In this document: positions 1-64,000 of the stretch, piece by piece
Position numbering within the stretch: position 1 is the first letter of the stretch
Layout: each line of letters starts with the position of its first letter
Assembly (NCBI GenBank): GCA_012523545.1
Contig: JAAYIH010000027.1
Location: 79,073-143,072 of the forward strand
Direction of reading: 5' to 3'
Length of the DNA: 64,000 nt
From: Bacillota bacterium
Lineage (GTDB): Bacteria > Bacillota > Proteinivoracia > UBA4975
Notes under the pieces: generated by a model
The model's database searches: none
What the model was told of the DNA's origin: nothing
The model's input: only the letters and a program-made list of their open reading frames with translations
Translations under genes and position numbers: made by a program

Positions 1-2
1 GG

Positions 3-362
3 CTTCAGGGCGACTTCCGGCAATCCTTCAGCGAACAAAAGTTTTATTTCCGCCTGGAGGACGCCCTGTTCTATGGCCTCATCGACCGGGTATTGGTGGC
101 CGACGAATTTGTCGCAGTCCTGGATTTCAAGAGCAACAGGATTCCCCCGGAGGGGATTGAATCCTTGCGGGAAAGCTATGCGCCCCAGCTGCAATTTTAC
201 GCCCTGGCGGCGGGGAAAATTTACAAGAAACCGGTGCGCGCTTTTTTGCAAATGCTGCGCCTGCCGCCCGGCCGGCAGCTGGTGGAAATAGACGTAACGG
301 CGGAAGCGTTGCGCCGCCTGGAGGAGGAACTGAAACAGTTTGTCCGCTATTGCCGGGGCTGA
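3..362 (+). CDS. AddA-like helicase-nuclease, C-terminal nuclease end (partial)
   Basis: The open frame enters from outside the window and ends at TGA 360-362, giving the last 119 codons. Seen: a GLIDRV motif about 10 residues before VLDFKSN, then a YAPQLQFYALA segment and a helical tail. This is the layout of the PD-(D/E)XK nuclease domain at the C-terminus of AddA/RecB-type recombination enzymes, where the D and K of the VLDxK stretch and a downstream QxxxY help form the active site. Family knowledge suggests an AddAB subunit processing double-strand breaks. The helicase part is not visible, so another RecB-family nuclease is possible. A bidirectional terminator follows at once. Confidence 0.7.
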   Translation, partial: LQGDFRQSFSEQKFYFRLEDALFYGLIDRVLVADEFVAVLDFKSNRIPPEGIESLRESYAPQLQFYALAAGKIYKKPVRAFLQMLRLPPGRQLVEIDVTAEALRRLEEELKQFVRYCRG

Positions 363-382
363 GCGCCGGGTTGAGGGCAAAA

Positions 383-405
383 AAAACACCCCTGCGGGGT
401 GTTTT
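383..405. terminator. Bidirectional rho-independent terminator
   Basis: Perfect 10-bp inverted repeat, 383-392 with 396-405, around a 3-base loop. It has A-rich and T-rich flanks on both sides, so it can stop transcription from the left gene and from the convergent gene whose stop codon (404-406) overlaps the stem. Confidence 0.85.
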
Positions 406-2230
406 AGCTTTTCAGCAAAGGTTTTAGCCAGGAAGCCAGGTCACCAAACCAGGCCAGGTCGCCGTGGCCGCCGTCGGCATGCTCCTTGTAAACCGGTTGG
501 GCGCCCTGTTCCCTGAGGGCGGCGACAATTTCCCGGACTGGTTCTACGGGGACGACGCTGTCCTTGGCCCCGTGTACTACCAGCAATGCCATCTTCCTGG
601 CGTTGGCGCTGAAATCCAGGGGATTGAACGTGTACGCTGCGCCAAAATCTTCCCCCGCCAGGGGCAGGGCGGGGATGCCGGCAATGGCGGCCAGGCCGGC
701 AAAATGATCGGGATGGCGCAGGCCGATATGCCAGGCGCCAAATCCGCCCTTGCCCAGGCCGCCCACAAACAACTTGTTCCAGTCCAGGGGCAGGCGCGTG
801 CGCAGCAGAGCCAGATTGTGCATTACATCGGCCTCGTCCAGGTCGAGATACAAGCTGCCGGCGGTGCGCGCCCGGGGGAAGAGCAGGATTAGTCCCAGCT
901 TGTCTGCCAGTTTGTGCAATTCGGCTTCGCCGGCCAGTTCCTGCTCGGTTGTTTCCTCGCCGTGGAGCAGCATCAGCAACGGCCACTTGTGGTCGAGGTC
1001 AAAACCTTTGGGCAAGTACAGGCTGTATGGCTGCAAGCTGCCGTCCACCTGGGAGCGAAAAGCATAACGGGACAGTCCCGGTTTGGGCGGCAGAGGGTTG
1101 AGGCCGTTGCGGAGGTCATCCCTGATGCGGCGGGCTTCCGCCAGTTTGCTCAGATCCGGGGGCGCCCACGTGCAGGCATCCAGTTCCTGAGTCAGCCACT
1201 CCAGTTGGGCCAGCGCGGTATGGACGGCGCCGGGATACAGGCAGTTGATGTCCTCTTCCAGTTTGAGCAGATCTTCTTGCAGGGAGCTCAGTTCCTGGGG
1301 ATTGAGCACGTAAATGGCGTGTTCCTTTTTAAAGTGTTTGCCTCCGCCCTCGCCGCGGATTTCCAGGGTGTACTCTCCGGTGGGCAGGGGGCGCTGGGGG
1401 CTCCAGCGCAAAGTCCAGTGGTGGGCGCCGTCGGCCAGTTCGACGGAGGAACTGTGGTGTTCCAGAATGCGTTCCCCGTCCCTGATGCGCAGCTCCAGTT
1501 GGGCGGGACAGGTGCAGGGGTTCAACAGCCCCACATTGATTTGCACAGGACTGGCGCCCCGCCAGCAATTGCAGGTCAAATAGGACTGGGCCAGCGGGCG
1601 GGTTGTCGTCCCGAAACTAATCCGGACGGGAACGAGGCGAGGCAACTGCGGGGCCGGGCTGTCAAAATTCGGATCGGTTATAAGCTGGAAGAATTGCCGG
1701 CCCGGTTGCCGCACGAAGGTAAGGTTGACTGCTATAGTTTCATACAGCAAAGGCCGCAACGGCGGCAACAGCGACCAGGGAACGGTTACGGAAAAAACGG
1801 CCGTGCCGTTGCTTTTTTGCAGGCGGTATTTTATTTTGGACCAATCTGTCAGAGGCGCGCAGTTTCCGTTGCTGGTGACTGTGGCGTGGATTTGGGGCGC
1901 CTTGGTGGTTCCGGCCAGTCCCAGGGTGAAATAACAGGGCGTCGACTGGCAATCGGTTTGACGGGACAGGGTCAGGACCATGCCATCACCGTGCCGCCAT
2001 GCCTGGGGCCCCGCCGGGTCCACCGCTCCCTCCACAGCAACGGCGAGATACAGGTTGTCATAATCACAGGCCCAAAATGAAGGGATTGTTTGTTCCGAGG
2101 TGGTTCCCGTCGCCGTCAGGGGGAGCAGGGCCATCTCATCCCGGGCGGGAAAGCGCTTGTGCTCGGCGGAAAACGGTACGGAAAAGGCCGCCCGCGGTCC
2201 CGACGGCGTTGGATACAATTCAAAGGCCAT
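404..2230 (-). CDS. CBM9-like N-domain plus alpha/beta-hydrolase (esterase-like) C-domain; nucleophile Ser absent
   Basis: 608 aa. The ATG at 2228-2230 is chosen because AGGAGGT lies just upstream; the frame stays open beyond it without a ribosome site. The N-terminal third resembles a carbohydrate-binding family 9 beta-sandwich (FWACDYDNLYLAV...GDGMVL). A middle helical part follows, then an alpha/beta-hydrolase domain from about residue 340 (WPLLMLLHG, GGFGAWHIGLRHPD, VVHGAKD, GGHGD). The family normally has a GLSxGG nucleophile elbow. Here it reads GLGKGG, with Gly493 where the catalytic Ser should be, while Asp557 and His589 of the triad are kept. It may therefore be a non-hydrolytic binding protein. 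No signal peptide is evident. No role can be assigned. Confidence 0.72.
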   Translation of the reverse strand: MAFELYPTPSGPRAAFSVPFSAEHKRFPARDEMALLPLTATGTTSEQTIPSFWACDYDNLYLAVAVEGAVDPAGPQAWRHGDGMVLTLSRQTDCQSTPCYFTLGLAGTTKAPQIHATVTSNGNCAPLTDWSKIKYRLQKSNGTAVFSVTVPWSLLPPLRPLLYETIAVNLTFVRQPGRQFFQLITDPNFDSPAPQLPRLVPVRISFGTTTRPLAQSYLTCNCWRGASPVQINVGLLNPCTCPAQLELRIRDGERILEHHSSSVELADGAHHWTLRWSPQRPLPTGEYTLEIRGEGGGKHFKKEHAIYVLNPQELSSLQEDLLKLEEDINCLYPGAVHTALAQLEWLTQELDACTWAPPDLSKLAEARRIRDDLRNGLNPLPPKPGLSRYAFRSQVDGSLQPYSLYLPKGFDLDHKWPLLMLLHGEETTEQELAGEAELHKLADKLGLILLFPRARTAGSLYLDLDEADVMHNLALLRTRLPLDWNKLFVGGLGKGGFGAWHIGLRHPDHFAGLAAIAGIPALPLAGEDFGAAYTFNPLDFSANARKMALLVVHGAKDSVVPVEPVREIVAALREQGAQPVYKEHADGGHGDLAWFGDLASWLKPLLKS

Positions 2231-2318
2231 GCCGGCCACCTCCTTAACGCATATATATTTCGCTTCCTGCCAGGTAAAGTCCTGCATATTTGCAGCAACG
2301 ACGGCGGACATAGTATAA

Positions 2319-3038
2319 TTAAAATTGTTGAGCCCACAGGTTTTTGACCGCTGCCAGCAACCTTTTGGGTATAAGCGGGTCCTGTTGGGCCTGGCTTGCC
2401 AGCAGTTCCTTGATGTGCTGGCGTTTGCTGTTGCCATTGGCCGGACAAGGGTTGTGGACAACGGGCAGGCCCAATTTTAGGGCCACCTGCGCCGTTGTTT
2501 TTTCGCTGACGTACAACATGGGCCGGATGAGGCGGAGGCCGGCGCGGTCCAACAGTGTGACGGGCTGGAAACAAGCAATCCGGCCGGCATAAAACATGTT
2601 GAGAAAGACGGTTTCAATGGCGTCGTCGCTGTGATGGCCCAGGGCCACCACATTGCAGCCCAGTTCTCTGGCGGCTTCGTTGAGGGCGCCGTGGCGCAGT
2701 TTTGAGCACAGTGAACAGGGGTTGGTTTCCTTACGCAGCTCAAATAATATGGTTGCAATTTGCGTAGGAACAATTTTACAGGGAACGTTGTATTCGTTAC
2801 ACAGGCGGACCACTGCAGTCCAATCGCTGCCGGGCCAGCCCATGTCAACAATTATCGCCGTCAGGGAAAAGCGCACGGGAATCATGTGCCGCAGTTGGGT
2901 GAGGGTGTACAAGGTGGTCAGGCTGTCCTTGCCTCCCGAAACTCCCACTGCCACCCGGTCGCCTTCTCTCAGCATGTCGTACTCCCAAACCAGCCTTTTA
3001 ACCGGCGGGAACAGGTGTTGATGAAAGGGCAAACCCAT
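2319..3038 (-). CDS. ttcA: TtcA/TilS-family PP-loop tRNA-thiolation protein
   Basis: 239 aa, start ATG 3036-3038 with GGGGGTGA upstream. PP-loop ATPase motif SGGKDS at residues 34-39. A CxxC pair (Cys108, Cys111, in NPCSLC) and a later Cys near residue 199 (HNPCPANG) match the [4Fe-4S]-binding cysteines of TtcA-type enzymes, which activate tRNA with ATP and insert sulfur (2-thiocytidine 32 in TtcA). GHHSDDAIET is the second conserved motif. Divergent from the aldo/keto reductase with 85 bp between starts. The exact tRNA target is inferred from the family; related PP-loop proteins differ in substrate. Confidence 0.82.
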   Translation of the reverse strand: MGLPFHQHLFPPVKRLVWEYDMLREGDRVAVGVSGGKDSLTTLYTLTQLRHMIPVRFSLTAIIVDMGWPGSDWTAVVRLCNEYNVPCKIVPTQIATILFELRKETNPCSLCSKLRHGALNEAARELGCNVVALGHHSDDAIETVFLNMFYAGRIACFQPVTLLDRAGLRLIRPMLYVSEKTTAQVALKLGLPVVHNPCPANGNSKRQHIKELLASQAQQDPLIPKRLLAAVKNLWAQQF

Positions 3039-3123
3039 TTTTTCACCCCCGCTGAGATTATAGCACACAGCAATTGCAATCGGGACCAGGCAAATTCCGA
3101 TGCACAAAAAAGGAGGCATGTTT

Positions 3124-4131
3124 ATGCGCTACAAAAACTTGGGTTCCACAGATATCAGAGCTTCTGTCCTGGGGTTTGGCGGCATCCCCATCCAAAGGGT
3201 GAGCACAGAAACGGCTGTGGAAATACTGGCGGAATGCAAAGCCCATGGCATCAACTTCATTGACACGGCGCGGATGTACACCGACAGCGAAGATAAGATC
3301 GGGGCGTATTTCCGGGCCCATGGCCGCCAGGGCTGGTATGTCGCCACCAAGTCCCCGGCCAGGGACTATGCAGGTATGCAGAAAGATATTAATATCAGCC
3401 TGGGCAAAATGGGCTGCGACTATATCGACCTGTACCAGCTGCACAATGTCGGCACCCTTGCCGATCTGCAAAGAGCTCTGCAGGCCGACGGCGCCATGGC
3501 GGCACTGGAAGAAGCCAGGACCAAAGGCCTGGTGCGCCATATCGGCATTACCGGTCACAAGCCGGAAGTCCTTGAGGCGGCGGTGGATACCGGCCGTTTC
3601 GCCACCATCCAGATTCCCTTCAGCGCCCTGGAACAGCAAGGCATAGCGGTGATGAAAAAAGCCAGGGAAAAAGGCATGGGCGTCATTGCCATGAAGCCGC
3701 TGGCCGGGGGCGCCTTGACGGCGGCTGCCGCGGCCCTGGACTTCATTTTCAACAGCCCGTGGGTCGATGTGGCCATCCCCGGCATGGATGCAGTGGAACA
3801 AGTGCGGGAAAACTGCAGCGTGTTGGAAAAGGGCGCCACGCCGGAACAGAAGCGGGAATTGGACGAGCTTATAGCCAGCCTGGGTTCCCAGTTTTGCCGC
3901 CGCTGCGAGTACTGCCAGCCCTGTCCCGCCGGTCTGAAAATACCCTCCATGTTTTTGTTTGAAGGGTACTATACCAGGTACAATCTCAGGGAATGGGCCC
4001 TGGAGAGGTACGTCTCCTTGCCCGTCAAAGCTTCGGAGTGTACGCAGTGCGGGGTATGCGAAACCCGGTGCCCCTATGAGTTGCCCATCCGGGAGATGCT
4101 GAAACAAGTTGCAGCCACCATGGAAAAATAA
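3124..4131 (+). CDS. Aldo/keto reductase with C-terminal 4Fe-4S ferredoxin-like domain
   Basis: 335 aa. Start ATG 3124 is 7 nt after AGGAGG; an in-frame ATG at 3118 is too close. The N-terminal TIM barrel has the AKR features GFGGIPIQR, NFIDTARMYTDSE and GVIAMKPLAGG. The C-terminal 80 residues carry two cysteine clusters (CRRCEYCQPCP and CTQCGVCETRCP), typical of the iron-sulfur AKR proteins common in anaerobes. Such proteins are thought to couple ferredoxin-type electron transfer to carbonyl reduction, but their substrates are mostly unknown. A terminator follows directly. Confidence 0.88.
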   Translation: MRYKNLGSTDIRASVLGFGGIPIQRVSTETAVEILAECKAHGINFIDTARMYTDSEDKIGAYFRAHGRQGWYVATKSPARDYAGMQKDINISLGKMGCDYIDLYQLHNVGTLADLQRALQADGAMAALEEARTKGLVRHIGITGHKPEVLEAAVDTGRFATIQIPFSALEQQGIAVMKKAREKGMGVIAMKPLAGGALTAAAAALDFIFNSPWVDVAIPGMDAVEQVRENCSVLEKGATPEQKRELDELIASLGSQFCRRCEYCQPCPAGLKIPSMFLFEGYYTRYNLREWALERYVSLPVKASECTQCGVCETRCPYELPIREMLKQVAATMEK

Positions 4132-4151
4132 GCAGGGTTTTTGCCCCAATA

Positions 4152-4180
4152 AAAAAGTAACAGCCCGGCCGTTACTTTTT
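4152..4180. terminator. Bidirectional terminator
   Basis: Stem 4152-4161 with 4171-4180 (10 bp) around a 9-base GC-rich loop, with A-run and T-run flanks. It serves the aldo/keto reductase and the convergent DUF2161 gene, whose stop codon is inside the right arm. Confidence 0.85.
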
Positions 4181-4843
4181 TATATTGTTTATATTGAGCA
4201 CGTCGGCGTATTCCTTTAAGGCCTGACGGCCAAGGTCGCTGAGGCGGTAGTGCCCCCGTTCCGCCCGCTCAAACCAGCGGTAGTAATTCTTTTGCAGTAT
4301 AGAAGGCGCCCTGGCAATGCCGGTGGCGGCGACGATGTCCCGGGGACGCTGCAGCCCTGCATCTACGGCCTGGGCCACCAGCAGGGCCTGTTCGCGGTAG
4401 GCTGTGACCAGGGGGCGGCCGCTGCTGCCGCCGGTGTTGTAATCTCCCGACCGTGCGGCAATTTCCCGCAGCAACAGTTTATGGGCGCCGGAATCCCGGC
4501 GCGGGGTTTGCGCAACCGGATCGCAGACGACATCCACCAGCCCCCGGGAAGAAACCGTCATCAGCCCCAACCCCAGCGCGCGGCACAGGCGCACGATGCC
4601 CCGCCAGCGCCTGGTCCCCATGTTGTCCGGGCGGGGCACGGCCAGGAAGACATTGCTGCAAATGCGCTGGCGGTCTATACCCTGCAGTACCAGGTCCAGG
4701 TTAAAGCGGGTTTTGAGCTCGACGATGAGCAGTTCTTTTCCCCGGGTTGCGGTCAGGTCGCAGTTTCTGACCTCAGCGCGGACGAGAAAGCCCAGTTTTT
4801 CCAGGTGGTTTTTTACCGGTTGGTACAGCTCCGTTTCTTTCAT
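4172..4843 (-). CDS. DUF2161 family protein (putative PD-(D/E)XK phosphodiesterase)
   Basis: 223 aa, ATG 4841-4843 behind a purine-rich GGGGGAGAGGG site. The N-terminus (ETELYQPVKNHLEKLGF, CDLTATRG, LLIVELKTRFNLDLVLQGIDR) fits the DUF2161 signature. It has an E...D...ExK arrangement like the PD-(D/E)XK nuclease fold: Asp in NCDLTA and the ELK triad. The C-terminal half looks like a winged-helix segment (GHYRLSDLGRQAL). Function is not known experimentally as far as I am aware; a nuclease role is inferred from the motif only. Monocistronic. Confidence 0.78.
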   Translation of the reverse strand: MKETELYQPVKNHLEKLGFLVRAEVRNCDLTATRGKELLIVELKTRFNLDLVLQGIDRQRICSNVFLAVPRPDNMGTRRWRGIVRLCRALGLGLMTVSSRGLVDVVCDPVAQTPRRDSGAHKLLLREIAARSGDYNTGGSSGRPLVTAYREQALLVAQAVDAGLQRPRDIVAATGIARAPSILQKNYYRWFERAERGHYRLSDLGRQALKEYADVLNINNIKK

Positions 4844-4990
4844 ACCCTCTCCCCCATTCGGTATCCCGGGCCACCCGGCACAGGGATATCGGGTCAGATT
4901 GCCTTTTGCCTAGATTATACCAGTCCCGCTCCCGGGTGCAATGCGCAGGTTCCTTTTCCCAGGTGCCCGGCGAGGAACCCCGCCCGAGTT

Positions 4991-5017
4991 TTGCCGGGGG
5001 CGGGGATTTGCTATAAT
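4991..5017 (+). promoter_or_regulatory. Extended -10 promoter for the 2-hydroxyacid dehydrogenase operon
   Basis: Consensus TATAAT at 5012-5017 preceded by TG at 5009-5010 (TGnTATAAT). A weak -35 TTGCCG lies at 4991-4996 with a short 15-bp spacer. It lies 43 bp before the TTG start of the next gene. Confidence 0.65.
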
Positions 5018-5060
5018 GTACAGGAACTGGGTGCAATAGCGAGAAAAGGGGGATTTACCT

Positions 5061-6008
5061 TTGCAAATACTGATCAATGCCAAAATCAGTCCCGAGCATC
5101 TGGACAAGATCCGCGCCGGTTTTCCCGGCGTCGAAGTGTTGCAGGCGGAAAGTGCCGCCGAGGCCGTGCGCCTGGCGCAGCAGGCCGAGGTCATAGTGAC
5201 ATGGGGCCATAATTTTCGGGAAGAATTTCTGGCCAGCCCCAGCCTGCGCTGGATTCATGCCCTCAGCGCCGGAGTGGAAGGGTTGCTGTTGCCGCCGGTG
5301 GTGGAAGGCAGAATCCTGCTCTCCAATTCCAGCGGCATTCACGGGATACCGATTGCCGAACATACCTTTGCCCTTTTCCTCTCTTTCAGCCGCGGCCTGT
5401 ACCGCTTCGGCAAGTACCAGGCTGAAAAGCGGTGGCAACGGGATGTGCCCCTCAGCGAGTTGCGGGGCAAGACCCTGGGCATCGTTGGCCTGGGCCGCAT
5501 TGGCCTGGAAGTGGCCCGTCTGGGCAATGCCTTTGGGATGAGGGTGCTGGGGGTTAAGCGCAATCCCGGCCAGCCCCCCGAAGGGGTCAACCGGGTGGTG
5601 AGCATGGAGGGATTGGAACTGGTGCTCAAAGAGAGCGATTTCCTGGTCCTAACCGTGCCCCTGACACCGGAAACCCGCGGCCTGATAGGCGCCAAAGAAC
5701 TGGCTCTTATGAAGCCCACGGCGATACTGGTCAATGTCGCCCGGGGCGAGACGGTGGATGAGGCCGCCCTGGCCGAGGCCCTGAAAAACGGGGTCATAGC
5801 CGGAGCGGGGCTTGATGTGTTTGCCACAGAGCCACTGCCCGCTGACTCGCCGCTCTGGCAACTGGACAACTGCATCATTACTCCTCACTGCGCGGCCCAG
5901 TCCCCGCAGTACATGAGCAGGGCCACCGACTTGTTCTGCCGCAACCTGGATGCGTACATCAAAGGCGAAGCCTTGCCGACCCTGGTCAATCCACAGCGCG
6001 GGTATTGA
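5061..6008 (+). CDS. D-2-hydroxyacid dehydrogenase (NAD-dependent)
   Basis: 315 aa, TTG start preceded by AGGGGG. Rossmann motif GIVGLGRIGLEVARL is near residues 138-152. Catalytic Arg lies in NVARGETVD, Glu in the AGLDVFATEPLP region and His in TPHCAAQSP, the Arg/Glu/His triad of the D-isomer-specific 2-hydroxyacid dehydrogenase family. Substrate cannot be read from sequence. First gene of an apparent operon with ribokinase (4-bp gap) and a nucleoside hydrolase homologue, so it may act on a sugar acid; alternatively it reduces 2-oxo acids from amino acid fermentation. Confidence 0.85.
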   Translation: MQILINAKISPEHLDKIRAGFPGVEVLQAESAAEAVRLAQQAEVIVTWGHNFREEFLASPSLRWIHALSAGVEGLLLPPVVEGRILLSNSSGIHGIPIAEHTFALFLSFSRGLYRFGKYQAEKRWQRDVPLSELRGKTLGIVGLGRIGLEVARLGNAFGMRVLGVKRNPGQPPEGVNRVVSMEGLELVLKESDFLVLTVPLTPETRGLIGAKELALMKPTAILVNVARGETVDEAALAEALKNGVIAGAGLDVFATEPLPADSPLWQLDNCIITPHCAAQSPQYMSRATDLFCRNLDAYIKGEALPTLVNPQRGY

Positions 6009-6012
6009 GGCC

Positions 6013-6936
6013 ATGAAGCATTCCGAAGTTGTTGTCGTGGGCAGCATTAATATGGACCTGGTCTTTGCGGTGCCGCAGCTGCCCCGGCCGGGAGAAACGG
6101 CGACGGGGGCACAGTTTTCTTCCTGTCCCGGCGGCAAGGGGGCCAATCAGGCCGTTGCCGCCGCCCGGCTGGGCGTAAACACGGCTTTGGTGGGCTGCGT
6201 GGGCGATGACGCCTGCGGCCGCAAAATGCTGGCGTTGCTGGAGCAGGAGGGCGTGGATTGCACCCGGGTGACCAGGGTCCCGCAACCCACCGGTTGTGCC
6301 GGCATCTTTGTGGATAACCGTGGAGAAAACTGCATCGCCGTTGCCGACGGGGCCAATGCCCGGGTCAGCGCCCAAACCATTGTCCGGGCAGAAGCTGTCA
6401 TTGCCGGGGCCAAGGTCCTGCTGGTGCAGCTGGAAATTCCCCTGGAGGCAGTGCGGGCGGCTCTGCAAATCGCCCGGGCTGCCGGCGTAATTACCATCCT
6501 CGACCCCGCCCCCGCCCGGGAACTGGACGAGGACCTGCTGGGCCTGGCTGATTACCTCACCCCCAATGCCGGGGAGGCTTCGCAACTCACCGGCAGCCAC
6601 GTACATTGCTGGAACACCGCGGCCGCTGCCGCCCGGGAATTGCGGGCCAAGAGCGGGGGGACGGTGCTGGTCACCATGGGCAAGTACGGGGCATTTTTCA
6701 GCTCCCCGGCGGGCGAAGTGCGGATAACCGCTCCCAGGGTCGCCGCCGTGGACTCCACTGCGGCGGGGGATGCCTTCAACGGCGCCCTGGCGGTTGCTCT
6801 GGCCAGGGGCGTTGAGCCCGACCGGGCGGCGGATATCGCCGTCGTCGCAGGCGCCCTGGCGGCAACCAGGGCTGGCGCCCAGCCCTCTTTGCCCACCCGG
6901 GAGCAGTTGGCAAAGGCTGTGGCGTTGCCATGGTAA
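6013..6936 (+). CDS. rbsK: Ribokinase (PfkB family)
   Basis: 307 aa, start ATG 6013 with TGAGG overlapping the upstream stop region. PfkB signature 1 is GGKGANQAVAAARLG and signature 2 is DSTAAGDAFNGAL, carrying the catalytic Asp and anion hole (usually DTxGAGD). The GSINMDLV start and the NxxE (NAGEASQL) Mg/phosphate motif fit ribokinase: ATP-dependent phosphorylation of ribose to ribose 5-phosphate. It sits between a 2-hydroxyacid dehydrogenase and a nucleoside hydrolase homologue with a 7-bp overlap, suggesting ribose recovery from nucleosides. Another pentose or nucleoside substrate is possible. Confidence 0.88.
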   Translation: MKHSEVVVVGSINMDLVFAVPQLPRPGETATGAQFSSCPGGKGANQAVAAARLGVNTALVGCVGDDACGRKMLALLEQEGVDCTRVTRVPQPTGCAGIFVDNRGENCIAVADGANARVSAQTIVRAEAVIAGAKVLLVQLEIPLEAVRAALQIARAAGVITILDPAPARELDEDLLGLADYLTPNAGEASQLTGSHVHCWNTAAAAARELRAKSGGTVLVTMGKYGAFFSSPAGEVRITAPRVAAVDSTAAGDAFNGALAVALARGVEPDRAADIAVVAGALAATRAGAQPSLPTREQLAKAVALPW

Positions 6937-7838
6937 CCAAACTCATACTGGATGTCGACCCCGGCATCGACGCTGCCCTGGCCCTGGTGACGGCCTGTTG
7001 CTGGGACAAAGCAGAACTGCTGGGCGTGGGCGCAGTGGCCGGGGCCCGGCCCCTGGACGAAGCCGTGGCCAATGCTGCCGGTATCTTAAAGGAAATGGGC
7101 TGCCCGGCGCAGGTTTTCCCGGGCGCCTCTCTGCCCCTGCACGGAAAGCGGCAACAGGCTTCCGGCCTGCGCGGGCTTGGCGGCCTGGGCCACTGGCGCG
7201 CGGCGCCCGACCCGGACAGGGTTTCTCCAACCCACGCCGCCCTATTTATCGCCCAGGCGGCGCGGGCCCATCCCGGCCAGGTGGCCCTGGTGGCCGCCGG
7301 ACCCCTGACCAATGTGGCGCTGGCTTTGGAATACCATCCCCAGGACGTGGCGCAATTGGCTGCCCTTGTGCTCATGGGCGGCGTTGTCAACGGCGGAAAG
7401 ACCGTCACCCCGGCGGCGGAGTACAATATTTTTGCCGATGCCGCTGCGGCGGACATTGTCCTCAATTCCGGCCTGAATACAGTGGTAATCGGGCAGGATA
7501 CAGCCCGGGAGGTTTTTCTGGACGCCGGCGATATCTGCCGCCTGGCCGGCGGCGGCAAGGCGGCCCGGGCCGTGGTCGCCTTGGCCGGTCCCTGGGTGCG
7601 GGAATTGTCGGCCCTGCCCCTCCACGCGCCCCTGGCCTTGCTGGCGGCGGTGCAGCCTTGCCTCTTTGCCTTCGGTGAGGCGGCCGTTGCGGTGGAGGCC
7701 CGGGGCGATTGGACCAGCGGCTGCATCCTCGCCGATTGGGAGGGCAAGCACAATTGGCCCAACAAGGTGCAAATCGCCCTGCAGGTTGATGCCCGGCGGA
7801 GCAAGGAATTGCTTTTGGACCTGTGGACCCGGTGTTAG
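6930..7838 (+). CDS. Inosine-uridine nucleoside hydrolase homologue with altered Ca2+ site
   Basis: 302 aa, overlapping rbsK by 7 bp (ATG 6930), so translation is probably coupled. Family markers: N-terminal DVDPGIDAALAL, AAGPLTNVALAL, VLMGGVV, EYNIFADAAAADIV. In active nucleoside hydrolases the first motif is DTDPGxDDAxA and a late Asp in an HDP segment also binds Ca2+. Here position 15 is Ala and the late motif reads H232-A233-P, so two of the usual calcium ligands are Ala. Asp8, Asp10 and Asp14 remain. It may be a weak enzyme, use a different mechanism or have become a binding protein. Its operon with ribokinase argues for nucleoside salvage. Confidence 0.8.
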   Translation: MVTKLILDVDPGIDAALALVTACCWDKAELLGVGAVAGARPLDEAVANAAGILKEMGCPAQVFPGASLPLHGKRQQASGLRGLGGLGHWRAAPDPDRVSPTHAALFIAQAARAHPGQVALVAAGPLTNVALALEYHPQDVAQLAALVLMGGVVNGGKTVTPAAEYNIFADAAAADIVLNSGLNTVVIGQDTAREVFLDAGDICRLAGGGKAARAVVALAGPWVRELSALPLHAPLALLAAVQPCLFAFGEAAVAVEARGDWTSGCILADWEGKHNWPNKVQIALQVDARRSKELLLDLWTRC

Positions 7839-7917
7839 CGGCGCCGGGTCTTTGCATATACATAGAGAGAGTGGGACGCCCGCTATTGGTGCGGGTTTCT
7901 GTTTTGGAGGGATGAAG

Positions 7918-9132
7918 ATGAAAAAGGGGCTGGCCTGGCTGGCAGCCTTAACCCTCCTTGGCCTGTGGCTCGGGGGATGCGGCAGGGAAGCGCAGATTTG
8001 GCGCAATTACGGCGGCGACGGGGGCCGGACACTGACCGCCCGGGGGAGGGGACCCAACAAACCGCGCCTGCTCTGGGTAACCGACCTGGAGGGGATCAAC
8101 CCCGGCAGCCCGGTGGTGGACGAAAAGGAAAAAATCTACGTGCCCCATTCGGGGGGCAGCCTCACCCAAGTCGACAAAGACGGCACAGTTCAGTGGCGCT
8201 TTGACAGCTGGGTCAGCGGCAGCAGCACTCTGCCCCCCTACCTGCTGGTGCAGCCCGGCGGCAAAATTCTGATGTCTACCCAGCCTCCCCACGAAGAAAC
8301 CTTTCAGCTCAGCCGCAGGGGTGAAACCATATTGGGGGTGGGCTGGCTGCCCTGGCCGGCGGCAGTCAGTCCCGTTTCCACCAGCAGCGGGTACACCGTG
8401 GCTTGCCACCAATACGTTACTGAGACGGGCTTAATCGCCTTGCGGGTGTTCGGCACAGTCAAGGGGGGAGAGGCGCTGTGGCGGCGGGACTTTTATGCTC
8501 CCGACCGGTCCTTTTTTGCCAGCAACCCGGCGGTTCTGGAAGACGGCAGGTCCTTTGTGTTCGTCGAGACCGACGTCGGGGACAATTTCCTGCTGGCCAT
8601 GGACGGGGCGGGACAGGTTTTGTGGCGGGCGGAGTTCCTGCGCGAGGAAACCCGGGGCGTGGGCGCCGCCATAGCCGTCGCCCCGGACGGCACGGTGTAC
8701 TTTGGCACCCCGCGCATCGAAGATATTGCCAGGGTCTACACCCCCGGCTGGCTCTATGCAGTGAAGGAGGGCCAGGTGCTGTGGCGGGCCGAAGCGGGGC
8801 AGCACATTGAGCAAATAATGGTGGCCCCCGGGTTGGTGGTGGCCAACGTGTTGCGCACCAAGCTCCTGGCCCTGGACCCCGGCGGCAAGGAGCTGTGGCA
8901 GCACCGGCTGGAGGGCTGGGAAAGCAATGGGGTCATGGACAGCCGGGGTTGCATTTACATGGCCGGCGTCAAAAACGGCACGGTGCAGATCAAGGCCATT
9001 GATGCCCGGGGCCGGGAAAGGTGGACCTTTGACACCCGCCAGCGGGCCGAAGCCGTTTCATACCTGGTGCTGGTCAACAAAAGGCTTTACCTGGCCAGCG
9101 CCGACGGCAAGTTAATGGCCATTTCCGATTAG
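7918..9132 (+). CDS. PQQ-like beta-propeller repeat lipoprotein
   Basis: 404 aa. ATG 7918 is 7 nt after GGAGG (an ATG at 7912 is too close). A lipoprotein signal peptide is clear: KKG, a hydrophobic stretch, then lipobox LGGC with Cys near residue 20. The mature part shows repeated blade-like units with W-x-F/Y closing strands and turns such as DEKEKIYVPHSGG, VDKDGTVQWRF, APDGTVYFGTP, ALDPGGKELWQ and AIDARGRERWTF, as in PQQ/BamB-type propellers. Expected to be anchored outside the cytoplasmic membrane, perhaps as a scaffold or sensor. No PQQ-binding residues can be judged. Confidence 0.8.
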   Translation: MKKGLAWLAALTLLGLWLGGCGREAQIWRNYGGDGGRTLTARGRGPNKPRLLWVTDLEGINPGSPVVDEKEKIYVPHSGGSLTQVDKDGTVQWRFDSWVSGSSTLPPYLLVQPGGKILMSTQPPHEETFQLSRRGETILGVGWLPWPAAVSPVSTSSGYTVACHQYVTETGLIALRVFGTVKGGEALWRRDFYAPDRSFFASNPAVLEDGRSFVFVETDVGDNFLLAMDGAGQVLWRAEFLREETRGVGAAIAVAPDGTVYFGTPRIEDIARVYTPGWLYAVKEGQVLWRAEAGQHIEQIMVAPGLVVANVLRTKLLALDPGGKELWQHRLEGWESNGVMDSRGCIYMAGVKNGTVQIKAIDARGRERWTFDTRQRAEAVSYLVLVNKRLYLASADGKLMAISD

Positions 9133-9183
9133 CGCAACCGGCAGCCGGGAAGTTCCCGGCTGTTTTGCTGCCCGGCCGGATTA

Positions 9184-9212
9184 TTGAGAATTGCAGGTGA
9201 CTGTGGCATAAT
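9184..9212 (+). promoter_or_regulatory. Sigma-A-type promoter of tnaA-ridA
   Basis: TTGAGA at 9184-9189, 17-bp spacer, CATAAT at 9207-9212, about 30 bp before the tryptophanase start. No Trp-rich leader peptide of the E. coli TnaC type was seen. Confidence 0.6.
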
Positions 9213-9241
9213 GAGAGAGAAAACAGATGGGAGGGAAGAGA

Positions 9242-10618
9242 ATGCCTGGTACTAAAATGCCGCCCCCCTGGCGCATAAAAATGGTAGAACCCATAAAAAT
9301 GATTCCCCGGGAAGAACGGGAAAGGCTGCTGGAAGAGGCCGGTTACAACCTGTTTGCCTTGCCGTCGGAGGCGGTGTACATCGACCTGCTTACCGACAGC
9401 GGTACCTCTGCCATGAGCGACGCCCAATGGGGCGGCTTGATGCAGGGAGACGAAGCCTATGCCGGCAGCCGCAACTTCTACCACCTCCAGAGCACCGTGG
9501 AAGACATAATGGGATTCAAGTACGTAATCCCCACGCATCAGGGCCGGGGCGCCGAAAACATACTCTTTCAACACCTGATCAGGCCGGGACAATATGTCCT
9601 GGGCAATATGCATTTCGACACCACCAAGGCACACATTGAATGGAGACAGGGCCGGGCCGTCGACCTGGCCGCCGAGATTGCCCACGACACCCAGGCTTAC
9701 CATCCCTTTAAGGGGAATATAGACCTGGAGGCGCTGGAGGAATTTATTCAGCAAAAGGGACCGGATCAAATCGCTTTCATTCTCGTTACTGTTACCTGCA
9801 ACAGCGGCGGCGGTCAGCCCGTTTCCATGGCCAATATGCGCGGCGTGCGCGCAATTGCAGACCGCTATGGCCTCAAGGTCTTTATGGATGCAGCCCGTTT
9901 TGCCGAAAATGCCTGGTTTATCCGGCAGCGGGAAGAAGGCTACCGGGACAAAACCATCAAGGAAATTGTCCGGGAGATGTTCAGCTATGCCGACGGCTGC
10001 ACCATGAGCGCCAAAAAAGACGCCCTGGTCAACATCGGCGGCTTTGTGGGCCTGCGGGACGAAGAACTGTACAAGGAAGTTTCCCGCCTGGGCGTTGTCT
10101 TTGAAGGATTTCCCACGTACGGGGGGCTGGCCGGCCGGGACATGGAAGCCATGGCCCTGGGCCTGAAAGAAGTCATACAACCCGAATACCTGGCGTACCG
10201 CATTGGCCAGGTGGAGTACCTGGGCCAGCGCCTGCGCGAGGCGGGGATCCCCATTGTGGAACCGGTGGGCGGGCACGCCGTATTTGTCGATGCCCGCAAG
10301 TTTCTGCCCCACATCGAAAAAGAGAAGTTTCCGGCCCAGGCCCTGTGCATTGAGCTCTACCGGGAGGCCGGCATCAGAAGTGTCGAAGTCGGAGGAGTGC
10401 TGGCGGGCAGAGACCCCGAAACCGGGGAAAACCTGTACCCCAAACTGGATTTGCTGCGCCTCACCATCCCCCGCCGGGTGTATACCAACGAACACATGGA
10501 CGTCATCGCCGACGCCTTTATCGCCATCAAAAAGCGCCGGGACAGCATCCGGGGCGTCGCCTTTGTGGAAGAGCCCCCCATTCTGCGCCACTTTACGGCC
10601 AGGTTTAAACTAGTTTAA
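9242..10618 (+). CDS. tnaA: Tryptophanase (tryptophan indole-lyase)
   Basis: 458 aa, ATG 9242 behind GGGAGG. PLP-dependent beta-eliminase converting L-tryptophan to indole, pyruvate and ammonia. PLP Lys is in MSAKKDA. Conserved blocks are [51 protein letters not shown] and [11 protein letters not shown]. Its sister enzyme tyrosine phenol-lyase has Thr, Arg and Phe at three discriminating positions. Here they are Asp (HFDTT), Val (RSVEVGG) and His (LRHFTARF), which is the tryptophanase pattern. Co-transcribed with ridA 20 bp downstream, which fits because the lyase releases 2-aminoacrylate. Confidence 0.9.
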
Positions 10619-10638
10619 ATTTCAGGGAGGATAAGGAA

Positions 10639-11022
10639 ATGGACAAAACCGTCGTCAACACCGACAAAGCTCCTGCAGCCATCGGCCCGTATTCCCAGGC
10701 CATCCGGGCAGGCAACCTGCTCTTCACCTCCGGCCAGATCCCCATCGATCCCGCTACGGGAGAATTGGTCCGGGGCGATATCCAGGCCCAAACCAGACAG
10801 TGCATGGATAATATCAAGGCCATCCTGGAAGCGGCGGGTACCAGCCTGGAAAACTGCGTGAAATGCACCCTCTATATCAAGGACATGAACCAGTTTGCCC
10901 AAATTAACGAAGTGTACGGCCGGTACTTCGGCGCCAATCCCCCGGCCAGGGCCTGTGTGGAAGTGGCCCGCCTGCCCAGGGACGTCGACGTGGAAATCGA
11001 AGCCGTTGCCCTAATCGAATAA
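10639..11022 (+). CDS. ridA: RidA, enamine/imine deaminase
   Basis: 127 aa, typical full length, with AGGGAGG upstream. Diagnostic blocks: AIGPYSQAI near the N-terminus, [10 protein letters not shown], and the C-terminal [12 protein letters not shown] containing the catalytic Arg that binds the substrate carboxylate. RidA hydrolyses reactive 2-aminoacrylate and similar enamines made by PLP enzymes to 2-oxo acids and ammonia. Immediately downstream of tryptophanase, so it probably detoxifies or speeds up release of the product of that lyase. Confidence 0.92.
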
Positions 11023-11064
11023 AGGGCCGGCTTGCGCTAGGCGCAGCGCTTGGGGGTAATTGAG

Positions 11065-11715
11065 GTGCAACGATATTTTCAAGCCGTGGCGGATTTTGTG
11101 CAAAAATACATGGAGTCCACCCAACGGCCGGAACTGGGCGTGCGCCGGACCGCCGGCTTTCGCTGGCGTCACACATTGCGGGTGCTGGCGGCGGCCAGAG
11201 AGATTGGCAAAGCCGAAGGGGCCAATTTGGACATCGTAGAAATGGCCGCCCTCCTCCACGACGTGGCCAAGCTGGACCAGCGTTGCGACCAGGTGCATCA
11301 TGCTGTTTTGGGCAGCGAGATTGCCCGGGATTTCCTGCACCAACTGGGATTGTCCCCGGAAATGGTGGACCGAATCGCCGAGGCCGTTCGCTACCACTCC
11401 TTCGACACCCATTGCGACGGCCTGGCCCTGGAGACCCTGGTGCTGAAAGATGCCGACCGCCTGGACGAGGTGGGCGCCCTGGGCGTCATCGCCGCGGCTG
11501 TCCGGGCCGGCCGACAGGATATGGATTACAGACATTGCCTGGCGTACGGTCTTGAGGATTTGCAAAACCTGAAAGCGGTGCCCTTTTACACCGCCAGCGG
11601 CAGAAAAATCTTTGCGCAGCGTTTGCGCTTCATGGCTTCCTTTTGGGAACAGGCCCGGGCGGAGCTGGCCGGGGAAAAAATTTTCTCCGGCAAAAATGCG
11701 CCGGACGGCGCATAG
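11065..11715 (+). CDS. HD-domain metal-dependent phosphohydrolase
   Basis: 216 aa from GTG 11065, spaced 8 nt from GGGGG; an in-frame TTG at 11050 is the alternative. HD-superfamily metal ligands are visible: RWRHTLRVL (first His), ALLHDVAKLD (HD dyad), a mid His in CDQVHHAVLG, AVRYHSF, and a late Asp in LKDADRLDEVGALG. This is the YedJ/YpgQ-like short HD class, whose members hydrolyse phosphate esters or nucleotides. Substrate unknown. It follows ridA closely and may be in the tnaA operon. Confidence 0.85.
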   Translation: MQRYFQAVADFVQKYMESTQRPELGVRRTAGFRWRHTLRVLAAAREIGKAEGANLDIVEMAALLHDVAKLDQRCDQVHHAVLGSEIARDFLHQLGLSPEMVDRIAEAVRYHSFDTHCDGLALETLVLKDADRLDEVGALGVIAAAVRAGRQDMDYRHCLAYGLEDLQNLKAVPFYTASGRKIFAQRLRFMASFWEQARAELAGEKIFSGKNAPDGA

Positions 11716-11863
11716 CCCGGTTTGCCCCGGGGCATACTAGGGATGGCGGCAAGCGGAAGCTTTATTAAGCAGGCTGTAAAAGATCTGGAAGATCACAGCT
11801 GGGAGGAAAGTTCTGCTTGCCGCTTTCTTGTGCCTGACCAGAACCGGGGCGGACAAAAAATAT

Positions 11864-11892
11864 GCGGCAGAAACCGCTGTCTGCCGCTTTTT
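11864..11892 (+). terminator. Rho-independent terminator in the HD-sigma gap
   Basis: Perfect 8-bp stem 11864-11871 with 11880-11887, 8-base loop, then five T. A-rich bases precede it. The rest of the gap 11716-12006 holds no convincing gene. Confidence 0.8.
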
Positions 11893-11969
11893 GCTGTACG
11901 CCTTGCCAAGTGCGGCATAATCTGTTTTCATTAAGATGTAAGCAAGCCCAGACTTTTTTCCCTTGACGG

Positions 11970-11990
11970 CGTCTGTACATAGAGCAGACG
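11970..11990. repeat. Inverted repeat upstream of the ECF sigma gene
   Basis: CGTCTG at 11970-11975 and CAGACG at 11985-11990, separated by 9 bases, just before the AAGGAGG ribosome site of the sigma factor. It overlaps the region where the promoter or 5' leader would lie, so it may be an operator or a hairpin masking the ribosome site. TTGACG at 11963-11968 lies beside it, without a clear -10 at normal spacing. Confidence 0.45.
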
Positions 11991-12006
11991 TTAAGGAGGG
12001 GTGGCA

Positions 12007-12573
12007 TTGACCCAGGATACGGAACTTGTCCGGGCAATACTTGCGGGAAACGATGCTGCCTTTGCTCGCCTGGTTGAACTCTATCAGCAAAAGCTTTACA
12101 CTGTTGCCTACGGCGTAACGGGCAACAGCCAGGATGCCCTGGACGTGGTGCAGGACACCTTTATCAAGGCATGGTGCAACCTGGCGAGCTGGCGCAGCGA
12201 GGGGCCCCTCTCGGCGTGGCTTTGCCGCATCGCCACCAATCTGGCTTTGGACCATTTGCGCAAGCGCAAGCGGCTGGTGCCGGCGGAACAACTGGAGTGG
12301 AACCGGGCAGGGGCTGATGTGGAAGCGGAGGTCATTGAAGCCGAAACGGCGGCGGAGCTGAAACGCGCCGTGGATGCTCTGCCCGAAGCTTACCGCCTTT
12401 TGATTGTGTTGCGCCACAGCGGGAATTTTTCTTACCAGGAAATGGCCGATATGTTGGGCATTACTTTGAGCCAGGTGAAAAACAGGTTACATAGAGCGCG
12501 CAAGATGTTAAAAAAACGCCTCTGGGGGGGACAGGTCGATGGAGAAATGTCATCAGTGGCAGAGTCTCATTGA
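12007..12573 (+). CDS. ECF-type RNA polymerase sigma factor
   Basis: 188 aa from TTG 12007, 7 nt after AAGGAGG; a GTG at 12001 sits on the ribosome site. Region 2: AFARLVELYQQKLYTVAYGVTGNSQDALDVVQDTFIKAWCNL, then WLCRIATNLALDHLRKRKR. Region 4: ALPEAYRLLIVLRHSGNFSYQEMADMLGITLSQVKNRLHRARKML, a helix-turn-helix for -35 recognition. Region 3 is absent, which defines the extracytoplasmic-function group. The anti-sigma gene overlaps its 3' end by 35 bp, the usual arrangement for a signal-released sigma factor. Target genes are unknown. Confidence 0.9.
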   Translation: MTQDTELVRAILAGNDAAFARLVELYQQKLYTVAYGVTGNSQDALDVVQDTFIKAWCNLASWRSEGPLSAWLCRIATNLALDHLRKRKRLVPAEQLEWNRAGADVEAEVIEAETAAELKRAVDALPEAYRLLIVLRHSGNFSYQEMADMLGITLSQVKNRLHRARKMLKKRLWGGQVDGEMSSVAESH

Positions 12574-13057
12574 GGCGGAGCTGGACGGAGAGCTGGCGGA
12601 CCGGGACAGGGAACTGCTGGCCCAACATATGGCCACTTGTGCCAGTTGCCGGGCGTATGACAGGGAGTCCCGGGCCCTGCAGGCTGCGTTGCGGGCTTTG
12701 CAGTTTACCCCTCCCGTCGATTTACGGGAGCCCGTTATGCGTGCCCTCCAGCGGCGCAGGAGGTGGCGCCGGGCGGGAATCGTCGCCGTCATCCTGACCG
12801 GGCTGTCCGGCACTCTTCCTGCCCTGGTCTGGGGACTGGCTTTGTTCCGGGCAGTTTGGCGCGGAATTGACTGGGCCTGGCTGCTCCGGCTTGCCACCAC
12901 CGTCGGCAAAGCCGTCCTGATTTTGGGCAAAGGATGGTCGGTGCTGATCCAAAGCTTCCCGGTGCAGTTTTGGCTGGGCCTGGTTGCGTTGACGGCATTT
13001 AATGTGGTCGTCTGGGCAGGATTCTTTGCCCGCGGGGCGGAGAGGGGGGCGCGTTGA
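12539..13057 (+). CDS. Zinc-finger anti-sigma factor, membrane-bound
   Basis: 172 aa, overlapping the sigma gene by 35 bp (ATG 12539). The N-terminal cytoplasmic part has the ZAS signature HMATCASC (HxxxCxxC) near residues 30-37 and an upstream helix WQSLIEAELDGEL. C-terminal hydrophobic segments near residues 80-105, 115-135 and 142-165 suggest three membrane spans. Expected role: sequesters the sigma factor until a membrane or envelope signal, or a redox change, releases it. Several predicted spans rather than one is somewhat unusual for a simple ZAS protein. Confidence 0.85.
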   Translation: MEKCHQWQSLIEAELDGELADRDRELLAQHMATCASCRAYDRESRALQAALRALQFTPPVDLREPVMRALQRRRRWRRAGIVAVILTGLSGTLPALVWGLALFRAVWRGIDWAWLLRLATTVGKAVLILGKGWSVLIQSFPVQFWLGLVALTAFNVVVWAGFFARGAERGAR

Positions 13058-13064
13058 CATGCCG

Positions 13065-13104
13065 GCTCCCCGGTTGGCGGCGGCCTGGGCAAAGCCCGGG
13101 GAGC
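13065..13104. repeat. GC-rich inverted repeat between anti-sigma gene and fprA
   Basis: Nine-base arms GCTCCCCGG (13065-13073) and CCGGGGAGC (13096-13104) around a 22-base loop. No T-run follows, so it is not a classic terminator; it could be a weak terminator or an mRNA processing/stability element. Confidence 0.4.
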
Positions 13105-13180
13105 AAAGAACAGCCCCGGCAAGCGGGGAGGCCCGGACGCCCGGAGAAAACAAGCGCAGAATAAAGGAGGTACTTGGCTG

Positions 13181-14371
13181 ATGGGAGTTGTAAAAGTTCT
13201 GCCCGATATATGGCTGGTAGGGGCGGTGGACTGGGACATCCGGTCTTTTCACGGGCCCTCTTATTCCACCCACCGGGGGACCACTTATAACGCATACTTG
13301 ATAGTCGATGACAAGACCGCCCTGGTGGATACCGTCCTCGATTCTTTTGCCCCGGAACTGCTGGCAAATATTGAGCAGGTCTGCCCCGGCAAACTGGACT
13401 ATGTCATTGTCAACCACATCGAGCCGGACCATTCCGGCGCCCTGCCCCAGGTGATGGCGAGAAATCCCGACGCCATTGTGGTCTGTACAGCCAGAGCCCG
13501 GGAGGGGCTGGACAGCTACTACGGCGGCAACTGGCGTTACCACATAGTAAAGAGCGGGGACAGCATAGAATTGGGTCGCCACACCCTGCAGTTTATAGAA
13601 ACGCCGATGTTGCACTGGCCCGACAACATGGTTACATATGTGCCCCAGAAGAAGCTGCTGTTGTCCAATGACGCCTTTGGCCAGCATCTGGCCTGGTCCC
13701 ATCCCTTTGACGACGACAATGACCTGGACATAATCATGACCGAGGCCGCCAAGTATTACGCCAACATCCTTACCCCGTTCAGCCGCATCGTCGCCAAAAA
13801 GCTGGATGAAATCGCCAATCTGAACATAGAGATAGAAATGATTGCCCCGTCGCACGGCGTAATCTGGCGTCGGCACGGCGGGAAAATCCTCAGCGCCTAC
13901 TCCCGTTGGGCCGCCGCCGAAGCCAATCCCAGGGTGCTGGTGGTCTACGATACCATGTGGGGGAGCACCGAAAAAATGGCCCGGGCCGTGCTGGAAGGGG
14001 TGGCCCAGGCCGGAGTGCCCGCCAGGCTGTTCAAAGCCTCTGTCAGCGACCGCAACGATATCGTTGCCGAGTTGCTGGAGGCCAAAGGCATCCTCGTGGG
14101 TTCGCCCACCATTAACAACGGCATGCTGGTTCCCGTCGGCTCAGTGCTGGAAGAATTGCGGGCCCTGAAGCCGGCCGGCAAGCTGGGGGGCGCCTTTGGT
14201 TCCCACGGCTGGAGGGGCGGCGCCGTGGCGGGCATCGAAAAGTACTTGGCTGAGGCCGGCATCCAGCTGGTTGCGGATTCTTTGCAAATCAAATGGGCGC
14301 CCGGCCCCGAAGTGCTGGAGCAATGCCGCCGCTGGGGTGCGGAATTTGCAGCCAAAATAAAAGAACAATAA
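13181..14371 (+). CDS. fprA: Flavodiiron protein (A-type flavoprotein, O2/NO reductase)
   Basis: 396 aa with AAAGGAGG upstream. N-terminal beta-lactamase-like domain with diiron ligands in NHIEPDHSG (HxExDH), a later His in MLHWPDNM and Asp in LLLSNDAFG, and SHGVIWRRH. C-terminal flavodoxin domain starting about residue 250 (VLVVYDTMWGSTEKMA binds FMN phosphate; GSPTINNGM; GSHGWRGGAV). Reduces O2 to water or NO to N2O in anaerobes using rubredoxin or similar donors, so it serves oxygen or NO defence. It lies downstream of the ECF pair with a 123-bp gap and may belong to its regulon. Confidence 0.93.
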   Translation: MGVVKVLPDIWLVGAVDWDIRSFHGPSYSTHRGTTYNAYLIVDDKTALVDTVLDSFAPELLANIEQVCPGKLDYVIVNHIEPDHSGALPQVMARNPDAIVVCTARAREGLDSYYGGNWRYHIVKSGDSIELGRHTLQFIETPMLHWPDNMVTYVPQKKLLLSNDAFGQHLAWSHPFDDDNDLDIIMTEAAKYYANILTPFSRIVAKKLDEIANLNIEIEMIAPSHGVIWRRHGGKILSAYSRWAAAEANPRVLVVYDTMWGSTEKMARAVLEGVAQAGVPARLFKASVSDRNDIVAELLEAKGILVGSPTINNGMLVPVGSVLEELRALKPAGKLGGAFGSHGWRGGAVAGIEKYLAEAGIQLVADSLQIKWAPGPEVLEQCRRWGAEFAAKIKEQ

Positions 14372-14394
14372 AGGCTCGACTGAGCCTTTATTTT
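14367..14394. terminator. Bidirectional terminator between fprA and arcA
   Basis: Perfect 11-bp stem 14367-14377 with 14382-14392, 4-base loop and a T-run; it overlaps the fprA stop codon and abuts the convergent arcA stop. Confidence 0.88.
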
Positions 14395-15595
14395 ATATAT
14401 CTTCCCTTTCCAGGGGCAGGCTCATGCAGCGGGGGCCTCCCCGGCCCCGTACCAGTTCCGAACCCTCAATTTCAATAGTGTCAATGCCTGCCTTGCGCAG
14501 AGTCCTGTTGGTCAGCTCGTTGCGGTTATACACAATGACCTTGCCCGGGGCGACAGCCAGGGTGTTGGTGCTGTCGTTCCACTGCTCCCGGGCCGACTCA
14601 AAACTGGTGGAACCGCCCGAATAAATAATTTGCACGCTGTGCCCCAGGGCCTGTTCCAGCCCTTCTCTTATTGAGCCCAGCTGCTCGGCATGGACGGTGT
14701 TGCCCTTGCCTCTGGTGAGGCGGTACATATAGACCATGTCCCGGATGCCGGGGAAGAAGAGGAATTTGTCGTAATCGACCATGGTAAAGACGGTATCCAA
14801 ATGCATGTAGGCACGGGCAATGGGAATTTGCATGACCAGGATTTCTTTGAGCACCGGCCTTTCAATGAGCAGGCGTTGCGCCAGCGTCTCGATGGCTTGT
14901 TCGGTGGTGCGCTGACTGAGTCCCACCAGGATAGTGTCCCTGGTCAGAACCAGAACGTCGCCGCCCTCGATGCCACGGGGCATGGGTTCCACCGGCAGGA
15001 TATCCACGCCTTTAAAAAGCGGGTGATGGCGGATGGCGTACTTTAAAAAGAGGGGCTCTCTTTTGCGGGCATCGTTGAACATGGTGCTGACGATGATGCC
15101 GTCGTTGAGCATGATGCCGTGGTCGCGCATAAAGTACATGCTGGGCAGGGGAGGCAGATAAAAAGGGAAGCCCACAGGAATCAAGTCACTGAGGGTCAGG
15201 GTATCCTTCAAATCCCGCACTTTTATTTTGGCCAGTCCGCCCGTCAGCAGTTCCGCCGTCTCCCGGTGGGGCAGGTCCTGGAGGTAATCGGCCACAACCT
15301 GAAAGGTTTCCGGCGCCGCGATGTTGCTCAGCTGCAAGTGCTCGCGGATCAGCTGCCGCTTTAGTTGGGGATCTGCCATGATTTCGGTTACCAGGTCCTC
15401 GATATAGTACACCTGGGCGCCTGCCCGGGTCAGGGCTTTGGCGAACTCGTCGTGTTCCTGCCTGGCTCTTTCCAGCCACGGTATTTCATCAAAGAGCAGG
15501 TCTTCCATATAAGGGGGCAAAATATTTTCCAGCTCGGCGCCGGGCCGGTGGAGCAATACCTTTTTTAACGGGCCGATTTCCGATGTCACCCGCAT
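14393..15595 (-). CDS. arcA: Arginine deiminase
   Basis: 400 aa from ATG 15593-15595 with GAGGAGGG upstream; the frame is open further upstream but without a start signal. Hydrolyses L-arginine to citrulline and ammonia, the first step of the fermentative arginine deiminase pathway. Conserved sites: FMRDHG, GIEGGDVLVL, the His-containing AYMHLDTVFTMVD, and the C-terminal catalytic Cys390 in GPRCMSLPL. arcB and arcC are not adjacent. A guanylate-kinase-like gene and ornithine aminotransferase are transcribed away from it; the latter could process ornithine from this pathway. Confidence 0.93.
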   Translation of the reverse strand: MRVTSEIGPLKKVLLHRPGAELENILPPYMEDLLFDEIPWLERARQEHDEFAKALTRAGAQVYYIEDLVTEIMADPQLKRQLIREHLQLSNIAAPETFQVVADYLQDLPHRETAELLTGGLAKIKVRDLKDTLTLSDLIPVGFPFYLPPLPSMYFMRDHGIMLNDGIIVSTMFNDARKREPLFLKYAIRHHPLFKGVDILPVEPMPRGIEGGDVLVLTRDTILVGLSQRTTEQAIETLAQRLLIERPVLKEILVMQIPIARAYMHLDTVFTMVDYDKFLFFPGIRDMVYMYRLTRGKGNTVHAEQLGSIREGLEQALGHSVQIIYSGGSTSFESAREQWNDSTNTLAVAPGKVIVYNRNELTNRTLRKAGIDTIEIEGSELVRGRGGPRCMSLPLEREDI

Positions 15596-15643
15596 GCAAT
15601 ATCCCTCCTCGCAGTCATGTTTAGTATCTTCTGTTTCCCCCCT

Positions 15644-15652
15644 AATATAGCA
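15644..15652 (-). promoter_or_regulatory. Extended -10 promoter of arcA
   Basis: On the minus strand TGC precedes TATATT (TATATT at 15649-15644). A TTGGCA at 15674-15669 lies 19 bp further upstream, a poor spacing. About 50 bp before the arcA start. Confidence 0.5.
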
Positions 15653-15732
15653 CAGAACAGGAACAAAGTGCCAAGGGACAGGTTTGCGCCGGCAAACGCA
15701 ACAAAGGTATGGAGGAATTCCGCTATTTTGCT

Positions 15733-15738
15733 TATAAT
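15733..15738 (+). promoter_or_regulatory. -10 element of the guanylate-kinase-like gene
   Basis: TATAAT at 15733-15738, 33 bp before the start codon. No recognisable -35 at 16-18 bp. Confidence 0.45.
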
Positions 15739-15770
15739 AATAGAAATATCGGCACGTCGGAGGAATGGCC

Positions 15771-16379
15771 ATGCAGAAACTCTTGTTCATAATTTCAGGG
15801 CCTTCGGGCGCCGGAAAAAACACCGCCATGAATTACATACGCAAGGTGTTTCCGGAGGTCAAGAAGGCAGTAACCTACACAACCCGCAAACCCCGTCCCC
15901 ATGAGACAGACGGCGTTGACTACCGGTTTGTGGGCGAGGAGGAGTTTTTTGCCAGGGTGGAACTGGGCGACATCCTGGAATACGAACAGGTATACAACGA
16001 CTACTACTACGGGTCGCCGGCAGACATTTTCACCGACGGCAGCATCAAGATTATGGAGATGGATTGGAAGGGGCACAGGACGTACCGGGAAGTGTATAAG
16101 GACGTGCGCATTGTATCCGTATTTCTCGTCCCTCCCTCGCTGGAAGAAATAAAAAAACGGATACTGAGCAGGTCGAAAGTTGACAACCTGGATTCGCGGA
16201 TGCGCAACGCTCTGGAGCAACTGGAACATGCCGGCGAGTACAGCTACGTCCTGGTCAACGACCGCAAGGAAAAGATGCTGGCCGAACTGGAAGCAATTGT
16301 CCGGGCAGAACTGTTAAAACTGCAGCGGCAGCGGAATCTGGCATTTGCCGAAGCGCTGATTAAGCAATATGGGGAATAA
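15771..16379 (+). CDS. Guanylate-kinase-like protein
   Basis: 202 aa. ATG 15771 is 7 nt from GGAGG; ATG 15765 is too close. N-terminal P-loop GPSGAGKNT, then the GMP-binding block YTTRKPRPHETDGVDYRFVGEEEFFARVELGDILEYEQVYNDYYYGSP, strongly guanylate-kinase-like, and an Arg-rich lid (KKRILSRSKVDNLDSRMRNALEQ). The residue after the P-loop Lys, normally Ser or Thr for Mg2+, is Asn. The region after YYYGSP also departs from the usual lid path. So it may be a real GMP kinase or a variant with another substrate. It is not beside rpoZ or yicC, the usual gmk neighbours. Confidence 0.72.
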   Translation: MQKLLFIISGPSGAGKNTAMNYIRKVFPEVKKAVTYTTRKPRPHETDGVDYRFVGEEEFFARVELGDILEYEQVYNDYYYGSPADIFTDGSIKIMEMDWKGHRTYREVYKDVRIVSVFLVPPSLEEIKKRILSRSKVDNLDSRMRNALEQLEHAGEYSYVLVNDRKEKMLAELEAIVRAELLKLQRQRNLAFAEALIKQYGE

Positions 16380-16431
16380 TAGATTTAAGCTTCGCCGACA
16401 CGGCAATAACTGCGACAAGGAGTGACAGTAC

Positions 16432-17619
16432 ATGACTACCCAGGAATTGGTTGCCCTGACCGAACAGTATTGTGCCCCCAATTATCTGCCCCTGCCCATT
16501 GTCGTCGCCAAAGCGGAAGGGGTGTGGGTGGAAGATCCCGAAGGCAATCGTTACATGGATATGCTCAGCTCTTATTCAGCCCTCAACCAGGGACACCGGC
16601 ATCCCAGGATTATTCAGGCCGTCAAGGACCAGCTGGACAAGGTGACGCTTACTTCCCGGGCCTTTCACAACGACCGGCTGGGTCCCCTGTGCAAAAAGAT
16701 TGCCGAGCTGACGGGCAAGGAAAAGGTCCTGGTCATGAACACCGGCGCCGAGGCTGTGGAAACCGCCATCAAGGGCGCCCGCCGCTGGGCATATGCCGTC
16801 AAAAAAGTGCCGGACAACCAGGCGGAAATCATTGTTTGCCAGGGCAATTTCCACGGCCGGACCACCACAATAATTTCCTTTTCTTCCGATCCCGAATACC
16901 GCCGCGGCTTTGGTCCCCTTACCCCCGGTTTTAAAGAAATCCCCTACGGAGATGCCGCAGCGTTGCGCCGGGCCATTACCCCCAATACTGCTGCATTCCT
17001 GGTGGAGCCAATTCAGGGCGAGGCCGGCGTAGTGGTGCCTCCTGCCGGTTACCTGCAGGAAGCGGCCCAAATATGCCGGGAGCACAATGTGCTCCTCATT
17101 GCCGACGAAATTCAGACCGGTTTCGGCCGTACCGGCAAGCTCTTCTGCTGTGAATGGGAACAGGTGGAGCCCGATATGTACGTCCTGGGCAAGGCTTTGG
17201 GCGGTGGGGTTATTCCCGTATCGGCGGTGGCCGCCGACAGGGAAATAATTGACCTGTTCAACCCCGGTTCCCACGGCTCCACCTTTGGCGGCAATCCCCT
17301 GGGTTGCGCCTGCGCCCTGGCGGCCATCGACGTCATCCTGGAAGAAAAATTGGCGGAACGCTCGCTGGAACTGGGGCGGTACCTCATGGACGAACTGAAA
17401 AAGCTGGACCACCCTGCCATCACGGAAGTGCGGGGCAGGGGACTCTTTATTGGGGTTGTCCTCAACACAGCGGCCAGGCCCTTCTGCGAGCGGCTCAAGG
17501 CCGAAGGCGTTCTCTGCAAGGAGACTCACGAAAACGTCATCCGCTTCGCGCCTCCCCTGGTTATTACCAAAGAGGAGCTGGACTGGGCCCTGGCCAGGAT
17601 AAGGAAAGTGCTGGCCTGA
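16432..17619 (+). CDS. rocD: Ornithine aminotransferase
   Basis: 395 aa, ATG 16432 after AAGGAG. Class III PLP aminotransferase: [27 protein letters not shown] at the N-terminus is characteristic of ornithine-oxo-acid aminotransferases. [15 protein letters not shown] binds PLP phosphate, [15 protein letters not shown] holds the PLP Asp, and the Schiff-base Lys is in LGKALGGG. Moves the delta-amino group of ornithine to 2-oxoglutarate, giving glutamate semialdehyde. It links ornithine (for example from the arginine deiminase route) to proline and glutamate metabolism. Followed 39 bp later by a hydroxyacid dehydrogenase. Confidence 0.9.
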
Positions 17620-17658
17620 GCGTTTTTGGGGCCAAGCGCAGAAAAGGAGTGATGAGCT

Positions 17659-18618
17659 TTGGCGAAAGTCTACGTCACCCGCCAATTGCCCCCGGGGGGC
17701 CTGGCCAAACTGGAGAAAGAACACCAGGTGGATGTAAACCCCCGGCAGCGCCCCCTGACCCGGGAAGAACTGCTGGAGACTGTCAGGCACTATGACGCCG
17801 TTATTTGCCTGCTCAGCGACACCATCGACGCCCGGGTCATAGAAGCCGCCAGGGGCCGGGTGCAGATCTTTGCCAATTACGCCGTGGGGTACGACAACAT
17901 AGACGTCGCCGCAGCCCAGGCGGCAGGCATATATGTCAGCAACACCCCGGGCGTGCTCACCGAAGCCACCGCAGATTTGGCGTGGGCGCTGATGTTGGCG
18001 GCGGCCCGCCACATCGTTGCCGCCCATAACTTTACCGTTGCCGGCAAGTTTAAGGGCTGGCATCCCACCGAATTCCTGGGGCGGGATTTCTGCGGCGCCA
18101 CCCTGGGCATAGTCGGCGCGGGCAGAATAGGACAAGCCACGGCGCGCAGGGCGCTGGGTTTCGGCATGAATATCCTCTACTACAACCGTTCCCCCAAGCC
18201 CCAATTTGAGGCTGAGTGCGGCGCCAAAAGGGTGGAACTGGAGGAACTGTTGCGGCAAAGCGATTTTGTATCGCTGCATTTGCCCCTGACGCCGCAGACC
18301 CGGGGCCTCCTGAACAAAGAGCGCCTGAAACTGCTCAAACCCTCGGCGATTATCGTCAATACCGCCAGGGGGGCGGTGCTGGACGAGGCTTATTTGGCGC
18401 ACATGCTTAAAACAGGCAGAATTGCCGGCGCCGGTTTGGATGTCTACGCCGAAGAACCCAAAATCCACCCCGACCTCATTGGCCTGGACAATGTCGTGTT
18501 GCTGCCCCACATCGGCAGCGCTTCTTGGCAGACGCGGCTGAAAATGGCAGAAATGGCGGCAGACAACGTCCTGGCAGTGCTGGCCGGCAAAGAGCCCCTG
18601 AACCCTGTCCGTCCATAG
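17659..18618 (+). CDS. 2-Hydroxyacid dehydrogenase, glyoxylate/hydroxypyruvate reductase type
   Basis: 319 aa, TTG start 9 nt after GGAG; an out-of-frame ATG at 17652 is ignored. The sequence has the GyaR/GRHPR pattern: NYAVGYDNIDVAAAQAAGIYVSNTPGVLTEATADLAWALMLAAAR, Rossmann GIVGAGRIGQATARRA, catalytic Arg in NTARGAVLDE, Glu in DVYAEEPKIHP and His in LLPHIGSAS. Likely reduces glyoxylate or hydroxypyruvate with NAD(P)H, though other 2-oxo acids are possible. Only about 40% alike by eye to the dehydrogenase at 5061-6008, so the two are not a recent duplication. Confidence 0.88.
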   Translation: MAKVYVTRQLPPGGLAKLEKEHQVDVNPRQRPLTREELLETVRHYDAVICLLSDTIDARVIEAARGRVQIFANYAVGYDNIDVAAAQAAGIYVSNTPGVLTEATADLAWALMLAAARHIVAAHNFTVAGKFKGWHPTEFLGRDFCGATLGIVGAGRIGQATARRALGFGMNILYYNRSPKPQFEAECGAKRVELEELLRQSDFVSLHLPLTPQTRGLLNKERLKLLKPSAIIVNTARGAVLDEAYLAHMLKTGRIAGAGLDVYAEEPKIHPDLIGLDNVVLLPHIGSASWQTRLKMAEMAADNVLAVLAGKEPLNPVRP

Positions 18619-18714
18619 GCACTTTGCCTCTTCGGCGTCCAATGCATAAGCAAACTTCCCCTGCCGGGCATATTCTGTAGCACGAAAACAGTTTCGGGCA
18701 GGGAGGGGAGAAGT

Positions 18715-18783
18715 GTGCCCAGGAAGACCAGACCTAAAAAAACCACCCAGAGAAAGATTAAAAGCGAAAAAACAAAGAAATAA
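18715..18783 (+). CDS. Candidate 22-residue very basic peptide
   Basis: GTG at 18715 lies 8 nt after GGAGG in a long purine run (18701-18710). The reading frame of 22 codons ends at TAA 18781 and encodes a peptide with 11 Lys/Arg, 5 Thr/Ser and no hydrophobic core (starts MPRKTRPKK). A terminator hairpin with T-run begins 10 bp after the stop. Ribosome site, short frame and terminator make a compact unit. I do not recognise the peptide; a nucleic-acid-binding or ribosome-associated peptide is a guess. The frame could also be fortuitous. Confidence 0.42.
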   Translation: MPRKTRPKKTTQRKIKSEKTKK

Positions 18784-18792
18784 TGCCTCGGG

Positions 18793-18824
18793 GAAAGGCT
18801 TGCGTCAAGCGGCCTTTCTTTTTT
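18793..18824 (+). terminator. Terminator after the small basic peptide frame
   Basis: Left arm GAAAGG plus CTTG, right arm CAAG then CCTTTC with a small bulge (18793-18818), followed by six T. Confidence 0.75.
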
Positions 18825-18902
18825 GAAAAGAAAAAAGCCCAAAAAAAAAGGAATTTGCCTGTTAGTTGGCCAATTAAGAAAACAGCCTGTGTAGACGGGG
18901 TG

Positions 18903-19463
18903 ATGGCCGTGCGTGCCGGAAAAACCATGTGGTTAATTGATGCCGCTTACCTTTTTAACGCCCAGGAATCTGTGGGCGCTGAGTACAATTTCGACTACCT
19001 CAAATTGCGCCTGTACCTGGAGGAACGCGGTCCCATTGCCAGCGCGTGGTATTTTAACAGCACGCAAAATCCGCCCACCGACAACCAGAGCGGTTTCCAC
19101 GCCTGGTTGCAAACTCCCCTCCCCCATGGTCCCGGCCTCAACGTCTGTTTGTACAAGCTGAAATTCCGGGATTACGAATGTCCTTTTTGCCAGCGCAAGT
19201 TTACCCTGCAGGTGCAAAAGGGCGTGGATGTGGGGCTGGCGACCTTAATCGTGCGGGGTGCGGACCAGGAAGAGTACAACACCCTGATTCTGTCCTCGGG
19301 CGACGGCGACCTGAAGGACGCCCTGGCCCACGCACGGAACCAGTGCGGCAAGCGCATCGAGCTGTGCGTCTTTCGGTGGGGTGTATCGCCGGACCTGCTC
19401 AGCCTGGCGGACAAAATCTACTGGATCGACGATTTTGCCCGGCAGGTGGCCAAAAAGAGTTAA
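18903..19463 (+). CDS. NYN-domain protein (LabA/DUF88-like, PIN-like nuclease fold)
   Basis: 186 aa from ATG 18903 with GGGGTG just upstream; ATG 18927 is an alternative. NYN-type acidic residues are visible: WLIDAAYLFN (first Asp plus Asn), KGVDVGLATLIV, and SSGDGDLKDALAHAR, the classic three-Asp PIN-like site. A CPFC pair (ECPFCQRKF) in the middle suggests a small metal-binding loop. Such proteins are putative RNases in RNA processing. Single gene between a hydroxyacid dehydrogenase and the convergent sua5. Confidence 0.8.
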   Translation: MAVRAGKTMWLIDAAYLFNAQESVGAEYNFDYLKLRLYLEERGPIASAWYFNSTQNPPTDNQSGFHAWLQTPLPHGPGLNVCLYKLKFRDYECPFCQRKFTLQVQKGVDVGLATLIVRGADQEEYNTLILSSGDGDLKDALAHARNQCGKRIELCVFRWGVSPDLLSLADKIYWIDDFARQVAKKS

Positions 19464-19464
19464 A

Positions 19465-19483
19465 GGGCCGGATTTCCCGGCCC
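19465..19483. terminator. Weak hairpin between NYN gene and sua5
   Basis: 7-bp stem GGGCCGG (19465-19471) with CCGGCCC (19477-19483), followed by a broken T tract. Convergent genes end on both sides. Confidence 0.5.
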
Positions 19484-20502
19484 TAAGTTTCTATTATATT
19501 GGGACCGGCTGCTTTTTGCAGCCTGTCCATAATGGCCCTGCCCAGGTGTTCCCGGGGCAGCTCTTCGATGAGGATGACGTCGCAGCCCATGGCGTCGGCC
19601 TGGCGCAACAGGTGGTAGATCCTCGCCGCGGCAACCTGGAGGTTGGCTTTGCTGCCCAGGGCGAGAAAAATGACCCCGGGATAATTGTCCCGCGATTCAT
19701 CACAGGCCATGACGGCCACTTTTTTGCCTTTTTGGCCATGGCAGGCCGCCAGGCGCCGGATGTTTTCGGCAACTCTTTTCCCCGTTACCAGAATTACCTG
19801 GGCGGAAGGCGAATAGTGCCTGTATTTGACGCCGGGAGAAAGCGGCGCCCCCGAGGTGTGCAGGCCGCTGTTCGCTGTTTCCACCGGCGCCAGCCTGCGC
19901 AGATCTTCCAGGGTGATTCCCCCGGGTCTGAGCAGGCGAAAGGGCAGCCTGGTGCAGTCGAGCACGGTGGATTCCACTCCCCAGCCCGTGGGACCGCCGT
20001 CGATGATGGCGGCTATTCTCCCCGCCAGATCCTGCCACACGTGCTCCGCCCGGGTGGGACTGGGCCTGCCTGACAGGTTGGCACTGGGAGCGGCGACGGG
20101 CAGCCGGGCCGCCGCAATCAGGTCCAGGGCAATGGGGTGGTCGGGGATGCGCAACGCCACCGTGTCCAACCCCCCGGTAACCGCGGCGGGGACAACGGGG
20201 TTTTTGGGCAAGACGACGGTGAGGGGGCCGGGCCAAAAGGCATCGGCCAGTTTCTGCACCTGCTGCGGCCAGTCCCGGACCAGTTCCCGCGCCTGGGCCT
20301 GGCTGTGACAATGGACGATGAGGGGATTGTCGGCCGGGCGTCCCTTGGCAGCATAAATTTTCGCCACCGCCCGCTTGTCCAGCGCGTTGGCGCCCAGGCC
20401 ATAAACCGTTTCGGTGGGAAAGGCGACGCATTCGCCTTGGCGCAGCAAATGGGCGGCCAGCTCAATATCAGCGGCTGTAAGCATTTTTGTCTCATAGCGC
20501 AT
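19483..20502 (-). CDS. tsaC: L-threonylcarbamoyladenylate synthase (Sua5/YwlC type)
   Basis: 339 aa from ATG 20500-20502; a GTG three codons earlier is possible. The N-terminal YrdC domain has AFPTETVYGLGANA, the KxR motif in KIYAAKGRPADNPL, the SxN motif in APSANLSG and VESTVLDC. The C-terminal Sua5 extension follows a linker with SPGVKYRHYSP. Makes threonylcarbamoyl-AMP from threonine, bicarbonate and ATP for tRNA t6A37. The partner genes tsaE, tsaB and tsaD are at 53327-55966. Confidence 0.93.
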   Translation of the reverse strand: MRYETKMLTAADIELAAHLLRQGECVAFPTETVYGLGANALDKRAVAKIYAAKGRPADNPLIVHCHSQAQARELVRDWPQQVQKLADAFWPGPLTVVLPKNPVVPAAVTGGLDTVALRIPDHPIALDLIAAARLPVAAPSANLSGRPSPTRAEHVWQDLAGRIAAIIDGGPTGWGVESTVLDCTRLPFRLLRPGGITLEDLRRLAPVETANSGLHTSGAPLSPGVKYRHYSPSAQVILVTGKRVAENIRRLAACHGQKGKKVAVMACDESRDNYPGVIFLALGSKANLQVAAARIYHLLRQADAMGCDVILIEELPREHLGRAIMDRLQKAAGPNIIET

Positions 20503-20554
20503 GGCAATCACCGCCGTGTCTTTTTTTAACCTAGTTTGCCCTGCTCAGCGCAGA

Positions 20555-21364
20555 TTAGTTGTCTGCAGGAGCATGGCCTTGTACTGCGGTATACAGGATG
20601 CCGCCTGCAAAGAGGATGCCTCCTGCCAGCATGAGCAGGACAAAGAGACCAAAGCCGGCAGATTCGGGGAGGACGGCGCCCATTATGAGGCTGGCAGAGT
20701 TCCAGGCCAGGTGGACGAGGATGGGCGCCCAGATGGAGCGAAATTTGAGCAGGGCATAGCCCAGAAACATACCCATGGGAAAGGCGTAGATAAACTGCAG
20801 CATATTGCCGTGGATGAGTCCGAAAAGCAGGGCCTGGATGGCAATGGCCATCCCTGGCTTGACGGTGTGCAACAGCTCTTTAAAGATAAGGCCTCTGAGC
20901 AATATCTCTTCGTAGACCGGGGCGACAATGCCCACAGCAAGAAAGGTCAGGAAAAAATTGTCCGTTACCATCTGCAGTATGGGCTCGGAGATATAGTCGG
21001 GCAAAAATCTGTGGATTTCAATCAATGTCATGAAACTGTTGAGAAAAACGGCAAAACCGCAGCCCACGAGGACGGCCGCCGCCGCGTGCCGTGCCGGCAG
21101 GGCCCGGAATTCCAGGTAGTGCAGGGGATTGCGCCCGCGCAGCAGGACAACGGTAAACCCAGCGGCGACAATGAGCACCCCGGAGATGACCAGTGCCGGC
21201 ATCATGTTCCTGGCCATAAACTGCTCAATGGGCAGGAACTCGCCGCCGGACAGAAATGCGCGCAGGAAATGGTGAGTGACGAGTACAATCCATGCCAACA
21301 GGGTCGAGAGCAGGTAAACCAGCAGGTAAAGGATCAGCCAGCCCGCCAGCTTAAGGTATTTCAA
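20555..21364 (-). CDS. CPBP-family intramembrane metalloprotease (CAAX protease/Abi type)
   Basis: 269 aa, TTG start (21362-21364) with GGAGGAGA upstream. About eight hydrophobic segments. The three CPBP motifs are present in order: EExxxR in PVYEEILLRGL, FxxxH in FGLIHGN, and HLAWNSAS near the C-terminus. This is a glutamic-type/CAAX prenyl-protease-like membrane protein. Roles in the family range from CAAX processing to bacteriocin self-immunity; no bacteriocin genes are nearby. Confidence 0.88.
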   Translation of the reverse strand: MKYLKLAGWLILYLLVYLLSTLLAWIVLVTHHFLRAFLSGGEFLPIEQFMARNMMPALVISGVLIVAAGFTVVLLRGRNPLHYLEFRALPARHAAAAVLVGCGFAVFLNSFMTLIEIHRFLPDYISEPILQMVTDNFFLTFLAVGIVAPVYEEILLRGLIFKELLHTVKPGMAIAIQALLFGLIHGNMLQFIYAFPMGMFLGYALLKFRSIWAPILVHLAWNSASLIMGAVLPESAGFGLFVLLMLAGGILFAGGILYTAVQGHAPADN

Positions 21365-21502
21365 GTTGCTTCTCCTCCTTTTGGTACATTATATAACATC
21401 TTACGCCAGTAATCCTGCAAAAAGCAGCGCCCCGGGCGGCGTCCGGACGGAGCAATGACGTCGCGGCATTAAAGAAACAGGCACGGCGGAATGGCACCCC
21501 GC

Positions 21503-21508
21503 TATAAT
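21503..21508 (+). promoter_or_regulatory. -10 element upstream of small gene 21550-21768
   Basis: TATAAT at 21503-21508; no good -35 seen. Confidence 0.35.
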
Positions 21509-21549
21509 TGGCAATAACGGGACATACTACCCTCAGGGGGTGGTATTTT

Positions 21550-21768
21550 TTGCCCTTTGCTGCAGAGTACGTAACCCTGGCCGGCAAGGCCGTCGGCGGA
21601 ATCCAAATCCACCCCGTCGTGGAAATCCGCGTCTGGGCGGGAAGGGCGGGAGCGATGGCGGAGGCTGCGCCCGTGGCCCTGGTGGTGCACGCCCGGGGGC
21701 AGATATTAACGTTCCTTATGAACCCACTAAAAACATCTAATGATACAAGGGCGGGGGATGTAGTATAA
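21550..21768 (+). CDS. Small hypothetical protein
   Basis: 72 codons from TTG 21550, 6 nt after AGGGGGTGG. Codon third positions are strongly GC-rich like neighbouring genes, and the translation has a plausible folded pattern of beta-type stretches (AEYVTLAGKAVGGIQIHP, VEIRVWAG, PVALVVHARGQILTF). The TAA stop (21766-21768) overlaps the -10 element of the riboswitch promoter. I do not recognise the family. The opposite strand is also partly open, so non-coding status cannot be excluded. Confidence 0.5.
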   Translation: MPFAAEYVTLAGKAVGGIQIHPVVEIRVWAGRAGAMAEAAPVALVVHARGQILTFLMNPLKTSNDTRAGDVV

Positions 21769-21769
21769 T
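21764..21769 (+). promoter_or_regulatory. -10 element of the glycine reductase operon
   Basis: TATAAT at 21764-21769; a poor -35-like TGATAC lies at 21741-21746 with a 17-bp spacer. The transcript would begin about 40 nt before the riboswitch. Confidence 0.5.
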
Positions 21770-21817
21770 CAGGGTAGGAGAAAGTAATATCTTTCACAAG
21801 CTATACAGTGCAGATGA

Positions 21818-22021
21818 CGGGTGCGGGAGAGAACCCTGGTCGGGGGCACCGAAGGAGCAAATTGGCAACCTGCCCAGTTGCCAAGTAAACTCTCAGGTAA
21901 AAGGACCGTATCCCGATGCAACTCTGGAAAGTCCTTTGGACACCGAAGGAGCAAAGCCCTGTGGCGGGCGAATCTCTCAGGTTTCAGGACAGAGGCGGCG
22001 GCGAGAGTCGTTGCCTTTTTT
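21818..22021 (+). promoter_or_regulatory. Tandem glycine riboswitch with terminator, controls grd operon
   Basis: Two consecutive aptamers are recognisable. Aptamer I (about 21822-21910) has GGGAGAGAACC, CACCGAAGGAGCAAA and AACTCTCAGGTAAAAGGACC. Aptamer II (about 21917-21998) has GCAACTCTGGAAAGTCC, a second CACCGAAGGAGCAAA and ATCTCTCAGGTTTCAGGACAGAG. These are hallmark gcvT-type glycine riboswitch strings. A G-U-containing hairpin 21997-22015 with T6 (22016-22021) lies right after aptamer II, so control is probably by transcription termination: glycine binding should switch on the glycine reductase genes. grdX starts 18 bp later. Confidence 0.95.
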
Positions 22022-22038
22022 GTTTCGGGGGTGAAAGC

Positions 22039-22428
22039 ATGTACCGGCTGGTTACCAATAATCCCCTGGCCCGGCAGTATTGGGCAGTGAGTGAATGTAA
22101 TCACATTTCCATACGTTGGCTGGAGGGCGGCCTGCCGGACGTGCTGGTGGCGGCCAGAGACATGGTCCATGTGGGCTGGCGGCTGCTGAACCACCCCCTG
22201 GCTTCCGGTCTCAGGCCCAGCCAGACGCCGTACAAGACACTGATCCTGGCCAGGGGAAAATGTTTGGATTACCAATCGCTGCAGGTGCTGGAGGGGGCCC
22301 TGGCCATTGTGCAGAAACAGGCCGCCTTCCCCGGAGGCAGTGAGCGGGTCCTGGCCGACCTGCAACTCATCGATGTGGAAATGTGCAAGGAAGTCTTAGA
22401 ACAAATCAGGAGAGGAGTGTCGGTATGA
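22039..22428 (+). CDS. grdX: GrdX, glycine reductase operon protein
   Basis: 129 aa, ATG 22039 after GGGGGTGA. The N-terminus MYRLVTNNPLA is typical of GrdX, the small protein that begins many glycine/sarcosine/betaine reductase operons. Its biochemical role is not established. The stop overlaps the trxB start (ATGA at 22425-22428), so it is translationally coupled to trxB. Confidence 0.88.
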   Translation: MYRLVTNNPLARQYWAVSECNHISIRWLEGGLPDVLVAARDMVHVGWRLLNHPLASGLRPSQTPYKTLILARGKCLDYQSLQVLEGALAIVQKQAAFPGGSERVLADLQLIDVEMCKEVLEQIRRGVSV

Positions 22429-23639
22429 GTTCTTATGACGTCATCATCATCGGCGGCGGTCCCGGCGGACTGGCTGCGGGCATCTATGCCGCCCGGGCCA
22501 AGCTCAGCACCCTGATTATCGAAAAAAGCCGGGTGGGCGGCCAGGCGGCCACCACCGAGGAGATGGAAAATTACCCCGGCTTTTTCCAGGGCACCACCGG
22601 CCCCCAGCTCACCCAGGCCATGTATGAACATGCCCGGCACTTTGGTTGCCAGTTCTGCAAGGACGAGGTGGTGGACCTGGAGCTGGAGGGTTGGGAGAAG
22701 GTTATCGTCACCAAGCAGGGCCGCTACACCGCCAAAGCTGTCATAATCGCCACCGGCGCCGAGCCCCGGACTCTGGGCGTAAAGGGCGAAGCCGAACTCA
22801 AGGGCAAAGGGGTTTCCTACTGCGCCACCTGCGATGCCGACTTCTTTGAAGATCTGGAAGTGGTGGTGGTGGGCAATGGCGATGCCGCCATTGAAGAGGC
22901 CATTTACCTCACCCGTTTTGCCGCCAAAGTCACCATCGTGGTTATCCACGACGAAGGCGTGCTGGACGCCACCAAGATTATTCAGGAAAGGGCTTTTGCC
23001 AACGAAAAAATCCACTTTGTCTGGAACTCTGTCCTGGAGGAAATCAAAGGCGACGGCATCGTCCAGGCGGTGGCCATTAAGAACCTCAAGACGGGAGCGG
23101 TAACCGAACTGGCAACCGACGGGGTCTTCATCTTCGTGGGCACTGTGCCCAGGACCGAGTTTCTCCGGGGCAAGCTTGACCTGGACGAAAGGGGTTACAT
23201 ACCCACCACCGAGCTGATGGAAACTTCTGTGGACGGCGTGTACGCCGTGGGCGATGTGCGGCAAAAATTCCTGCGGCAGGTGGTCACCGCTGCCGCCGAC
23301 GGCGCCATTGCCGCTGTGGCTGCTGAAAAATATATCCATGAAGAAGAAAACTTCCGCAAAGAAGTATTGGAAAAGACAAAGCCGGTGGCCCTGATGTTCT
23401 GGAGCCCCTTCCATAAAGAAAGTCTGGCGGCTGTGCCCGTGGTGGAAGAGGTTGCCGCCGCCAACGCTGCCAAACTGGATCTGGTCAAAATCGATACCTA
23501 CCGCAATCAGCGCATTGCCCGCCGTTATGGCGTTGAGGAAATGCCTGCCCTGCTGCTGGTCAAGGGCGGCGAGGTGGCGGGAGCTGTAACCGGGCCAATG
23601 TCCCGGGACAGCCTGGAGGATTTAATTAAGTCAATATAG
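22425..23639 (+). CDS. trxB: Thioredoxin reductase with extra C-terminal thioredoxin-fold domain
   Basis: 404 aa; normal TrxB is about 310. ATGA overlap with grdX. FAD motif IIGGGPGGLAAG near residues 8-19, redox pair Cys133/Cys136 in YCATC, NADPH motif VVVGNGDAAIEEA and FAD motif DGVYAVGDV. From about residue 315 there is a thioredoxin-like domain (KPVALMFWSPFHKES ... YGVEEMPALLLVKGG, cis-Pro region intact) in which the CxxC place reads SPFHKE, so it is not a dithiol. Supplies electrons via TrxA to glycine reductase. The tail may dock substrates or TrxA. Confidence 0.93.
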   Translation: MSSYDVIIIGGGPGGLAAGIYAARAKLSTLIIEKSRVGGQAATTEEMENYPGFFQGTTGPQLTQAMYEHARHFGCQFCKDEVVDLELEGWEKVIVTKQGRYTAKAVIIATGAEPRTLGVKGEAELKGKGVSYCATCDADFFEDLEVVVVGNGDAAIEEAIYLTRFAAKVTIVVIHDEGVLDATKIIQERAFANEKIHFVWNSVLEEIKGDGIVQAVAIKNLKTGAVTELATDGVFIFVGTVPRTEFLRGKLDLDERGYIPTTELMETSVDGVYAVGDVRQKFLRQVVTAAADGAIAAVAAEKYIHEEENFRKEVLEKTKPVALMFWSPFHKESLAAVPVVEEVAAANAAKLDLVKIDTYRNQRIARRYGVEEMPALLLVKGGEVAGAVTGPMSRDSLEDLIKSI

Positions 23640-23653
23640 AGGAGGTGAAGGTT

Positions 23654-23968
23654 GTGCTGGAGCTCGACAAGGAGAACTTTGCAGCGGAAGTGCTGGAAGC
23701 GCAGGGCCTGGTTCTGGTGGATTTCTGGAGCCCCAAGTGCGAACCGTGCAAGGCGCTGCTGCCCGGGCTGGAGGAACTGGCCGGACGCTATCCTGCTGTC
23801 AAGTTTGCCAAACTCAATATCCTGGAAAACCGGCGCCTGGCCATCGGGCAAAGGGTCATGGGGCTGCCCACCATCCTGATCTACCGGGATGGCGAGAAAG
23901 TAGCCGAGCTGAGCCAGGATTTTCAGATTGAGGATGTAGAGGCAAAGCTCAAGGAATTGAGTGCCTGA
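23654..23968 (+). CDS. trxA: Thioredoxin of the glycine reductase system
   Basis: 104 aa from GTG 23654, 6-7 nt after GGAGGTG; an upstream in-frame GTG at 23645 lies on the ribosome site. Active site KCEPCK replaces the usual WCGPCK; atypical CxPC sites are known in thioredoxins of glycine reductase operons. The cis-Pro loop is GLPTILIY. Passes reducing equivalents from TrxB to selenoprotein A/GrdB during glycine reduction. Confidence 0.93.
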   Translation: MLELDKENFAAEVLEAQGLVLVDFWSPKCEPCKALLPGLEELAGRYPAVKFAKLNILENRRLAIGQRVMGLPTILIYRDGEKVAELSQDFQIEDVEAKLKELSA

Positions 23969-23984
23969 TTGGGAGGTGAAAAGG

Positions 23985-25268
23985 ATGAAATTGAGACTTG
24001 GCCGTATCAGGATTACCGACATTCAGTTTGGGGACAAAACCCGGGTGCACCGGGGCGTCCTCTATGTCAACAAGGAGGAAATCCTGGCCGCCCTTGCCGA
24101 CGACCGCCTGAGTTCAATAGAGCTGGACCTGGCCCGGCCGGGGGAATCGGTCCGCATCATGCCCGTCAAGGACGTCATTGAACCCCGCCTCAAAGTGGAA
24201 GGTCCCGGCGGCATTTTCCCCGGTTTTGTCAGCAAGGTGGATATGGTGGGCCAGGGAACAACACTGGTTCTCAGCGGCGCCGCCGTGGTAACCACCGGCA
24301 GGATCGTCGGCTTTCAGGAAGGAATCATCGACATGTCCGGCCCGGGTGCAGAGTACACTCCCTTTTCCAGGACCTGCAACCTGGTGGTAAGCTGTCAGCC
24401 CGCTCCCGGCCTTGGCCAGCACGAGCACGAAGCGGCGGTGCGCATGGCAGGCTTAAAGGCTGCCGCCACCCTTGCCGAAGCGGCCCGTGGTGCGGAGGTG
24501 GATGCGTGGGAGGAGTACGAGTGCCTCAACCTGGCGGAAGGGATCAAGCGCTACCCCGACCTGCCCCGGGTGGCCTACGTCTACATGCTCCAGAGTCAGG
24601 GTCTGTTGCACGACACCTATGTCTACGGGGTGGATGCCAAGCGGATACTGCCCACGCTGCTTTCCCCCACCGAAGTGATGGACGGAGCCATTATCAGCGG
24701 CAACTGCGTCTCGGCCTGTGACAAGAACACCACCTACCACCACCTCAATAATCCCGTCATCGAGGACCTGTACCGGCGTCACGGCAAGGACCTCAACTTC
24801 GTCGGCGTAATCATCACCAATGAGAACGTCACCCTGGCCGACAAGCAGCGTTCATCCAACTTTACCGCCAAGCTGGCGGAAATGCTGGCTTTGGACGGAG
24901 CCATTATTTCCGAGGAAGGCTTTGGCAACCCCGATACCGACCTGATTATGAACTGCACCAAACTGGAAAAGAAGGGCATCAAGACCGTCATCCTCACCGA
25001 CGAGTATGCCGGCCGTGACGGCGCTTCCCAGTCCCTGGCCGACGCCGACCCCCTGGCCGATGCCGTGGTGACCGGCGGCAATGCCAACGAAGTTATCACC
25101 CTGCCGCCCATGGCCAGGGTCATCGGACACCAGGAAACCGCCAATGTGATTGCCGGCGGCTTCGACGGCAGCCTGCAGGAAGACGGCAGCATTACCGTGG
25201 AAATCCAGGCCATCGTCGGAGCCACCAACGAGCTGGGCTTCAACAGGCGGTCGGCGCGGACAGTCTAG
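23985..25268 (+). CDS. grdE: Glycine reductase complex B, GrdE proprotein
   Basis: 427 aa, ATG 23985 after GGGAGGTG. Substrate-specific subunit of protein B. In the family it is cut at an Asn-Cys bond, turning the Cys into a pyruvoyl group that binds the glycine amino group. The expected site is seen as [10 protein letters not shown] with Cys241. Other family blocks: [15 protein letters not shown]-like region ([13 protein letters not shown]), [16 protein letters not shown], and PPMARVIGH. Works with GrdB. Glycine rather than sarcosine or betaine is inferred from the riboswitch and operon form. Confidence 0.94.
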
Positions 25269-25327
25269 AGGTCAGAAGTCTGAGGTTGGAAGGACAGGAT
25301 TATTTAAGCGAAAAAGGAGGTTGTATT

Positions 25328-25789
25328 GTGAAGGACAAGAAATTCATCATCCTCGGCGACCGCGATGGCGTGCCCGGTCCGGCCATCGTGGAATGCGTCA
25401 AGTCCTTTGGCGGCGAGATAGTCTTCGCCACCACAGAATGCTTTGTCTGAACTGCGGCAGGAGCAATGGACCTGGAAAACCAGGCTCGCATCAAGGAATT
25501 GGCTGAAAAATACGGCCCGGAAAACCTGGTGGTTATCCTGGGCGGGGCCGAAGCGGAAGCTTCCGGCCTGGCAGCCGAGACCGTGAGCAACGGCGATCCC
25601 ACCTTTGCAGGTCCATTGGCCGGAGTCCAGTTGGGACTCCCCGCATACCATATCTTCGAAGAGCCCATCAAGAGTCTGGTAGACGCGCAAGTCTACGACG
25701 AGCAGGTCAGCATGATGGAAATGGTCCTGGACGTCGACGCCATTGTCAAGGAAGTGGCCACCTATCGGGAGCAGTACAGCAAATACTAG
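25328..25789 (+). CDS. grdA: Glycine reductase selenoprotein A (Sec at residue 41)
   Basis: 153 aa including selenocysteine. GTG 25328 follows GGAGG by 7 nt. The frame reads through TGA 25448-25450 in CFV[14 protein letters not shown], the exact GrdA context; the frame continues without another stop to TAG 25787-25789. Selenoprotein A carries the Se-carboxymethyl intermediate between protein B and protein C. Needs selB/selC elsewhere in the genome. An automatic annotation would split it into a 40-codon fragment and a 107-codon downstream piece. Confidence 0.96.
25451..25484 (+). promoter_or_regulatory. Candidate SECIS region of grdA
   Basis: Directly after the UGA. A small hairpin CCTGG-AAAA-CCAGG occupies 25471-25484, 20 nt beyond the UGA. 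Bacterial SECIS elements lie in this position, but Gram-positive ones have loose consensus, so this is tentative. Confidence 0.4.
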
Positions 25790-25804
25790 CCGGGGGGTGA
25801 GAGC

Positions 25805-27112
25805 ATGAGCAAGTTTCGTGTTGTCCATTACCTCAACCAGTTTTTCGGCCAGGTCGGCGGCGAAGACAAGGCCAACATCCCTCCCTTTACCAAAGAGGGA
25901 CCGGTTGGGCCGGGCATGGCGTTGCAGGGCATCCTGGGCGACGATGCCGAGATAGTCGCCACTGTTATCTGCGGCGACAGCTGGTTTAACGAAAATATCG
26001 AAGCGGCCAAGGCCCAGGTGCTGGAGCTCATTGCCGGTTATAAGCCCGACCTGGTCATTGCCGGCCCTGCTTTTAACGCAGGCCGCTACGGCATGGCCTG
26101 CGGAGCTGTGGCCGAAGCGGTCAGCCAAAACCTGGGGATACCGGTAATCTCCGGGATTTATCCCGAAAACCCCGGCCTGGAAATGTACCGGCGTCACGCC
26201 ATGTTTGTTAAAACCGGGGACTCGGCTGCATCCATGCGCACGGCCTTGCCGGCCATGGGCAAACTGGCCCTGAAGGTGTTGAAGGGCGAAGAACTGGGCG
26301 CCCCCGAGGAGGAAGGCTATATCCCCCGGGGCATCCGCCAGAACATCGTGACTGAAAAGCGCGGCTCCCAGCGGGCGGTGGAAATGCTCCTGGCCAAGCT
26401 GCGGGGCGAAGAATACAAGACCGAGTATCCCATGCCCCAGTTTGACCGGGTCGCTCCCAACCCCGCCTTGCGGGATGTGACCAAGGCCAAAATCGCCCTG
26501 GTTACATCCGGCGGCATTGTCCCCAAGGGCAATCCCGACCACATCGAATCTTCCAGCGCTTCCAAGTACGGCAAGTACAGCCTGGAGGGCGTCACTGACC
26601 TCACTGCTGAGACCCACGCCACCGCCCACGGCGGCTACGACCCCGTCTACGCCAATGCCGACGCCGACCGCGTCCTGCCCGTGGATGTGCTGCGGGAACT
26701 GGAACAGGAAGGCAAAATCGGCTCGCTGCACCGGTACTTCTACGCCACTGTGGGCAACGGCACCTCGGTGGCCAATGCCAGGCGCTTTGCGGAGGAAATT
26801 GCCCGGGAATTGAAGCAGGACGGCGTGGATGCCGTCATCCTTACCTCCACGTGAGGCACCTGCACTCGTTGCGGCGCAACGATGGTTAAGGAAATTGAAA
26901 GAGCTGGTCTGCCGGTGGTGCACATGTGTACCATCGTGCCCATTTCCCTGACGGTAGGGGCCAACCGGATTGTGCCCACCGTGGCCATTCCCCATCCCCT
27001 GGGCAACCCCGAGTTGCCCCCGGCCGAAGAGCGCGCCCTGCGCCGGCGCCTGGTGGAAAAGGCCCTGGAGGCGCTGACCACCGAAGTAGACGGCCAGACT
27101 GTCTTTGACTAA
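25805..27112 (+). CDS. grdB: Glycine reductase complex B, selenoprotein GrdB (Sec at residue 350)
   Basis: 435 aa including selenocysteine; ATG 25805 after GGGGGTGA. The frame passes TGA 26852-26854 in TST-Sec-GTCTRCGATMVKE, the known GrdB Sec context, and ends at TAA 27110-27112. The UGA falls at codon 350. Catalytic subunit of protein B: its selenolate attacks the glycine methylene bound as Schiff base on GrdE, transferring a carboxymethyl group to selenoprotein A. The start (KFRVVHYLNQFFGQVGGEDKA) is characteristic. Confidence 0.96.
26855..26881 (+). promoter_or_regulatory. Candidate SECIS region of grdB
   Basis: A strong hairpin, CGTTGC (26867-26872), loop GGC, GCAACG (26876-26881), starts 12 nt after the UGA. 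Position and size fit a bacterial SECIS; the loop sequence alone is not diagnostic. Confidence 0.5.
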
Positions 27113-27114
27113 GC

Positions 27115-27177
27115 GCGGCGGGCGGTGTTCCCGCCGCCGACAAGCTAGAAAAAGGGGCTGTCCTGGGGCAGCCCCTT
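27115..27177 (+). repeat. Two stem-loops between grdB and grdC
   Basis: First hairpin: 8-bp GCGGCGGG (27115-27122) with CCCGCCGC (27130-27137). Second: 9-bp AAGGGGCTG (27152-27160) with CAGCCCCTT (27169-27177). Neither has a good T-run, so they may stabilise or partially attenuate the mRNA between the selenoprotein genes and grdCD. Confidence 0.55.
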
Positions 27178-27195
27178 GCATCGGGAGGGATACAA

Positions 27196-28725
27196 GTGGA
27201 TTATCCAGTAATCAAAGGGGCGGCCTACGCCCTGGTGCATGCCCCCAATTTACTGCTCAGCCAGGGTTCTACCCAGTGCCTGGAACGGGCCAAAAATCCC
27301 GATTCCCAGTACCTGAAGGATTTGCCCGGCCGGTTGCGCTGCTATCAGGAGGCGGTAAACTATGCGCCCAACCAGGTATTCATCGGCAACCTGCACCCTG
27401 ACTCCCTGGCGGACATGGCCAGGCCCTGGTATGAAAATTCTCCCCAGGGGCGGGCCGAAGGCAAGTTCGGCGAAATCATGGCAGAGGATTATTTCTATGG
27501 CCTGCTGAAAATCTGCGATTCCTTCGACCTGGTCATGCTGGAGCAGGACTTCGCCCGGCAGGTCAGGGAAAAATTGGCCGGCCATCCCCTCTTCGCCGCC
27601 GACGCCGCCGCCATCGGCGACGGCGCCGAGGAGGCGGAAATCCGGAAGCGCATTGACGAACAGGGTGCCGAGGCCCTCTGGCTGGACGGTAAGCTGGTGG
27701 GCTGCGTCAAGCGTGCCCACGACTGGGATGTCAACCTTAACGCGCACGTAATGCTGGAAAACCTGTCCGTCAAGGCTTCGGCAGTGCTGGCTCTCAAAAA
27801 CCTGCTGGCCAGGCACCAGGTCAATCCCGAGGCAGTGGACTATATCATCGAATGCTCGGAAGAAGCCTGCGGCGACGTCAACCAGCGTGGCGGCGGCAAC
27901 TTTGCCAAGGCCGTCGGCGAGGTTTGCCGGTGCGTCAACGCCACCGGCAGCGACGTGCGGGCATTTTGCGCAGCGCCGGCCCACGCCCTGGTCCAGGCGG
28001 CCGGCCTGGTTCAGGCTGGTATATATGACAACGTGGTCGTCGTCGCCGGCGGCGCCACAGCCAAGCTGGGCATGAACGGCAAAGACCACGTGGCCAAGGG
28101 ATTGCCGGTGCTGGAAGATATGCTTGGGGCCTTTGCCGTCCTGGTCAGCAAAAACGACGGCGTCAACCCCGTTATCCGCACCGACTGCATCGGCCGGCAC
28201 AACATCGGCCGCGGTTCGGCGCCCCAGGCGGTTATCGAGGCGCTGGTTACCGATCCCCTGGACAAAATCGGCCTCAAGATTACCGATGTCGACAAGTTCT
28301 CGGTGGAAATGCAGAACCCGGAAATCACCATGCCCGCCGGGGCCGGGGATGTCCCCGCCGCCAACTACAAGATGATTGGCGCCCTGGGGGTCAAGCGGGG
28401 AGATATTGAGCGCCAGGACCTGGCTGCTTTTGTGGAGAAACACGGCATGCCGGGCTTTGCTCCCACCCAGGGTCATATCCCCTCGGGCGTGCCCTTCATC
28501 GGCCATGCCCGGGAAATGATGCTGGCCGGTGAAATGCAGCGGGCAATGATCGTCGGCAAGGGCAGCCTTTTCCTGGCCCGGATGACCAACCTCTTTGACG
28601 GCGTCTCCTTCCTCATCGAGGCCAATACCGGCACAGTCAGCGGCGGCCACGACATGGAAGCCGTTAAGAAAGTTGTGGCCCAGGCCATGCGCCGCGTGGC
28701 GGAGCAACTCCTGGAAAACCAATAA
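27196..28725 (+). CDS. grdC: Glycine reductase complex C, beta subunit GrdC
   Basis: 509 aa, GTG 27196 after GGAGGG. Thiolase/FabH-like protein: VNPEAVDYIIECSEEACGDVNQRGGGNFAKAVGE, with CSEEACGD resembling a ketosynthase active-site region, and AVKKVV tail. With GrdD it forms protein C, which takes the carboxymethyl group from selenoprotein A, eliminates water or oxidises the selenoether, and releases acetyl phosphate. 28-aa N-terminal start MDYPVIKGAAYALVHAPNLL is family-typical. Confidence 0.93.
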   Translation: MDYPVIKGAAYALVHAPNLLLSQGSTQCLERAKNPDSQYLKDLPGRLRCYQEAVNYAPNQVFIGNLHPDSLADMARPWYENSPQGRAEGKFGEIMAEDYFYGLLKICDSFDLVMLEQDFARQVREKLAGHPLFAADAAAIGDGAEEAEIRKRIDEQGAEALWLDGKLVGCVKRAHDWDVNLNAHVMLENLSVKASAVLALKNLLARHQVNPEAVDYIIECSEEACGDVNQRGGGNFAKAVGEVCRCVNATGSDVRAFCAAPAHALVQAAGLVQAGIYDNVVVVAGGATAKLGMNGKDHVAKGLPVLEDMLGAFAVLVSKNDGVNPVIRTDCIGRHNIGRGSAPQAVIEALVTDPLDKIGLKITDVDKFSVEMQNPEITMPAGAGDVPAANYKMIGALGVKRGDIERQDLAAFVEKHGMPGFAPTQGHIPSGVPFIGHAREMMLAGEMQRAMIVGKGSLFLARMTNLFDGVSFLIEANTGTVSGGHDMEAVKKVVAQAMRRVAEQLLENQ

Positions 28726-28738
28726 GGGGGTGGCACAG

Positions 28739-29878
28739 GTGACCAACCCACAAGTCATGGCGGGAGAAATATTTGCCCGGCTGGCCGACGCCCTGGAAAC
28801 GGGCACCTTCGGCGCTCAGGCAACCGTAGCCCTCACCACCCTGGGCAGCGAACTGGGCCCAGAAGAGCTGGTGCGGGGCGCTGAAATGGCAGTGGCACAG
28901 GACCCAGGGCTTAAAGTAATTTTAATCGGCCCCAGGGTTGAGACCGAGCTCCCGGTTATGGAGTGCGCCTGCGAGGCTGACGCCCACAGGATTATGGAGG
29001 AACTCCTGGCCGCGGGCAAAGCCGACGCCGCCGTCACCCTGCACTACAACTTCCCCCTGGGCGTGTCCACCGTGGGCCGGGTTGTTACTCCCGCCCGGGG
29101 CAAGCCCATGTTCATTGCCACCACCACCGGCGCCACGGCATCTGACCGGGTGGAGGCCATGGTCCTCAACGCCGTCGCCGGCATTGCCGTGGCCAAGTCT
29201 ATGGGGATTCCCCGGCCCAGGCTGGGCGTCCTCAATGTGGAAGGGGCGCGGCAGGTGGAACGCATCCTGAAAAACCTGGCTGCCCAGGGTTATTCCATTG
29301 AATTTTCCCAGTCTGTGCGCAGCGACGGCGGCAGCGTGTTGCGGGGCAACGACCTCCTCACCGGCAGCGCCGATGTAGTTGTCTGCGATACCCTCACCGG
29401 CAACCTGCTGATGAAGCTGTTCTCCGCCTTTACCAGCGGCGGTACCTATGAGACGCTGGGCTGGGGCTACGGTCCCGGGGTGGGAGCAGGATTTGCGAAG
29501 ATCATCAATATCATCTCCCGGGCTTCGGGAGCGCCGGTGGTGGCCGGCGCCATCCAGTATGCCGCCAGCTGCAGCAAAGGCAACCTGCCCCACGTTGCGC
29601 AAGCGGAATTCCAGGCGGCGGAACGGGCCGGTTTGGCGGCGCTATTGACCAAAACCGAAAAGCCGCAGGTGCAGGAGCTGGCGCCCCCGCCCAGGAAGCC
29701 CGTCACCGAAGAAATTGCCGGTATCGACATCCTGGAATTGGAGAACGCCGTCGGCGCCCTGTGGGCCGAAAACATCTATGCCGAAACGGGCATGGGCTGC
29801 GCCGGCCCCGTCATCCTGGTGGCGCCCGCAGACGCGGAAAAAGCCAGGGCAATCCTGGCCGGGAAAAACTACATTTAA
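28739..29878 (+). CDS. grdD: Glycine reductase complex C, alpha subunit GrdD
   Basis: 379 aa, GTG 28739, 6 nt after GGGGGTGG. PlsX-like phosphate acyltransferase fold: GPRVETELP, HYNFPLGVSTVGRVVTPARGKPMFIATTTG, GSADVVVCDTLTGNLLMKLFSAF. A Cys near the C-terminus in GMGCAGPVILV is the likely acetyl-thioester site described for GrdD. Catalyses phosphorolysis to acetyl phosphate, giving ATP via acetate kinase. Last gene of the operon; a strong hairpin follows. Confidence 0.93.
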   Translation: MTNPQVMAGEIFARLADALETGTFGAQATVALTTLGSELGPEELVRGAEMAVAQDPGLKVILIGPRVETELPVMECACEADAHRIMEELLAAGKADAAVTLHYNFPLGVSTVGRVVTPARGKPMFIATTTGATASDRVEAMVLNAVAGIAVAKSMGIPRPRLGVLNVEGARQVERILKNLAAQGYSIEFSQSVRSDGGSVLRGNDLLTGSADVVVCDTLTGNLLMKLFSAFTSGGTYETLGWGYGPGVGAGFAKIINIISRASGAPVVAGAIQYAASCSKGNLPHVAQAEFQAAERAGLAALLTKTEKPQVQELAPPPRKPVTEEIAGIDILELENAVGALWAENIYAETGMGCAGPVILVAPADAEKARAILAGKNYI

Positions 29879-29888
29879 AAGCTGCAAC

Positions 29889-29914
29889 GCCCCGGCAGGC
29901 GAATCTGCCGGGGC
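29889..29914 (+). terminator. Hairpin at the end of the grd operon
   Basis: Perfect 10-bp stem 29889-29898 with 29905-29914, loop GCGAAT. Few T follow, so termination strength is uncertain. Confidence 0.65.
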
Positions 29915-30050
29915 ATTATGTTTATAGTATGATGCCAGCCGTCCCCGAAAGCGCGGGGTTGCCCCTAAGCGGCGCTACTTTCAGGGACAGCACAGATATA
30001 TTTTGGGGCCTGGCCAATTTCTGTCGCTGGGTTATCGGCGGCAGATGTTT

Positions 30051-30056
30051 TATAAT
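30051..30056 (+). promoter_or_regulatory. -10 element of the GNAT gene
   Basis: TATAAT at 30051-30056, 28 bp before the start. No clear -35. Confidence 0.4.
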
Positions 30057-30083
30057 GGTGCTGAGTAAGGGTGGTGGAAGCAA

Positions 30084-30596
30084 ATGCGAATTGAAAGAAT
30101 TGCCGATGCCAGATTAAAATCCCTGTATGCCGAAAAGGTGCTGCGACAGTTGCCAGACTGGTTTGGCATTGAGGCTGCCCTCCTGGAGTACGTTGCCGGG
30201 GTGGCGCCCCTGCCCTATTGGGCGGCTATGGACGGAGAAGAATGCGTAGGATTTATCGCCGTCAAAATTCATTACGCCCATACCGGGGATATCTATGTCA
30301 TGGGAGTGTTGCCGGAGTGCCACCGGCGGGGAATCGGCCGCCGGCTGATGGCCGCCGCCGAAGCGTATTTCCGGCAACAGGGCTGTAAATATGCCATCGT
30401 CAAGACCCTGAGCGAGCGGGCGAATTCCGAACATTACGAGCGCACCCGCCAGTTCTATCTTAATGTTGGGTTCGAGCCCCTCATCACTCTCACAGAGATG
30501 TGGGATGAACACAACCCCTGCCTGATCATGATCAAGGTACTGCAAGGCGTACCCGGCTGCACCCTTGTCCCCTCTTTTCCCTGCCGGGAAAAATAG
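30084..30596 (+). CDS. GNAT-family N-acetyltransferase
   Basis: 170 aa. Acetyl-CoA-binding motif A is visible in IYVMGVLPECHRRGIGRRLMAAAEAYFRQQG (V-x-x-x-x-RxxGIG/A). A C-terminal ARxFYxxxGFEP-like motif (TRQFYLNVGFEPL) completes the fold, and EMWDEHNPCLIMIK ends it. Substrate unknown. The last 18 residues are not family-like and could reflect a late stop. Located between the grd operon and DUF3810; probably its own unit. Confidence 0.85.
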   Translation: MRIERIADARLKSLYAEKVLRQLPDWFGIEAALLEYVAGVAPLPYWAAMDGEECVGFIAVKIHYAHTGDIYVMGVLPECHRRGIGRRLMAAAEAYFRQQGCKYAIVKTLSERANSEHYERTRQFYLNVGFEPLITLTEMWDEHNPCLIMIKVLQGVPGCTLVPSFPCREK

Positions 30597-30635
30597 GGTA
30601 TATTATATGCAGTCCAAAGCAGGGGAGGAAACAGT

Positions 30636-31745
30636 GTGCGGCGCAGGCGCCAGTTGAAACGCTCGAACCTCATAATGTATGCCTTAATCGTCCTGGGGCT
30701 GATTCTGTCCCTCAGCGCTCCCCGCATCCCCCGCCTCATCGAAGGGGGCTACTCCCGGTCATTGTACAGGTGGCTGAGCGGGCCCCTGAGCCGGTTGACG
30801 GGCATCTTTCCCTTTTCCCTGGCCGAGACCCTGACGGTGGGGCTGGTGCTCATAGGTTTGTTCAGGCTCGTTGCGCTGGTCCGCCGGTTGCGCAAGGCCC
30901 CCGGCAATACTGTGCGAAAAATACCCCGGGCCCTGGGGCGCCTGGCCCTGGCCCTGGTCGTGGTCTGGGTTGCCTTCAACATGCTGTGGGGGCTCAATTA
31001 CAGCCGCCTGCCCTTTGCGGACATTGCGGGCCTGCCGGTGCAGCCTGGGACAGCGGCTGAGCTAAAAGAGCTGGCCCTGTACCTGACGGAGCGGGCCAAT
31101 GATCTGCGCGCAAATGTCAGCGAGGATGACCGCGGCGTAATGATGCTGGCCGACGGCGTCAGGGGGGCCCTGGCCCGGGCCGACCGGGGCTTTGCCCTGG
31201 CGGCCAAAATTTACCCCGCGCTGGGCGGCCTGTACGGCCGGCCCAAGGGCGTGCTGCTTTCCAGACTGTGGTCGTATACCGGCATCACGGGTATGTACTT
31301 TCCCTTCACCGCCGAAGCCAACGTCAACATCGACATTCCTCACTTTATGCTTCCCGCCACCGCCGCCCACGAAATGGCTCACCAGCGGGGCTTTGCCCGG
31401 GAGGACGAGGCCAACTTTCTGGCATACTTCGCGTGTTCCCTGCACCCCGATGCCGATTTTCAGTACTCGGGGACGATGCTGGCCCTGCTCAACACCATGT
31501 CGGCCCTGTACCGGGCCGACCCCGATGCTTACGCGGAGGTGCGGGAGCTGTACAGCCCCGGCCTCAACCGGGATCTCCGGGACTGGGCCGAGTACTGGCG
31601 ACGCCATGAGGGCCCTGTGGAAAGGGCATCCAACAAGATCAACGACTCTTACCTCAAGGCCAACCGCCAGCCGGACGGGGTGCAAAGTTACGGCAGGATG
31701 GTGGACTTGCTGCTGGCCATGTACCGCCAGGGTAAAATTAATTAA
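30636..31745 (+). CDS. DUF3810 membrane protein with zinc-protease-like motif
   Basis: 369 aa, GTG 30636 after GGGGAGGAA. Three hydrophobic segments near residues 12-28, 58-80 and 98-120, then a soluble part with PHFMLPATAAHEMAHQRGFAREDEANFLAY. HEMAH plus a downstream EDEAN is the HExxH...E gluzincin-like zinc site expected for DUF3810. The YTGITGMYFPFTAEANVNIDIP block is also characteristic. Role not established. Confidence 0.83.
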   Translation: MRRRRQLKRSNLIMYALIVLGLILSLSAPRIPRLIEGGYSRSLYRWLSGPLSRLTGIFPFSLAETLTVGLVLIGLFRLVALVRRLRKAPGNTVRKIPRALGRLALALVVVWVAFNMLWGLNYSRLPFADIAGLPVQPGTAAELKELALYLTERANDLRANVSEDDRGVMMLADGVRGALARADRGFALAAKIYPALGGLYGRPKGVLLSRLWSYTGITGMYFPFTAEANVNIDIPHFMLPATAAHEMAHQRGFAREDEANFLAYFACSLHPDADFQYSGTMLALLNTMSALYRADPDAYAEVRELYSPGLNRDLRDWAEYWRRHEGPVERASNKINDSYLKANRQPDGVQSYGRMVDLLLAMYRQGKIN

Positions 31746-31957
31746 CGGGACCGGAAAAGGCAAGTATAAAATGGCATGACAAATACGCGTTAGAACAGCG
31801 AAGAGAAGTGCCGCCTCTCCCTTTTCATATTGCCGGGACAGAAGATTAATCTCGAATTGATAACCAAGCATAACCGTACACGGGGAATTTCTTTCGAGTT
31901 GCCAGGCAGGCAGGGAAAGGCATTTCCAGGCAAAATCAGTTAGGCGAATAATATCTT
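31746..31957. other. Intergenic stretch upstream of feoA
   Basis: Part of a 319-bp gap. I see no gene with a ribosome site here. It is AT-richer than the neighbours. Terminator, promoter and Fur site are listed separately at 31958-32048. Confidence 0.5.
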
Positions 31958-31980
31958 AACCGGCTGCGTGCCGGTTTTTT
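31958..31980 (+). terminator. Terminator upstream of feoA
   Basis: 7-bp stem AACCGGC (31958-31964) with GCCGGTT (31970-31976), loop 5 bases, then more T. It would stop transcription entering from the DUF3810 gene. Confidence 0.75.
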
Positions 31981-31993
31981 ATACATGAAATAC

Positions 31994-32022
31994 TTGACGA
32001 AATTGGTCAGGGATGCTTTAAT
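31994..32022 (+). promoter_or_regulatory. feo promoter
   Basis: TTGACG at 31994-31999, 17-bp spacer, TTTAAT at 32017-32022 with extended TG at 32014-32015. The Fur box begins 12 bp after the -10. Confidence 0.75.
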
Positions 32023-32033
32023 AGAGGCGTAGT

Positions 32034-32048
32034 TGAAAATTATTCTCA
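32034..32048. promoter_or_regulatory. Fur box (7-1-7 inverted repeat) upstream of feoA
   Basis: TGAAAATTATTCTCA matches the 7-1-7 Fur consensus TGATAATnATTATCA at 12 of 14 defined positions. It covers the expected transcription start of the feo promoter, so iron-loaded Fur should repress feoAB. Confidence 0.75.
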
Positions 32049-32064
32049 ATTTGGAGGTGGCCCC

Positions 32065-32295
32065 ATGACCCTTGCCGATGTCAAACAAGGGCAGAAAATC
32101 GTCATCCGGCACATAGCCGATCCTCTGGTGCGGGTTCAGGCCATCAGGTTCGGCATTGCCGAGGGTGCAGAAGTCACGTGCTCCTCGGTAATCGCCTCCG
32201 GCCCGATTACTGTGAAAAAAAACATGCAGGAAATAGCAGTGGGGCGCGGCCTGGCCAAAAAGATCCGCGTTAGCCCCGTTGAAGATAAAATATAG
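32065..32295 (+). CDS. feoA: FeoA, ferrous iron transport accessory protein
   Basis: 76 aa, ATG 32065 after GGAGGTGG. SH3-like FeoA fold: LADVKQGQKIVIRHIAD, RVQAIRFGIAEGAEV, and the C-terminal IAVGRGLAKKIRV. FeoA assists the FeoB Fe2+ transporter, probably at its cytoplasmic side. It is 14 bp upstream of feoB in the same operon under a Fur box. Confidence 0.93.
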   Translation: MTLADVKQGQKIVIRHIADPLVRVQAIRFGIAEGAEVTCSSVIASGPITVKKNMQEIAVGRGLAKKIRVSPVEDKI

Positions 32296-32309
32296 AAAGG
32301 GATGGCGGC

Positions 32310-34166
32310 ATGCAACATTGCCATGACATTAACAAAGCCATTGCAATCCCCGCTGGCGCCCGCAAAATTGTATTGGTGGGCAACCCCAATGTGGGCAAAT
32401 CCGTATTTTTTAACGCTCTGACGGGGCTGTACGTCGACGTTTCCAATTTTCCCGGCACCACGGTGGAAATAAGTTACGGCCCCCTGGGGCGGGATGTAGT
32501 CATCGATACCCCCGGGGTTTACGGCATTTCTTCTTTCAACGACGAGGAAAAGGTGGCCAGGGACGTAATTCTCGATGCCGATATCGTCCTCAACATCGTC
32601 GACGCCTGTCACCTGGAGCGGGACCTCTTTCTCACCCTGCAGGTCATCGATACCGGCAAGCCGGTGGTGGTGGCCCTGAACATGATGGACGAGGCCAAGG
32701 CCAGGAAGCGCATGGTGGATGTGGACTTGCTCAGCGACTTGCTGGGAGTGCCGGTTATTCCCACCGTGGCAACCCGGAAGTCGGGCATCGACCAGGTCAA
32801 GGCCGCTCTGGACAGCGCCCGCCCGGGCATAATCGACCACGAGCTCGCGCAACACCTGGCTGCGCTGCAAAACCGGGTGGCCAAGCAGGGGGACGCCCTG
32901 CTTATACTGGAAGACGATCCCCATGTGGCGGAGTACCACGGCGTCGAACCTGGCGGCATGCGGGAAGAGATCTACCGGCGTCGCCGCCGGCGGGTCGACG
33001 ATATCGTCCGCCACGCAGTGAAAGAAGAGTGCGCGAAAGTTTCCTTTCGGGAGCGCCTGGGCCAGTGGATGATGCGGCCCTTCCCCGGCATTCCCATCCT
33101 TATGGCCGTCCTGGCGGCAGCCTACTGGCTCATCGGGGTTTTTGTCGCCCAGACGGTGGTGGAGATTACCGAAGAGGTAATCATGAGCCAGTACTACTAT
33201 AACTTTATAATGAGACTGGTTACCCGTTTCATTGCCGCGGATTCCGCTCTCGGCGCCATACTGGCGGGAGAATTTGGCCTCCTGACCATGACGCCCATTT
33301 ACCTCTTTGGCTTGCTGTTGCCCCTGGTGGTCGGCTTTTACCTGTTTCTGTCGGCCATGGAGGATTCCGGTTACCTGCCCCGGGTGGCCACCCTTACAGA
33401 CAGGGCGCTGACGGGAATCGGCCTCAACGGCCGGGCCATAATTCCCATTATCCTGGGATTCGGCTGCGTTACCATGGCGACCATAACCACCCGGCTGCTG
33501 GGCTCCCGGCGAGAGCGGGTCATTGCCACTGCCCTGCTGGGGATTACCATTCCCTGTTCCGCCCAGCTGGGCGTCATCGCCGGCCTGATTTCCCCGCTGG
33601 GCCCGGGCTATATAGTCATCTATGTCGTCACCATTGTGGCGGTCTTTGGCCTGGTGGGCCGGGGGCTCCACAGAGTATTGCCCGGGGAATCCACGCACCT
33701 GCTCATCGACCTGCCGCCGCTGCGCCTGCCCCGGCTGGAAAACGTGCTAAAAAAGACCTTCCACCGGACGTGGCATTTTCTCAGCGAGGCTGCGCCCCTC
33801 TTTGCCCTGGGCGCCCTGCTCATCACAGTGTTGCAACTGACGGGGCTGCTGGATGTTTTCCAAAACATCATGGCGCCGGTGACCACCGGCCTGTTGAGGC
33901 TGCCCCGGGAGACGGCCACCGCCTTCATCATGGGTATCATGCGCCGGGACTTTGGCGCCGCAGGCCTGTACGATATAAACCTGACACCTGTGCAAACCCT
34001 GGTGGCCCTGGTCACCATAACCCTGTTTGTGCCCTGCATCGCTTCGGTCATGATAATCTTTAAAGAGCGGACCTGGAAGGAAAGCGCGGCCATTTGGGCG
34101 GGCTCTTTTGTCACCGCTTTCCTGACGGGCGGCATCCTGGCCTGGCTTATGGGGTGGCTGGCATGA
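32310..34166 (+). CDS. feoB: FeoB, ferrous iron transporter
   Basis: 618 aa. N-terminal G-domain: G1 GNPNVGKS near residues 24-31, G2 region NFPGTTVE, G3 DTPGVY, G4 NMMD. A helical GDI-like spacer follows. The membrane part from about residue 255 has Gate motifs GFGCVTMATITTRLLGSRRERVIAT and a second conserved block IPCSAQLGVI. Transports Fe2+ across the cytoplasmic membrane in anaerobes. Slightly short relative to about 700-aa FeoB forms but all blocks are present. The stop overlaps the next small gene by ATGA. Confidence 0.95.
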   Translation: MQHCHDINKAIAIPAGARKIVLVGNPNVGKSVFFNALTGLYVDVSNFPGTTVEISYGPLGRDVVIDTPGVYGISSFNDEEKVARDVILDADIVLNIVDACHLERDLFLTLQVIDTGKPVVVALNMMDEAKARKRMVDVDLLSDLLGVPVIPTVATRKSGIDQVKAALDSARPGIIDHELAQHLAALQNRVAKQGDALLILEDDPHVAEYHGVEPGGMREEIYRRRRRRVDDIVRHAVKEECAKVSFRERLGQWMMRPFPGIPILMAVLAAAYWLIGVFVAQTVVEITEEVIMSQYYYNFIMRLVTRFIAADSALGAILAGEFGLLTMTPIYLFGLLLPLVVGFYLFLSAMEDSGYLPRVATLTDRALTGIGLNGRAIIPIILGFGCVTMATITTRLLGSRRERVIATALLGITIPCSAQLGVIAGLISPLGPGYIVIYVVTIVAVFGLVGRGLHRVLPGESTHLLIDLPPLRLPRLENVLKKTFHRTWHFLSEAAPLFALGALLITVLQLTGLLDVFQNIMAPVTTGLLRLPRETATAFIMGIMRRDFGAAGLYDINLTPVQTLVALVTITLFVPCIASVMIIFKERTWKESAAIWAGSFVTAFLTGGILAWLMGWLA

Positions 34167-34303
34167 CCTTTGTCTGCGCCACTTGCGGCTGCCAGCTAAA
34201 AGAACCGGGGCTGCGTTGTCCCCGCTGCCAGGAACCCCTGCACTTTGTGTGCACCGGCTGTCCGCTGAAAAAAGAGGGGAAGTGTCCGGGCGGCGGCTGC
34301 TGA
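34163..34303 (+). CDS. Cysteine-rich 46-aa peptide coupled to feoB
   Basis: ATG 34163 overlaps the feoB stop (ATGA), implying translational coupling. 46 residues with 9 Cys: CATCGC, CPRC, CTGCP, and CPGGGC at the end, resembling two zinc-ribbon knuckles or a small Fe-S site. Position equals that of FeoC-type accessory genes, but the sequence is not the winged-helix FeoC of enterobacteria. Possibly an iron or redox sensor for FeoB. A terminator follows. Confidence 0.75.
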   Translation: MTFVCATCGCQLKEPGLRCPRCQEPLHFVCTGCPLKKEGKCPGGGC

Positions 34304-34347
34304 CTATGTGGTCATTGCAGTCTCAAGATATACCTCAGAACAAATAT

Positions 34348-34371
34348 CCGCCTTAAGGGCGGTCTTTTTTT
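34348..34371 (+). terminator. feo operon terminator
   Basis: 5-bp GC stem CCGCC (34348-34352) with GGCGG (34358-34362) and a T-rich run of nine bases. Confidence 0.75.
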
Positions 34372-34513
34372 GCTTTTGCAATTCTGTTCACCCCGTGTCG
34401 GATTCTGTCGAAAAAGGAAGCGCTTTTGCAGGTTTAAATTACAGGAGTTTGGGGAGCTTGTGCAGAATTTAACAGTATCGGAAACCGCCCGTTTTGCTAA
34501 AGGAGTTGGCAAA

Positions 34514-35269
34514 ATGAGACTGAAGTTAATCATGGATTGTAATCCCGGTGCCGTGTTGCCCTACAATTACAATTACCAATTGGTGCAAATCATCAGGAGA
34601 GCGATACACCAGGTCAACCCCGCGGGGTCAGGACTGGGGAAATGTTTTAATCTCTACACCTTCTCCCAGCTCTATTTTGAAAAGTATGCCATCGGTAAAG
34701 AGGGTATTCTGAACCAGGGCGAAAGGGTGCATTGGTATGTCACCTCGCCGCGCATAATATTTTTGGAAACTCTCCTCAGGGGGATGAAGAATATCCGCTC
34801 GCTGCAGTTGGGCGACAGCACCCTTTGGGTGCAGGGCGCCGAGGTGCTGGGCGACCCGGATATCAAAGATAAAATGGAGTTTTCCTGTATGTCGCCCATC
34901 AGCATTGCCTGCGCCGGAAGCAGCAAAGATGCGCGTCCGCGCTACGGGCGCATTGAGGACCGCGATTTCAGCGAAAAGCTGCGCCAGGACCTCATCAGCA
35001 AGTATTACAAGGTCTATGACGCTCTGCCCAGCGACGAAAACCTGCACTTTGAGTTCAACAAGACTTATATTAAGAACAAGGCCCGGGTAACCAGGCTGGT
35101 GGACTTCAACGGCGTCAAGATTTTAGGCTACATGGTCCCCTTTACCGTCACAGGGAACCCCGAACTGATTCAGCTGGGTTACCAGCTGGGTTTCGGACAC
35201 AAAAACAGTTGCGGTTTTGGCATGGTAAAAATTTGGTATTCCCAGCAACGCCAGGACGAGGCGGGCTGA
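34514..35269 (+). CDS. cas6: Solitary CRISPR-associated endoribonuclease Cas6
   Basis: 251 aa from ATG 34514, 8 nt after AGGAG. The N-terminus MRLKLIMDCN followed by LPYNYNYQLVQIIRRAIHQ is the typical Cas6 start. The C-terminus ...IQLGYQLGFGHKNSCGFGMVKIW contains the Gly-rich loop that defines RAMP/Cas6 proteins. A His in IHQVNP is a candidate catalytic residue. Cas6 normally cuts pre-crRNA repeats. No other cas gene or repeat array is within the window, and base use is visibly more AT-rich than the flanking genes, suggesting horizontal origin or a relic. A terminator follows. Confidence 0.85.
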   Translation: MRLKLIMDCNPGAVLPYNYNYQLVQIIRRAIHQVNPAGSGLGKCFNLYTFSQLYFEKYAIGKEGILNQGERVHWYVTSPRIIFLETLLRGMKNIRSLQLGDSTLWVQGAEVLGDPDIKDKMEFSCMSPISIACAGSSKDARPRYGRIEDRDFSEKLRQDLISKYYKVYDALPSDENLHFEFNKTYIKNKARVTRLVDFNGVKILGYMVPFTVTGNPELIQLGYQLGFGHKNSCGFGMVKIWYSQQRQDEAG

Positions 35270-35285
35270 CAGACAACTGCAGCGG

Positions 35286-35313
35286 AAAAGGCATGGCTGA
35301 ACCCATGCCTTTT
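35286..35313 (+). terminator. Terminator after cas6
   Basis: 11-bp stem 35286-35296 with 35303-35313, loop of six bases; the right arm ends in four T. Confidence 0.75.
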
Positions 35314-35372
35314 CTCAGCAGGAATTCCTTTGCCCAGGGTAGAAGTTAACTTGGTCGAAGGAGATGATGGCG

Positions 35373-36497
35373 GTGCAAACCTACAGACCGACGCGGGCAG
35401 AGATTAATCTGGCTAACATCGCCCATAATGTCCGGGAATTCCGGCGCCACATTCCCCAGCCCACCAGGCTTATGGCAGTGGTCAAGGCCGACGGATACGG
35501 GCACGGCGCCGTTGAAGTGAGCCGGGCGGCCCTGGCTGCCGGTGCCGAATGGCTGGCAGTGGCCCTGGCGGAAGAGGGCATCCGCCTCCGCCAGGCCGGC
35601 CTGGCGGCCCCCGTACTTATCCTGGGATATCTGCCTCCCGAATCCATCGGCGCCGTCATCCAATACCGCCTCACCCCGGGCATTACAGACAGGGAGACCC
35701 TGGAACTCCTGGAAGACGAAGCCCGGCGGCAGAGGCGTCGGGTGGGGGTTCATGTCAAGGTGGACACCGGCATGGGCAGGCTGGGCCTTCGCGGAGCGGA
35801 CGGCCTGGACCTGGCGCGGCGGATAATGGCGTCGGCCCATCTGGAACTGGAAGGCATTTATACTCATTTTGCCGCCGCCGACGAGGCGGACAAGGGGTTT
35901 ACCCTGGCGCAATTGGATAATTTTAAATCCCTGGTGGAAACAATAAAGAAGGAAAAGCCGCAGGTAATAGCCCACTGCGCCAACAGCGCCGCCGCCATTG
36001 AAATACCCCAGGCCCGTTTCGACATGGTGCGTATCGGCATCAGCCTGTACGGCCTGTATCCTTCGCCGGAAGTGAAGCCATTGGTGGCACTAAGGCCGGC
36101 CATGTCTCTGCACACCCGCATCGCCTTTGTCAAGGAAGTGCCCGCCCACACCCCCATCAGCTACGGCCGCACTTATTACACTTCCCGGCCCAGCCGCATC
36201 GCCACCCTGCCCCTGGGATATGCCGACGGGTACATGCGGCAACTGTCGGGAAAAGCCAGTGTGTTGATTCGGGGGCGCCGTGTTCCCCAGGTGGGCCGCA
36301 TTTGCATGGACTACTGCATGGTGGACGTCACCGACCTTCCCCCGGTGGGTCCCGGTGAACCGGTGGTGGTTTTCGGCCGCCAGGGCGACGGCGAAATCTC
36401 CGCCGACGAACTGGCCAGGCTGGCGGGGACAATAAATTACGAGATTGTCTGCGCCGTTTCTTCCCGGGTGCCCAGGCATTATACGTACCAGGCTTGA
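35373..36497 (+). CDS. alr: Alanine racemase
   Basis: 374 aa from GTG 35373, 9 nt after GGAG; ATG codons at 35364 and 35367 are in frame but touch the ribosome site. PLP Lys is in VVKADGYGHG near the N-terminus. The second catalytic base Tyr is in ISYGRTYY. Other conserved blocks: HVKVDTGMGRLG, IYTHFAAAD, and MVRIGISLYGLYP. Interconverts L- and D-alanine for peptidoglycan. Followed by the NdoAI/NdoA antitoxin-toxin pair, the usual Bacillota order. Confidence 0.94.
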   Translation: MQTYRPTRAEINLANIAHNVREFRRHIPQPTRLMAVVKADGYGHGAVEVSRAALAAGAEWLAVALAEEGIRLRQAGLAAPVLILGYLPPESIGAVIQYRLTPGITDRETLELLEDEARRQRRRVGVHVKVDTGMGRLGLRGADGLDLARRIMASAHLELEGIYTHFAAADEADKGFTLAQLDNFKSLVETIKKEKPQVIAHCANSAAAIEIPQARFDMVRIGISLYGLYPSPEVKPLVALRPAMSLHTRIAFVKEVPAHTPISYGRTYYTSRPSRIATLPLGYADGYMRQLSGKASVLIRGRRVPQVGRICMDYCMVDVTDLPPVGPGEPVVVFGRQGDGEISADELARLAGTINYEIVCAVSSRVPRHYTYQA

Positions 36498-36523
36498 CAC
36501 AAGCCCAATTTTTTAAATATAAT
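36494..36523 (+). promoter_or_regulatory. Consensus promoter of ndoAI-ndoA
   Basis: TTGACA at 36494-36499 and TATAAT at 36518-36523, spacer 18 bp. It begins in the alr stop codon region, so the toxin-antitoxin pair has its own strong promoter. Confidence 0.85.
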
Positions 36524-36587
36524 ACATCTATACGCCCGCGCATATATATTTGATATACTAATGTATATATATCCAGGGGGTGCTGAT

Positions 36588-36860
36588 GTGGCTCAAACCA
36601 AGCGGATCATGATTTCCCTTCCCAATACTCTGTTGCAGGAAGTCGACGGCATTGCCAACCAGGAGAATATTAACCGCAGCCAGTTGATTCGCGAGGCCAT
36701 GCGTTTCTACATCAATGAGCTGAAAAAACGCCAGATTCGCCAGCGCCTGCAGCTGGGTTATGTGGAAATGTCCAAGATCAACCTCAGCCTGGCCAACGAA
36801 GCGGTGGAAGCAGAAAACGAAGCCGTCAGGACTATTGAAACCATGGTCGGCGGGGCGTGA
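36588..36860 (+). CDS. ndoAI: Antitoxin NdoAI/MazE-like (ribbon-helix-helix)
   Basis: 90 aa from GTG 36588 after GGGGGTG. N-terminal ribbon-helix-helix: [39 protein letters not shown]. The C-terminal tail is acidic and helical, suited to wrap the toxin. Binds and inhibits NdoA and probably represses its own promoter. Toxin gene starts 4 bp later. Same position after alr as in Bacillus. Confidence 0.9.
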
Positions 36861-36864
36861 GGCC

Positions 36865-37215
36865 ATGAATGTCAAGCGGGGCGATGTCTTTTTTGCTGAT
36901 TTGAGCCCGGTGGTGGGTTCGGAACAGGGCGGCGTGCGCCCGGTGCTGATTATCCAAAATGACGTGGGCAACAAATACAGCCCTACAGTGATTGTGGCGG
37001 CCATCACCTCCCAGATCCAAAAAGCCAAGTTGCCCACCCATGTCGAGATAACCGCCGCGGAACACGGCCTCGACAGGGATTCGGTGGTGCTATTGGAGCA
37101 GATTCGCACCATTGACAAGCAGCGCCTCAATGAAAGGGTGACCCACCTGGCTCCGGAACTGATGGAGCGGGTGGATGAAGCTCTGCAGATCAGCCTGGGG
37201 CTCATCGATTTTTAA
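36865..37215 (+). CDS. ndoA: mRNA interferase toxin NdoA (MazF family)
   Basis: 116 aa, ATG 36865, full family length. MazF/PemK blocks: [31 protein letters not shown] (RNA-binding loops, catalytic Arg in GGVRPV) and the Thr/Ser pocket in [21 protein letters not shown]. EndoA-type MazF enzymes cut single-stranded RNA at short sites such as UACAU. The antitoxin is directly upstream; a strong terminator follows. Confidence 0.95.
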
Positions 37216-37228
37216 ATACATATGATAA

Positions 37229-37260
37229 AAAGGCTCTGCGGTATTCGGCGCAGAGCCTTT
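37229..37260. terminator. Terminator after ndoA
   Basis: Perfect 12-bp stem 37229-37240 with 37249-37260, 8-base loop, A-run before and TTT/AATTA after; could act in both directions. Confidence 0.85.
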
Positions 37261-37340
37261 AATTATACAATTACCCGGCAAATTCCCTGCCGGTTGAAAA
37301 TTAGTGCTCCTGTATTATTTTCCGCTGTATATCCTTTTAG

Positions 37341-37787
37341 CTAGTTAAACCTGTTTTTGTAGGCGTTGAACTTTGGCCGGGCAGTAATCTTGCCGTTTGC
37401 CCGCAAGTTGCAAAAGTTGACTGAGTATTTTCCCTTGCTTAGCCCGCTTTTCAGGCGAAGGGATGTGGAAACAAGTTCCAGCGAAGGAATCACCCAGTAG
37501 GTATCGATGAACTCGGAGTAAAAATTAAAATAGTCATTGGGCCGGGGGTTGTTAATTTCGAAGGTGGAAAAACGCCAGGCGTTCCTGGGGTTACAATCTT
37601 TGGAGCGGGCTTTTACCTGGATATCGATGTACCGCGGTTCCCGACTGTTCAGCCGAACAATGCAATCAATACCCTTGTCATCCACAAAGGTCTGGTAAAC
37701 ATCGTACCCGCGCCTGAGCAACTCCGCGATAACGGCATATTCCTGCCGCTTCCCAAATGAAGCGGAACTGTTAATATGGTTTGGCAT
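37341..37787 (-). CDS. Putative PD-(D/E)XK nuclease-like protein (DUF4365-like)
   Basis: 148 aa from ATG 37785-37787 with GAGGAG about 9 nt upstream; an ATG at 37820 lacks a ribosome site. The N-terminal GKRQEYAVIAELLRRGYDVYQTFVDDKGIDCIVRLN ... YIDIQVKAR fits the PD-(D/E)XK layout: Glu in helix 1, D in GIDCIV, then Q-V-K replacing E-x-K. This is common in DUF4365 and Holliday-resolvase-like proteins. Codon and base use are clearly AT-richer than the neighbours, suggesting transfer. Substrate unknown; a defence role is speculative. Confidence 0.6.
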   Translation of the reverse strand: MPNHINSSASFGKRQEYAVIAELLRRGYDVYQTFVDDKGIDCIVRLNSREPRYIDIQVKARSKDCNPRNAWRFSTFEINNPRPNDYFNFYSEFIDTYWVIPSLELVSTSLRLKSGLSKGKYSVNFCNLRANGKITARPKFNAYKNRFN

Positions 37788-38062
37788 TACAATTAACTCC
37801 TCTCTAGGGTAACGCAACATATACTTGTCTTTTTACTTATTGCTTGTATGGGCTGTGTGGTTTGCATTTACTTCATTCTACTACCACATTTTTCCATAAA
37901 AAGGTTTCTATAAAGGCAATTTTCGCATGCAATCCTTTTAATTTCGCCTTTATGCAGGCTACACAGATTCCCGGCCTCAAGAGTCGCACCGAACTATCCA
38001 GTGGGATCAATGACGGATGAGCGGATTGCGCGAAACCGCTGCAATACTTTATTCTTGTAAAG
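37788..38062. other. AT-rich intergenic stretch
   Basis: Part of the 352-bp gap between divergent genes. No frame with a ribosome site, no tRNA and no terminator seen in it. The creatininase operon operator and promoter follow at 38063. Confidence 0.5.
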
Positions 38063-38080
38063 TTGTGTCGCAGGACACAA
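38063..38080. promoter_or_regulatory. CRP/FNR-type operator upstream of the creatininase operon
   Basis: Perfect palindrome TTGTGTC-GCAG-GACACAA, with 7-base arms and 4-base centre, the size of CRP/FNR family sites. If the TAAAAT at 38101-38106 is the -10, the site centre (38071.5) falls at -41.5, the standard class II activation position. The operon ends with a CRP/FNR family gene. Confidence 0.7.
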
Positions 38081-38100
38081 TTTTATTTTGTCAGCCGGGA

Positions 38101-38106
38101 TAAAAT
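38101..38106 (+). promoter_or_regulatory. -10 element of the creatininase operon
   Basis: TAAAAT, one mismatch to consensus. No good -35 at the right spacing, as expected for an activator-dependent promoter. Confidence 0.55.
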
Positions 38107-38139
38107 AAGGACAATGAAAAAGAAAAAGGAGGTGAGTTC

Positions 38140-38916
38140 TTGGTAAACAAAGTATGGTTGCATCACAACAGCTGGGATGAGGTTGCGGAGTATCTGAAGC
38201 GGTCGCAGGTCATCATTATTCCCGTTGGCAGCATTGAGCAGCATGGGGAACACTTGCCACTGGGGACGGACACAATGGTCGCCGAAGCCATTGCCCAGTC
38301 CGTTGCCGAGCAGGCAGGCGTACTGACGGCGCCTGCGGTAAGTTACGGCTGGAGCCCGCACCACATGGTTTTGCCCGGCACAGTAACCATCCGCCCCGAA
38401 GTTCTCATTGAATATCTCTACGATGTTATCGAAAGCCTGGCTCAACACGGGTTCAAAAAGTTTTTGCTGCTGAACGGCCATCGCATTGTCAACATCAGCT
38501 GGATGCAAATTGCCGGAGAGCGGGCGAAGCGGAAGCTGGCGGTGGATGTCCTGGTAGCCGATCCGGCCTATCTGTCCAAGGAGCTGGCAAAGCAGGAAGG
38601 AATGGGGCTCATAGGCCATGCCGACGAGCTGGAAACCTCTCATATGCTCTATGTTCGCGGCGAATTTGTGCAAATGGAAAAAGCCCGGGATTTTTCCCAC
38701 CAACGTCCGGACTACAAGCAGGTGGATCCCCGGGTAGAAAAAGACACTCTCTGCTATGTCCCCAGCACCAAAGAGGAAATGGGCGAGTCGGTCAGGGCGG
38801 CCGGAGGTACATCGGGGCAACCCACCAGATCCTCTGTTGAGTTCGGCGCCAAATACCATGATTGGGTGGTAGCGAAGCTGGTCACAATCATTAAGGAATG
38901 GCAGATAAGTAACTAG
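38140..38916 (+). CDS. Creatininase-family amidohydrolase
   Basis: 258 aa, TTG 38140 after AAGGAGGTGAG. Metal-site motifs of the creatininase family: PVGSIEQHGEHLPLGTDT (Glu and His, Asp), LLLNGHRIVN (usually NGHGGN; here altered) and GLIGHADELETSHML (GHAxExETS). Family members cleave cyclic or linear amides such as creatinine or formylated intermediates; substrate is not known here. First gene of an operon with a small membrane subunit and a sodium:solute symporter, suggesting uptake and breakdown of one compound. The NGHRIV variant could mean an unusual substrate. Confidence 0.83.
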   Translation: MVNKVWLHHNSWDEVAEYLKRSQVIIIPVGSIEQHGEHLPLGTDTMVAEAIAQSVAEQAGVLTAPAVSYGWSPHHMVLPGTVTIRPEVLIEYLYDVIESLAQHGFKKFLLLNGHRIVNISWMQIAGERAKRKLAVDVLVADPAYLSKELAKQEGMGLIGHADELETSHMLYVRGEFVQMEKARDFSHQRPDYKQVDPRVEKDTLCYVPSTKEEMGESVRAAGGTSGQPTRSSVEFGAKYHDWVVAKLVTIIKEWQISN

Positions 38917-38967
38917 CATCCCCTCTATTTCAATTCCGTCATACCAAAAAAAGAAAGGGGAAAAAGG

Positions 38968-39237
38968 ATGCCTGCTGCGAAGAAGGAAAGTTTGATTGTA
39001 GCGGTCTTTTTTATCATCACCCTGCTCATGACCAATCCGCCCGTGGTGAACTGGGTCAGCGCCTATGCCGAGGAAAATCCTCTGCTCTTCGGCTGGCCCA
39101 CACTGTGGGTATGGTTGCAGGTCTGGTACCTGCTCATGATCGGCGGCCTGATTTGGTTTGGCCTCAAGTTTAAGAGTTGGAATGTGGAGTACATCGAAGA
39201 GTCGGTAGAGGGACATCTGGACGGGGGTGACAAATAG
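38968..39237 (+). CDS. Small membrane subunit of Na+/solute symporter (DUF3311-like)
   Basis: 89 aa, two hydrophobic helices near residues 8-24 and 45-65. The NPPVVNWV and FGWPTLWVWLQVWYLLMIGGLIWFG pattern fits small proteins that accompany SSS-family transporters. Its TAG stop overlaps the GTG start of the symporter by one base, so translation is coupled. Confidence 0.75.
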   Translation: MPAAKKESLIVAVFFIITLLMTNPPVVNWVSAYAEENPLLFGWPTLWVWLQVWYLLMIGGLIWFGLKFKSWNVEYIEESVEGHLDGGDK

Positions 39238-40727
39238 TGGAAAACTGGATGCTCGGCACTGCAATAATCGGCATTTACCTGGCGCTCACGCTGTATATCG
39301 GCTATCGTAGCTGGAAGGCAAGCCAAAAATATGAGAACAGTATCGAAGACTTTGCTGTGGCCAGCGGTTCCTTTGGCATCTTAGTGCTCACCCTGACCTT
39401 TGCCGCTACTTTCCACAGCGCATACGCCTTCACCGGCATCGTCGGGTTTGTCTACAATGACGGCGTAGGATTTTGGGTCAACGGTCTGTGGCTGGTGCCC
39501 CCTGCTCTGTTGTTCTGGATCTTCGGTCGCCGCCTGTGGATTTTGGGCAAGAAACACAAGTTTTTCTCTTTGGCTGAGTATATGGCCAAATTTTATAACT
39601 CCGACTTAATTGGTCTGTTAACTGTTCTAATTCATGCGGTATTTATCACGCCCTATATCGGCATCCAGCTGACAGGTTCAGGTTATATCTTCGAAACGGT
39701 AACTGAAGGAATGATTCCCTTTGCCCTGGGCGCCACAGTCATGATGGTTATTCTGATCATTTACGTCTGGGCAGGGGGTATGCGGGCTGTGGCCTGGACC
39801 GACACATTCCAGGGCATCTTTATGTTCATTGGGATTTTGCTCGGCAGCTGGCTGATTGTCCGCAATGTGGCCGGATCGGCGACGGCTGCTTTCCAGGAGG
39901 CAGTTCAAGCAATACCGGAGTTCTTCTCGCTGCCGGGGCCCTCGGGAGCGATTACGCCAGGGAACTACATTTCCCGCTGGGTGGTCACCTGCCTGGGAAT
40001 GGCCATGGGGCCGCACATCATTATCCGGATGTTCACGGCCAAGTCTTTGAAGGTCCTGAAGTGGTCCAGCATTCTCGGCGCAGTTTACCTTACCGTCATC
40101 TACTGGTTTACGCCGGCCGTTGGCGCCCTGGCCCGGGTCATTTCGCCCGGTGCAGCGCGTCCCGACCAGTTGATGGTCGACTACCTCTGGCAATATACAC
40201 CGGTAATATTTGCGGCAATTATGCTGGGCGGCGGGTTCGCTGCCGCCATGTCCACCGCCGATTCCCAGGCCCACGCCGTGGCGACAACTGTATCGGTGGA
40301 CCTTTACAAAAAGCATATTAAGCCGAATGCCACCTCCCGGCAGTTGACCATGGTTTCCCGCTGGATGATCGTCATCCTGTCGCTGGTTAGCTTGTACATC
40401 GCCATCACCAGTCCTCAGGCGCTGGTCAACTTGCTGGCAATCTCCACCGGCGGCATCGCTCAGTTGACGCCCGCTTTTGTCGGCAGCTTGTATTGGAAGC
40501 GGTCCAGCAAGGCCGGAGCCCTGGCCAGCATCATCGGCGGCCTGGCTGCTCTGATTATCACTCAGTTCTACTGGGTTAACCCCTTTGGACTTGGCGTGTT
40601 GGCGCCCTTCTGGGGCTTGGTTGTCGGCAGCATCCTGTTTGTCGTCGTCAGCCTGATTACCCCGCCGGTGGACGAGAAGACCATTGAGGAAACCCAAGTA
40701 TTTGCCACCGAGGTAATCAACGGATAA
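39237..40727 (+). CDS. Sodium:solute symporter (SSS family)
   Basis: 496 aa, GTG 39237. About 13 hydrophobic helices; LeuT-fold SSS motifs such as FAVASGSFGILVLTLTFAATFHSAYAFTG, YVWAGGMRAVAWTDTFQGIFM, MAMGPHIIIRMFTAKS and the sodium-site region GGGFAAAMSTADSQAHAVATTVSVDLYKK. Brings in an organic solute with Na+. Substrate unknown; the linked creatininase-family enzyme suggests an amide or cyclic amide. Followed by a hairpin, then a CRP/FNR regulator. Confidence 0.9.
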   Translation: MENWMLGTAIIGIYLALTLYIGYRSWKASQKYENSIEDFAVASGSFGILVLTLTFAATFHSAYAFTGIVGFVYNDGVGFWVNGLWLVPPALLFWIFGRRLWILGKKHKFFSLAEYMAKFYNSDLIGLLTVLIHAVFITPYIGIQLTGSGYIFETVTEGMIPFALGATVMMVILIIYVWAGGMRAVAWTDTFQGIFMFIGILLGSWLIVRNVAGSATAAFQEAVQAIPEFFSLPGPSGAITPGNYISRWVVTCLGMAMGPHIIIRMFTAKSLKVLKWSSILGAVYLTVIYWFTPAVGALARVISPGAARPDQLMVDYLWQYTPVIFAAIMLGGGFAAAMSTADSQAHAVATTVSVDLYKKHIKPNATSRQLTMVSRWMIVILSLVSLYIAITSPQALVNLLAISTGGIAQLTPAFVGSLYWKRSSKAGALASIIGGLAALIITQFYWVNPFGLGVLAPFWGLVVGSILFVVVSLITPPVDEKTIEETQVFATEVING

Positions 40728-40743
40728 TTTAATAAAGTGTGGT

Positions 40744-40768
40744 GCGGCCCTGCTTTTGGAAGGGCCGC
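40744..40768 (+). terminator. Terminator-like hairpin after the symporter
   Basis: 8-bp stem GCGGCCCT (40744-40751) with AGGGCCGC (40761-40768), 9-base loop, followed by a T-rich stretch broken by AC. May be leaky, allowing some read-through to the regulator. Confidence 0.7.
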
Positions 40769-40840
40769 TTTACTATTTTAGCAGGATTCAGCACGGCCTT
40801 TGGCGTATTATTGTGTACTAACATTACAGAGGGCCTGCAT

Positions 40841-41533
40841 GTGGATGGGTTGTTATTGAAGCTTCTGGGCGACTGCGGCGTAGTAAGGGCCTATAATCCC
40901 AACGAGATTATTCACCTGGCCCATATACCTCCGGAAACCGTTTTTCTTATTCACGAAGGGAAAGTCAAGCACTTGGTTTATAATGAGAACGGCGAAGAAA
41001 AGATCCTCCTCATCCTGAAGGAGGGCGATATCTTTGGCGAGGTGACCTATTTTCAGCAGGACGCCAACATGGTGGTAACCCAGGCCATCAGTCCCTGCCG
41101 GATCGCTTCAATTCCCGCAACCAAGTTTCAAAAAAAGCTTGAAGAACACCCCGAGTTATATCCCGAGATTGTCAGGTTGCTTACGTACAAGATGCGGATA
41201 GTTATGTCCCAAATCAAGGATATGGCCTTCCAGAACGTTGAAGGACGGCTGGCCAATCTGCTCCTGCGCCTGGCCGACCAACAGGGCAAGGTGACAGAAT
41301 CGGGGCATGTTATGATCGACTTCGATGTTACCCATCAGGAACTGGCCAACATGATTGCGGCCTACCGCTCTACGGTATCCAGGATAATGCGCCGTCTGTG
41401 TATGCATCAAATCATCCGGGTGGTACAAAAGCGGGTAACAATCCTGGATTATTTGGGTCTGCAGCAAATCGCCAATTCTAGTTCTGAACAGAAAGAAACG
41501 CCACCAGAGGCGCGGGCAAGAGGCTTACCCTGA
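40841..41533 (+). CDS. CRP/FNR-family transcriptional regulator
   Basis: 230 aa from GTG 40841, 7 nt after AGAGGG; the frame extends upstream but through the hairpin. N-terminal cyclic-nucleotide-binding-like barrel (IIHLAHIPPETVFLIHEGKVKHLVYNENGEEKILLILKEGDIFGEV), dimer helix, then HTH_Crp (VTHQELANMIAAYRSTVSRIMRRL). No FNR-type cysteine cluster at the N-terminus is evident, so the signal is unclear. Likely regulates the linked operon through the palindrome at 38063-38080. Confidence 0.88.
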   Translation: MDGLLLKLLGDCGVVRAYNPNEIIHLAHIPPETVFLIHEGKVKHLVYNENGEEKILLILKEGDIFGEVTYFQQDANMVVTQAISPCRIASIPATKFQKKLEEHPELYPEIVRLLTYKMRIVMSQIKDMAFQNVEGRLANLLLRLADQQGKVTESGHVMIDFDVTHQELANMIAAYRSTVSRIMRRLCMHQIIRVVQKRVTILDYLGLQQIANSSSEQKETPPEARARGLP

Positions 41534-41626
41534 GGACGGCAAAACAGCAGAGCTGAAGTAAGCTTGGAATCTCGATTACAATCCGCACTATTACCGATAA
41601 AATTTTAAGCTAATAATTAAAACAAA

Positions 41627-41651
41627 AAGTCAAGGCTGTGGGCCTTGACTT
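41627..41651. terminator. Terminator of tRNA-Trp (also bidirectional)
   Basis: Perfect 10-bp stem AAGTCAAGGC (41627-41636) with GCCTTGACTT (41642-41651). On the minus strand it is followed by a T-run and lies 13 bp past the tRNA end. Confidence 0.8.
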
Positions 41652-41663
41652 AATTACATTATA

Positions 41664-41739
<76 letters not shown>

Positions 41740-41751
41740 GCAACGTCTATA

Positions 41752-41780
41752 ATTATAAAGGAACCTGCCGGCAATGTCAA
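41752..41780 (-). promoter_or_regulatory. Perfect-consensus promoter of tRNA-Trp
   Basis: Minus strand TTGACA (41780-41775), spacer 17 bp, TATAAT (41757-41752); start expected about 41745, six bases before the tRNA 5' end. Confidence 0.9.
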
Positions 41781-41889
41781 TGTGATTGCCTGGCAGGATA
41801 CCTGGAAGGATTAACGCCATATTTTGGCTTCAGGATACCCTTGTTTTTCCATTTTCTTATCGTATTTGCTTTTTTAAAAAATATATTTA

Positions 41890-42019
41890 AATTAGTAAGG
41901 GCGCATTTTCCTTAAATTACTTTCCGCCCTTAAGGGTGCTGCACCAGTTTCTCCTTCCTGGCAGCGTGAACGTTCTACTGGAGTTTGCCAGCGGCAGCTG
42001 CGCGCAGCTGCCGTTTTTT
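41890..42019 (+). ncRNA. Possible structured leader or small RNA upstream of dcyD
   Basis: Within the 356-bp gap 41740-42095 there is no coding frame with a ribosome site. The stretch has a CTGGCA (41958-41963) / TGCCAG (41986-41991) stem and a terminator stem right next to it, so a short transcript ending at about 42019 is likely. The AT-rich block 41850-41900 could hold its promoter. It does not match a T-box or other riboswitch consensus that I recognise. Confidence 0.35.
41992..42019 (+). terminator. Strong rho-independent terminator without an upstream gene on this strand
   Basis: Perfect 11-bp palindrome 41992-42002 with 42003-42013 (effective loop 4 nt) and six T. No plus-strand gene ends within 450 bp upstream. 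Confidence 0.85.
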
Positions 42020-42056
42020 GTTGCCGGGCAGGAAAACAAGTGAAACTATGGAATAA

Positions 42057-42062
42057 TATAAT
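42057..42062 (+). promoter_or_regulatory. -10 element of the dcyD operon
   Basis: TATAAT at 42057-42062, 33 bp before the start codon; no good -35 recognised. Confidence 0.45.
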
Positions 42063-42095
42063 GACAGGCCCTCTGCAAAGGAGGATAAATTTTTT

Positions 42096-43109
42096 ATGCC
42101 CGTGCTCGACAAACGCCTGGAACTTGGCCACCTGCCCACTCCCCTGGAACGGGCGGACAAGCTGACAGATTTCCTGGCCGGCCCCCGGATATTTATCAAG
42201 CGGGACGATGCCACCGGCCTGGCCGGAGGCGGCAACAAGGTCCGCAAGCTGGAATACCTGGCGGCAGCTGCCCTGGAACAGGGCGCCAACTGCCTGGTCA
42301 CAGTAGGCGGTCCCCAGTCCAACCACGCCCGGTTGACCGCTGCTGCAGCTGCCCGCCTGGGTTTAAAGTGCCGCCTGTATTTACAGGGCCAGGCTCCCCG
42401 GAAACTGGCGGGCAATATCCTTTTGGACAGGCTGCTGGGCGCCGAGCTGGTTTTCTGCGGCGAAGCCGGGTACCCGGAAATCTATGCGCAGATTGACCGG
42501 GACGGGGCCAGGCTGAGGGAGCAGGGCGTGGAAATATATAAAATTCCCGTGGGCGGTTCAACCCCCGTCGGCGCTCTGGGCTATGTCCGGGCGGTGACGG
42601 AAGAGCTGGTTCCTCAGTGCCGGCAGGCGGGGTTGAGGCCCGCGGCTATTATTGTCGCCGCCGGCTCCGGCGGCACCATGGCGGGACTGATGCTGGGTCT
42701 GGCTGTGGCCGGCTGGGAAGTTCCCGTTTGCGGGTACAGCGTCGGTCCCGACGCCCGGACCCTGCAGCGGGAAGTGGCCGACATCCACAACGGGGCCGCC
42801 CGGCTGCTGGGGGTGCCCCACTGCATCCAGCCCGAACAGGTTTGCATTGACGCGACTCCGAGCGGGACCGGTTACGGCATTGCCACGCCGCAAGCCCTGG
42901 AGGCTCTCGCCCTCTTCGCCCGCCTGGAAGGGATACTCCTGGATTCGGTTTACACCGCCAAAGCCGCCGCCGGCATGATTGCCGACATCCGCCGGGGCAG
43001 GTGGAAGGACGAAGCCGTTGTTTTCCTGCACACCGGCGGCTGGCCGGCGCTTTTTGCCAAAGACGATGTGGAATTATGGCTGCGCGAGGAGGGTGAGCAG
43101 TGCCGTTAA
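42096..43109 (+). CDS. dcyD: D-cysteine desulfhydrase / ACC deaminase family PLP enzyme
   Basis: 337 aa, ATG 42096 behind AAGGAGG. Family blocks: LPTPLERADKLTD, IFIKRDDATGLAGGGNKVRKLEY (Lys of GGNKxRKLE is the PLP Lys), VGGPQSNHARLTAAAAARLGL and AAGSGGTMAGLMLG. The family includes D-cysteine desulfhydrase (to pyruvate, H2S, NH3) and ACC deaminase; the residues separating the two cannot be fully judged by eye. First gene of a five-gene operon with peptidase and asparaginase genes; overlaps the next gene by 10 bp. Confidence 0.83.
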   Translation: MPVLDKRLELGHLPTPLERADKLTDFLAGPRIFIKRDDATGLAGGGNKVRKLEYLAAAALEQGANCLVTVGGPQSNHARLTAAAAARLGLKCRLYLQGQAPRKLAGNILLDRLLGAELVFCGEAGYPEIYAQIDRDGARLREQGVEIYKIPVGGSTPVGALGYVRAVTEELVPQCRQAGLRPAAIIVAAGSGGTMAGLMLGLAVAGWEVPVCGYSVGPDARTLQREVADIHNGAARLLGVPHCIQPEQVCIDATPSGTGYGIATPQALEALALFARLEGILLDSVYTAKAAAGMIADIRRGRWKDEAVVFLHTGGWPALFAKDDVELWLREEGEQCR

Positions 43110-43798
43110 TCGCAGTAACCTGCATGTACGATGACAAAGAACGGCGGAGTTTCCTCAAGGACGGCTACATACAGGCCCTGGAAAGGGTTGGCGCCGTTGC
43201 CGCCGTGTTGCCGCCGTCCCTCTCCCCCCAGGCCAGCGCTCAGGCGCTGAGCCGCATGGACGGTTTGCTCCTCAGCGGGGGAACGGATGTGGCGCCCCTG
43301 CGTTACGGTCAACAGCCCCGCCCCAACCTGGGGCCGGTTGACCCGCTCCGGGATGAACAGGAATTCGCCCTGGTGCGGAAAGCCATTGAGCTGGGCTTGC
43401 CCATCCTGGGTATCTGCCGGGGCATGCAAGTTATCAATGCCGTTTTGGGCGGCGATCTGATTCAACATATAGACGGGAACATTCAGCATCAACAGCAGGC
43501 CCCGGGCTGGCACCGCCATCACAGCGTACGCATCGAGCCCGGCACAATCCTGGCCCGGGCGCTGGGCCGCAGCGAGCTGGGTGTCAACAGTTTCCACCAC
43601 CAGGCCGTGGGCACGGTGGCTCCCGGGCTCAAGGTCAGTGCCCGCTCCCCCGACGGCATCATTGAGGCCGTCGAAAGCAGCGAGCCCTGGATTCTGGCGG
43701 TGCAATGGCACCCCGAGCTGATGTGGCAGCGGCATGAAGAGTTCCTGGCCATATTCCGGGCCTTTGTGGGCGCCTGCAGGGGCGAAGAGAATGGGTAA
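43100..43798 (+). CDS. Class I glutamine-amidotransferase-like hydrolase (PuuD type)
   Basis: 232 aa, GTG 43100 within the dcyD end. Nucleophile elbow GICRGMQVINA with catalytic Cys, and the His-Glu pair in VQWHPELM. The LLLSGGTDVAPLRYG block and HHQAV loop are typical of gamma-glutamyl-gamma-aminobutyrate hydrolase (PuuD) relatives, which cleave gamma-glutamyl amides. In this operon of amide- and peptide-cleaving enzymes, it likely hydrolyses gamma-glutamyl compounds. Exact substrate unknown. Confidence 0.83.
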   Translation: MPLIAVTCMYDDKERRSFLKDGYIQALERVGAVAAVLPPSLSPQASAQALSRMDGLLLSGGTDVAPLRYGQQPRPNLGPVDPLRDEQEFALVRKAIELGLPILGICRGMQVINAVLGGDLIQHIDGNIQHQQQAPGWHRHHSVRIEPGTILARALGRSELGVNSFHHQAVGTVAPGLKVSARSPDGIIEAVESSEPWILAVQWHPELMWQRHEEFLAIFRAFVGACRGEENG

Positions 43799-44861
43799 AA
43801 GGCTGCGGGATTGGGGGATAATTTTGCCCGGTCTCCCCCCGGGAAAGCTCAATGCCATCACCGATGTCCGGGGCGTTGGCGTAGGCCACTGCACCGTCAT
43901 CGAAGGCGACTCCATCCGCACCGGCGTCACCGCCGTCCTGCCCCACCCGGGCAATTTGTTTGTGCACAAGGTGCCGGCCGCCGTGGAGGTAATCAACGGG
44001 TTTGGCAAAGCCGTCGGCCTCAGCCAGGTCAAAGAACTGGGGGAAATCGAGACGCCCATAATCCTTACCAACACCCTCAGCGTCGGCGTCGCTCTGGACG
44101 CCCTGGTGGAATACAAGCTGGAACGCAACCCCGAAATAGGGCGCAAATTTCCTACCGTCAACGGCGTGGTGGCGGAATGCAACGACGGTTTCCTCAACGA
44201 CATCCGCGCCCGGGCCGTCACCCGCCGGCACGTCCGGGCCGCCATCGCCGCCGCCGGTACCGGGTTGCCCCGGGAAGGCAATGTGGGGGCGGGAACGGGC
44301 ATGTCTTCCTTTGACCACAAAGGCGGCATCGGCACCAGTTCCCGGGTGGCCGAGCCTTATACCGTAGGGGTGCTGGTGCTGAGCAACTTTGGGCGCTGGC
44401 CCCAGTTGAAGATTGCCGGTGTGCCGGTGGGTCAATTGCTGCCCGGGCCCCAACCGGCCGGGCAGGAGCAGGGTTCCATAGTCATCATCGTGGCCACCGA
44501 CGCGCCCCTGGACGCCAGGCAGCTGGGCCGCCTGGCCAGGCGGGCGGGCTTTGGTCTGGCCCGCACCGGCTCGGTGGCCGGTCACGGCAGCGGCGACTTC
44601 GTCATCGCCTTTTCCACCGGCGTCAACTGCCAGGCCGTTGACCAGGACCGCCTGGCGGCAGAACGCCTGCGGGACGACAAGCTGGAACCTCTTTTTCAGG
44701 CCACGGTGGAGGCCACCGAGGAGGCCATTCTCAACGCCCTGTTTGCCGCAGAAGCCATGGAAGGGCGCGACGGCAACAGCCGCAAAGCCCTGCCGGTGGC
44801 AGATATCCTGGAGATTCTGAGCAAGTACCGCGCCATTAACAAGGGGAGGAATGACATTTGA
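43791..44861 (+). CDS. P1-family aminopeptidase (DmpA/BapA-like)
   Basis: 356 aa, ATG 43791 overlapping the previous gene by 8 bp. DmpA family: N-terminal LNAITDVRGVGVGHCTVI, NTLSVGVALDALVEY, NDGFLNDIRAR. The self-cleavage point of the family is Gly-Ser before the second-chain start; here G228-S229 in EQGSIVIIVATDAP. Ntn-like hydrolase that releases N-terminal residues; family members include L-aminopeptidase/D-esterase and beta-peptidases. Cytoplasmic, no signal peptide. TTGA overlap with the next gene. Confidence 0.88.
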   Translation: MGKRLRDWGIILPGLPPGKLNAITDVRGVGVGHCTVIEGDSIRTGVTAVLPHPGNLFVHKVPAAVEVINGFGKAVGLSQVKELGEIETPIILTNTLSVGVALDALVEYKLERNPEIGRKFPTVNGVVAECNDGFLNDIRARAVTRRHVRAAIAAAGTGLPREGNVGAGTGMSSFDHKGGIGTSSRVAEPYTVGVLVLSNFGRWPQLKIAGVPVGQLLPGPQPAGQEQGSIVIIVATDAPLDARQLGRLARRAGFGLARTGSVAGHGSGDFVIAFSTGVNCQAVDQDRLAAERLRDDKLEPLFQATVEATEEAILNALFAAEAMEGRDGNSRKALPVADILEILSKYRAINKGRNDI

Positions 44862-45874
44862 AGCAAGCGGAAGTATTGGTGGAAGTAACCCGGGGACCGT
44901 TGGTGGAGAACTGGCACCGGGGGCATGTGGCTGTAGTGGACTGGCAGGGGAAGTTGCTGTACAGCGCCGGCGACCCGTATCACATTACGTACTGGCGCAG
45001 TTCGGCCAAACCCTTCCAGGCCTTGCCGGTGGTGGAGTCCGGCGCCGCCGACAGGTTCGGCATTACCCCCCGGGAACTGGCCCTGTTCTGCGCTTCCCAT
45101 AATGGTGAGGAGATGCATACCGAAACGGTCAAGGGCATCTTTGCCAAGCTGGGTAAAGATCCTGCCCTGCTTCAGTGCGGGGTGCACATGCCCTACCATG
45201 CGCCCACCGCCAAGGCCATGCTTCGGGCGGGGCAGGAACCCACGCCTCTGCACTGCAATTGCTCGGGCAAGCATTCGGGCATGCTGGCCTTATGCGTCCA
45301 TCTGGGCTATGACCCGGGCACTTACCTGGAGCCGGACCACCCCGTCCAGCAGCTAATCCTGGATTATATTGCCGACTTGACCGGGTATCCCCGGGGAGAA
45401 ATAGCCATCGGCATCGACGGTTGCGGCGTTCCCGTCCACGGGTTGCCCGTTTACAACATGGCCTGGGCCTATGCCCGCCTGGCCCGGCCCGCAGGCTTGA
45501 GCCCGCAAAGGGCCGAGGCCTGCCGCCGAGTGGCATCCGCCATGATTGCCCATCCCGAAATGGTGGGCGGCACTGACCGCTTCTGCACCGAACTGATGCG
45601 GGCGGGGGGCGGCCAACTGGTGGGCAAGGCCGGCGCCGCCGGCGTCTACTGCGTGGGCATAATGGATGAAGGCATAGGCATTGCCGTCAAGTGCGAAGAC
45701 GGTTCCGGTAGAGGCCGGGCTCCGGCGGTGGTGGAAATCCTGGCGCAGTTGGGATACCTGGATTCCGGCCAGCTGGAGGCCCTGGCCAAATTCCACCGCC
45801 CGCAAAACCTCAACCACCGCAAGGAAAAATGCGGCGAGGTAATCCCCGTAGTGCGCCTGAAAAAGGAGTGCTGA
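44858..45874 (+). CDS. Type-II-family (rhizobial-type) asparaginase
   Basis: 338 aa, TTG 44858 in TTGA overlap with the upstream stop. Features of the thermolabile R. etli-type asparaginase family (Asparaginase_II): EVTRGPLVENWHRGHVAVVD, YWRSSAKPFQALPVVESG, FCASHNGEEMHTE, CNCSGKHSGMLALC and IGIDGCGVPVHGLP. The CSGKHSGM block has the Ser-Lys pair and Cys of the active site described for this family. Deamidates asparagine to aspartate and ammonia. Distinct from EcAII-type enzymes. Confidence 0.87.
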   Translation: MKQAEVLVEVTRGPLVENWHRGHVAVVDWQGKLLYSAGDPYHITYWRSSAKPFQALPVVESGAADRFGITPRELALFCASHNGEEMHTETVKGIFAKLGKDPALLQCGVHMPYHAPTAKAMLRAGQEPTPLHCNCSGKHSGMLALCVHLGYDPGTYLEPDHPVQQLILDYIADLTGYPRGEIAIGIDGCGVPVHGLPVYNMAWAYARLARPAGLSPQRAEACRRVASAMIAHPEMVGGTDRFCTELMRAGGGQLVGKAGAAGVYCVGIMDEGIGIAVKCEDGSGRGRAPAVVEILAQLGYLDSGQLEALAKFHRPQNLNHRKEKCGEVIPVVRLKKEC

Positions 45875-45876
45875 AC

Positions 45877-46686
45877 GTGAGGGTATTTATATCTGCCGAC
45901 CTGGAAGGCATATCCGGCGTCGTCCACGCCGAACACACCCGCCGCGACGGCCGGGAGCACGATCTGGCCCGGCGCCTGATGACGGCGGAGGTCAATGCCG
46001 CCATTGAAGGGGCCCTGGCGGGCGGGGCCGGCGAAGTGGTGGTCAACGATTCCCACGGCACCATGCGCAACCTGCTGCCCGACCTCCTGCACCCCAAGGC
46101 CCAGCTGATAACCGGTTCGCCCAAGCCCCTGTCCATGATGGAGGGGATTGACGACGGCGCTTACTGCTGCGCAATGTTTGTCGGCTACCATGCCCGCATG
46201 GGCCAGCCGGGGGTCCTCAGCCACACCTACCACGGAGCGGTGGTGCGGGAGGTGCGCCTCAACGGCCGGGCCATGGGCGAGACGGGTATCAACGCCGCTT
46301 TGGCGGGTTATTTTGGCGTCCCGGTGACCCTGGTGACGGGTGACGACCGGGTGTGCCGGGAGGCGGCGGACCTCATCCCGGGGATCGTTACCGCCCCGGT
46401 CAAGCACGCCAGGACCCGGTTTTCGGCCCGCTGCCTGCATCCCCAGGCGGCCTGCGCGCTGATCCGCGCCAGGGCCGAGGAAGCCGTAAGGGCCAAAGTG
46501 GAGCCCCTGGTGCTGGCGCAACCCGTCACCCTGGAACTGAGTTTTCTCCACTCCGGCCAGGCCGAGGCGGTGGCGGGACTGCCGGGGGTGGAAATGCTCG
46601 ACCCTGTCACCGTGAGCTTTACCGGAGATATGCTCCAGACCTTTCGCGTGCTGCGGGCCCTGCTGACCCTGGCGGCGTCGGTGTAA
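45877..46686 (+). CDS. dppA: D-aminopeptidase DppA (M55 family)
   Basis: 269 aa from GTG 45877, after AAGGAG. M55 blocks: FISADLEGISGVVH (zinc Asp/Glu), ARRLMTAEVNAAIEGALAGGA, VVNDSHGTMRNLLP (zinc His), MFVGYHARMG (His), SHTYHG, and GETGINAALAGYFGVPVTLVTGDD (catalytic/zinc Glu). B. subtilis DppA is a decameric zinc D-aminopeptidase acting on D-Ala-D-Ala-type peptides. Last gene of the dcyD operon. Confidence 0.9.
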   Translation: MRVFISADLEGISGVVHAEHTRRDGREHDLARRLMTAEVNAAIEGALAGGAGEVVVNDSHGTMRNLLPDLLHPKAQLITGSPKPLSMMEGIDDGAYCCAMFVGYHARMGQPGVLSHTYHGAVVREVRLNGRAMGETGINAALAGYFGVPVTLVTGDDRVCREAADLIPGIVTAPVKHARTRFSARCLHPQAACALIRARAEEAVRAKVEPLVLAQPVTLELSFLHSGQAEAVAGLPGVEMLDPVTVSFTGDMLQTFRVLRALLTLAASV

Positions 46687-46731
46687 GCCGGGGCGCCCCG
46701 CAGCTGTCGTCATGCAAGGAGGAGACCGCAA

Positions 46732-48885
46732 GTGACTGATGTTGAAAAGAGAATGCTGCAGACCATAGCCCGGGACCTGAACATTCCCTTAAAACAGGTT
46801 GCAGATACCGTCAAACTGCTGGACGAGGGCAATACAGTCCCCTTCATTGCCCGCTACCGCAAAGAAGTGACCGGGGGCCTGGATGAAGAACAAATCTTTG
46901 CCCTGCAGCAACAGATCAATTACCAGCGCAATCTCCAGCAGCGCAAGGAGGAAGTGCTGCGCAGCATTGCCGAACAGGGCAAGCTGACGCCGGAACTGGA
47001 AAAACAAATTACAGAAAGCACCCGGCTCCAGCAGGTGGAAGACCTCTACCGGCCCTACAAACCCAAGCGCAATACCCGGGGCAGCAAGGCGCGGGAAGCC
47101 GGCCTGGAGCCCCTGGCTGACATTCTCAGGGCCGGCGTCCTCGATCCCTTAGCCGAAGCGGTGAAATACATAAACGAGCAGGTTGCCGACGTCCAGGCCG
47201 CCCTGCAAGGCGCCATGGACATAATTGCCGAAGACTTTGCCGACGCTGCTGACAACCGCGTCATTGCCCGGCGGCGCACCTGGGACAAAGCTGTCCTGGT
47301 GGTCCGGGCCAGCGATCCCGGGGCCCAGTCGGTATACGAAATGTACTACGATTTCCGGGAGCCGGTGGCCAAAATACCTCCCCACCGGGTGCTGGCCATC
47401 AACCGGGGGGAACGGGAAGAATTTCTCAAAGTTTCCCTGGACTTCGACCCCCAGTACCTTCTCCAGGAACTGTGGCGGCGCAATTTCCAGCCCCAACGGG
47501 ATGACGCCGCCCAGTACGTGCGGCAGGCCATGGAAGACGGCTACCAGCGCCTGCTGGCTCCCGCCGTGGAGAGGGACATTCGCCGCCAGCTGACCGAGAT
47601 GGCCCATGCTGCGGCGTACAAGCTGTTTTCCGCCAACCTCACCAGCCTGCTCCTCCAGCCGCCCACCCGGGGCAAGACGGTGCTGGGCGTCGACCCGGCC
47701 TACCGGACGGGGTGCAAGCTGGCGGTGGTGGACCCCACCGGCAAACTCCTGGCCGTGGACGTCATATATCCCACTCCTCCCCACAACCAGGTGGAGGCGT
47801 CCCGGCGCAAGGTCAAAGAGCTCATCGCCCGGTACGGCGTCAACGTCATTGCCATCGGCAACGGTACCGCCAGCCGGGAGACCACCGAGTTTATCGGGGA
47901 ACTGACCCAGGAACTGGACGGGGTGTCCTACACCGTCGTCGACGAATCGGGGGCTTCGGTGTATTCGGCGGCGCCGCTGGCCAAGGAAGAGTTTCCTGAT
48001 CTGGACGTGGCGGAGCGTTCTGCCGTCTCCATTGCCCGCCGCCTCCAGGATCCCCTGTCGGAGCTGGTGAAAATCCCGCCCCAGTCCATTGGGGTGGGCC
48101 AGTACCAGCACGACGTCGACCAGAAGGAACTGGCCCGGCTGCTGGGCGAAGTGGTGGAAATCTGCGTCAACCGGGTGGGGGCGGACCTCAACACCGCCTC
48201 GGCGCCGTTGCTTTCCTACATTGCCGGCATCAAGCCTGCCGTGGCCAAAGCCATTGTAGTCTGGCGCCAGCAGAACGGGCCCTTTACCGAACGCAGCCAG
48301 TTGCTGGCGGTTCCCCGCCTGGGCGAGGCCACCTTCCAGCAGTGCGCCGGTTTTCTGCGCATCCGGGACGGCAGCAATCCCCTGGACGCCACCACCGTGC
48401 ACCCCGAATCCTATGAGGTGGCGGAAAAGCTGCTGGGCCTGTGCGGGTACACCACCGCCGATCTGGCCAGCCGCGGCGGCATTCCCGAACTGAGCAGCAA
48501 ACTGCCGGCGCCGGTGGAGAAACTGGCCCGGCAACTGGGGGTCGGGGAGCCTACCCTGCGGGACATCATCGCTGCCCTGGAAAAACCCGCCCTGGATCCC
48601 CGGGACAAATTGCCGCCGCCCCTCTTCCGGGAAGGTGTGCTCACCCTGGACGACCTCACCGAGGGCATGATCCTGCAGGGCACGGTGCGCAATGTCACCG
48701 ATTTCGGCGCTTTTGTGGATATCGGCCTCAAGGAGGCGGGCCTGGTTCACGTCTCGGAGCTGTCGGATAAATACGTCAAGCACCCCCTGGAAGTTGTCAG
48801 CGTAGGGGAGCACATCAGCGTGCGGGTCATCGGCGTCGACAAGCGACGCAACCGCATTTCCCTCTCCTGCAGAGGGGTACATTAA
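46732..48885 (+). CDS. tex: Tex, S1-domain RNA-binding transcription accessory protein
   Basis: 717 aa, GTG 46732 after AAGGAGGAG. Domain order: N-terminal helical Tex region (VTGGLDEEQIFALQQQ), YqgF-like RNase H fold near residues 315-440 (GVDPAYRTGCKLAVVDPTGK, IGNGTASRETTEF, VDESGASVYSAAPLAKEEFPD), helix-hairpin-helix (ADLNTASAPLLSYIAGI), and a C-terminal S1 domain (GMILQGTVRNVTDFGAFVDIGLKEAGLVHVSELSDKY). Conserved nucleic-acid-binding protein linked to transcription and stress tolerance. Confidence 0.95.
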   Translation: MTDVEKRMLQTIARDLNIPLKQVADTVKLLDEGNTVPFIARYRKEVTGGLDEEQIFALQQQINYQRNLQQRKEEVLRSIAEQGKLTPELEKQITESTRLQQVEDLYRPYKPKRNTRGSKAREAGLEPLADILRAGVLDPLAEAVKYINEQVADVQAALQGAMDIIAEDFADAADNRVIARRRTWDKAVLVVRASDPGAQSVYEMYYDFREPVAKIPPHRVLAINRGEREEFLKVSLDFDPQYLLQELWRRNFQPQRDDAAQYVRQAMEDGYQRLLAPAVERDIRRQLTEMAHAAAYKLFSANLTSLLLQPPTRGKTVLGVDPAYRTGCKLAVVDPTGKLLAVDVIYPTPPHNQVEASRRKVKELIARYGVNVIAIGNGTASRETTEFIGELTQELDGVSYTVVDESGASVYSAAPLAKEEFPDLDVAERSAVSIARRLQDPLSELVKIPPQSIGVGQYQHDVDQKELARLLGEVVEICVNRVGADLNTASAPLLSYIAGIKPAVAKAIVVWRQQNGPFTERSQLLAVPRLGEATFQQCAGFLRIRDGSNPLDATTVHPESYEVAEKLLGLCGYTTADLASRGGIPELSSKLPAPVEKLARQLGVGEPTLRDIIAALEKPALDPRDKLPPPLFREGVLTLDDLTEGMILQGTVRNVTDFGAFVDIGLKEAGLVHVSELSDKYVKHPLEVVSVGEHISVRVIGVDKRRNRISLSCRGVH

Positions 48886-48917
48886 TGGTGCAGCGGGCAC
48901 CGGAAAGGGAGGATACA

Positions 48918-49739
48918 ATGAATACCAAGGAAATCATGGACCTGGCCCTGGAGCTGGCCGGGCTGAAGGAAATACCCGACGACTCGGGCATTATCGTGGC
49001 AGGGAAAGACATCAAAAAAGTCGCCTTTGGCGTCGACATGGAAGCGGCGGAAATGCTCATCGCCCGGGAACTGGGGGTTGACCTGGTCATTACCCACCAC
49101 CCCGTGGGCGGGGCTCCGCGCCTCAACCTGTACAAGGTCATGGAAAACCAAATCGAGCGCATGGCAGCTGCCGGCGTTCCCGTCAACAAAGCCCAGAAAG
49201 CGTTGCGGGAGCAGATGGGCAAGGTGGAACGCAGCCTGCACGTCTCCAACTACGACCGGGCGGCGTCGGCAGCCCGCCTGCTCAAAATGCCCTTCATGGG
49301 TATCCACTCTCCCGCCGACGTCATCAGCGAACGCACAGTGCAACAGCATCTGGACAACAGTCTCAATCCCAGGTCCACCCTGGGCGACGTCATCGAGGCA
49401 CTGCAGCAAATCCCCGAGTACCGCAACGCACTGACCAAGCCGGAAATCCGGGTGGGTGCAGAAAAGGATTACGCCGGCAAGGTATTTGTGACCATGGCGG
49501 GGGGCACCAACGGCGGCGCCAAGGTGGCCCAGGCCTACTTCGAAGCGGGGATTGGCACCCTGGTCTGCATGCACATGCCCGAAGAGGTCATCAAGGCCGT
49601 CAAGGAGCAGAACATCGGCAACGTCATCGTGGCCGGTCACATGGCCAGCGACTCCATAGGCATCAACGTCATCATCGCCGCCCTGGAAGAGCGTGGCCTG
49701 GAAGTGATCCGCATGAGCGGGGTAATCGATCCAAATTAA
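48918..49739 (+). CDS. Nif3-like dinuclear metal-centre hexameric protein family member
   Basis: 273 aa from ATG 48918 with GGGAGG upstream; an in-frame GTG near 48885 lacks a site. DUF34/NIF3 features: VAFGVDMEAAEMLIARELGVDLVITHHPVGG with a metal-binding His-His pair, NYDRAASAARLLKMPFMGIHSPAD, VVAGHMASDSIGINVIIAALEERG near the end. The family forms metal-binding toroids and has been linked to GTP cyclohydrolase I-type activity or metal handling; function uncertain. Confidence 0.82.
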   Translation: MNTKEIMDLALELAGLKEIPDDSGIIVAGKDIKKVAFGVDMEAAEMLIARELGVDLVITHHPVGGAPRLNLYKVMENQIERMAAAGVPVNKAQKALREQMGKVERSLHVSNYDRAASAARLLKMPFMGIHSPADVISERTVQQHLDNSLNPRSTLGDVIEALQQIPEYRNALTKPEIRVGAEKDYAGKVFVTMAGGTNGGAKVAQAYFEAGIGTLVCMHMPEEVIKAVKEQNIGNVIVAGHMASDSIGINVIIAALEERGLEVIRMSGVIDPN

Positions 49740-49759
49740 GGCGGGAATCCCGCCTTTTT
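49740..49759 (+). terminator. Terminator after the Nif3-like gene
   Basis: 6-bp stem GGCGGG (49740-49745) with CCCGCC (49749-49754), loop AAT, then five T. Confidence 0.8.
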
Positions 49760-49808
49760 CTGTATCATTTACCATACAAGATCCTGATCTTCCGATAGCG
49801 GAAAAATA

Positions 49809-49833
49809 AACCCGGAGCAATATGCTCCGGGTT
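49809..49833 (-). terminator. Terminator of the small membrane-protein gene
   Basis: 11-bp stem 49809-49819 with 49823-49833; on the minus strand a T-rich run (TTTATTTTTC) follows. Confidence 0.8.
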
Positions 49834-49845
49834 ACTTATGCCCTA

Positions 49846-50145
49846 TTACTCCCACTCCCGATAGTACTTGGGCCGGGGGCGCAGGATCCTGACCAGCAGT
49901 GCCAGGGGGGTCAGCAGGATGCCCAGCAGCGAGCCGCCCACGGCCAGGAGCGGCGCCAACAGCAGGGCCGGGACAGCGACCGCAAAGGCCAGGCCTGCTG
50001 CGCCCACTACCACGATGCCGATGGCGGGCAAGATGACAAGGAAGACCAGGGCCGCCGCTGCGGCCACCGCCAACAGGACTGCCAATTTTATGCCCATAAC
50101 GGCAACGGGATTGGTGAGCTTGCGCCCGTTGATATACACCGGCAT
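49846..50145 (-). CDS. Small predicted membrane protein
   Basis: 99 aa from ATG 50143-50145 with GGGAGGG upstream. Starts MPVYINGRKLTNP, then two long hydrophobic segments (about residues 17-55 and 58-85), ending with a basic-aromatic tail (RILRPRPKYYREWE). No recognised family. Divergent from the Asp23 gene, so it may belong to envelope stress functions; that is a guess. Confidence 0.65.
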   Translation of the reverse strand: MPVYINGRKLTNPVAVMGIKLAVLLAVAAAAALVFLVILPAIGIVVVGAAGLAFAVAVPALLLAPLLAVGGSLLGILLTPLALLVRILRPRPKYYREWE

Positions 50146-50336
50146 GGCTTTCCCTCCCGGGATGTTCTTACCTCCAGTATAGGGGGCGCCCTTTCTTTTG
50201 TCAACCACTGCCTAAATATATTTTAGGTGCAGATTGAAAATATTAAGGTAACCGGCTGAAGGGGGAAATGGCTTTGGCCCCGCACCAGGGCAGGAATCAT
50301 AGGCTGGCCGGCGAAGTATATTAGTATACAAAGGGG

Positions 50337-50714
50337 GTGTTTGGAATTACCGGAAAACTGGTTGTCAATGACGATGTTTTTGTGGATATCGCCATGGCCG
50401 CTCTGCAAAAGGTGGAAGATGTCATCCGCCAGCAACGCAAGGGCGCCTTCGCCGGCCTCGGCCGCCTGCTGTCCGGCAAAATGGGGACCAAGGTCTTTGT
50501 GCAAAAAAACGACGGCGAGAACGGGGATCCGGGCAGTGTGTCCTTTGATCTGCGGCTGGTAATGGTCTACGGGGTGGTCATTCCCGAAGTGGCGGAAAAG
50601 GTCAGGGAGGCCGTAATCAAAGACGTCAGCGCCATCACCGGTTACCATGTGGACAGGGTGGACATTACCGTGGAACGGCTGGTCCATCCCGACGAAGTGG
50701 AGAAGGATGCCTAA
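50337..50714 (+). CDS. Asp23/Gls24 family envelope-stress protein
   Basis: 125 aa from GTG 50337. GGGGG lies almost adjacent, so the exact start is unsure. The family pattern is clear: GKLVVNDDVFVDIAMAALQKVEDV, KVFVQKND, VSFDLRLVMVYGVVIPEVAEKVREAVIKDVSAITGYHVDRVDITVERL. Asp23 proteins associate with the membrane (through AmaP in staphylococci) and respond to cell-wall stress. The stop overlaps the terminator stem. Confidence 0.88.
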   Translation: MFGITGKLVVNDDVFVDIAMAALQKVEDVIRQQRKGAFAGLGRLLSGKMGTKVFVQKNDGENGDPGSVSFDLRLVMVYGVVIPEVAEKVREAVIKDVSAITGYHVDRVDITVERLVHPDEVEKDA

Positions 50715-50739
50715 ACAACCCCGCCGGGGTTGTTTTTTT
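50714..50739 (+). terminator. Terminator after the Asp23 gene
   Basis: 9-bp stem 50714-50722 with 50726-50734, 3-base loop, T-run to 50739. Confidence 0.85.
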
Positions 50740-50826
50740 GGCTGCGAATATTTAGATAGTCTAAAGGGATTTTTGCTCCTTTCCGAGAATATATATTGCA
50801 TATCACCAAAAGGAAGGAGTATGTGC

Positions 50827-51984
50827 ATGCGCGCAATAGTCAACGGCAAGATCTGCACCATGGCCGGCGCCGTTCTGGAAAAGGGCACAATACTCATTGA
50901 AGCCGGCAAAATCAAAGCCGTGGGCGCCGACCTGGCAGTTCCCCCCGGCGCAGAGATCATCGATGCCCAGGGCGGGTATGTCCTCCCGGGCATCATCGAC
51001 GCCCACACCCATATCGGCGTTTACGAGGAAGGTATAGGTTTTGAGGGCGCCGACGGCAACGAGATGACCAATCCCGCCACGCCCCACATTCGCGCCCTGG
51101 ATGCCGTCAACCCGGCGGACAAGGCCTTTGCCGGCGCCAGGGCAGGCGGCGTCACCAGCCTTGCCGTGGCCCCGGGCAGCGCCAATGTCATCGGCGGGCA
51201 GGTACTGGCCATGAAGACCTGGGGACGGGTGGTGGACGACATGGTTATCCGTGCACCCCTGGGTCTGAAAGTCGCCTTTGGCGAAAACCCCAAGCGGGTG
51301 TACAGCAACCAAAAGAAATCCCCCAGCACCAGGATGGCGGTGGCGGCAATTCTGCGGGAAAACCTGACGGCCGCCCGCAACTACCTGGATAAGCTGGAAA
51401 GGGCCAAGGACGACCCCGAAAAGACCCCCGACCGTGACCTCAAGCTGGAAATCCTGGCCAAGGTGCTCAGGAAAGAAATTCCCCTCCGGGCCCACGCCCA
51501 CCGGGCCGACGACATCATCACCGCCGTCCGCATCGCCGAAGAATTTGACGTCGACATCGTCATCGAGCACTGCACCGAGGGCCATTTAATCGCCGATTTC
51601 CTGGCCGAAAAGGGCGTTCCCGCCATCATCGGCCCCACCCTGGGCACCCGGCCCAAGGTGGAGCTGGTCAACGCCACCTTCAGGACTCCGGGCATATTGC
51701 ACAAAGCCGGCGTCAAAGTGGCCCTGACCAGCGACCATCCCGTCTTTCCCGTCCAGCAGTTGCCCATCCAGGCCGCTCTGGTCCACAAACACGGGCTGCC
51801 GGAAGAGGAGGCCCTCAAGGCCATCACCATCAATGCCGCCGAAATCCTCGGCATCGCCAACCGGGTGGGCAGCCTGGAACCGGGCAAGGATGCCGACATC
51901 GTCATCTTCAGCGGTCACCCCTTCCACTGGAAAACCAGGGTGGAGAAAACTTTGATAGATGGAGAGATCGTTTATGAGCGCTAA
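50827..51984 (+). CDS. Amidohydrolase, first of a tandem pair
   Basis: 385 aa from ATG 50827, 7-8 nt after GGAG; ATG 50821 is too close. Amidohydrolase-superfamily metal ligands: PGIIDAHTHIG (HxH), RAHAHRADD (His), IVIEHCTEGH (His) and ALTSDHPVFP (Asp). The N-terminal beta-sandwich strands are typical of imidazolonepropionase-like members. Substrate unknown. It overlaps the second copy by 11 bp and shares with it GENPKRVYS.QKK.PSTRM and HAHRADDI, so the two arose by duplication. Confidence 0.85.
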   Translation: MRAIVNGKICTMAGAVLEKGTILIEAGKIKAVGADLAVPPGAEIIDAQGGYVLPGIIDAHTHIGVYEEGIGFEGADGNEMTNPATPHIRALDAVNPADKAFAGARAGGVTSLAVAPGSANVIGGQVLAMKTWGRVVDDMVIRAPLGLKVAFGENPKRVYSNQKKSPSTRMAVAAILRENLTAARNYLDKLERAKDDPEKTPDRDLKLEILAKVLRKEIPLRAHAHRADDIITAVRIAEEFDVDIVIEHCTEGHLIADFLAEKGVPAIIGPTLGTRPKVELVNATFRTPGILHKAGVKVALTSDHPVFPVQQLPIQAALVHKHGLPEEEALKAITINAAEILGIANRVGSLEPGKDADIVIFSGHPFHWKTRVEKTLIDGEIVYER

Positions 51985-53152
51985 ACTGGCCATCATCAAT
52001 GCCGAGATCCATACCGCGACGCAAAAGGAGCCCGTCAGGGGCGCCCTGCTCATTGTTGACGGCAAGATTGCCGATTTCGGCGCCATTGCCATCCCTCAGG
52101 ACGCCGACGTAATCGACGCAGCCGGCAAGGCGGTGTATCCCGGTTTCATCGATCCCCATACCCACCTGGGCGTCGGCGAAGAGGGCCTGGGCTGGGAAGG
52201 CCGGGACTACAATGAGATGACCGACCCCGTCACCGCTCATCTCCGGGCCCTGGACGCCATCAACCCCGACGAAGACGGGTTCCGGGAAGCTGTTGAAGCG
52301 GGCATTACCACAGTGATGTCGGCTCCGGGCAGCGCCAACATCCTGGGCGGCAGCACCGTGGTCCTCAAGACCGGCGGCGGGCTGTTGCACCAGCGGGTGC
52401 TGCGGGACAACGCCGGCATCAAGGCCGCCCTGGGCGAAAACCCCAAGCGGGTGTATTCGGGGCAGAAGAAGATGCCCAGCACACGCATGGCCAGCGCCGC
52501 CCTGTTGCGGGAAGCCCTGGTGGCCGCCCAAAATTACCTGAACAAAATAGAGCGGGCCGGCGCCGACCCCGACAAGCTCCCGCCCCGGGACCTCAAGCTG
52601 GAGGCCCTGGTGCCCGTCCTGAAAAGGGAAATCCCCCTGCGCATGCATGCTCACCGGGCCGATGACATTGCCACTGCCCTGAGAATCGCCAGGGAATTCG
52701 ACATCGACCTCACTCTTGAACACGCCAGCGAAGCCCACCTCATTGCCGACAAGGTGGCGGCGGCGGGAGTGCCGGCCATTGTCGGGCCGTCCCTGGGCGT
52801 ACCAGGCAAGGTGGAGACCCAAAACAAGACCCTGGAAACGGTGCGGATCCTCACCGAAGCGGGGGTGACTGTGGCCCTGACCACAGACCATCCCGTCCTC
52901 AACGTGTACCAGCTCCTCCATGCCGCCGCCGCCGTGGTGCGGGAAACGGGTATGGACGAATACGATGTGCTGCGCCTCATCACCGTCAACGCCGCCAAAA
53001 TCCTTGGTGTCGGGGACCGGGTGGGCAGCATCGAAAAGGGCAAGGATGCCGACCTGGTCATCATCGACGGCCATCCCTTCGACTACCTGTCCCAGGTGGC
53101 TTACACCATCATCGACGGCCGGGTCGTCTATCCCAAAACCATCGCCGAATAG
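51974..53152 (+). CDS. Amidohydrolase, second of a tandem pair
   Basis: 392 aa from ATG 51974, which overlaps the end of the first copy by 11 bp. Metal ligands: PGFIDPHTHLG (HxH), RMHAHRADD (His), LTLEHASEAH (His) and ALTTDHPVLN (Asp). The shared metal set and shared blocks mark a paralogue that may act as heteromer partner or on a different amide. The motif order and length are the same as its neighbour. Substrate unknown. Confidence 0.85.
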   Translation: MSAKLAIINAEIHTATQKEPVRGALLIVDGKIADFGAIAIPQDADVIDAAGKAVYPGFIDPHTHLGVGEEGLGWEGRDYNEMTDPVTAHLRALDAINPDEDGFREAVEAGITTVMSAPGSANILGGSTVVLKTGGGLLHQRVLRDNAGIKAALGENPKRVYSGQKKMPSTRMASAALLREALVAAQNYLNKIERAGADPDKLPPRDLKLEALVPVLKREIPLRMHAHRADDIATALRIAREFDIDLTLEHASEAHLIADKVAAAGVPAIVGPSLGVPGKVETQNKTLETVRILTEAGVTVALTTDHPVLNVYQLLHAAAAVVRETGMDEYDVLRLITVNAAKILGVGDRVGSIEKGKDADLVIIDGHPFDYLSQVAYTIIDGRVVYPKTIAE

Positions 53153-53161
53153 CACCTGCAG

Positions 53162-53196
53162 CCGTCCCTTTTCCGCGGGAAAGGGACGGTTGCTTT
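53162..53196 (+). terminator. Terminator after the amidohydrolase pair
   Basis: Stem CCGTCCCTTT (53162-53171) with AAAGGGACGG (53180-53189), followed by TTGCTTTTTT. Confidence 0.8.
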
Positions 53197-53288
53197 TTTC
53201 TGTCCGGGTGCGGAAATGTGCTGCAGGCGGTGCATATCCCGGCGACAATCAGGCAGACTTCCGGTACTGGCCGGTCTCCAATATTTAG

Positions 53289-53297
53289 TGATATAAT
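53289..53297 (+). promoter_or_regulatory. Extended -10 promoter of the tsa operon
   Basis: TG at 53289-53290, A, then TATAAT at 53292-53297; 30 bp before the tsaE start. No -35 consensus. Confidence 0.65.
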
Positions 53298-53326
53298 GTC
53301 CTTATATCAGTGCAGGAGTTGATGGT

Positions 53327-53797
53327 ATGCAAGTGCATTCTGCCGGTCCCCGGGCCACCCAGGAGCTGGCCGAGGCCCTCGGCCGGCTGGCCGGACCCGG
53401 GGCGGTTCTGGTGTTAAGCGGTCCCCTGGGAGCGGGCAAGACCTGTTTCGTCCAGGGGCTGGCCCGGGGTCTGGGCGTCACCGGTGTGGTCAACAGCCCC
53501 ACCTTTACCATAGTCAAGGAATACCGCGGGCGTCTGCCCCTTTTCCACTTCGACCTTTACCGGCTGGAGGATCCCGAGGAATTGTGGGACCTGGGCCTGG
53601 AGGATTACCTGGCCGCCGGCGGGGTGTGCGCGCTGGAGTGGGGAGAGCGGGCGGCGGCCCTCCTGCCCCGGGACCGGCTGGACATCGCTTTGCAGCCCGG
53701 CGGCCCCCGGGAGAGGGAGATCCTTTTTTGCGCCGGGGGCCCGGTGCACCGGAAACTGGTGGAGGAGCTGATGGACTGTGTTGACACTGGCCGTTGA
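53327..53797 (+). CDS. tsaE: TsaE, t6A biosynthesis ATPase
   Basis: 156 aa, ATG 53327. P-loop GPLGAGKTCFVQGLARGLG, the diagnostic TsaE SPTFTIVKEY block, then HFDLYRLEDPEELWDLGLEDYL with the Asp and Glu pair, and ALEWGERAA. Part of the TsaB-TsaD-TsaE complex for tRNA threonylcarbamoyladenosine. Overlaps tsaB by 20 bp. Confidence 0.94.
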   Translation: MQVHSAGPRATQELAEALGRLAGPGAVLVLSGPLGAGKTCFVQGLARGLGVTGVVNSPTFTIVKEYRGRLPLFHFDLYRLEDPEELWDLGLEDYLAAGGVCALEWGERAAALLPRDRLDIALQPGGPREREILFCAGGPVHRKLVEELMDCVDTGR

Positions 53798-54476
53798 CAC
53801 TGCCACAGATGTGTGCTCGGTGGCCCTGGCCCGGGAAGGCAGGCTGCTGGCCGAGCTTACCGCCCGCATCCCCCACGCCCATTCCGAGCGCCTCATTCCT
53901 TTAATAGACAATCTGTTTCGGGAGACGGGACTGGCCCCTGCTGACCTGGAACTGCTGGCGGTGACCCGGGGTCCCGGTTCCTTTACGGGGCTGCGCATCG
54001 GCATGGCCACCGTCAAGGGCCTGGGCCTGGCCCTGGGCATAGAGGCGGTGGGGGTGTCGACGCTGCAGGTGCTGGCCCACAGCTTTGGCGGCGAAGCCCT
54101 GGTTTGCCCCGTCCTCAATGCCCGGCGCGACCAGGTGTACACCGGCCTGTTTCGCTGCGGCGGCTCGCTGCCGGAAGTGCTGTGGGCAGAACGGGCCGCC
54201 GCTGTCGAGGACTTGCTGGCGGTGCTGGAGCAGTACTCCGGGCCCGTTTGGCTGTGCGGCGACGGCACCGGGCTGGTTCTGGCCCGGGCTGCTGAAACCA
54301 GGGCGCAACTGCGCCAGGCGCCCCTGCACCTGCTGGGCGGCCGGGCGGCGGCCCTGGCCGACCTGGCCCGGCGCTTGCCCTCCGTTCCCGTCGACCAGCT
54401 GACGCCCATCTACCTCAGGGAATCCCAGGCCGAAATCCAGTTGCGCCGGAGAGAGGCGGGCGGCCATGAAAGCTGA
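53778..54476 (+). CDS. tsaB: TsaB, t6A biosynthesis scaffold protein
   Basis: 232 aa, GTG 53778. ASKHA-fold start LTLAVDTATDVCSVAL, LAVTRGPGSFTGLRIGMATVKGLGLA and VCPVLNARRDQVYTGLFR are TsaB hallmarks. Non-catalytic partner of TsaD in t6A synthesis. Overlaps tsaE and rimI, confirming one operon. Confidence 0.93.
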   Translation: MLTLAVDTATDVCSVALAREGRLLAELTARIPHAHSERLIPLIDNLFRETGLAPADLELLAVTRGPGSFTGLRIGMATVKGLGLALGIEAVGVSTLQVLAHSFGGEALVCPVLNARRDQVYTGLFRCGGSLPEVLWAERAAAVEDLLAVLEQYSGPVWLCGDGTGLVLARAAETRAQLRQAPLHLLGGRAAALADLARRLPSVPVDQLTPIYLRESQAEIQLRRREAGGHES

Positions 54477-54954
54477 GGTCACCATTGTGCCCATGACCCC
54501 CCGGCATCTGGAACGGGTGCTGGAAATAGAAAAAGCCAGTTTTTCCAGCCCCTGGAGCAAGCGCATTTTTTACCAGGAACTGGCGGGCAACCCCTATGCC
54601 ACTTACGTGGTGGCCATGGCCGGCGAGGAACTGGTGGGTTACGCCGGCATCTGGCTGGTGCTGGATGAGGCCCACGTCACCAACATCGCCGTATCTCCCC
54701 AATGGCGCCGGCGGGGGGTGGCCCGGCAGCTTCTGGACCACCTGTTGCGCGTGGCGTACAGCCAGGGAGCCCGGGGCGCCACTTTGGAGGTGCGCAAGAG
54801 CAATGCCGTTGCCCGCAACTTGTACGCCAGCCTTGGCTTTGCGGCAGTCGGGGTGCGCAAGGAGTACTATACCGACAACAAAGAAGACGCGGTGATCATG
54901 TGGCTCCGGGACCTGTCCGCCTATTTTGAACGAAAGGAGCAGGCCGATGGCTAA
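54466..54954 (+). CDS. rimI: RimI-type ribosomal-protein N-acetyltransferase
   Basis: 162 aa, ATG 54466. GNAT fold: MTPRHLERVLEIEKASFSSPWSKRIFYQEL is typical of RimI, then VTNIAVSPQWRRRGVARQLLDHLL (acetyl-CoA site) and LEVRKSNAVARNLYASLGFAAVGVRKEYY. Acetylates the N-terminus of S18 in E. coli; commonly found with tsaB/tsaD. Overlaps tsaB by 11 bp and tsaD by 8 bp. Confidence 0.92.
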   Translation: MKAEVTIVPMTPRHLERVLEIEKASFSSPWSKRIFYQELAGNPYATYVVAMAGEELVGYAGIWLVLDEAHVTNIAVSPQWRRRGVARQLLDHLLRVAYSQGARGATLEVRKSNAVARNLYASLGFAAVGVRKEYYTDNKEDAVIMWLRDLSAYFERKEQADG

Positions 54955-55966
54955 TATCCTGGCAATAGAAACTTCCTGCGACGAAACCGCTGTGGCCATC
55001 GTGGCCCGGGGCCGAGAGATTTTGAGCAATCAGGTGGCTTCCCAAATCGAAACCCATGCCCGTTTCGGCGGTGTGGTGCCGGAAATCGCTTCGCGCCAGC
55101 ACCTGCTGGCCTTAAATCCCTTAATCCGCACAGCCCTGGCCGAAGCAGGACTGGACTGGGACGGCATCGATGCCGTGGCGGTGACCCAGGGGCCGGGACT
55201 GGTGGGGGCACTGCTCATCGGCGTTTCCGCTGCCAAGGCCATAGCCTGGGCCCTGGGGAAACCGGTGCTGGCCGTCAACCATATGGCAGGACATATCTAT
55301 GCCAACATGCTGGCGGGACCGGTGCGTTTTCCCCTGGTCTGTCTTGTGGTTTCCGGCGGGCATACCGAACTCATCTACATGGAGAGAGACCTGGATTTCC
55401 GGCTGTTGGGCCAGACCCGGGATGACGCCGCCGGGGAAGCTTTCGACAAGGTGGCCCGAATCTTGGACCTCGGGTATCCCGGGGGCCCGGCGGTGGACCG
55501 ATTGGCCCGGCAGGGCAGCGACGTCCTGGATTTCCCCCGGGCGTTGCTGGAGGAGGGCAGCCTGGATTTCAGTTTCAGCGGCCTCAAGACGGCGGTGCTC
55601 AATTATTGCCACAATGTGCGCCAGCGGGGCCAAGAAGTCAACAAGGCAGACGTTGCCGCATCCTTCCAGGCCGCAGTGGTGGATGTGCTGGTGCAAAAAA
55701 CCGCCCAGGCCGTCAGGCAACTGCGCCCTGCCACCCTGCTGGCGGCAGGCGGCGTGGCGGCCAACAGCCGCCTGCGCGCAGCCCTGGCCGAGCTGGCCCG
55801 GCAGGAGAACGTGGCCCTGGGCATTCCGCCCCCGGAACTGTGCACCGACAACGCCGCCATGATTGCCGCGGCGGCCTGGCCCCTTTTCGCCAGCAATCGA
55901 CACAGCCCGCTGTCTTTCACCGCCGTGCCGGACCTGGATTTGGCGGCGGTTGTGGAAAACTGTTGA
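54947..55966 (+). CDS. tsaD: TsaD, tRNA threonylcarbamoyltransferase
   Basis: 339 aa, ATG 54947 after AAAGGAG. ASKHA fold: ILAIETSCDETAVAIV, the metal site HMAGH, PLVCLVVSGGHTELIYM, GEAFDKVARILDLGYPGGP, FSFSGLKTAVLNY, AAGGVAANSRLR and CTDNAAMIAAAA. Transfers the threonylcarbamoyl group to A37 of tRNAs reading ANN codons. The last codons overlap the first DnaA-box-like 9-mer at 55951. Confidence 0.95.
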   Translation: MANILAIETSCDETAVAIVARGREILSNQVASQIETHARFGGVVPEIASRQHLLALNPLIRTALAEAGLDWDGIDAVAVTQGPGLVGALLIGVSAAKAIAWALGKPVLAVNHMAGHIYANMLAGPVRFPLVCLVVSGGHTELIYMERDLDFRLLGQTRDDAAGEAFDKVARILDLGYPGGPAVDRLARQGSDVLDFPRALLEEGSLDFSFSGLKTAVLNYCHNVRQRGQEVNKADVAASFQAAVVDVLVQKTAQAVRQLRPATLLAAGGVAANSRLRAALAELARQENVALGIPPPELCTDNAAMIAAAAWPLFASNRHSPLSFTAVPDLDLAAVVENC

Positions 55967-56154
55967 TTTTTGTAGAATGTAAACCTGGGGATAGTGGGGA
56001 TAAGTTTGGCCCTACCTTTGACTACAGTTTTCACATGCTCTGTGGATAACACCGTGACTTTATGTGAATAACCTGTGGAAAATGTGGATAGACCCGGACT
56101 TTCCCTGTGGTTAGCCGTCAAAATTGGGGATAAGTATGTGGATACTGTGGATAA
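55951..56154 (+). repeat. Array of DnaA-box-like 9-mers, all in one orientation
   Basis: Perfect TGTGGATAA (the complement of the DnaA box TTATCCACA) occurs at 56041-56049 and 56146-56154. TGTGAATAA, an exact match to the TTATnCACA consensus, is at 56063-56071. One- or two-mismatch copies are at 55951, 55986, 55995, 56074, 56083, 56106, 56125 and 56137. Eleven copies in 204 bp, all on the same strand; three pairs directly abut (55986/55995, 56074/56083, 56137/56146). No dnaA, dnaN, rpmH or gidA is nearby, so this is not a standard oriC setting. It occupies the gap between tsaD and lgt, whose ribosome site begins at 56204. Confidence 0.8.
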
Positions 56155-56218
56155 CGAAAGTGTGTTTGGGTAATTATGGGCAACCAAACATATGCACGTT
56201 GCAGAGGGAGGAAATTGT

Positions 56219-57013
56219 ATGCATAGGGTGCTTTTGGAAATCGGTCCTTTCACCGTATATTCTTACGGCCTGATGATTGCCATAGGAATCCTGGCCGCCG
56301 TCTTTGTCGCCCGGCGCCTGGCGCCCAAAATCGGCGTCGACCCCGAACGCATGCTGGATTTGGCCGTCATGGCAGTGCTGGGCGGTCTGTTGGGGTCTTA
56401 TGTCAACTACATTGTCAGCTACGACTGGAGCAGCTTTGCCTCCGACCCGGTTTCCCTGTTGCGGTTCTGGGAAGGGGGGCTGGTGTTCTTGGGCGGCCTC
56501 ATCGGGGGCACCGCCGTTGCCGTTCTCTACATCCTCCGGCACAAACTGCCCCTGTGGGAAATAGCCGATATCGCCGCGGTTGCGGTGCCGCTGGCCTACG
56601 GCTTTGGCAGAATCGGCTGCTTTTTGGCAGGCTGCTGTTATGGCAAGCCCTGCGATTTGCCCTGGGCGGTGACCTTTCCCCCGTCCTGGCGGGCCATTTA
56701 CGGCCAGCCCCTGGTGCCCCGCCATCCCACCCAGCTTTACCTCATGCTGCTGGGTTTTGCCCTGGCCGCTTTTGCCTTGTGGTTTCGCAAACGCCGCACC
56801 TTTGCCGGCCAGAGCTTCCTCCTCTACTTGATCCTTTATGGCTTGGGCCGCGGTTTAATCGAGTTCCTGCGCATGGAGCCCAAGGTCCTGGGTACCCCTC
56901 TGTCGGTGGCCCAGTTCACCGGCCTCATCATGATCGCGGTGGCGCTGGTTGTCTACCCCATCCTGCGCAGGCACACGGCGTACCCAAAAGACAAAGGCCA
57001 AACGTCTGAGTAA
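56219..57013 (+). CDS. lgt: Prolipoprotein diacylglyceryl transferase
   Basis: 264 aa, ATG 56219 after GAGGGAGGA; upstream codons lack a site. Seven hydrophobic segments. Lgt signature GRIGCFLAGCCYGKPCDLPWAVTF (Gly-rich, with essential Arg), then VPRHPTQLYLMLLG with His-Pro-Thr-Gln; the usual Glu of HPTQLYE is Leu here. GLGRGLIEFLRMEP near the C-terminus. Adds diacylglycerol to the lipobox Cys of prolipoproteins such as the one at 7918-9132. Confidence 0.92.
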   Translation: MHRVLLEIGPFTVYSYGLMIAIGILAAVFVARRLAPKIGVDPERMLDLAVMAVLGGLLGSYVNYIVSYDWSSFASDPVSLLRFWEGGLVFLGGLIGGTAVAVLYILRHKLPLWEIADIAAVAVPLAYGFGRIGCFLAGCCYGKPCDLPWAVTFPPSWRAIYGQPLVPRHPTQLYLMLLGFALAAFALWFRKRRTFAGQSFLLYLILYGLGRGLIEFLRMEPKVLGTPLSVAQFTGLIMIAVALVVYPILRRHTAYPKDKGQTSE

Positions 57014-57025
57014 GACCGCCTGCCC

Positions 57026-57053
57026 GACCCCGGAACAGCCGGGGTCTTTTTTT
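57026..57053 (+). terminator. Terminator after lgt
   Basis: 8-bp stem GACCCCGG (57026-57033) with CCGGGGTC (57039-57046), loop AACAG, seven T. Confidence 0.9.
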
Positions 57054-57204
57054 GTGCCGGCCAAGTCCAGGGCAAATTAAGCGGCCCGGCGCGGATTTCG
57101 TTAATATCCGGCATGGCATGCGGAATAATAAGTAAGTGGATACACCAGTCTTGGGCGAAAGTCATACCTTGAAGTATATAACCTTTGACAAAGGATGTGG
57201 GGGC

Positions 57205-58599
57205 ATGTTTGGCAAGGCTGAGAAGTTCCACCTCATCGGCATCGGAGGGTATGGCATGAGCGGGCTGGCCAGGCTGCTGCTGGACCTGGGCTATACCGTC
57301 AGCGGATCGGATCTTGCTCCCTCGGACATTACCCGGCACCTGATGGAAATGGGCGCCGAAATAACCTTTGCCCACGATGTCAAAAATGTGGAAGGCCGGG
57401 ACGTGGTGGTCTATTCCACGGCTATCCCTGAGGAAAATGCCGAACTGCGGGCCGGCCGGGCAAAGTGCAAGGTATTGCACCGCTCCGAGCTTTTGGCCCA
57501 GTTCCTCAACGCCAAAAAGGGCATTGCCGTCACCGGCGCCCACGGCAAGACGACAACCACCACCATGCTGGCCCTGATCATGGAGAGGGCGGGTTGGGAC
57601 CCCACCGCCCTCATCGGCGGTGAAGTGCAGGATTTTTCAGGCACCGCCCGCCTGGGCAGGGGCGAGTACGTGGTGGCCGAAGCCGACGAAAGCGACCAGT
57701 CCTTTGCCCGCTATCGCCCGTGGTACGCCATCATCACCAACGTCGAACCCGATCACCTGGAGCACTACGACGGCAGTTTTGCCCGGCTGCTCCGGGGGTA
57801 TGCCGATTTTGTCGGCAATATCCGCCCCCAGGGGCTGCTGGTCTACTCTGCCCACGACGAAAGCGCCCGGGACATTGCCCAAAAGGCGCGTTGCCAAACG
57901 ATTACGTTTGGAATCGGGGCCGGGGACTACCGGGCCGAGGATGTACAGCTTCAGGCTTTGACCGGCCGGTTTCAGCTGGTCCGGCACAATTCCCCGCTGG
58001 GCGTCATAGACCTGCGGGCGCCGGGCCGCCACAATGTCCTCAACGCCGTCGCTGCCGCTGCCCTGGCCCTGGAGCTGGGCATTGATTTTTCCGCCGTGCA
58101 GGCGGCCCTGGCGGCGTTCAAGGGAGCCAGGCGGCGCTTTGAGGTGCTGGCCCGGGAGCCGTACATGGTGGTGGACGACTACGCCCATCATCCCACCGAA
58201 ATCAGGGCGACTTTGGCTGCCGCCGCCGGCGCCGGCCGGAAGAGGATCATCGCCGTATTCCAGCCCCACCGCTACACGCGCACTCAATACTTTATGGAAG
58301 AGTTTGCCGCCTCCTTTGCCCGGGCAGACATCGTCGTCGTCGACGATATCTTCCCCGCCTCCGAACAGCCCATTCCCGGCGTGGATGCCCGGATATTGGC
58401 TGGAAAAATAGCTGCCCGGCACTGCGGCCCGGTTCTGCACATAAGCGGACTGGACGCCATCGTGCAGTGGGTGAGCAATGCCTGGCAGCCCGGGGATCTT
58501 ATCATTACCATGGGGGCGGGCGACATCTGCAAAGCCGGGCGCAAACTGGCGGAAATCGCGCAGCGCCTTGCAGGTGATTCCCTTCCCAAAGTCGAATAG
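57205..58599 (+). CDS. murC: MurC-type UDP-MurNAc-L-alanine ligase, copy 1
   Basis: 464 aa from ATG 57205; the frame is open upstream to 57136 but the MurC start (FHLIGIGGYGMSGLARLLLDLGYTVSGSD) begins here. ATP site TGAHGKTTTTTM, EADESDQSF, NVEPDHLEHYDG, GRHNVLNA, VVDDYAHHPTEI and FQPHRYTRT are all present, matching MurC rather than MurD/E/F. Ligates L-Ala to UDP-N-acetylmuramate. A second MurC follows 30 bp later, a duplication outside the dcw cluster. A specialised ligase, for example Mpl-like recycling, is an alternative. Confidence 0.86.
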   Translation: MFGKAEKFHLIGIGGYGMSGLARLLLDLGYTVSGSDLAPSDITRHLMEMGAEITFAHDVKNVEGRDVVVYSTAIPEENAELRAGRAKCKVLHRSELLAQFLNAKKGIAVTGAHGKTTTTTMLALIMERAGWDPTALIGGEVQDFSGTARLGRGEYVVAEADESDQSFARYRPWYAIITNVEPDHLEHYDGSFARLLRGYADFVGNIRPQGLLVYSAHDESARDIAQKARCQTITFGIGAGDYRAEDVQLQALTGRFQLVRHNSPLGVIDLRAPGRHNVLNAVAAAALALELGIDFSAVQAALAAFKGARRRFEVLAREPYMVVDDYAHHPTEIRATLAAAAGAGRKRIIAVFQPHRYTRTQYFMEEFAASFARADIVVVDDIFPASEQPIPGVDARILAGKIAARHCGPVLHISGLDAIVQWVSNAWQPGDLIITMGAGDICKAGRKLAEIAQRLAGDSLPKVE

Positions 58600-58629
58600 G
58601 TAAGTAAAGCGAGGAGGGAATGAGCAAAA

Positions 58630-60009
58630 TTGCTGAAAAAACACGTGCACTTTATCGGCATAGGCGGCATGGGCATGAGCGCCATCGCCCGCATTATGCT
58701 GGAACGAGGGTATACCGTCAGCGGCTCCGATTTGCGCAGCACCGAACTGACTGAAAACCTGGCCAGGATGGGGGCCACCATCTACCGGGGCCATGCCCGC
58801 GAGCACCTCAACGGGGCGGAGATGGTGGTCTACTCCAGTGCCGTTCCCGAGGACAACCCCGAGCTGGCTGCGGCCAGGGAGGCCAAGGTGGAGCTGCTTC
58901 ACCGGGCCGATGCCCTGGCGCAAATCATAAACGACGCCAAGGGCCTGGCGGTGGCCGGGGCCCATGGCAAAACCACCACCACCTCCATGCTGGGTCTCAC
59001 CCTGGCCGGATGCGGGCTGGACCCCACGGTGCTGGTGGGCGCCTTCAGCGACGACCTGGCCGGCAATGCGCGCCTGGGCAGCGGAGAGTATGTCGTCGCC
59101 GAGGCCGATGAAAGCGACTATTCCTTTTTAAAATACACGCCCTTTGCGGCTATCATCACCAACGTCGAGCCCGATCACCTGGAGAACTTTAACGGCGATT
59201 TCAACAAGCTGGTGGAAGCTTATCGCCTATTTTTGGACAAGGTCAAACCCCACGGCTTTTCCGTCCTCTGCACTGACGACCCCATTTTGCGGGAAATGCA
59301 GGGACAAGCAAAACACAAGTCTTACAGCTACGGGTTCAACGCCGATGCCGATTACCGTGCCCTCAACCTGGAATTCCATCCCCAGGGCAGCTCCTTCGAC
59401 ATCTGCTTCCGGGGCGACAAACTGGCGGAAGTGGAATTGTCGGTGCCCGGAGAGCACAATGTCCTCAACGCCCTGGCGGTGCTGGCAGTGGGGCACCAGC
59501 TGGGGGTGGACATTCGCTGCCTGACCGGGGCCATCAGGAACTTCCACGGCGCCCGCCGCCGCTTTCAGCGCATCGGCGAGCACAACGGCATCCTGGTGGT
59601 GGACGACTACGCCCACCATCCCACCGAAATCAAGGTCACCCTGCAAACAGCCAGGTTGCAGGGCAAGGACCGGGTGGTGGCTTTTTTCCAGCCCAAGCGC
59701 TATACCCGGACGAAATTCCTCTTCGACGAGTTTACCCAGGCCTTTGACCAGGCCGACGTGCTCATCCTGTCCGAAATCTTTCCCTTCGGCGAAGCCCCCA
59801 TCCCCGGTGTCACTTCCGAGGCGCTGCGGGATGCCATCGAGGCCAGGACGGGCCGGGAAGTAATCCTCCTGCCCTACCGGCACGGCGAAATTGTCGACAA
59901 GCTCATGGAAATCCTCCGGCCGGGAGATTTGGCCCTGATCATGGGCGCCGGCGACGACATCGCCGACCTGGCCAAAAAGGTCTTTGCTGCCGTCAAGGCA
60001 CAGCAGTGA
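58630..60009 (+). CDS. murC: MurC-type UDP-MurNAc-L-alanine ligase, copy 2
   Basis: 459 aa from TTG 58630, 11 nt after GGAGGG; an out-of-frame ATG at 58620 is ignored. VHFIGIGGMGMSAIARIMLERGYTVSGSDLRST, AGAHGKTTTTSM, EADESDYSFLKY, NVEPDHLENFNGD, GEHNVLNALAVLAVGHQLG, VVDDYAHHPTEIKVTL and FQPKRYTRTKF. Every MurC block is kept, as in copy 1. By motif both look catalytic, so roles cannot be split from sequence. The MGM Rossmann start is closer to the commonest MurC form. Confidence 0.88.
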   Translation: MLKKHVHFIGIGGMGMSAIARIMLERGYTVSGSDLRSTELTENLARMGATIYRGHAREHLNGAEMVVYSSAVPEDNPELAAAREAKVELLHRADALAQIINDAKGLAVAGAHGKTTTTSMLGLTLAGCGLDPTVLVGAFSDDLAGNARLGSGEYVVAEADESDYSFLKYTPFAAIITNVEPDHLENFNGDFNKLVEAYRLFLDKVKPHGFSVLCTDDPILREMQGQAKHKSYSYGFNADADYRALNLEFHPQGSSFDICFRGDKLAEVELSVPGEHNVLNALAVLAVGHQLGVDIRCLTGAIRNFHGARRRFQRIGEHNGILVVDDYAHHPTEIKVTLQTARLQGKDRVVAFFQPKRYTRTKFLFDEFTQAFDQADVLILSEIFPFGEAPIPGVTSEALRDAIEARTGREVILLPYRHGEIVDKLMEILRPGDLALIMGAGDDIADLAKKVFAAVKAQQ

Positions 60010-60012
60010 AGC

Positions 60013-60609
60013 TTATAGCTTATTAGTGCTCCTGAGGACCCAGTAGCCTCGGGATTTTTCTGTCACAGTGCAGTTGCCGAAAATCTCCTGCAACAGGGCG
60101 ACGGCGGAAGCCGCGCCCTGTTTTTTCTGGATTACCAGCCACAGGCTGCCCCCCGGCGTCAGAAAATCCCTGCTCTGCCGGAAGAGGGGGTAGATGACCT
60201 TTTTGCCGGCGCGAATGGGAGGATTGCTGACAATGGCCGCAAACAGCCCCTCGACGGCGGCGAAACCGTCGCTGACCAGGGCCCGGGCATTGGCGACGCC
60301 GTTGGCGCGGATATTTTTTTGGGCCAGGGCCACTGCCCGCCGGTTGGTATCCACCATGAGCACCCGGGCACCGGGGTTGAGGCGGGCCAGGCTGATGCCA
60401 ATGGGCCCGTAGCCGCAGCCCAGGTCGAGGATGCGGCCCGTCAGGGGCGGCAGGGCGCTGATGAGGACATGGCTGCCGTAGTCCACCCGTTGCCGGGAAA
60501 ACACCCCGGCATCGGTGACAAAGGTCAGGGTGACCCCGTCCCTGGGGCTGTAGTGAATGGTCCTGACATCATGGGGTACATTGGGTTCTGTGCTGAAATA
60601 ATGGTCCAT
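60013..60609 (-). CDS. RsmC-like class I methyltransferase
   Basis: 198 aa, ATG 60607-60609. SAM motif I ILDLGCGYGPIGISLARL, motif IV SNPPIRAGK (the N-P-P-[FIL] substrate motif of small-ribosomal-subunit G1207 methyltransferases), and a C-terminal LWLVIQKKQG strand. The starting HYFSTEPNVPHDVRTIHY is typical of the RsmC-type small family in Bacillota. Convergent with murC copy 2 with only 3 bp between. Confidence 0.88.
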   Translation of the reverse strand: MDHYFSTEPNVPHDVRTIHYSPRDGVTLTFVTDAGVFSRQRVDYGSHVLISALPPLTGRILDLGCGYGPIGISLARLNPGARVLMVDTNRRAVALAQKNIRANGVANARALVSDGFAAVEGLFAAIVSNPPIRAGKKVIYPLFRQSRDFLTPGGSLWLVIQKKQGAASAVALLQEIFGNCTVTEKSRGYWVLRSTNKL

Positions 60610-60637
60610 AATCCCGCCTGCCTTTTCCTGTCAGATG

Positions 60638-61042
60638 TTAACTGCCCTGGCCTTCATTGCGCAGTTTGTCCTCCAGGGAATATACATATACCTTGGCGCC
60701 GGCAATGATCTGGGGAACGGTGCGGATCAGGTGCAATACGGCAATAGCCAGTGCCAGCCAGGGTTTGGAAACGGGCAATTCGGACAGCGGCTGCCGGGAC
60801 AGCCAGGAAAAGAGGCCCAGCCGGGCCAGGAAAAAGACAAACTCGGCGCCGAAAAAGCCAAAAAAGAGGGCAAAGGGCACAGAAGCGACCAGGACGGCCA
60901 GCTCGGCCCAGGTCTCCCACTGCCGCTGTTTCCGGGCGCGCATCAGCCAGGTGACGGCGGTGCTGTACACCCGTCCGAAAAAGGCGACGGAGCCGGCAAA
61001 GCAGGCAAGCATGACCAGCCACTGGGGCAGTGAAAAGAGCAT
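60638..61042 (-). CDS. Small predicted membrane protein
   Basis: 134 aa, ATG 61040-61042 with GGAGGG upstream. Three hydrophobic segments near residues 5-25, 45-80 and 92-112, with a basic loop WLMRARKQRQWE. No recognised family. Shares a divergent promoter region with the plus-strand gene at 61129. Confidence 0.7.
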   Translation of the reverse strand: MLFSLPQWLVMLACFAGSVAFFGRVYSTAVTWLMRARKQRQWETWAELAVLVASVPFALFFGFFGAEFVFFLARLGLFSWLSRQPLSELPVSKPWLALAIAVLHLIRTVPQIIAGAKVYVYSLEDKLRNEGQGS

Positions 61043-61069
61043 ATATTATCCCTCCGTCCCGGAATAGTG

Positions 61070-61100
61070 TATAATTACTGCAGAATCTCTGTTCATTATA
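61070..61100. promoter_or_regulatory. Divergent -10 elements
   Basis: TATAAT on the plus strand at 61070-61075 for the gene at 61129. TATAAT on the minus strand at 61100-61095 for the gene ending at 60638. -35 regions are not clear for either. Confidence 0.5.
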
Positions 61101-61128
61101 GCAATATTTTCCGGAGAGGAGCAGCAGA

Positions 61129-61713
61129 TTGGAATTTTATGGTGTAACCCTGGCGGCGGTATCCCTTTGCCTGCTGGCCATGGCCGCGGCGGTATTTATC
61201 CCGCGCGGCATTCGTGCCGGCGCGCTGAAAAAGCAAATAAAACGGGGAGGCGGACACGTCTTCACCCCCGACCCGGTGACTTGGCAGATGTATCTGGCCA
61301 GCACCGGCGCCCTGGGTCCGCTGTTGACGGCGCTGGTGTACGCGGGCCTGCTGACGGCGTTGCTCCTGACCGCCGCCGGCCCGTATGCGCTGGGGTTCAC
61401 GGTGGCACTGGGGGTATACCTGCTTTTGCGCCATCTGCTGTACACCTTGCCGCCCACGTACGGCGTCACCGCCCAGGGCGTGACCGTTCTGTCCTGGTTG
61501 CCCAACTTTCCCCTGGGGCCCCGGGGTTCCGGCAGTGTCTTTATCCCGTGGACCGCGGTGGAAGTGTGCGTCATAGACAACCTGTTTTTTACCGTGCTCA
61601 CCCCAAGGCAGGAAGCCAAGGTGGTCTTTCCCCCGGAAATGGCGGAGCAGGTCTGCCGTTTTGTAGATTCCCTGTTGCGCCGCCGGGGCTACGAAGCCAA
61701 AATGGCGAGCTAA
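61129..61713 (+). CDS. Membrane protein with PH-like C-terminal part, function unknown
   Basis: 194 aa, TTG 61129 after GGAGAGGAG. One N-terminal helix (residues 7-25) and a pair near residues 62-100 are hydrophobic. The C-terminal PTYGVTAQGVTVLSWLPNFPLGPRGSGSVFIPWTAVEVCVIDNLFFTVLTPRQEAKVVFPPEMAEQVCRFVDSLL resembles a bacterial PH-type (bPH) fold by its strand pattern. Function unknown; a strong terminator follows. Confidence 0.65.
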   Translation: MEFYGVTLAAVSLCLLAMAAAVFIPRGIRAGALKKQIKRGGGHVFTPDPVTWQMYLASTGALGPLLTALVYAGLLTALLLTAAGPYALGFTVALGVYLLLRHLLYTLPPTYGVTAQGVTVLSWLPNFPLGPRGSGSVFIPWTAVEVCVIDNLFFTVLTPRQEAKVVFPPEMAEQVCRFVDSLLRRRGYEAKMAS

Positions 61714-61717
61714 AAAA

Positions 61718-61737
61718 AACCGGGCTGCAGCCCGGTT
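61718..61737. terminator. Bidirectional terminator
   Basis: Perfect 10-bp palindromic stem 61718-61727 with 61728-61737, A-run before and T-run after; the stop codon of the convergent gene is 3 bp beyond. Confidence 0.85.
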
Positions 61738-61740
61738 TTT

Positions 61741-62526
61741 TTATTTCCCGGATTTCGGTTTGCGGTACACCATGCCCCGGAACGAATTGGGCCGCGGCCA
61801 GTTTCCCGTCAGCCACGGTTCCAGCCGGTTGCCCACCAGGTAAAAGAGCTGTTGGCGTACGAAGGCATAGCGGTCGGAACCGAGCCGCCAGTTGCGCAGC
61901 CACATGATTTTGTGCCCCACCAGGGCGACGGCCAGGATGATGTCGTCTCCTTCGCCGTGGGCAGACCAGCCCAGGGTGAGGCCGAAATCGTCGGGTTGCG
62001 CCGAACGCCAGGCTTCCCCCGGCTTTTTGCGCGGGGGCCGGGGCGGTTGGGGTTGTCCCAGGGCGTACTGGTTCAAAACGGGCAGGACGGTGTTGAGGAG
62101 CGGGAAGAATGGCGCTGTCTCGGGGTTGAGTTCCAGCCACTGCCAGGTCCGCCCGGCGGGGGACGGCGGGAGGGTATAGTAGACCATTTGCCGGTGCACG
62201 CGTTGGCGCACCGCCGGGCCGGCCTGGCGCCGGGAAGAATAGCACCAGCGGATTTTGTGCCCGGCCAGCAGGTCCAGGCATTCCGGGTCTCCGGGGTCCA
62301 GCCCCCGGCAGGCAGTGCCGGAAACCGGAAAGGGGACCAGGGCGGCGGGTGAGGCCGGCGGCCTTTGGGCATCCATATAGGGCAACAGTTCGCCGTCTTT
62401 GAGGAGGTCGGGGTTGAGCCGCGACCAGAAGCGCCCGTCCTTGAGGCGGCGGCGCACCCAGTCCCGGGCCTGGGCGTGGCTGATGCCGCGCCGGCGCATC
62501 AGGGCATTGAGATCCAGGGTTTCCAA
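61741..62526 (-). CDS. Hypothetical protein downstream of pncB
   Basis: 261 aa, ATG 62524-62526, 10 bp after the pncB stop, so likely co-transcribed. The first 50 residues (LNALMRRRGISHAQARDWVRRRLKDGRFWSRLNPDLLKDGELLPYMD) look like a small helix-turn-helix or mobile-type region. The rest is rich in Trp, Pro and Arg with no motif I recognise. No signal peptide or membrane segment. Confidence 0.6.
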   Translation of the reverse strand: METLDLNALMRRRGISHAQARDWVRRRLKDGRFWSRLNPDLLKDGELLPYMDAQRPPASPAALVPFPVSGTACRGLDPGDPECLDLLAGHKIRWCYSSRRQAGPAVRQRVHRQMVYYTLPPSPAGRTWQWLELNPETAPFFPLLNTVLPVLNQYALGQPQPPRPPRKKPGEAWRSAQPDDFGLTLGWSAHGEGDDIILAVALVGHKIMWLRNWRLGSDRYAFVRQQLFYLVGNRLEPWLTGNWPRPNSFRGMVYRKPKSGK

Positions 62527-62536
62527 TACCCTAACC

Positions 62537-63838
62537 TCAGAGGCCGTTGCTCAGATCGACGGGGCTTAACCGGGAAAAGTCGCCCTTTTTGCGGCCGGCC
62601 TTGGCATAGGGCTTGCCCTCCACTTCGACGATGTCCGCCGTAATGTCCACCTTCTTTTTCAGCAACGTCGAGCCAACGCCGTAAAGGTCGACGGGCACGC
62701 CCAGCTTTTCGAAGAGCTCAATGCGCTGGTCGTCAAAACCTCCGGACACCATAATCTTCAAATCCTTGAGCCCTACGCTGTCAAACTTGCGGCGGGCTTT
62801 CCACACCAGCTCGGGGCAGACGCCGAAGGAAGATTCGTCCCTGGGGGTGACGGAAACGTCCCGCATGTTGCCGGAAGTATCAAAGCGGACGCCCCAGATT
62901 TTGCCCTTGCCGGGGCCGATGACGGGGCTGGGATCGGTTTCGCCGGGGATAAACTCTTTGCCGGTAAAGTGGCGGTAAAAATCGCCCACCACTTTGAGGG
63001 TGGTGCCGATGCAGTCGTTTTCCCAGTCCACCAGGACGACGCGGTTGACGCTGGCGGGGATGTGGCGGTCAAAGGCCAGGGCCGCCGCCGAAGTATCCCC
63101 TTTGTAGCAGGCAATCAGGGCGTGGGGAATGGTTCCCTGGGCCTCGGAGCCCCAGTAATCGGCGTTGGCGTCGGTGGAAACCCCAAAGGCGCCGGCCTTA
63201 AAGGCTGCGTATCCGTCGGTGGCCTGGACCCAGTGGTGGTCAAAACGGGCGGAAAAGAAGATGATGGGCTTGCCCCGGCTGGCCCGTACCACTTTTTTGA
63301 CGCTGGTGGCGGTACTGGTGGCGCGGGCGATGACGCCCAGCAGCAGAGTCTCCAGGTGCCCGAAGTACATGGGATCCCCCTGGATTACCATGATGGGTTC
63401 GCCCGCAGCGGCTTCGTCGCCGTCGTACAGGGCCAGCACTTTAATCTCCTGCGACTTGTCTACCCACAGGTCCATCAATTCTTCCCGCAGCCGGATGCGG
63501 CGGGCGGTGCACTTCTCCATGGCCCGGCGGTCGAGGCGGTATTCGGCGATGGCAATTTCGTCTTCCACCTGCAACAGCTGGCGGAAGAGCTCCTCGGCCT
63601 TGGCCTGGTCGGTGTAGTACCCGGTGCCGCTGCGCAGAATGGCGCAGGCCTCGTCCAGGCCGGCCACCACGGCGTCCTGCCGGGGGAAGAACTGGTAGGT
63701 TACCTGTTGGTGCAGGTTGTCGCGGCGCAGGATGTCCACAAAACGGGTGAAGTATTTATCGGAATAATACCCGGCACGCACCCGTTCTATGGGCACCTTA
63801 AAGACGTAAAGGGGCAGGCGAGTTTTAACAGCAGCCAT
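62537..63838 (-). CDS. pncB: Nicotinate phosphoribosyltransferase
   Basis: 433 aa, ATG 63836-63838 with AAGGAG 8 nt upstream. NAPRTase family: N-terminal VRAGYYSDKYFTR, VIQGDPMYFGHLETLLLGVIARATSTATSVKKVV, FFSARFDHHWVQATDGYAAFKAGAFGVSTDANADYWGSEAQGTIPHALIACY with the conserved TxPH motif and the nearby His, VRFDTSGN and VSGGFDDQRIELF. Converts nicotinate and PRPP to nicotinate mononucleotide in NAD salvage. Followed by a hypothetical gene. It may also be a nicotinamide-like paralogue, but the TIPHAL region is standard. Confidence 0.92.
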   Translation of the reverse strand: MAAVKTRLPLYVFKVPIERVRAGYYSDKYFTRFVDILRRDNLHQQVTYQFFPRQDAVVAGLDEACAILRSGTGYYTDQAKAEELFRQLLQVEDEIAIAEYRLDRRAMEKCTARRIRLREELMDLWVDKSQEIKVLALYDGDEAAAGEPIMVIQGDPMYFGHLETLLLGVIARATSTATSVKKVVRASRGKPIIFFSARFDHHWVQATDGYAAFKAGAFGVSTDANADYWGSEAQGTIPHALIACYKGDTSAAALAFDRHIPASVNRVVLVDWENDCIGTTLKVVGDFYRHFTGKEFIPGETDPSPVIGPGKGKIWGVRFDTSGNMRDVSVTPRDESSFGVCPELVWKARRKFDSVGLKDLKIMVSGGFDDQRIELFEKLGVPVDLYGVGSTLLKKKVDITADIVEVEGKPYAKAGRKKGDFSRLSPVDLSNGL

Positions 63839-63912
63839 GGGCAAAACTCCTTATCGTACTTGTATTTTGCTTGAACATCTTAACGCTCGGGACCCTCCCG
63901 GATGCTCTTTCA

Positions 63913-64000
63913 CTATATTCTACCGCGAATGCCCGTTGAGGGCAATTCTTTGCCCTGCTCCCGCCGGAGCAGCGCCGCGCATATCCCCGCCGCCATTGGA
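63913..64000 (-). CDS. Possible C-terminal end of a gene entering from the right
   Basis: On the minus strand a frame reads from the window edge to TAG at 63915-63913, ending with AAGICAALLRREQGKELPSTGIRGRI. Codon use is GC-rich like the flanking genes. Only 28 codons are visible, so this may be chance. The pncB gene starts 75 bp further on. Confidence 0.3.
   Translation of the reverse strand, partial: PMAAGICAALLRREQGKELPSTGIRGRI

Follow-up and report, generated by a model that had tools for sequence, protein, structure and literature searches.

The palindrome TTGTGTC-GCAG-GACACAA, located upstream of a creatininase-family hydrolase gene in a 64,000-nucleotide stretch of a Bacillota genome (the window), is probably the class II operator of a neighbouring CRP/FNR-family regulator and would serve to activate a single local operon. 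Four supports combine into a convincing comparative case for this assignment: the footprint retained in a related genome (G006), the agreement between Arg180/Ser181 of the regulator (CRP numbering) and TGTGT half-sites, the recurrence of similar sites near related regulators, and a paralogue with the same recognition helix. In the proposed mechanism, the regulator, presumably a homodimer, would bind TGTGT-N6-ACACA and, with its signal present, would touch RNA polymerase from -41.5, offsetting the absent -35 element. Transcription of the hydrolase, small hydrophobic protein, and symporter genes would then start near position 38113. The altered half-site, with T for A at position 6, would pair with loss of the glutamate at position 181 of CRP.

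Promoter anatomy and gene content

Table 1. Features of the hydrolase-symporter cluster and the adjacent regulator gene, in window coordinates.
Feature	Position	Strand	Details
Extended inverted repeat	38058..38085	.	TAAAG-TTGTGTC-GCAG-GACACAA-TTTTA; arms complementary at 11/12 positions
Palindromic operator (predicted)	38063..38080	.	TTGTGTC 38063-38069, GCAG 38070-38073, GACACAA 38074-38080; CRP register TGTGT-N6-ACACA; from sequence and G006 conservation
-10 element (predicted)	38101..38106	+	TAAAAT; TAAAATAAGG kept in G006, one base nearer the palindrome
Transcription start (putative)	38113	+	A; deduced from the -10 position
Ribosome binding site	38125..38135	+	AAAGGAGGTGA, before TTG start; GGAGGTGAGTTCTTGGT also in G006
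Creatininase-family hydrolase	38140..38916	+	258 aa; TTG start (TTG in G006 too); Pfam PF02633, 217 bits
Small hydrophobic protein	38968..39237	+	89 aa; overlaps symporter start
Sodium:solute symporter family transporter	39237..40727	+	496 aa; Pfam PF00474; nearest named model PanF, below cut-off
Terminator-like hairpin	40744..40779	+	GCGGCCCT...AGGGCCGC then TTTACTATTTT; between symporter and regulator genes; equivalent in G006
CRP/FNR-family regulator	40841..41533	+	230 aa; GTG start, kept in G006; PF13545, PF00027
Recognition helix of the regulator	41360..41383	+	A-Y-R-S-T-V-S-R; R176 = CRP R180, S177 = CRP E181, R181 = CRP R185

An earlier note on this DNA had given the sequences and coordinates of the palindrome and of TAAAAT exactly. 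Assignment of TAAAAT as the -10 element (-12 to -7) places +1 at A38113 and the centre of the site, 38071.5, at -41.5, matching the distance claimed in that note. The lack of a good -35 element, also reported there, holds as well, the best match to TTGACA at spacers of 15-19 bases being 2/6. Both are marks of class II promoters, in which the site centre lies near -41.5 (-41.5 here and -40.5 in G006, as counted from predicted starts) and the -35 element is poor or absent. This anatomy alone is suggestive, not proof, because perfect palindromes with 7-bp arms and a 4-base loop (7-4-7) are frequent in the window (n=17) and arise in 3.2% of dinucleotide shuffles of the 319-bp intergenic region; the bare palindrome is ordinary by itself. 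Addition of a TANNNT exactly 20 bases downstream lowers the frequency to 0.13% of the same shuffles, and a 12-4-12 repeat with no more than one mismatch, like that at 38058-38085, appears in 0.1%. An alternative promoter proposed by a consensus scan, TTGTCA-16-GACAAT (38088-38115), is not conserved in G006. The 1.73-Mb assembly contains a single exact copy of the palindrome, and a genome-wide site search for a larger regulon returned no second good copy, so the circuit would be local and probably single-target. Weaker matches in the genome were at control level or, among those inspected, lacked promoter-like context.

The regulator gene lies where the earlier note had placed it and is confirmed by Pfam as CRP/FNR; the creatininase-family enzyme and Na+ symporter claimed for the cluster are likewise borne out. 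More specific assignments are not reached. The hydrolase belongs to the broad Pfam family and scores 115.6 bits against the creatininase equivalog TIGR04448 (cut-off 235), and the transporter scores 195.9 bits against the pantothenate symporter PanF equivalog (cut-off 328). The 89-aa hydrophobic protein has no family match in Pfam or NCBIfam, and the cluster proteins fall below the cut-offs of specific named NCBIfam models including creatininase, MftE, IolN, PanF, CRP, and FNR. The suggested unknown amide substrate is unsupported, the creatininase family being broad and the protein scoring below the cut-offs of all of its named NCBIfam members.

The regulator gene is oriented in the same direction as the hydrolase-symporter genes and lies downstream of them. 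The strong hairpin and T-rich stretch between the symporter and regulator genes suggest that the regulator is probably transcribed mainly alone, on its own transcript and not as the last gene of the operon. The view that the operon ends with the regulator is doubtful, as this conserved terminator-like element intervenes both here and in G006. Such a hairpin is also present before the regulator gene of G233, one of two more distant genomes considered below; the other, G363, has no hairpin at this position and a TTGACA-18-TATAAT promoter instead. Of the self-contained regulon envisaged previously, a CRP/FNR-type class II operator that acts locally and belongs to the regulator next door is supported by comparative evidence, and the parts that are not supported are the shared transcript and the amide.

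Several features of the surrounding DNA can also be described. Between the hairpin and the regulator gene, the 16 bases of TTTTAGCAGGATTCAG are identical in the window and G006 (window 40776-40791; L041 7969-7984) and may act as a promoter or operator element for that gene. Directly downstream, positions 42096-46686 encode a PLP-dependent enzyme, peptidase C26, peptidase S58, asparaginase II, and D-aminopeptidase M55; no copy of the palindrome is found in this cluster of amide and peptide hydrolases. On the opposite side, a divergent gene (37341-37820, minus strand) gives weak, below-cut-off matches to DUF4365 / PD-(D/E)XK endonuclease.

Conservation of the palindrome block in G006

Of ~400 genomes searched across the phylum, one other, G006 (same order, other family), contains an orthologous cluster, and a symporter search of 399 phylum genomes returned G006 only. 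Creatininases 53-57% identical to the hydrolase occur in six other genomes with no symporter, regulator, or site nearby; the creatininase version of the arrangement is represented by two genomes only, that of the window and G006. Identities between the two are 87% for the hydrolase, 82% for the small protein, 87% for the symporter, and 78-80% for the regulator. The G006 symporter gene is split over two frames near residues 28-43 (L041 6447-6575), reflecting a frameshift or an assembly error.

The block TAAAGTTGTGTCGCAGGACACA (38058-38079) is unchanged in G006 at 22/22 bases. Four-fold-degenerate sites are 48% identical between the window and G006 (197 pooled sites), and at this neutral rate a 22/22 match has a chance probability of ~1e-7. 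Upstream of the palindrome block nothing aligns with G006, and the neighbouring genes differ. Downstream, TAAAATAAGG follows the G006 palindrome at 19 rather than 20 bases, shifting the centre to -40.5, and the best -35 match is 1/6. A functionless chance palindrome, an idea that draws on the abundance of perfect 7-4-7 repeats in these 64 kb, appears largely refuted by this conservation against the neutral background, as well as by the fixed spacing and recurrence described below, and is exceedingly improbable. A different G006 palindrome, before another gene (L103), was rejected as a further site; it has 10-bp arms, the look of a terminator hairpin, and no -10 at the right spacing.

The main structural alternative is an intrinsic terminator or attenuator, in which the palindrome would act as an RNA hairpin followed by a U-rich stretch and not as a protein-binding site. 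The plus strand does fold with 13 pairs (-15.2 kcal/mol) ahead of a U-rich stretch, and the arm differences between the window genome and G006 both fall at G-U-compatible pairs. The fold z-score is only -1.96, however, with no Rfam match in the region, and conservation begins at the palindrome, so that no conserved promoter lies upstream; in the window, moreover, the next upstream gene is divergent. The corresponding G363 palindrome is not followed by a T-run (AAAAGAAATT), and a -10 element stands at fixed spacing after all five sites compared below. With this evidence combined, an RNA element is a very unlikely explanation.

Recognition helix and recurrence beside related regulators

The regulator belongs to the CRP/FNR superfamily, with an N-terminal cNMP-binding-like domain and a C-terminal Crp-type HTH; PF00027 scores 56.8 bits and PF13545 scores 62.2, each above its cut-off. 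It does not match CRP or FNR proper. It scores 90.7 bits against the CRP equivalog (cut-off 266) and has R-S-R with a TGTGT half-site in place of the Arg180-Glu181-Arg185 and TGTGA of CRP, the residue equivalences coming from an alignment to relatives in which the motif reads RETV(A/S/T)R. For FNR, the score is 50.4 bits (cut-off 228), and the site is not TTGAT-N4-ATCAA. Arg82 and Ser83 of CRP contact cAMP; counterparts of these residues are not evident in the regulator, and cAMP binding is doubtful.

In published covariation analyses, R180 of CRP correlates with base G3 and E181 with A6 of wTGTGA (Rodionov et al. 2005, PMC1274295). A regulator with Arg180 and without Glu181 is therefore expected to recognize TGTG followed by a base other than A at position 6. 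In the window site G3 is retained and both half-sites carry T6, in agreement with this expectation. The window genome encodes two clear CRP/FNR regulators, and ownership of the site by the second (G000:C13), which has a different helix (VENFSR), or by an unlinked factor must be considered. That protein exists in the genome, yet its helix (TGMAVENFSRK) lacks Arg at 180, which disfavours G3 by the same covariation, and G001, which has a close homologue (TGMTVENFSRK), lacks the cluster and any match to the pattern of the site. The site instead co-occurs with the P0002-type regulator, and assignment to another protein is very unlikely.

A search for the palindrome beside this regulator in the genome and its relatives, as proposed in the earlier note, yielded the 22/22 match in G006 and related sites in G233, in G363, and at a G006 paralogue. 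A contig scan with the regulator alone gave no matches, and a scan with a three-member alignment gave distant relatives only, full-length proteins being at most 37% identical. Among the ~30 distant regulators retrieved with this three-member profile, one, in G233, also contains RSTVSR; the orthologous locus of G363 was examined after that of G233. Both genomes have a DUF969-DUF979-pyroglutamyl peptidase operon followed by a CRP/FNR gene whose product is 33% identical to the window regulator, with Arg-Ser (G233) or Arg-Ala (G363) at positions 180/181. Upstream of the G233 operon is TTGTGTTCTTCAGCACTG-N20-TAAAAT, centred at -41.5, and TTGTGTTCTTCAGCACTG is the only GTG-N8-CAC in 15 kb. The G363 operon is preceded by CTGTGTTAGCCAACACAG-N20-TATAAT, with the same centre and a perfect palindrome (CTGTGTT-AGCC-AACACAG), the sole match to TGTGT-N6-ACACA-N(20,21)-TANNNT in that genome. 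The paralogous regulator of G006 (48-49% identical, identical helix) has TTGTGCCCCAGAACACAG-N20-TATTAT upstream, again centred at -41.5. The paralogue and G233 sites, both imperfect, came from inspection of the DNA close to the regulators.

Across the phylum, 26/399 genomes contain any match to the full pattern, and its 28 matches are barely commoner than the 22 of a reversed control, indicating that the motif is not widespread. Because the G233 genome and several others with matches are AT-rich, TANNNT at the given spacing is by itself weak evidence; the weight of the comparative argument is on the palindrome and its placement.

Position 6 is a base other than A in all ten half-sites of the five promoters, and the distance from the palindrome to the -10 element is 19-20 bases throughout. 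The best -35 matches are 3/6 in G233 and G363 and 4/6 at the G006 paralogue promoter. These comparisons bear on the sign of regulation, since binding at -41.5 can also shield the -35 region and so cause repression. The neighbouring regulator might thus bind the palindrome to block RNA polymerase, transcription depending on weak basal promoter activity or on a different activator, and the site does overlap the -35 region. Such a role is unlikely, however, given that a -35 element is absent in the window and G006 and weak in G233 and G363, and that the spacing kept in all five promoters is what activation requires.

The preferred reading, local class II activation, may extend to a wider group. 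It is conceivable, if speculative, that regulators with Arg180 and Ser/Ala181 form a set that reads TGTGT-N6-ACACA. Each member would be a class II activator dedicated to one uptake-plus-hydrolase operon, of the creatininase-like or pyroglutamyl peptidase kind, and would respond to the small amide or lactam that is the substrate of that operon. The DUF969-DUF979-pyroglutamyl peptidase operons (L173 4589-7737 and L190 4276-7455), which share this operator class and lie next to a CRP/FNR regulator gene, are predicted to form a local regulon for pyroglutamyl compounds. In G006 (L042, G006:C76; 8448-8580), the -41.5 site is followed by ~80 nt in which UCUAAUC and CCCCCC recur and which end in a strong terminator hairpin; the paralogous regulator gene comes next. 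This segment, which has no Rfam match, is possibly a small RNA or leader under control of the paralogous regulator.

Relation to known CRP/FNR systems

Class II promoters and local regulons of the CRP/FNR type are already well known (PMC5957442, PMC1274295, PMC8465061), and the present case is a fairly ordinary local gene-control prediction with no new mechanism. No description of the cluster or its regulation was found in the literature searched, a body from which subscription papers are mostly excluded. What appears to be added is a small regulator group with Ser/Ala181 and TGTGT sites, located beside uptake-plus-hydrolase operons. Several independent lines tie together one regulator, one operator, and one operon, and the pairing of Ser/Ala181 with T6 provides a new data point for the CRP/FNR residue-to-base code. 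The assignment also offers a handle on the hydrolase and symporter, in that whatever activates the regulator would be a candidate substrate.

HcpR of Desulfovibrio, with the motif wTGTGAnnnnnnTCACAw and the targets hcp and frdX (PMC1274295), is likewise a CRP/FNR regulator with few targets, but it differs in having A6 where the window site has T6 and in controlling hcp/frdX in place of a hydrolase-transporter operon. HcpR2 variants of C. difficile and C. thermocellum share Ser at position 181 with the window regulator, and their motif differs from the usual one of HcpR2 (PMC1274295); they belong to a different branch with different targets. Thermus SdrP (TTHA1359), thought to be a class II activator, has TTGTG-type sites beside or overlapping the -35 box (PMC8465061), a placement shared by the window site. 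Its selected consensus, AWTGTRA-N6-TYACAWT, contains A6, however, and its many targets relate to oxidative stress. The arrangement also resembles E. coli CRP class II promoters, with TGTG...CACA in the same register, a centre at -41.5 (PMC5957442), and no good -35 element. In contrast to E. coli CRP, the half-site is TGTGT and not TGTGA, the regulator lacks Glu181, and the predicted control is local rather than global.
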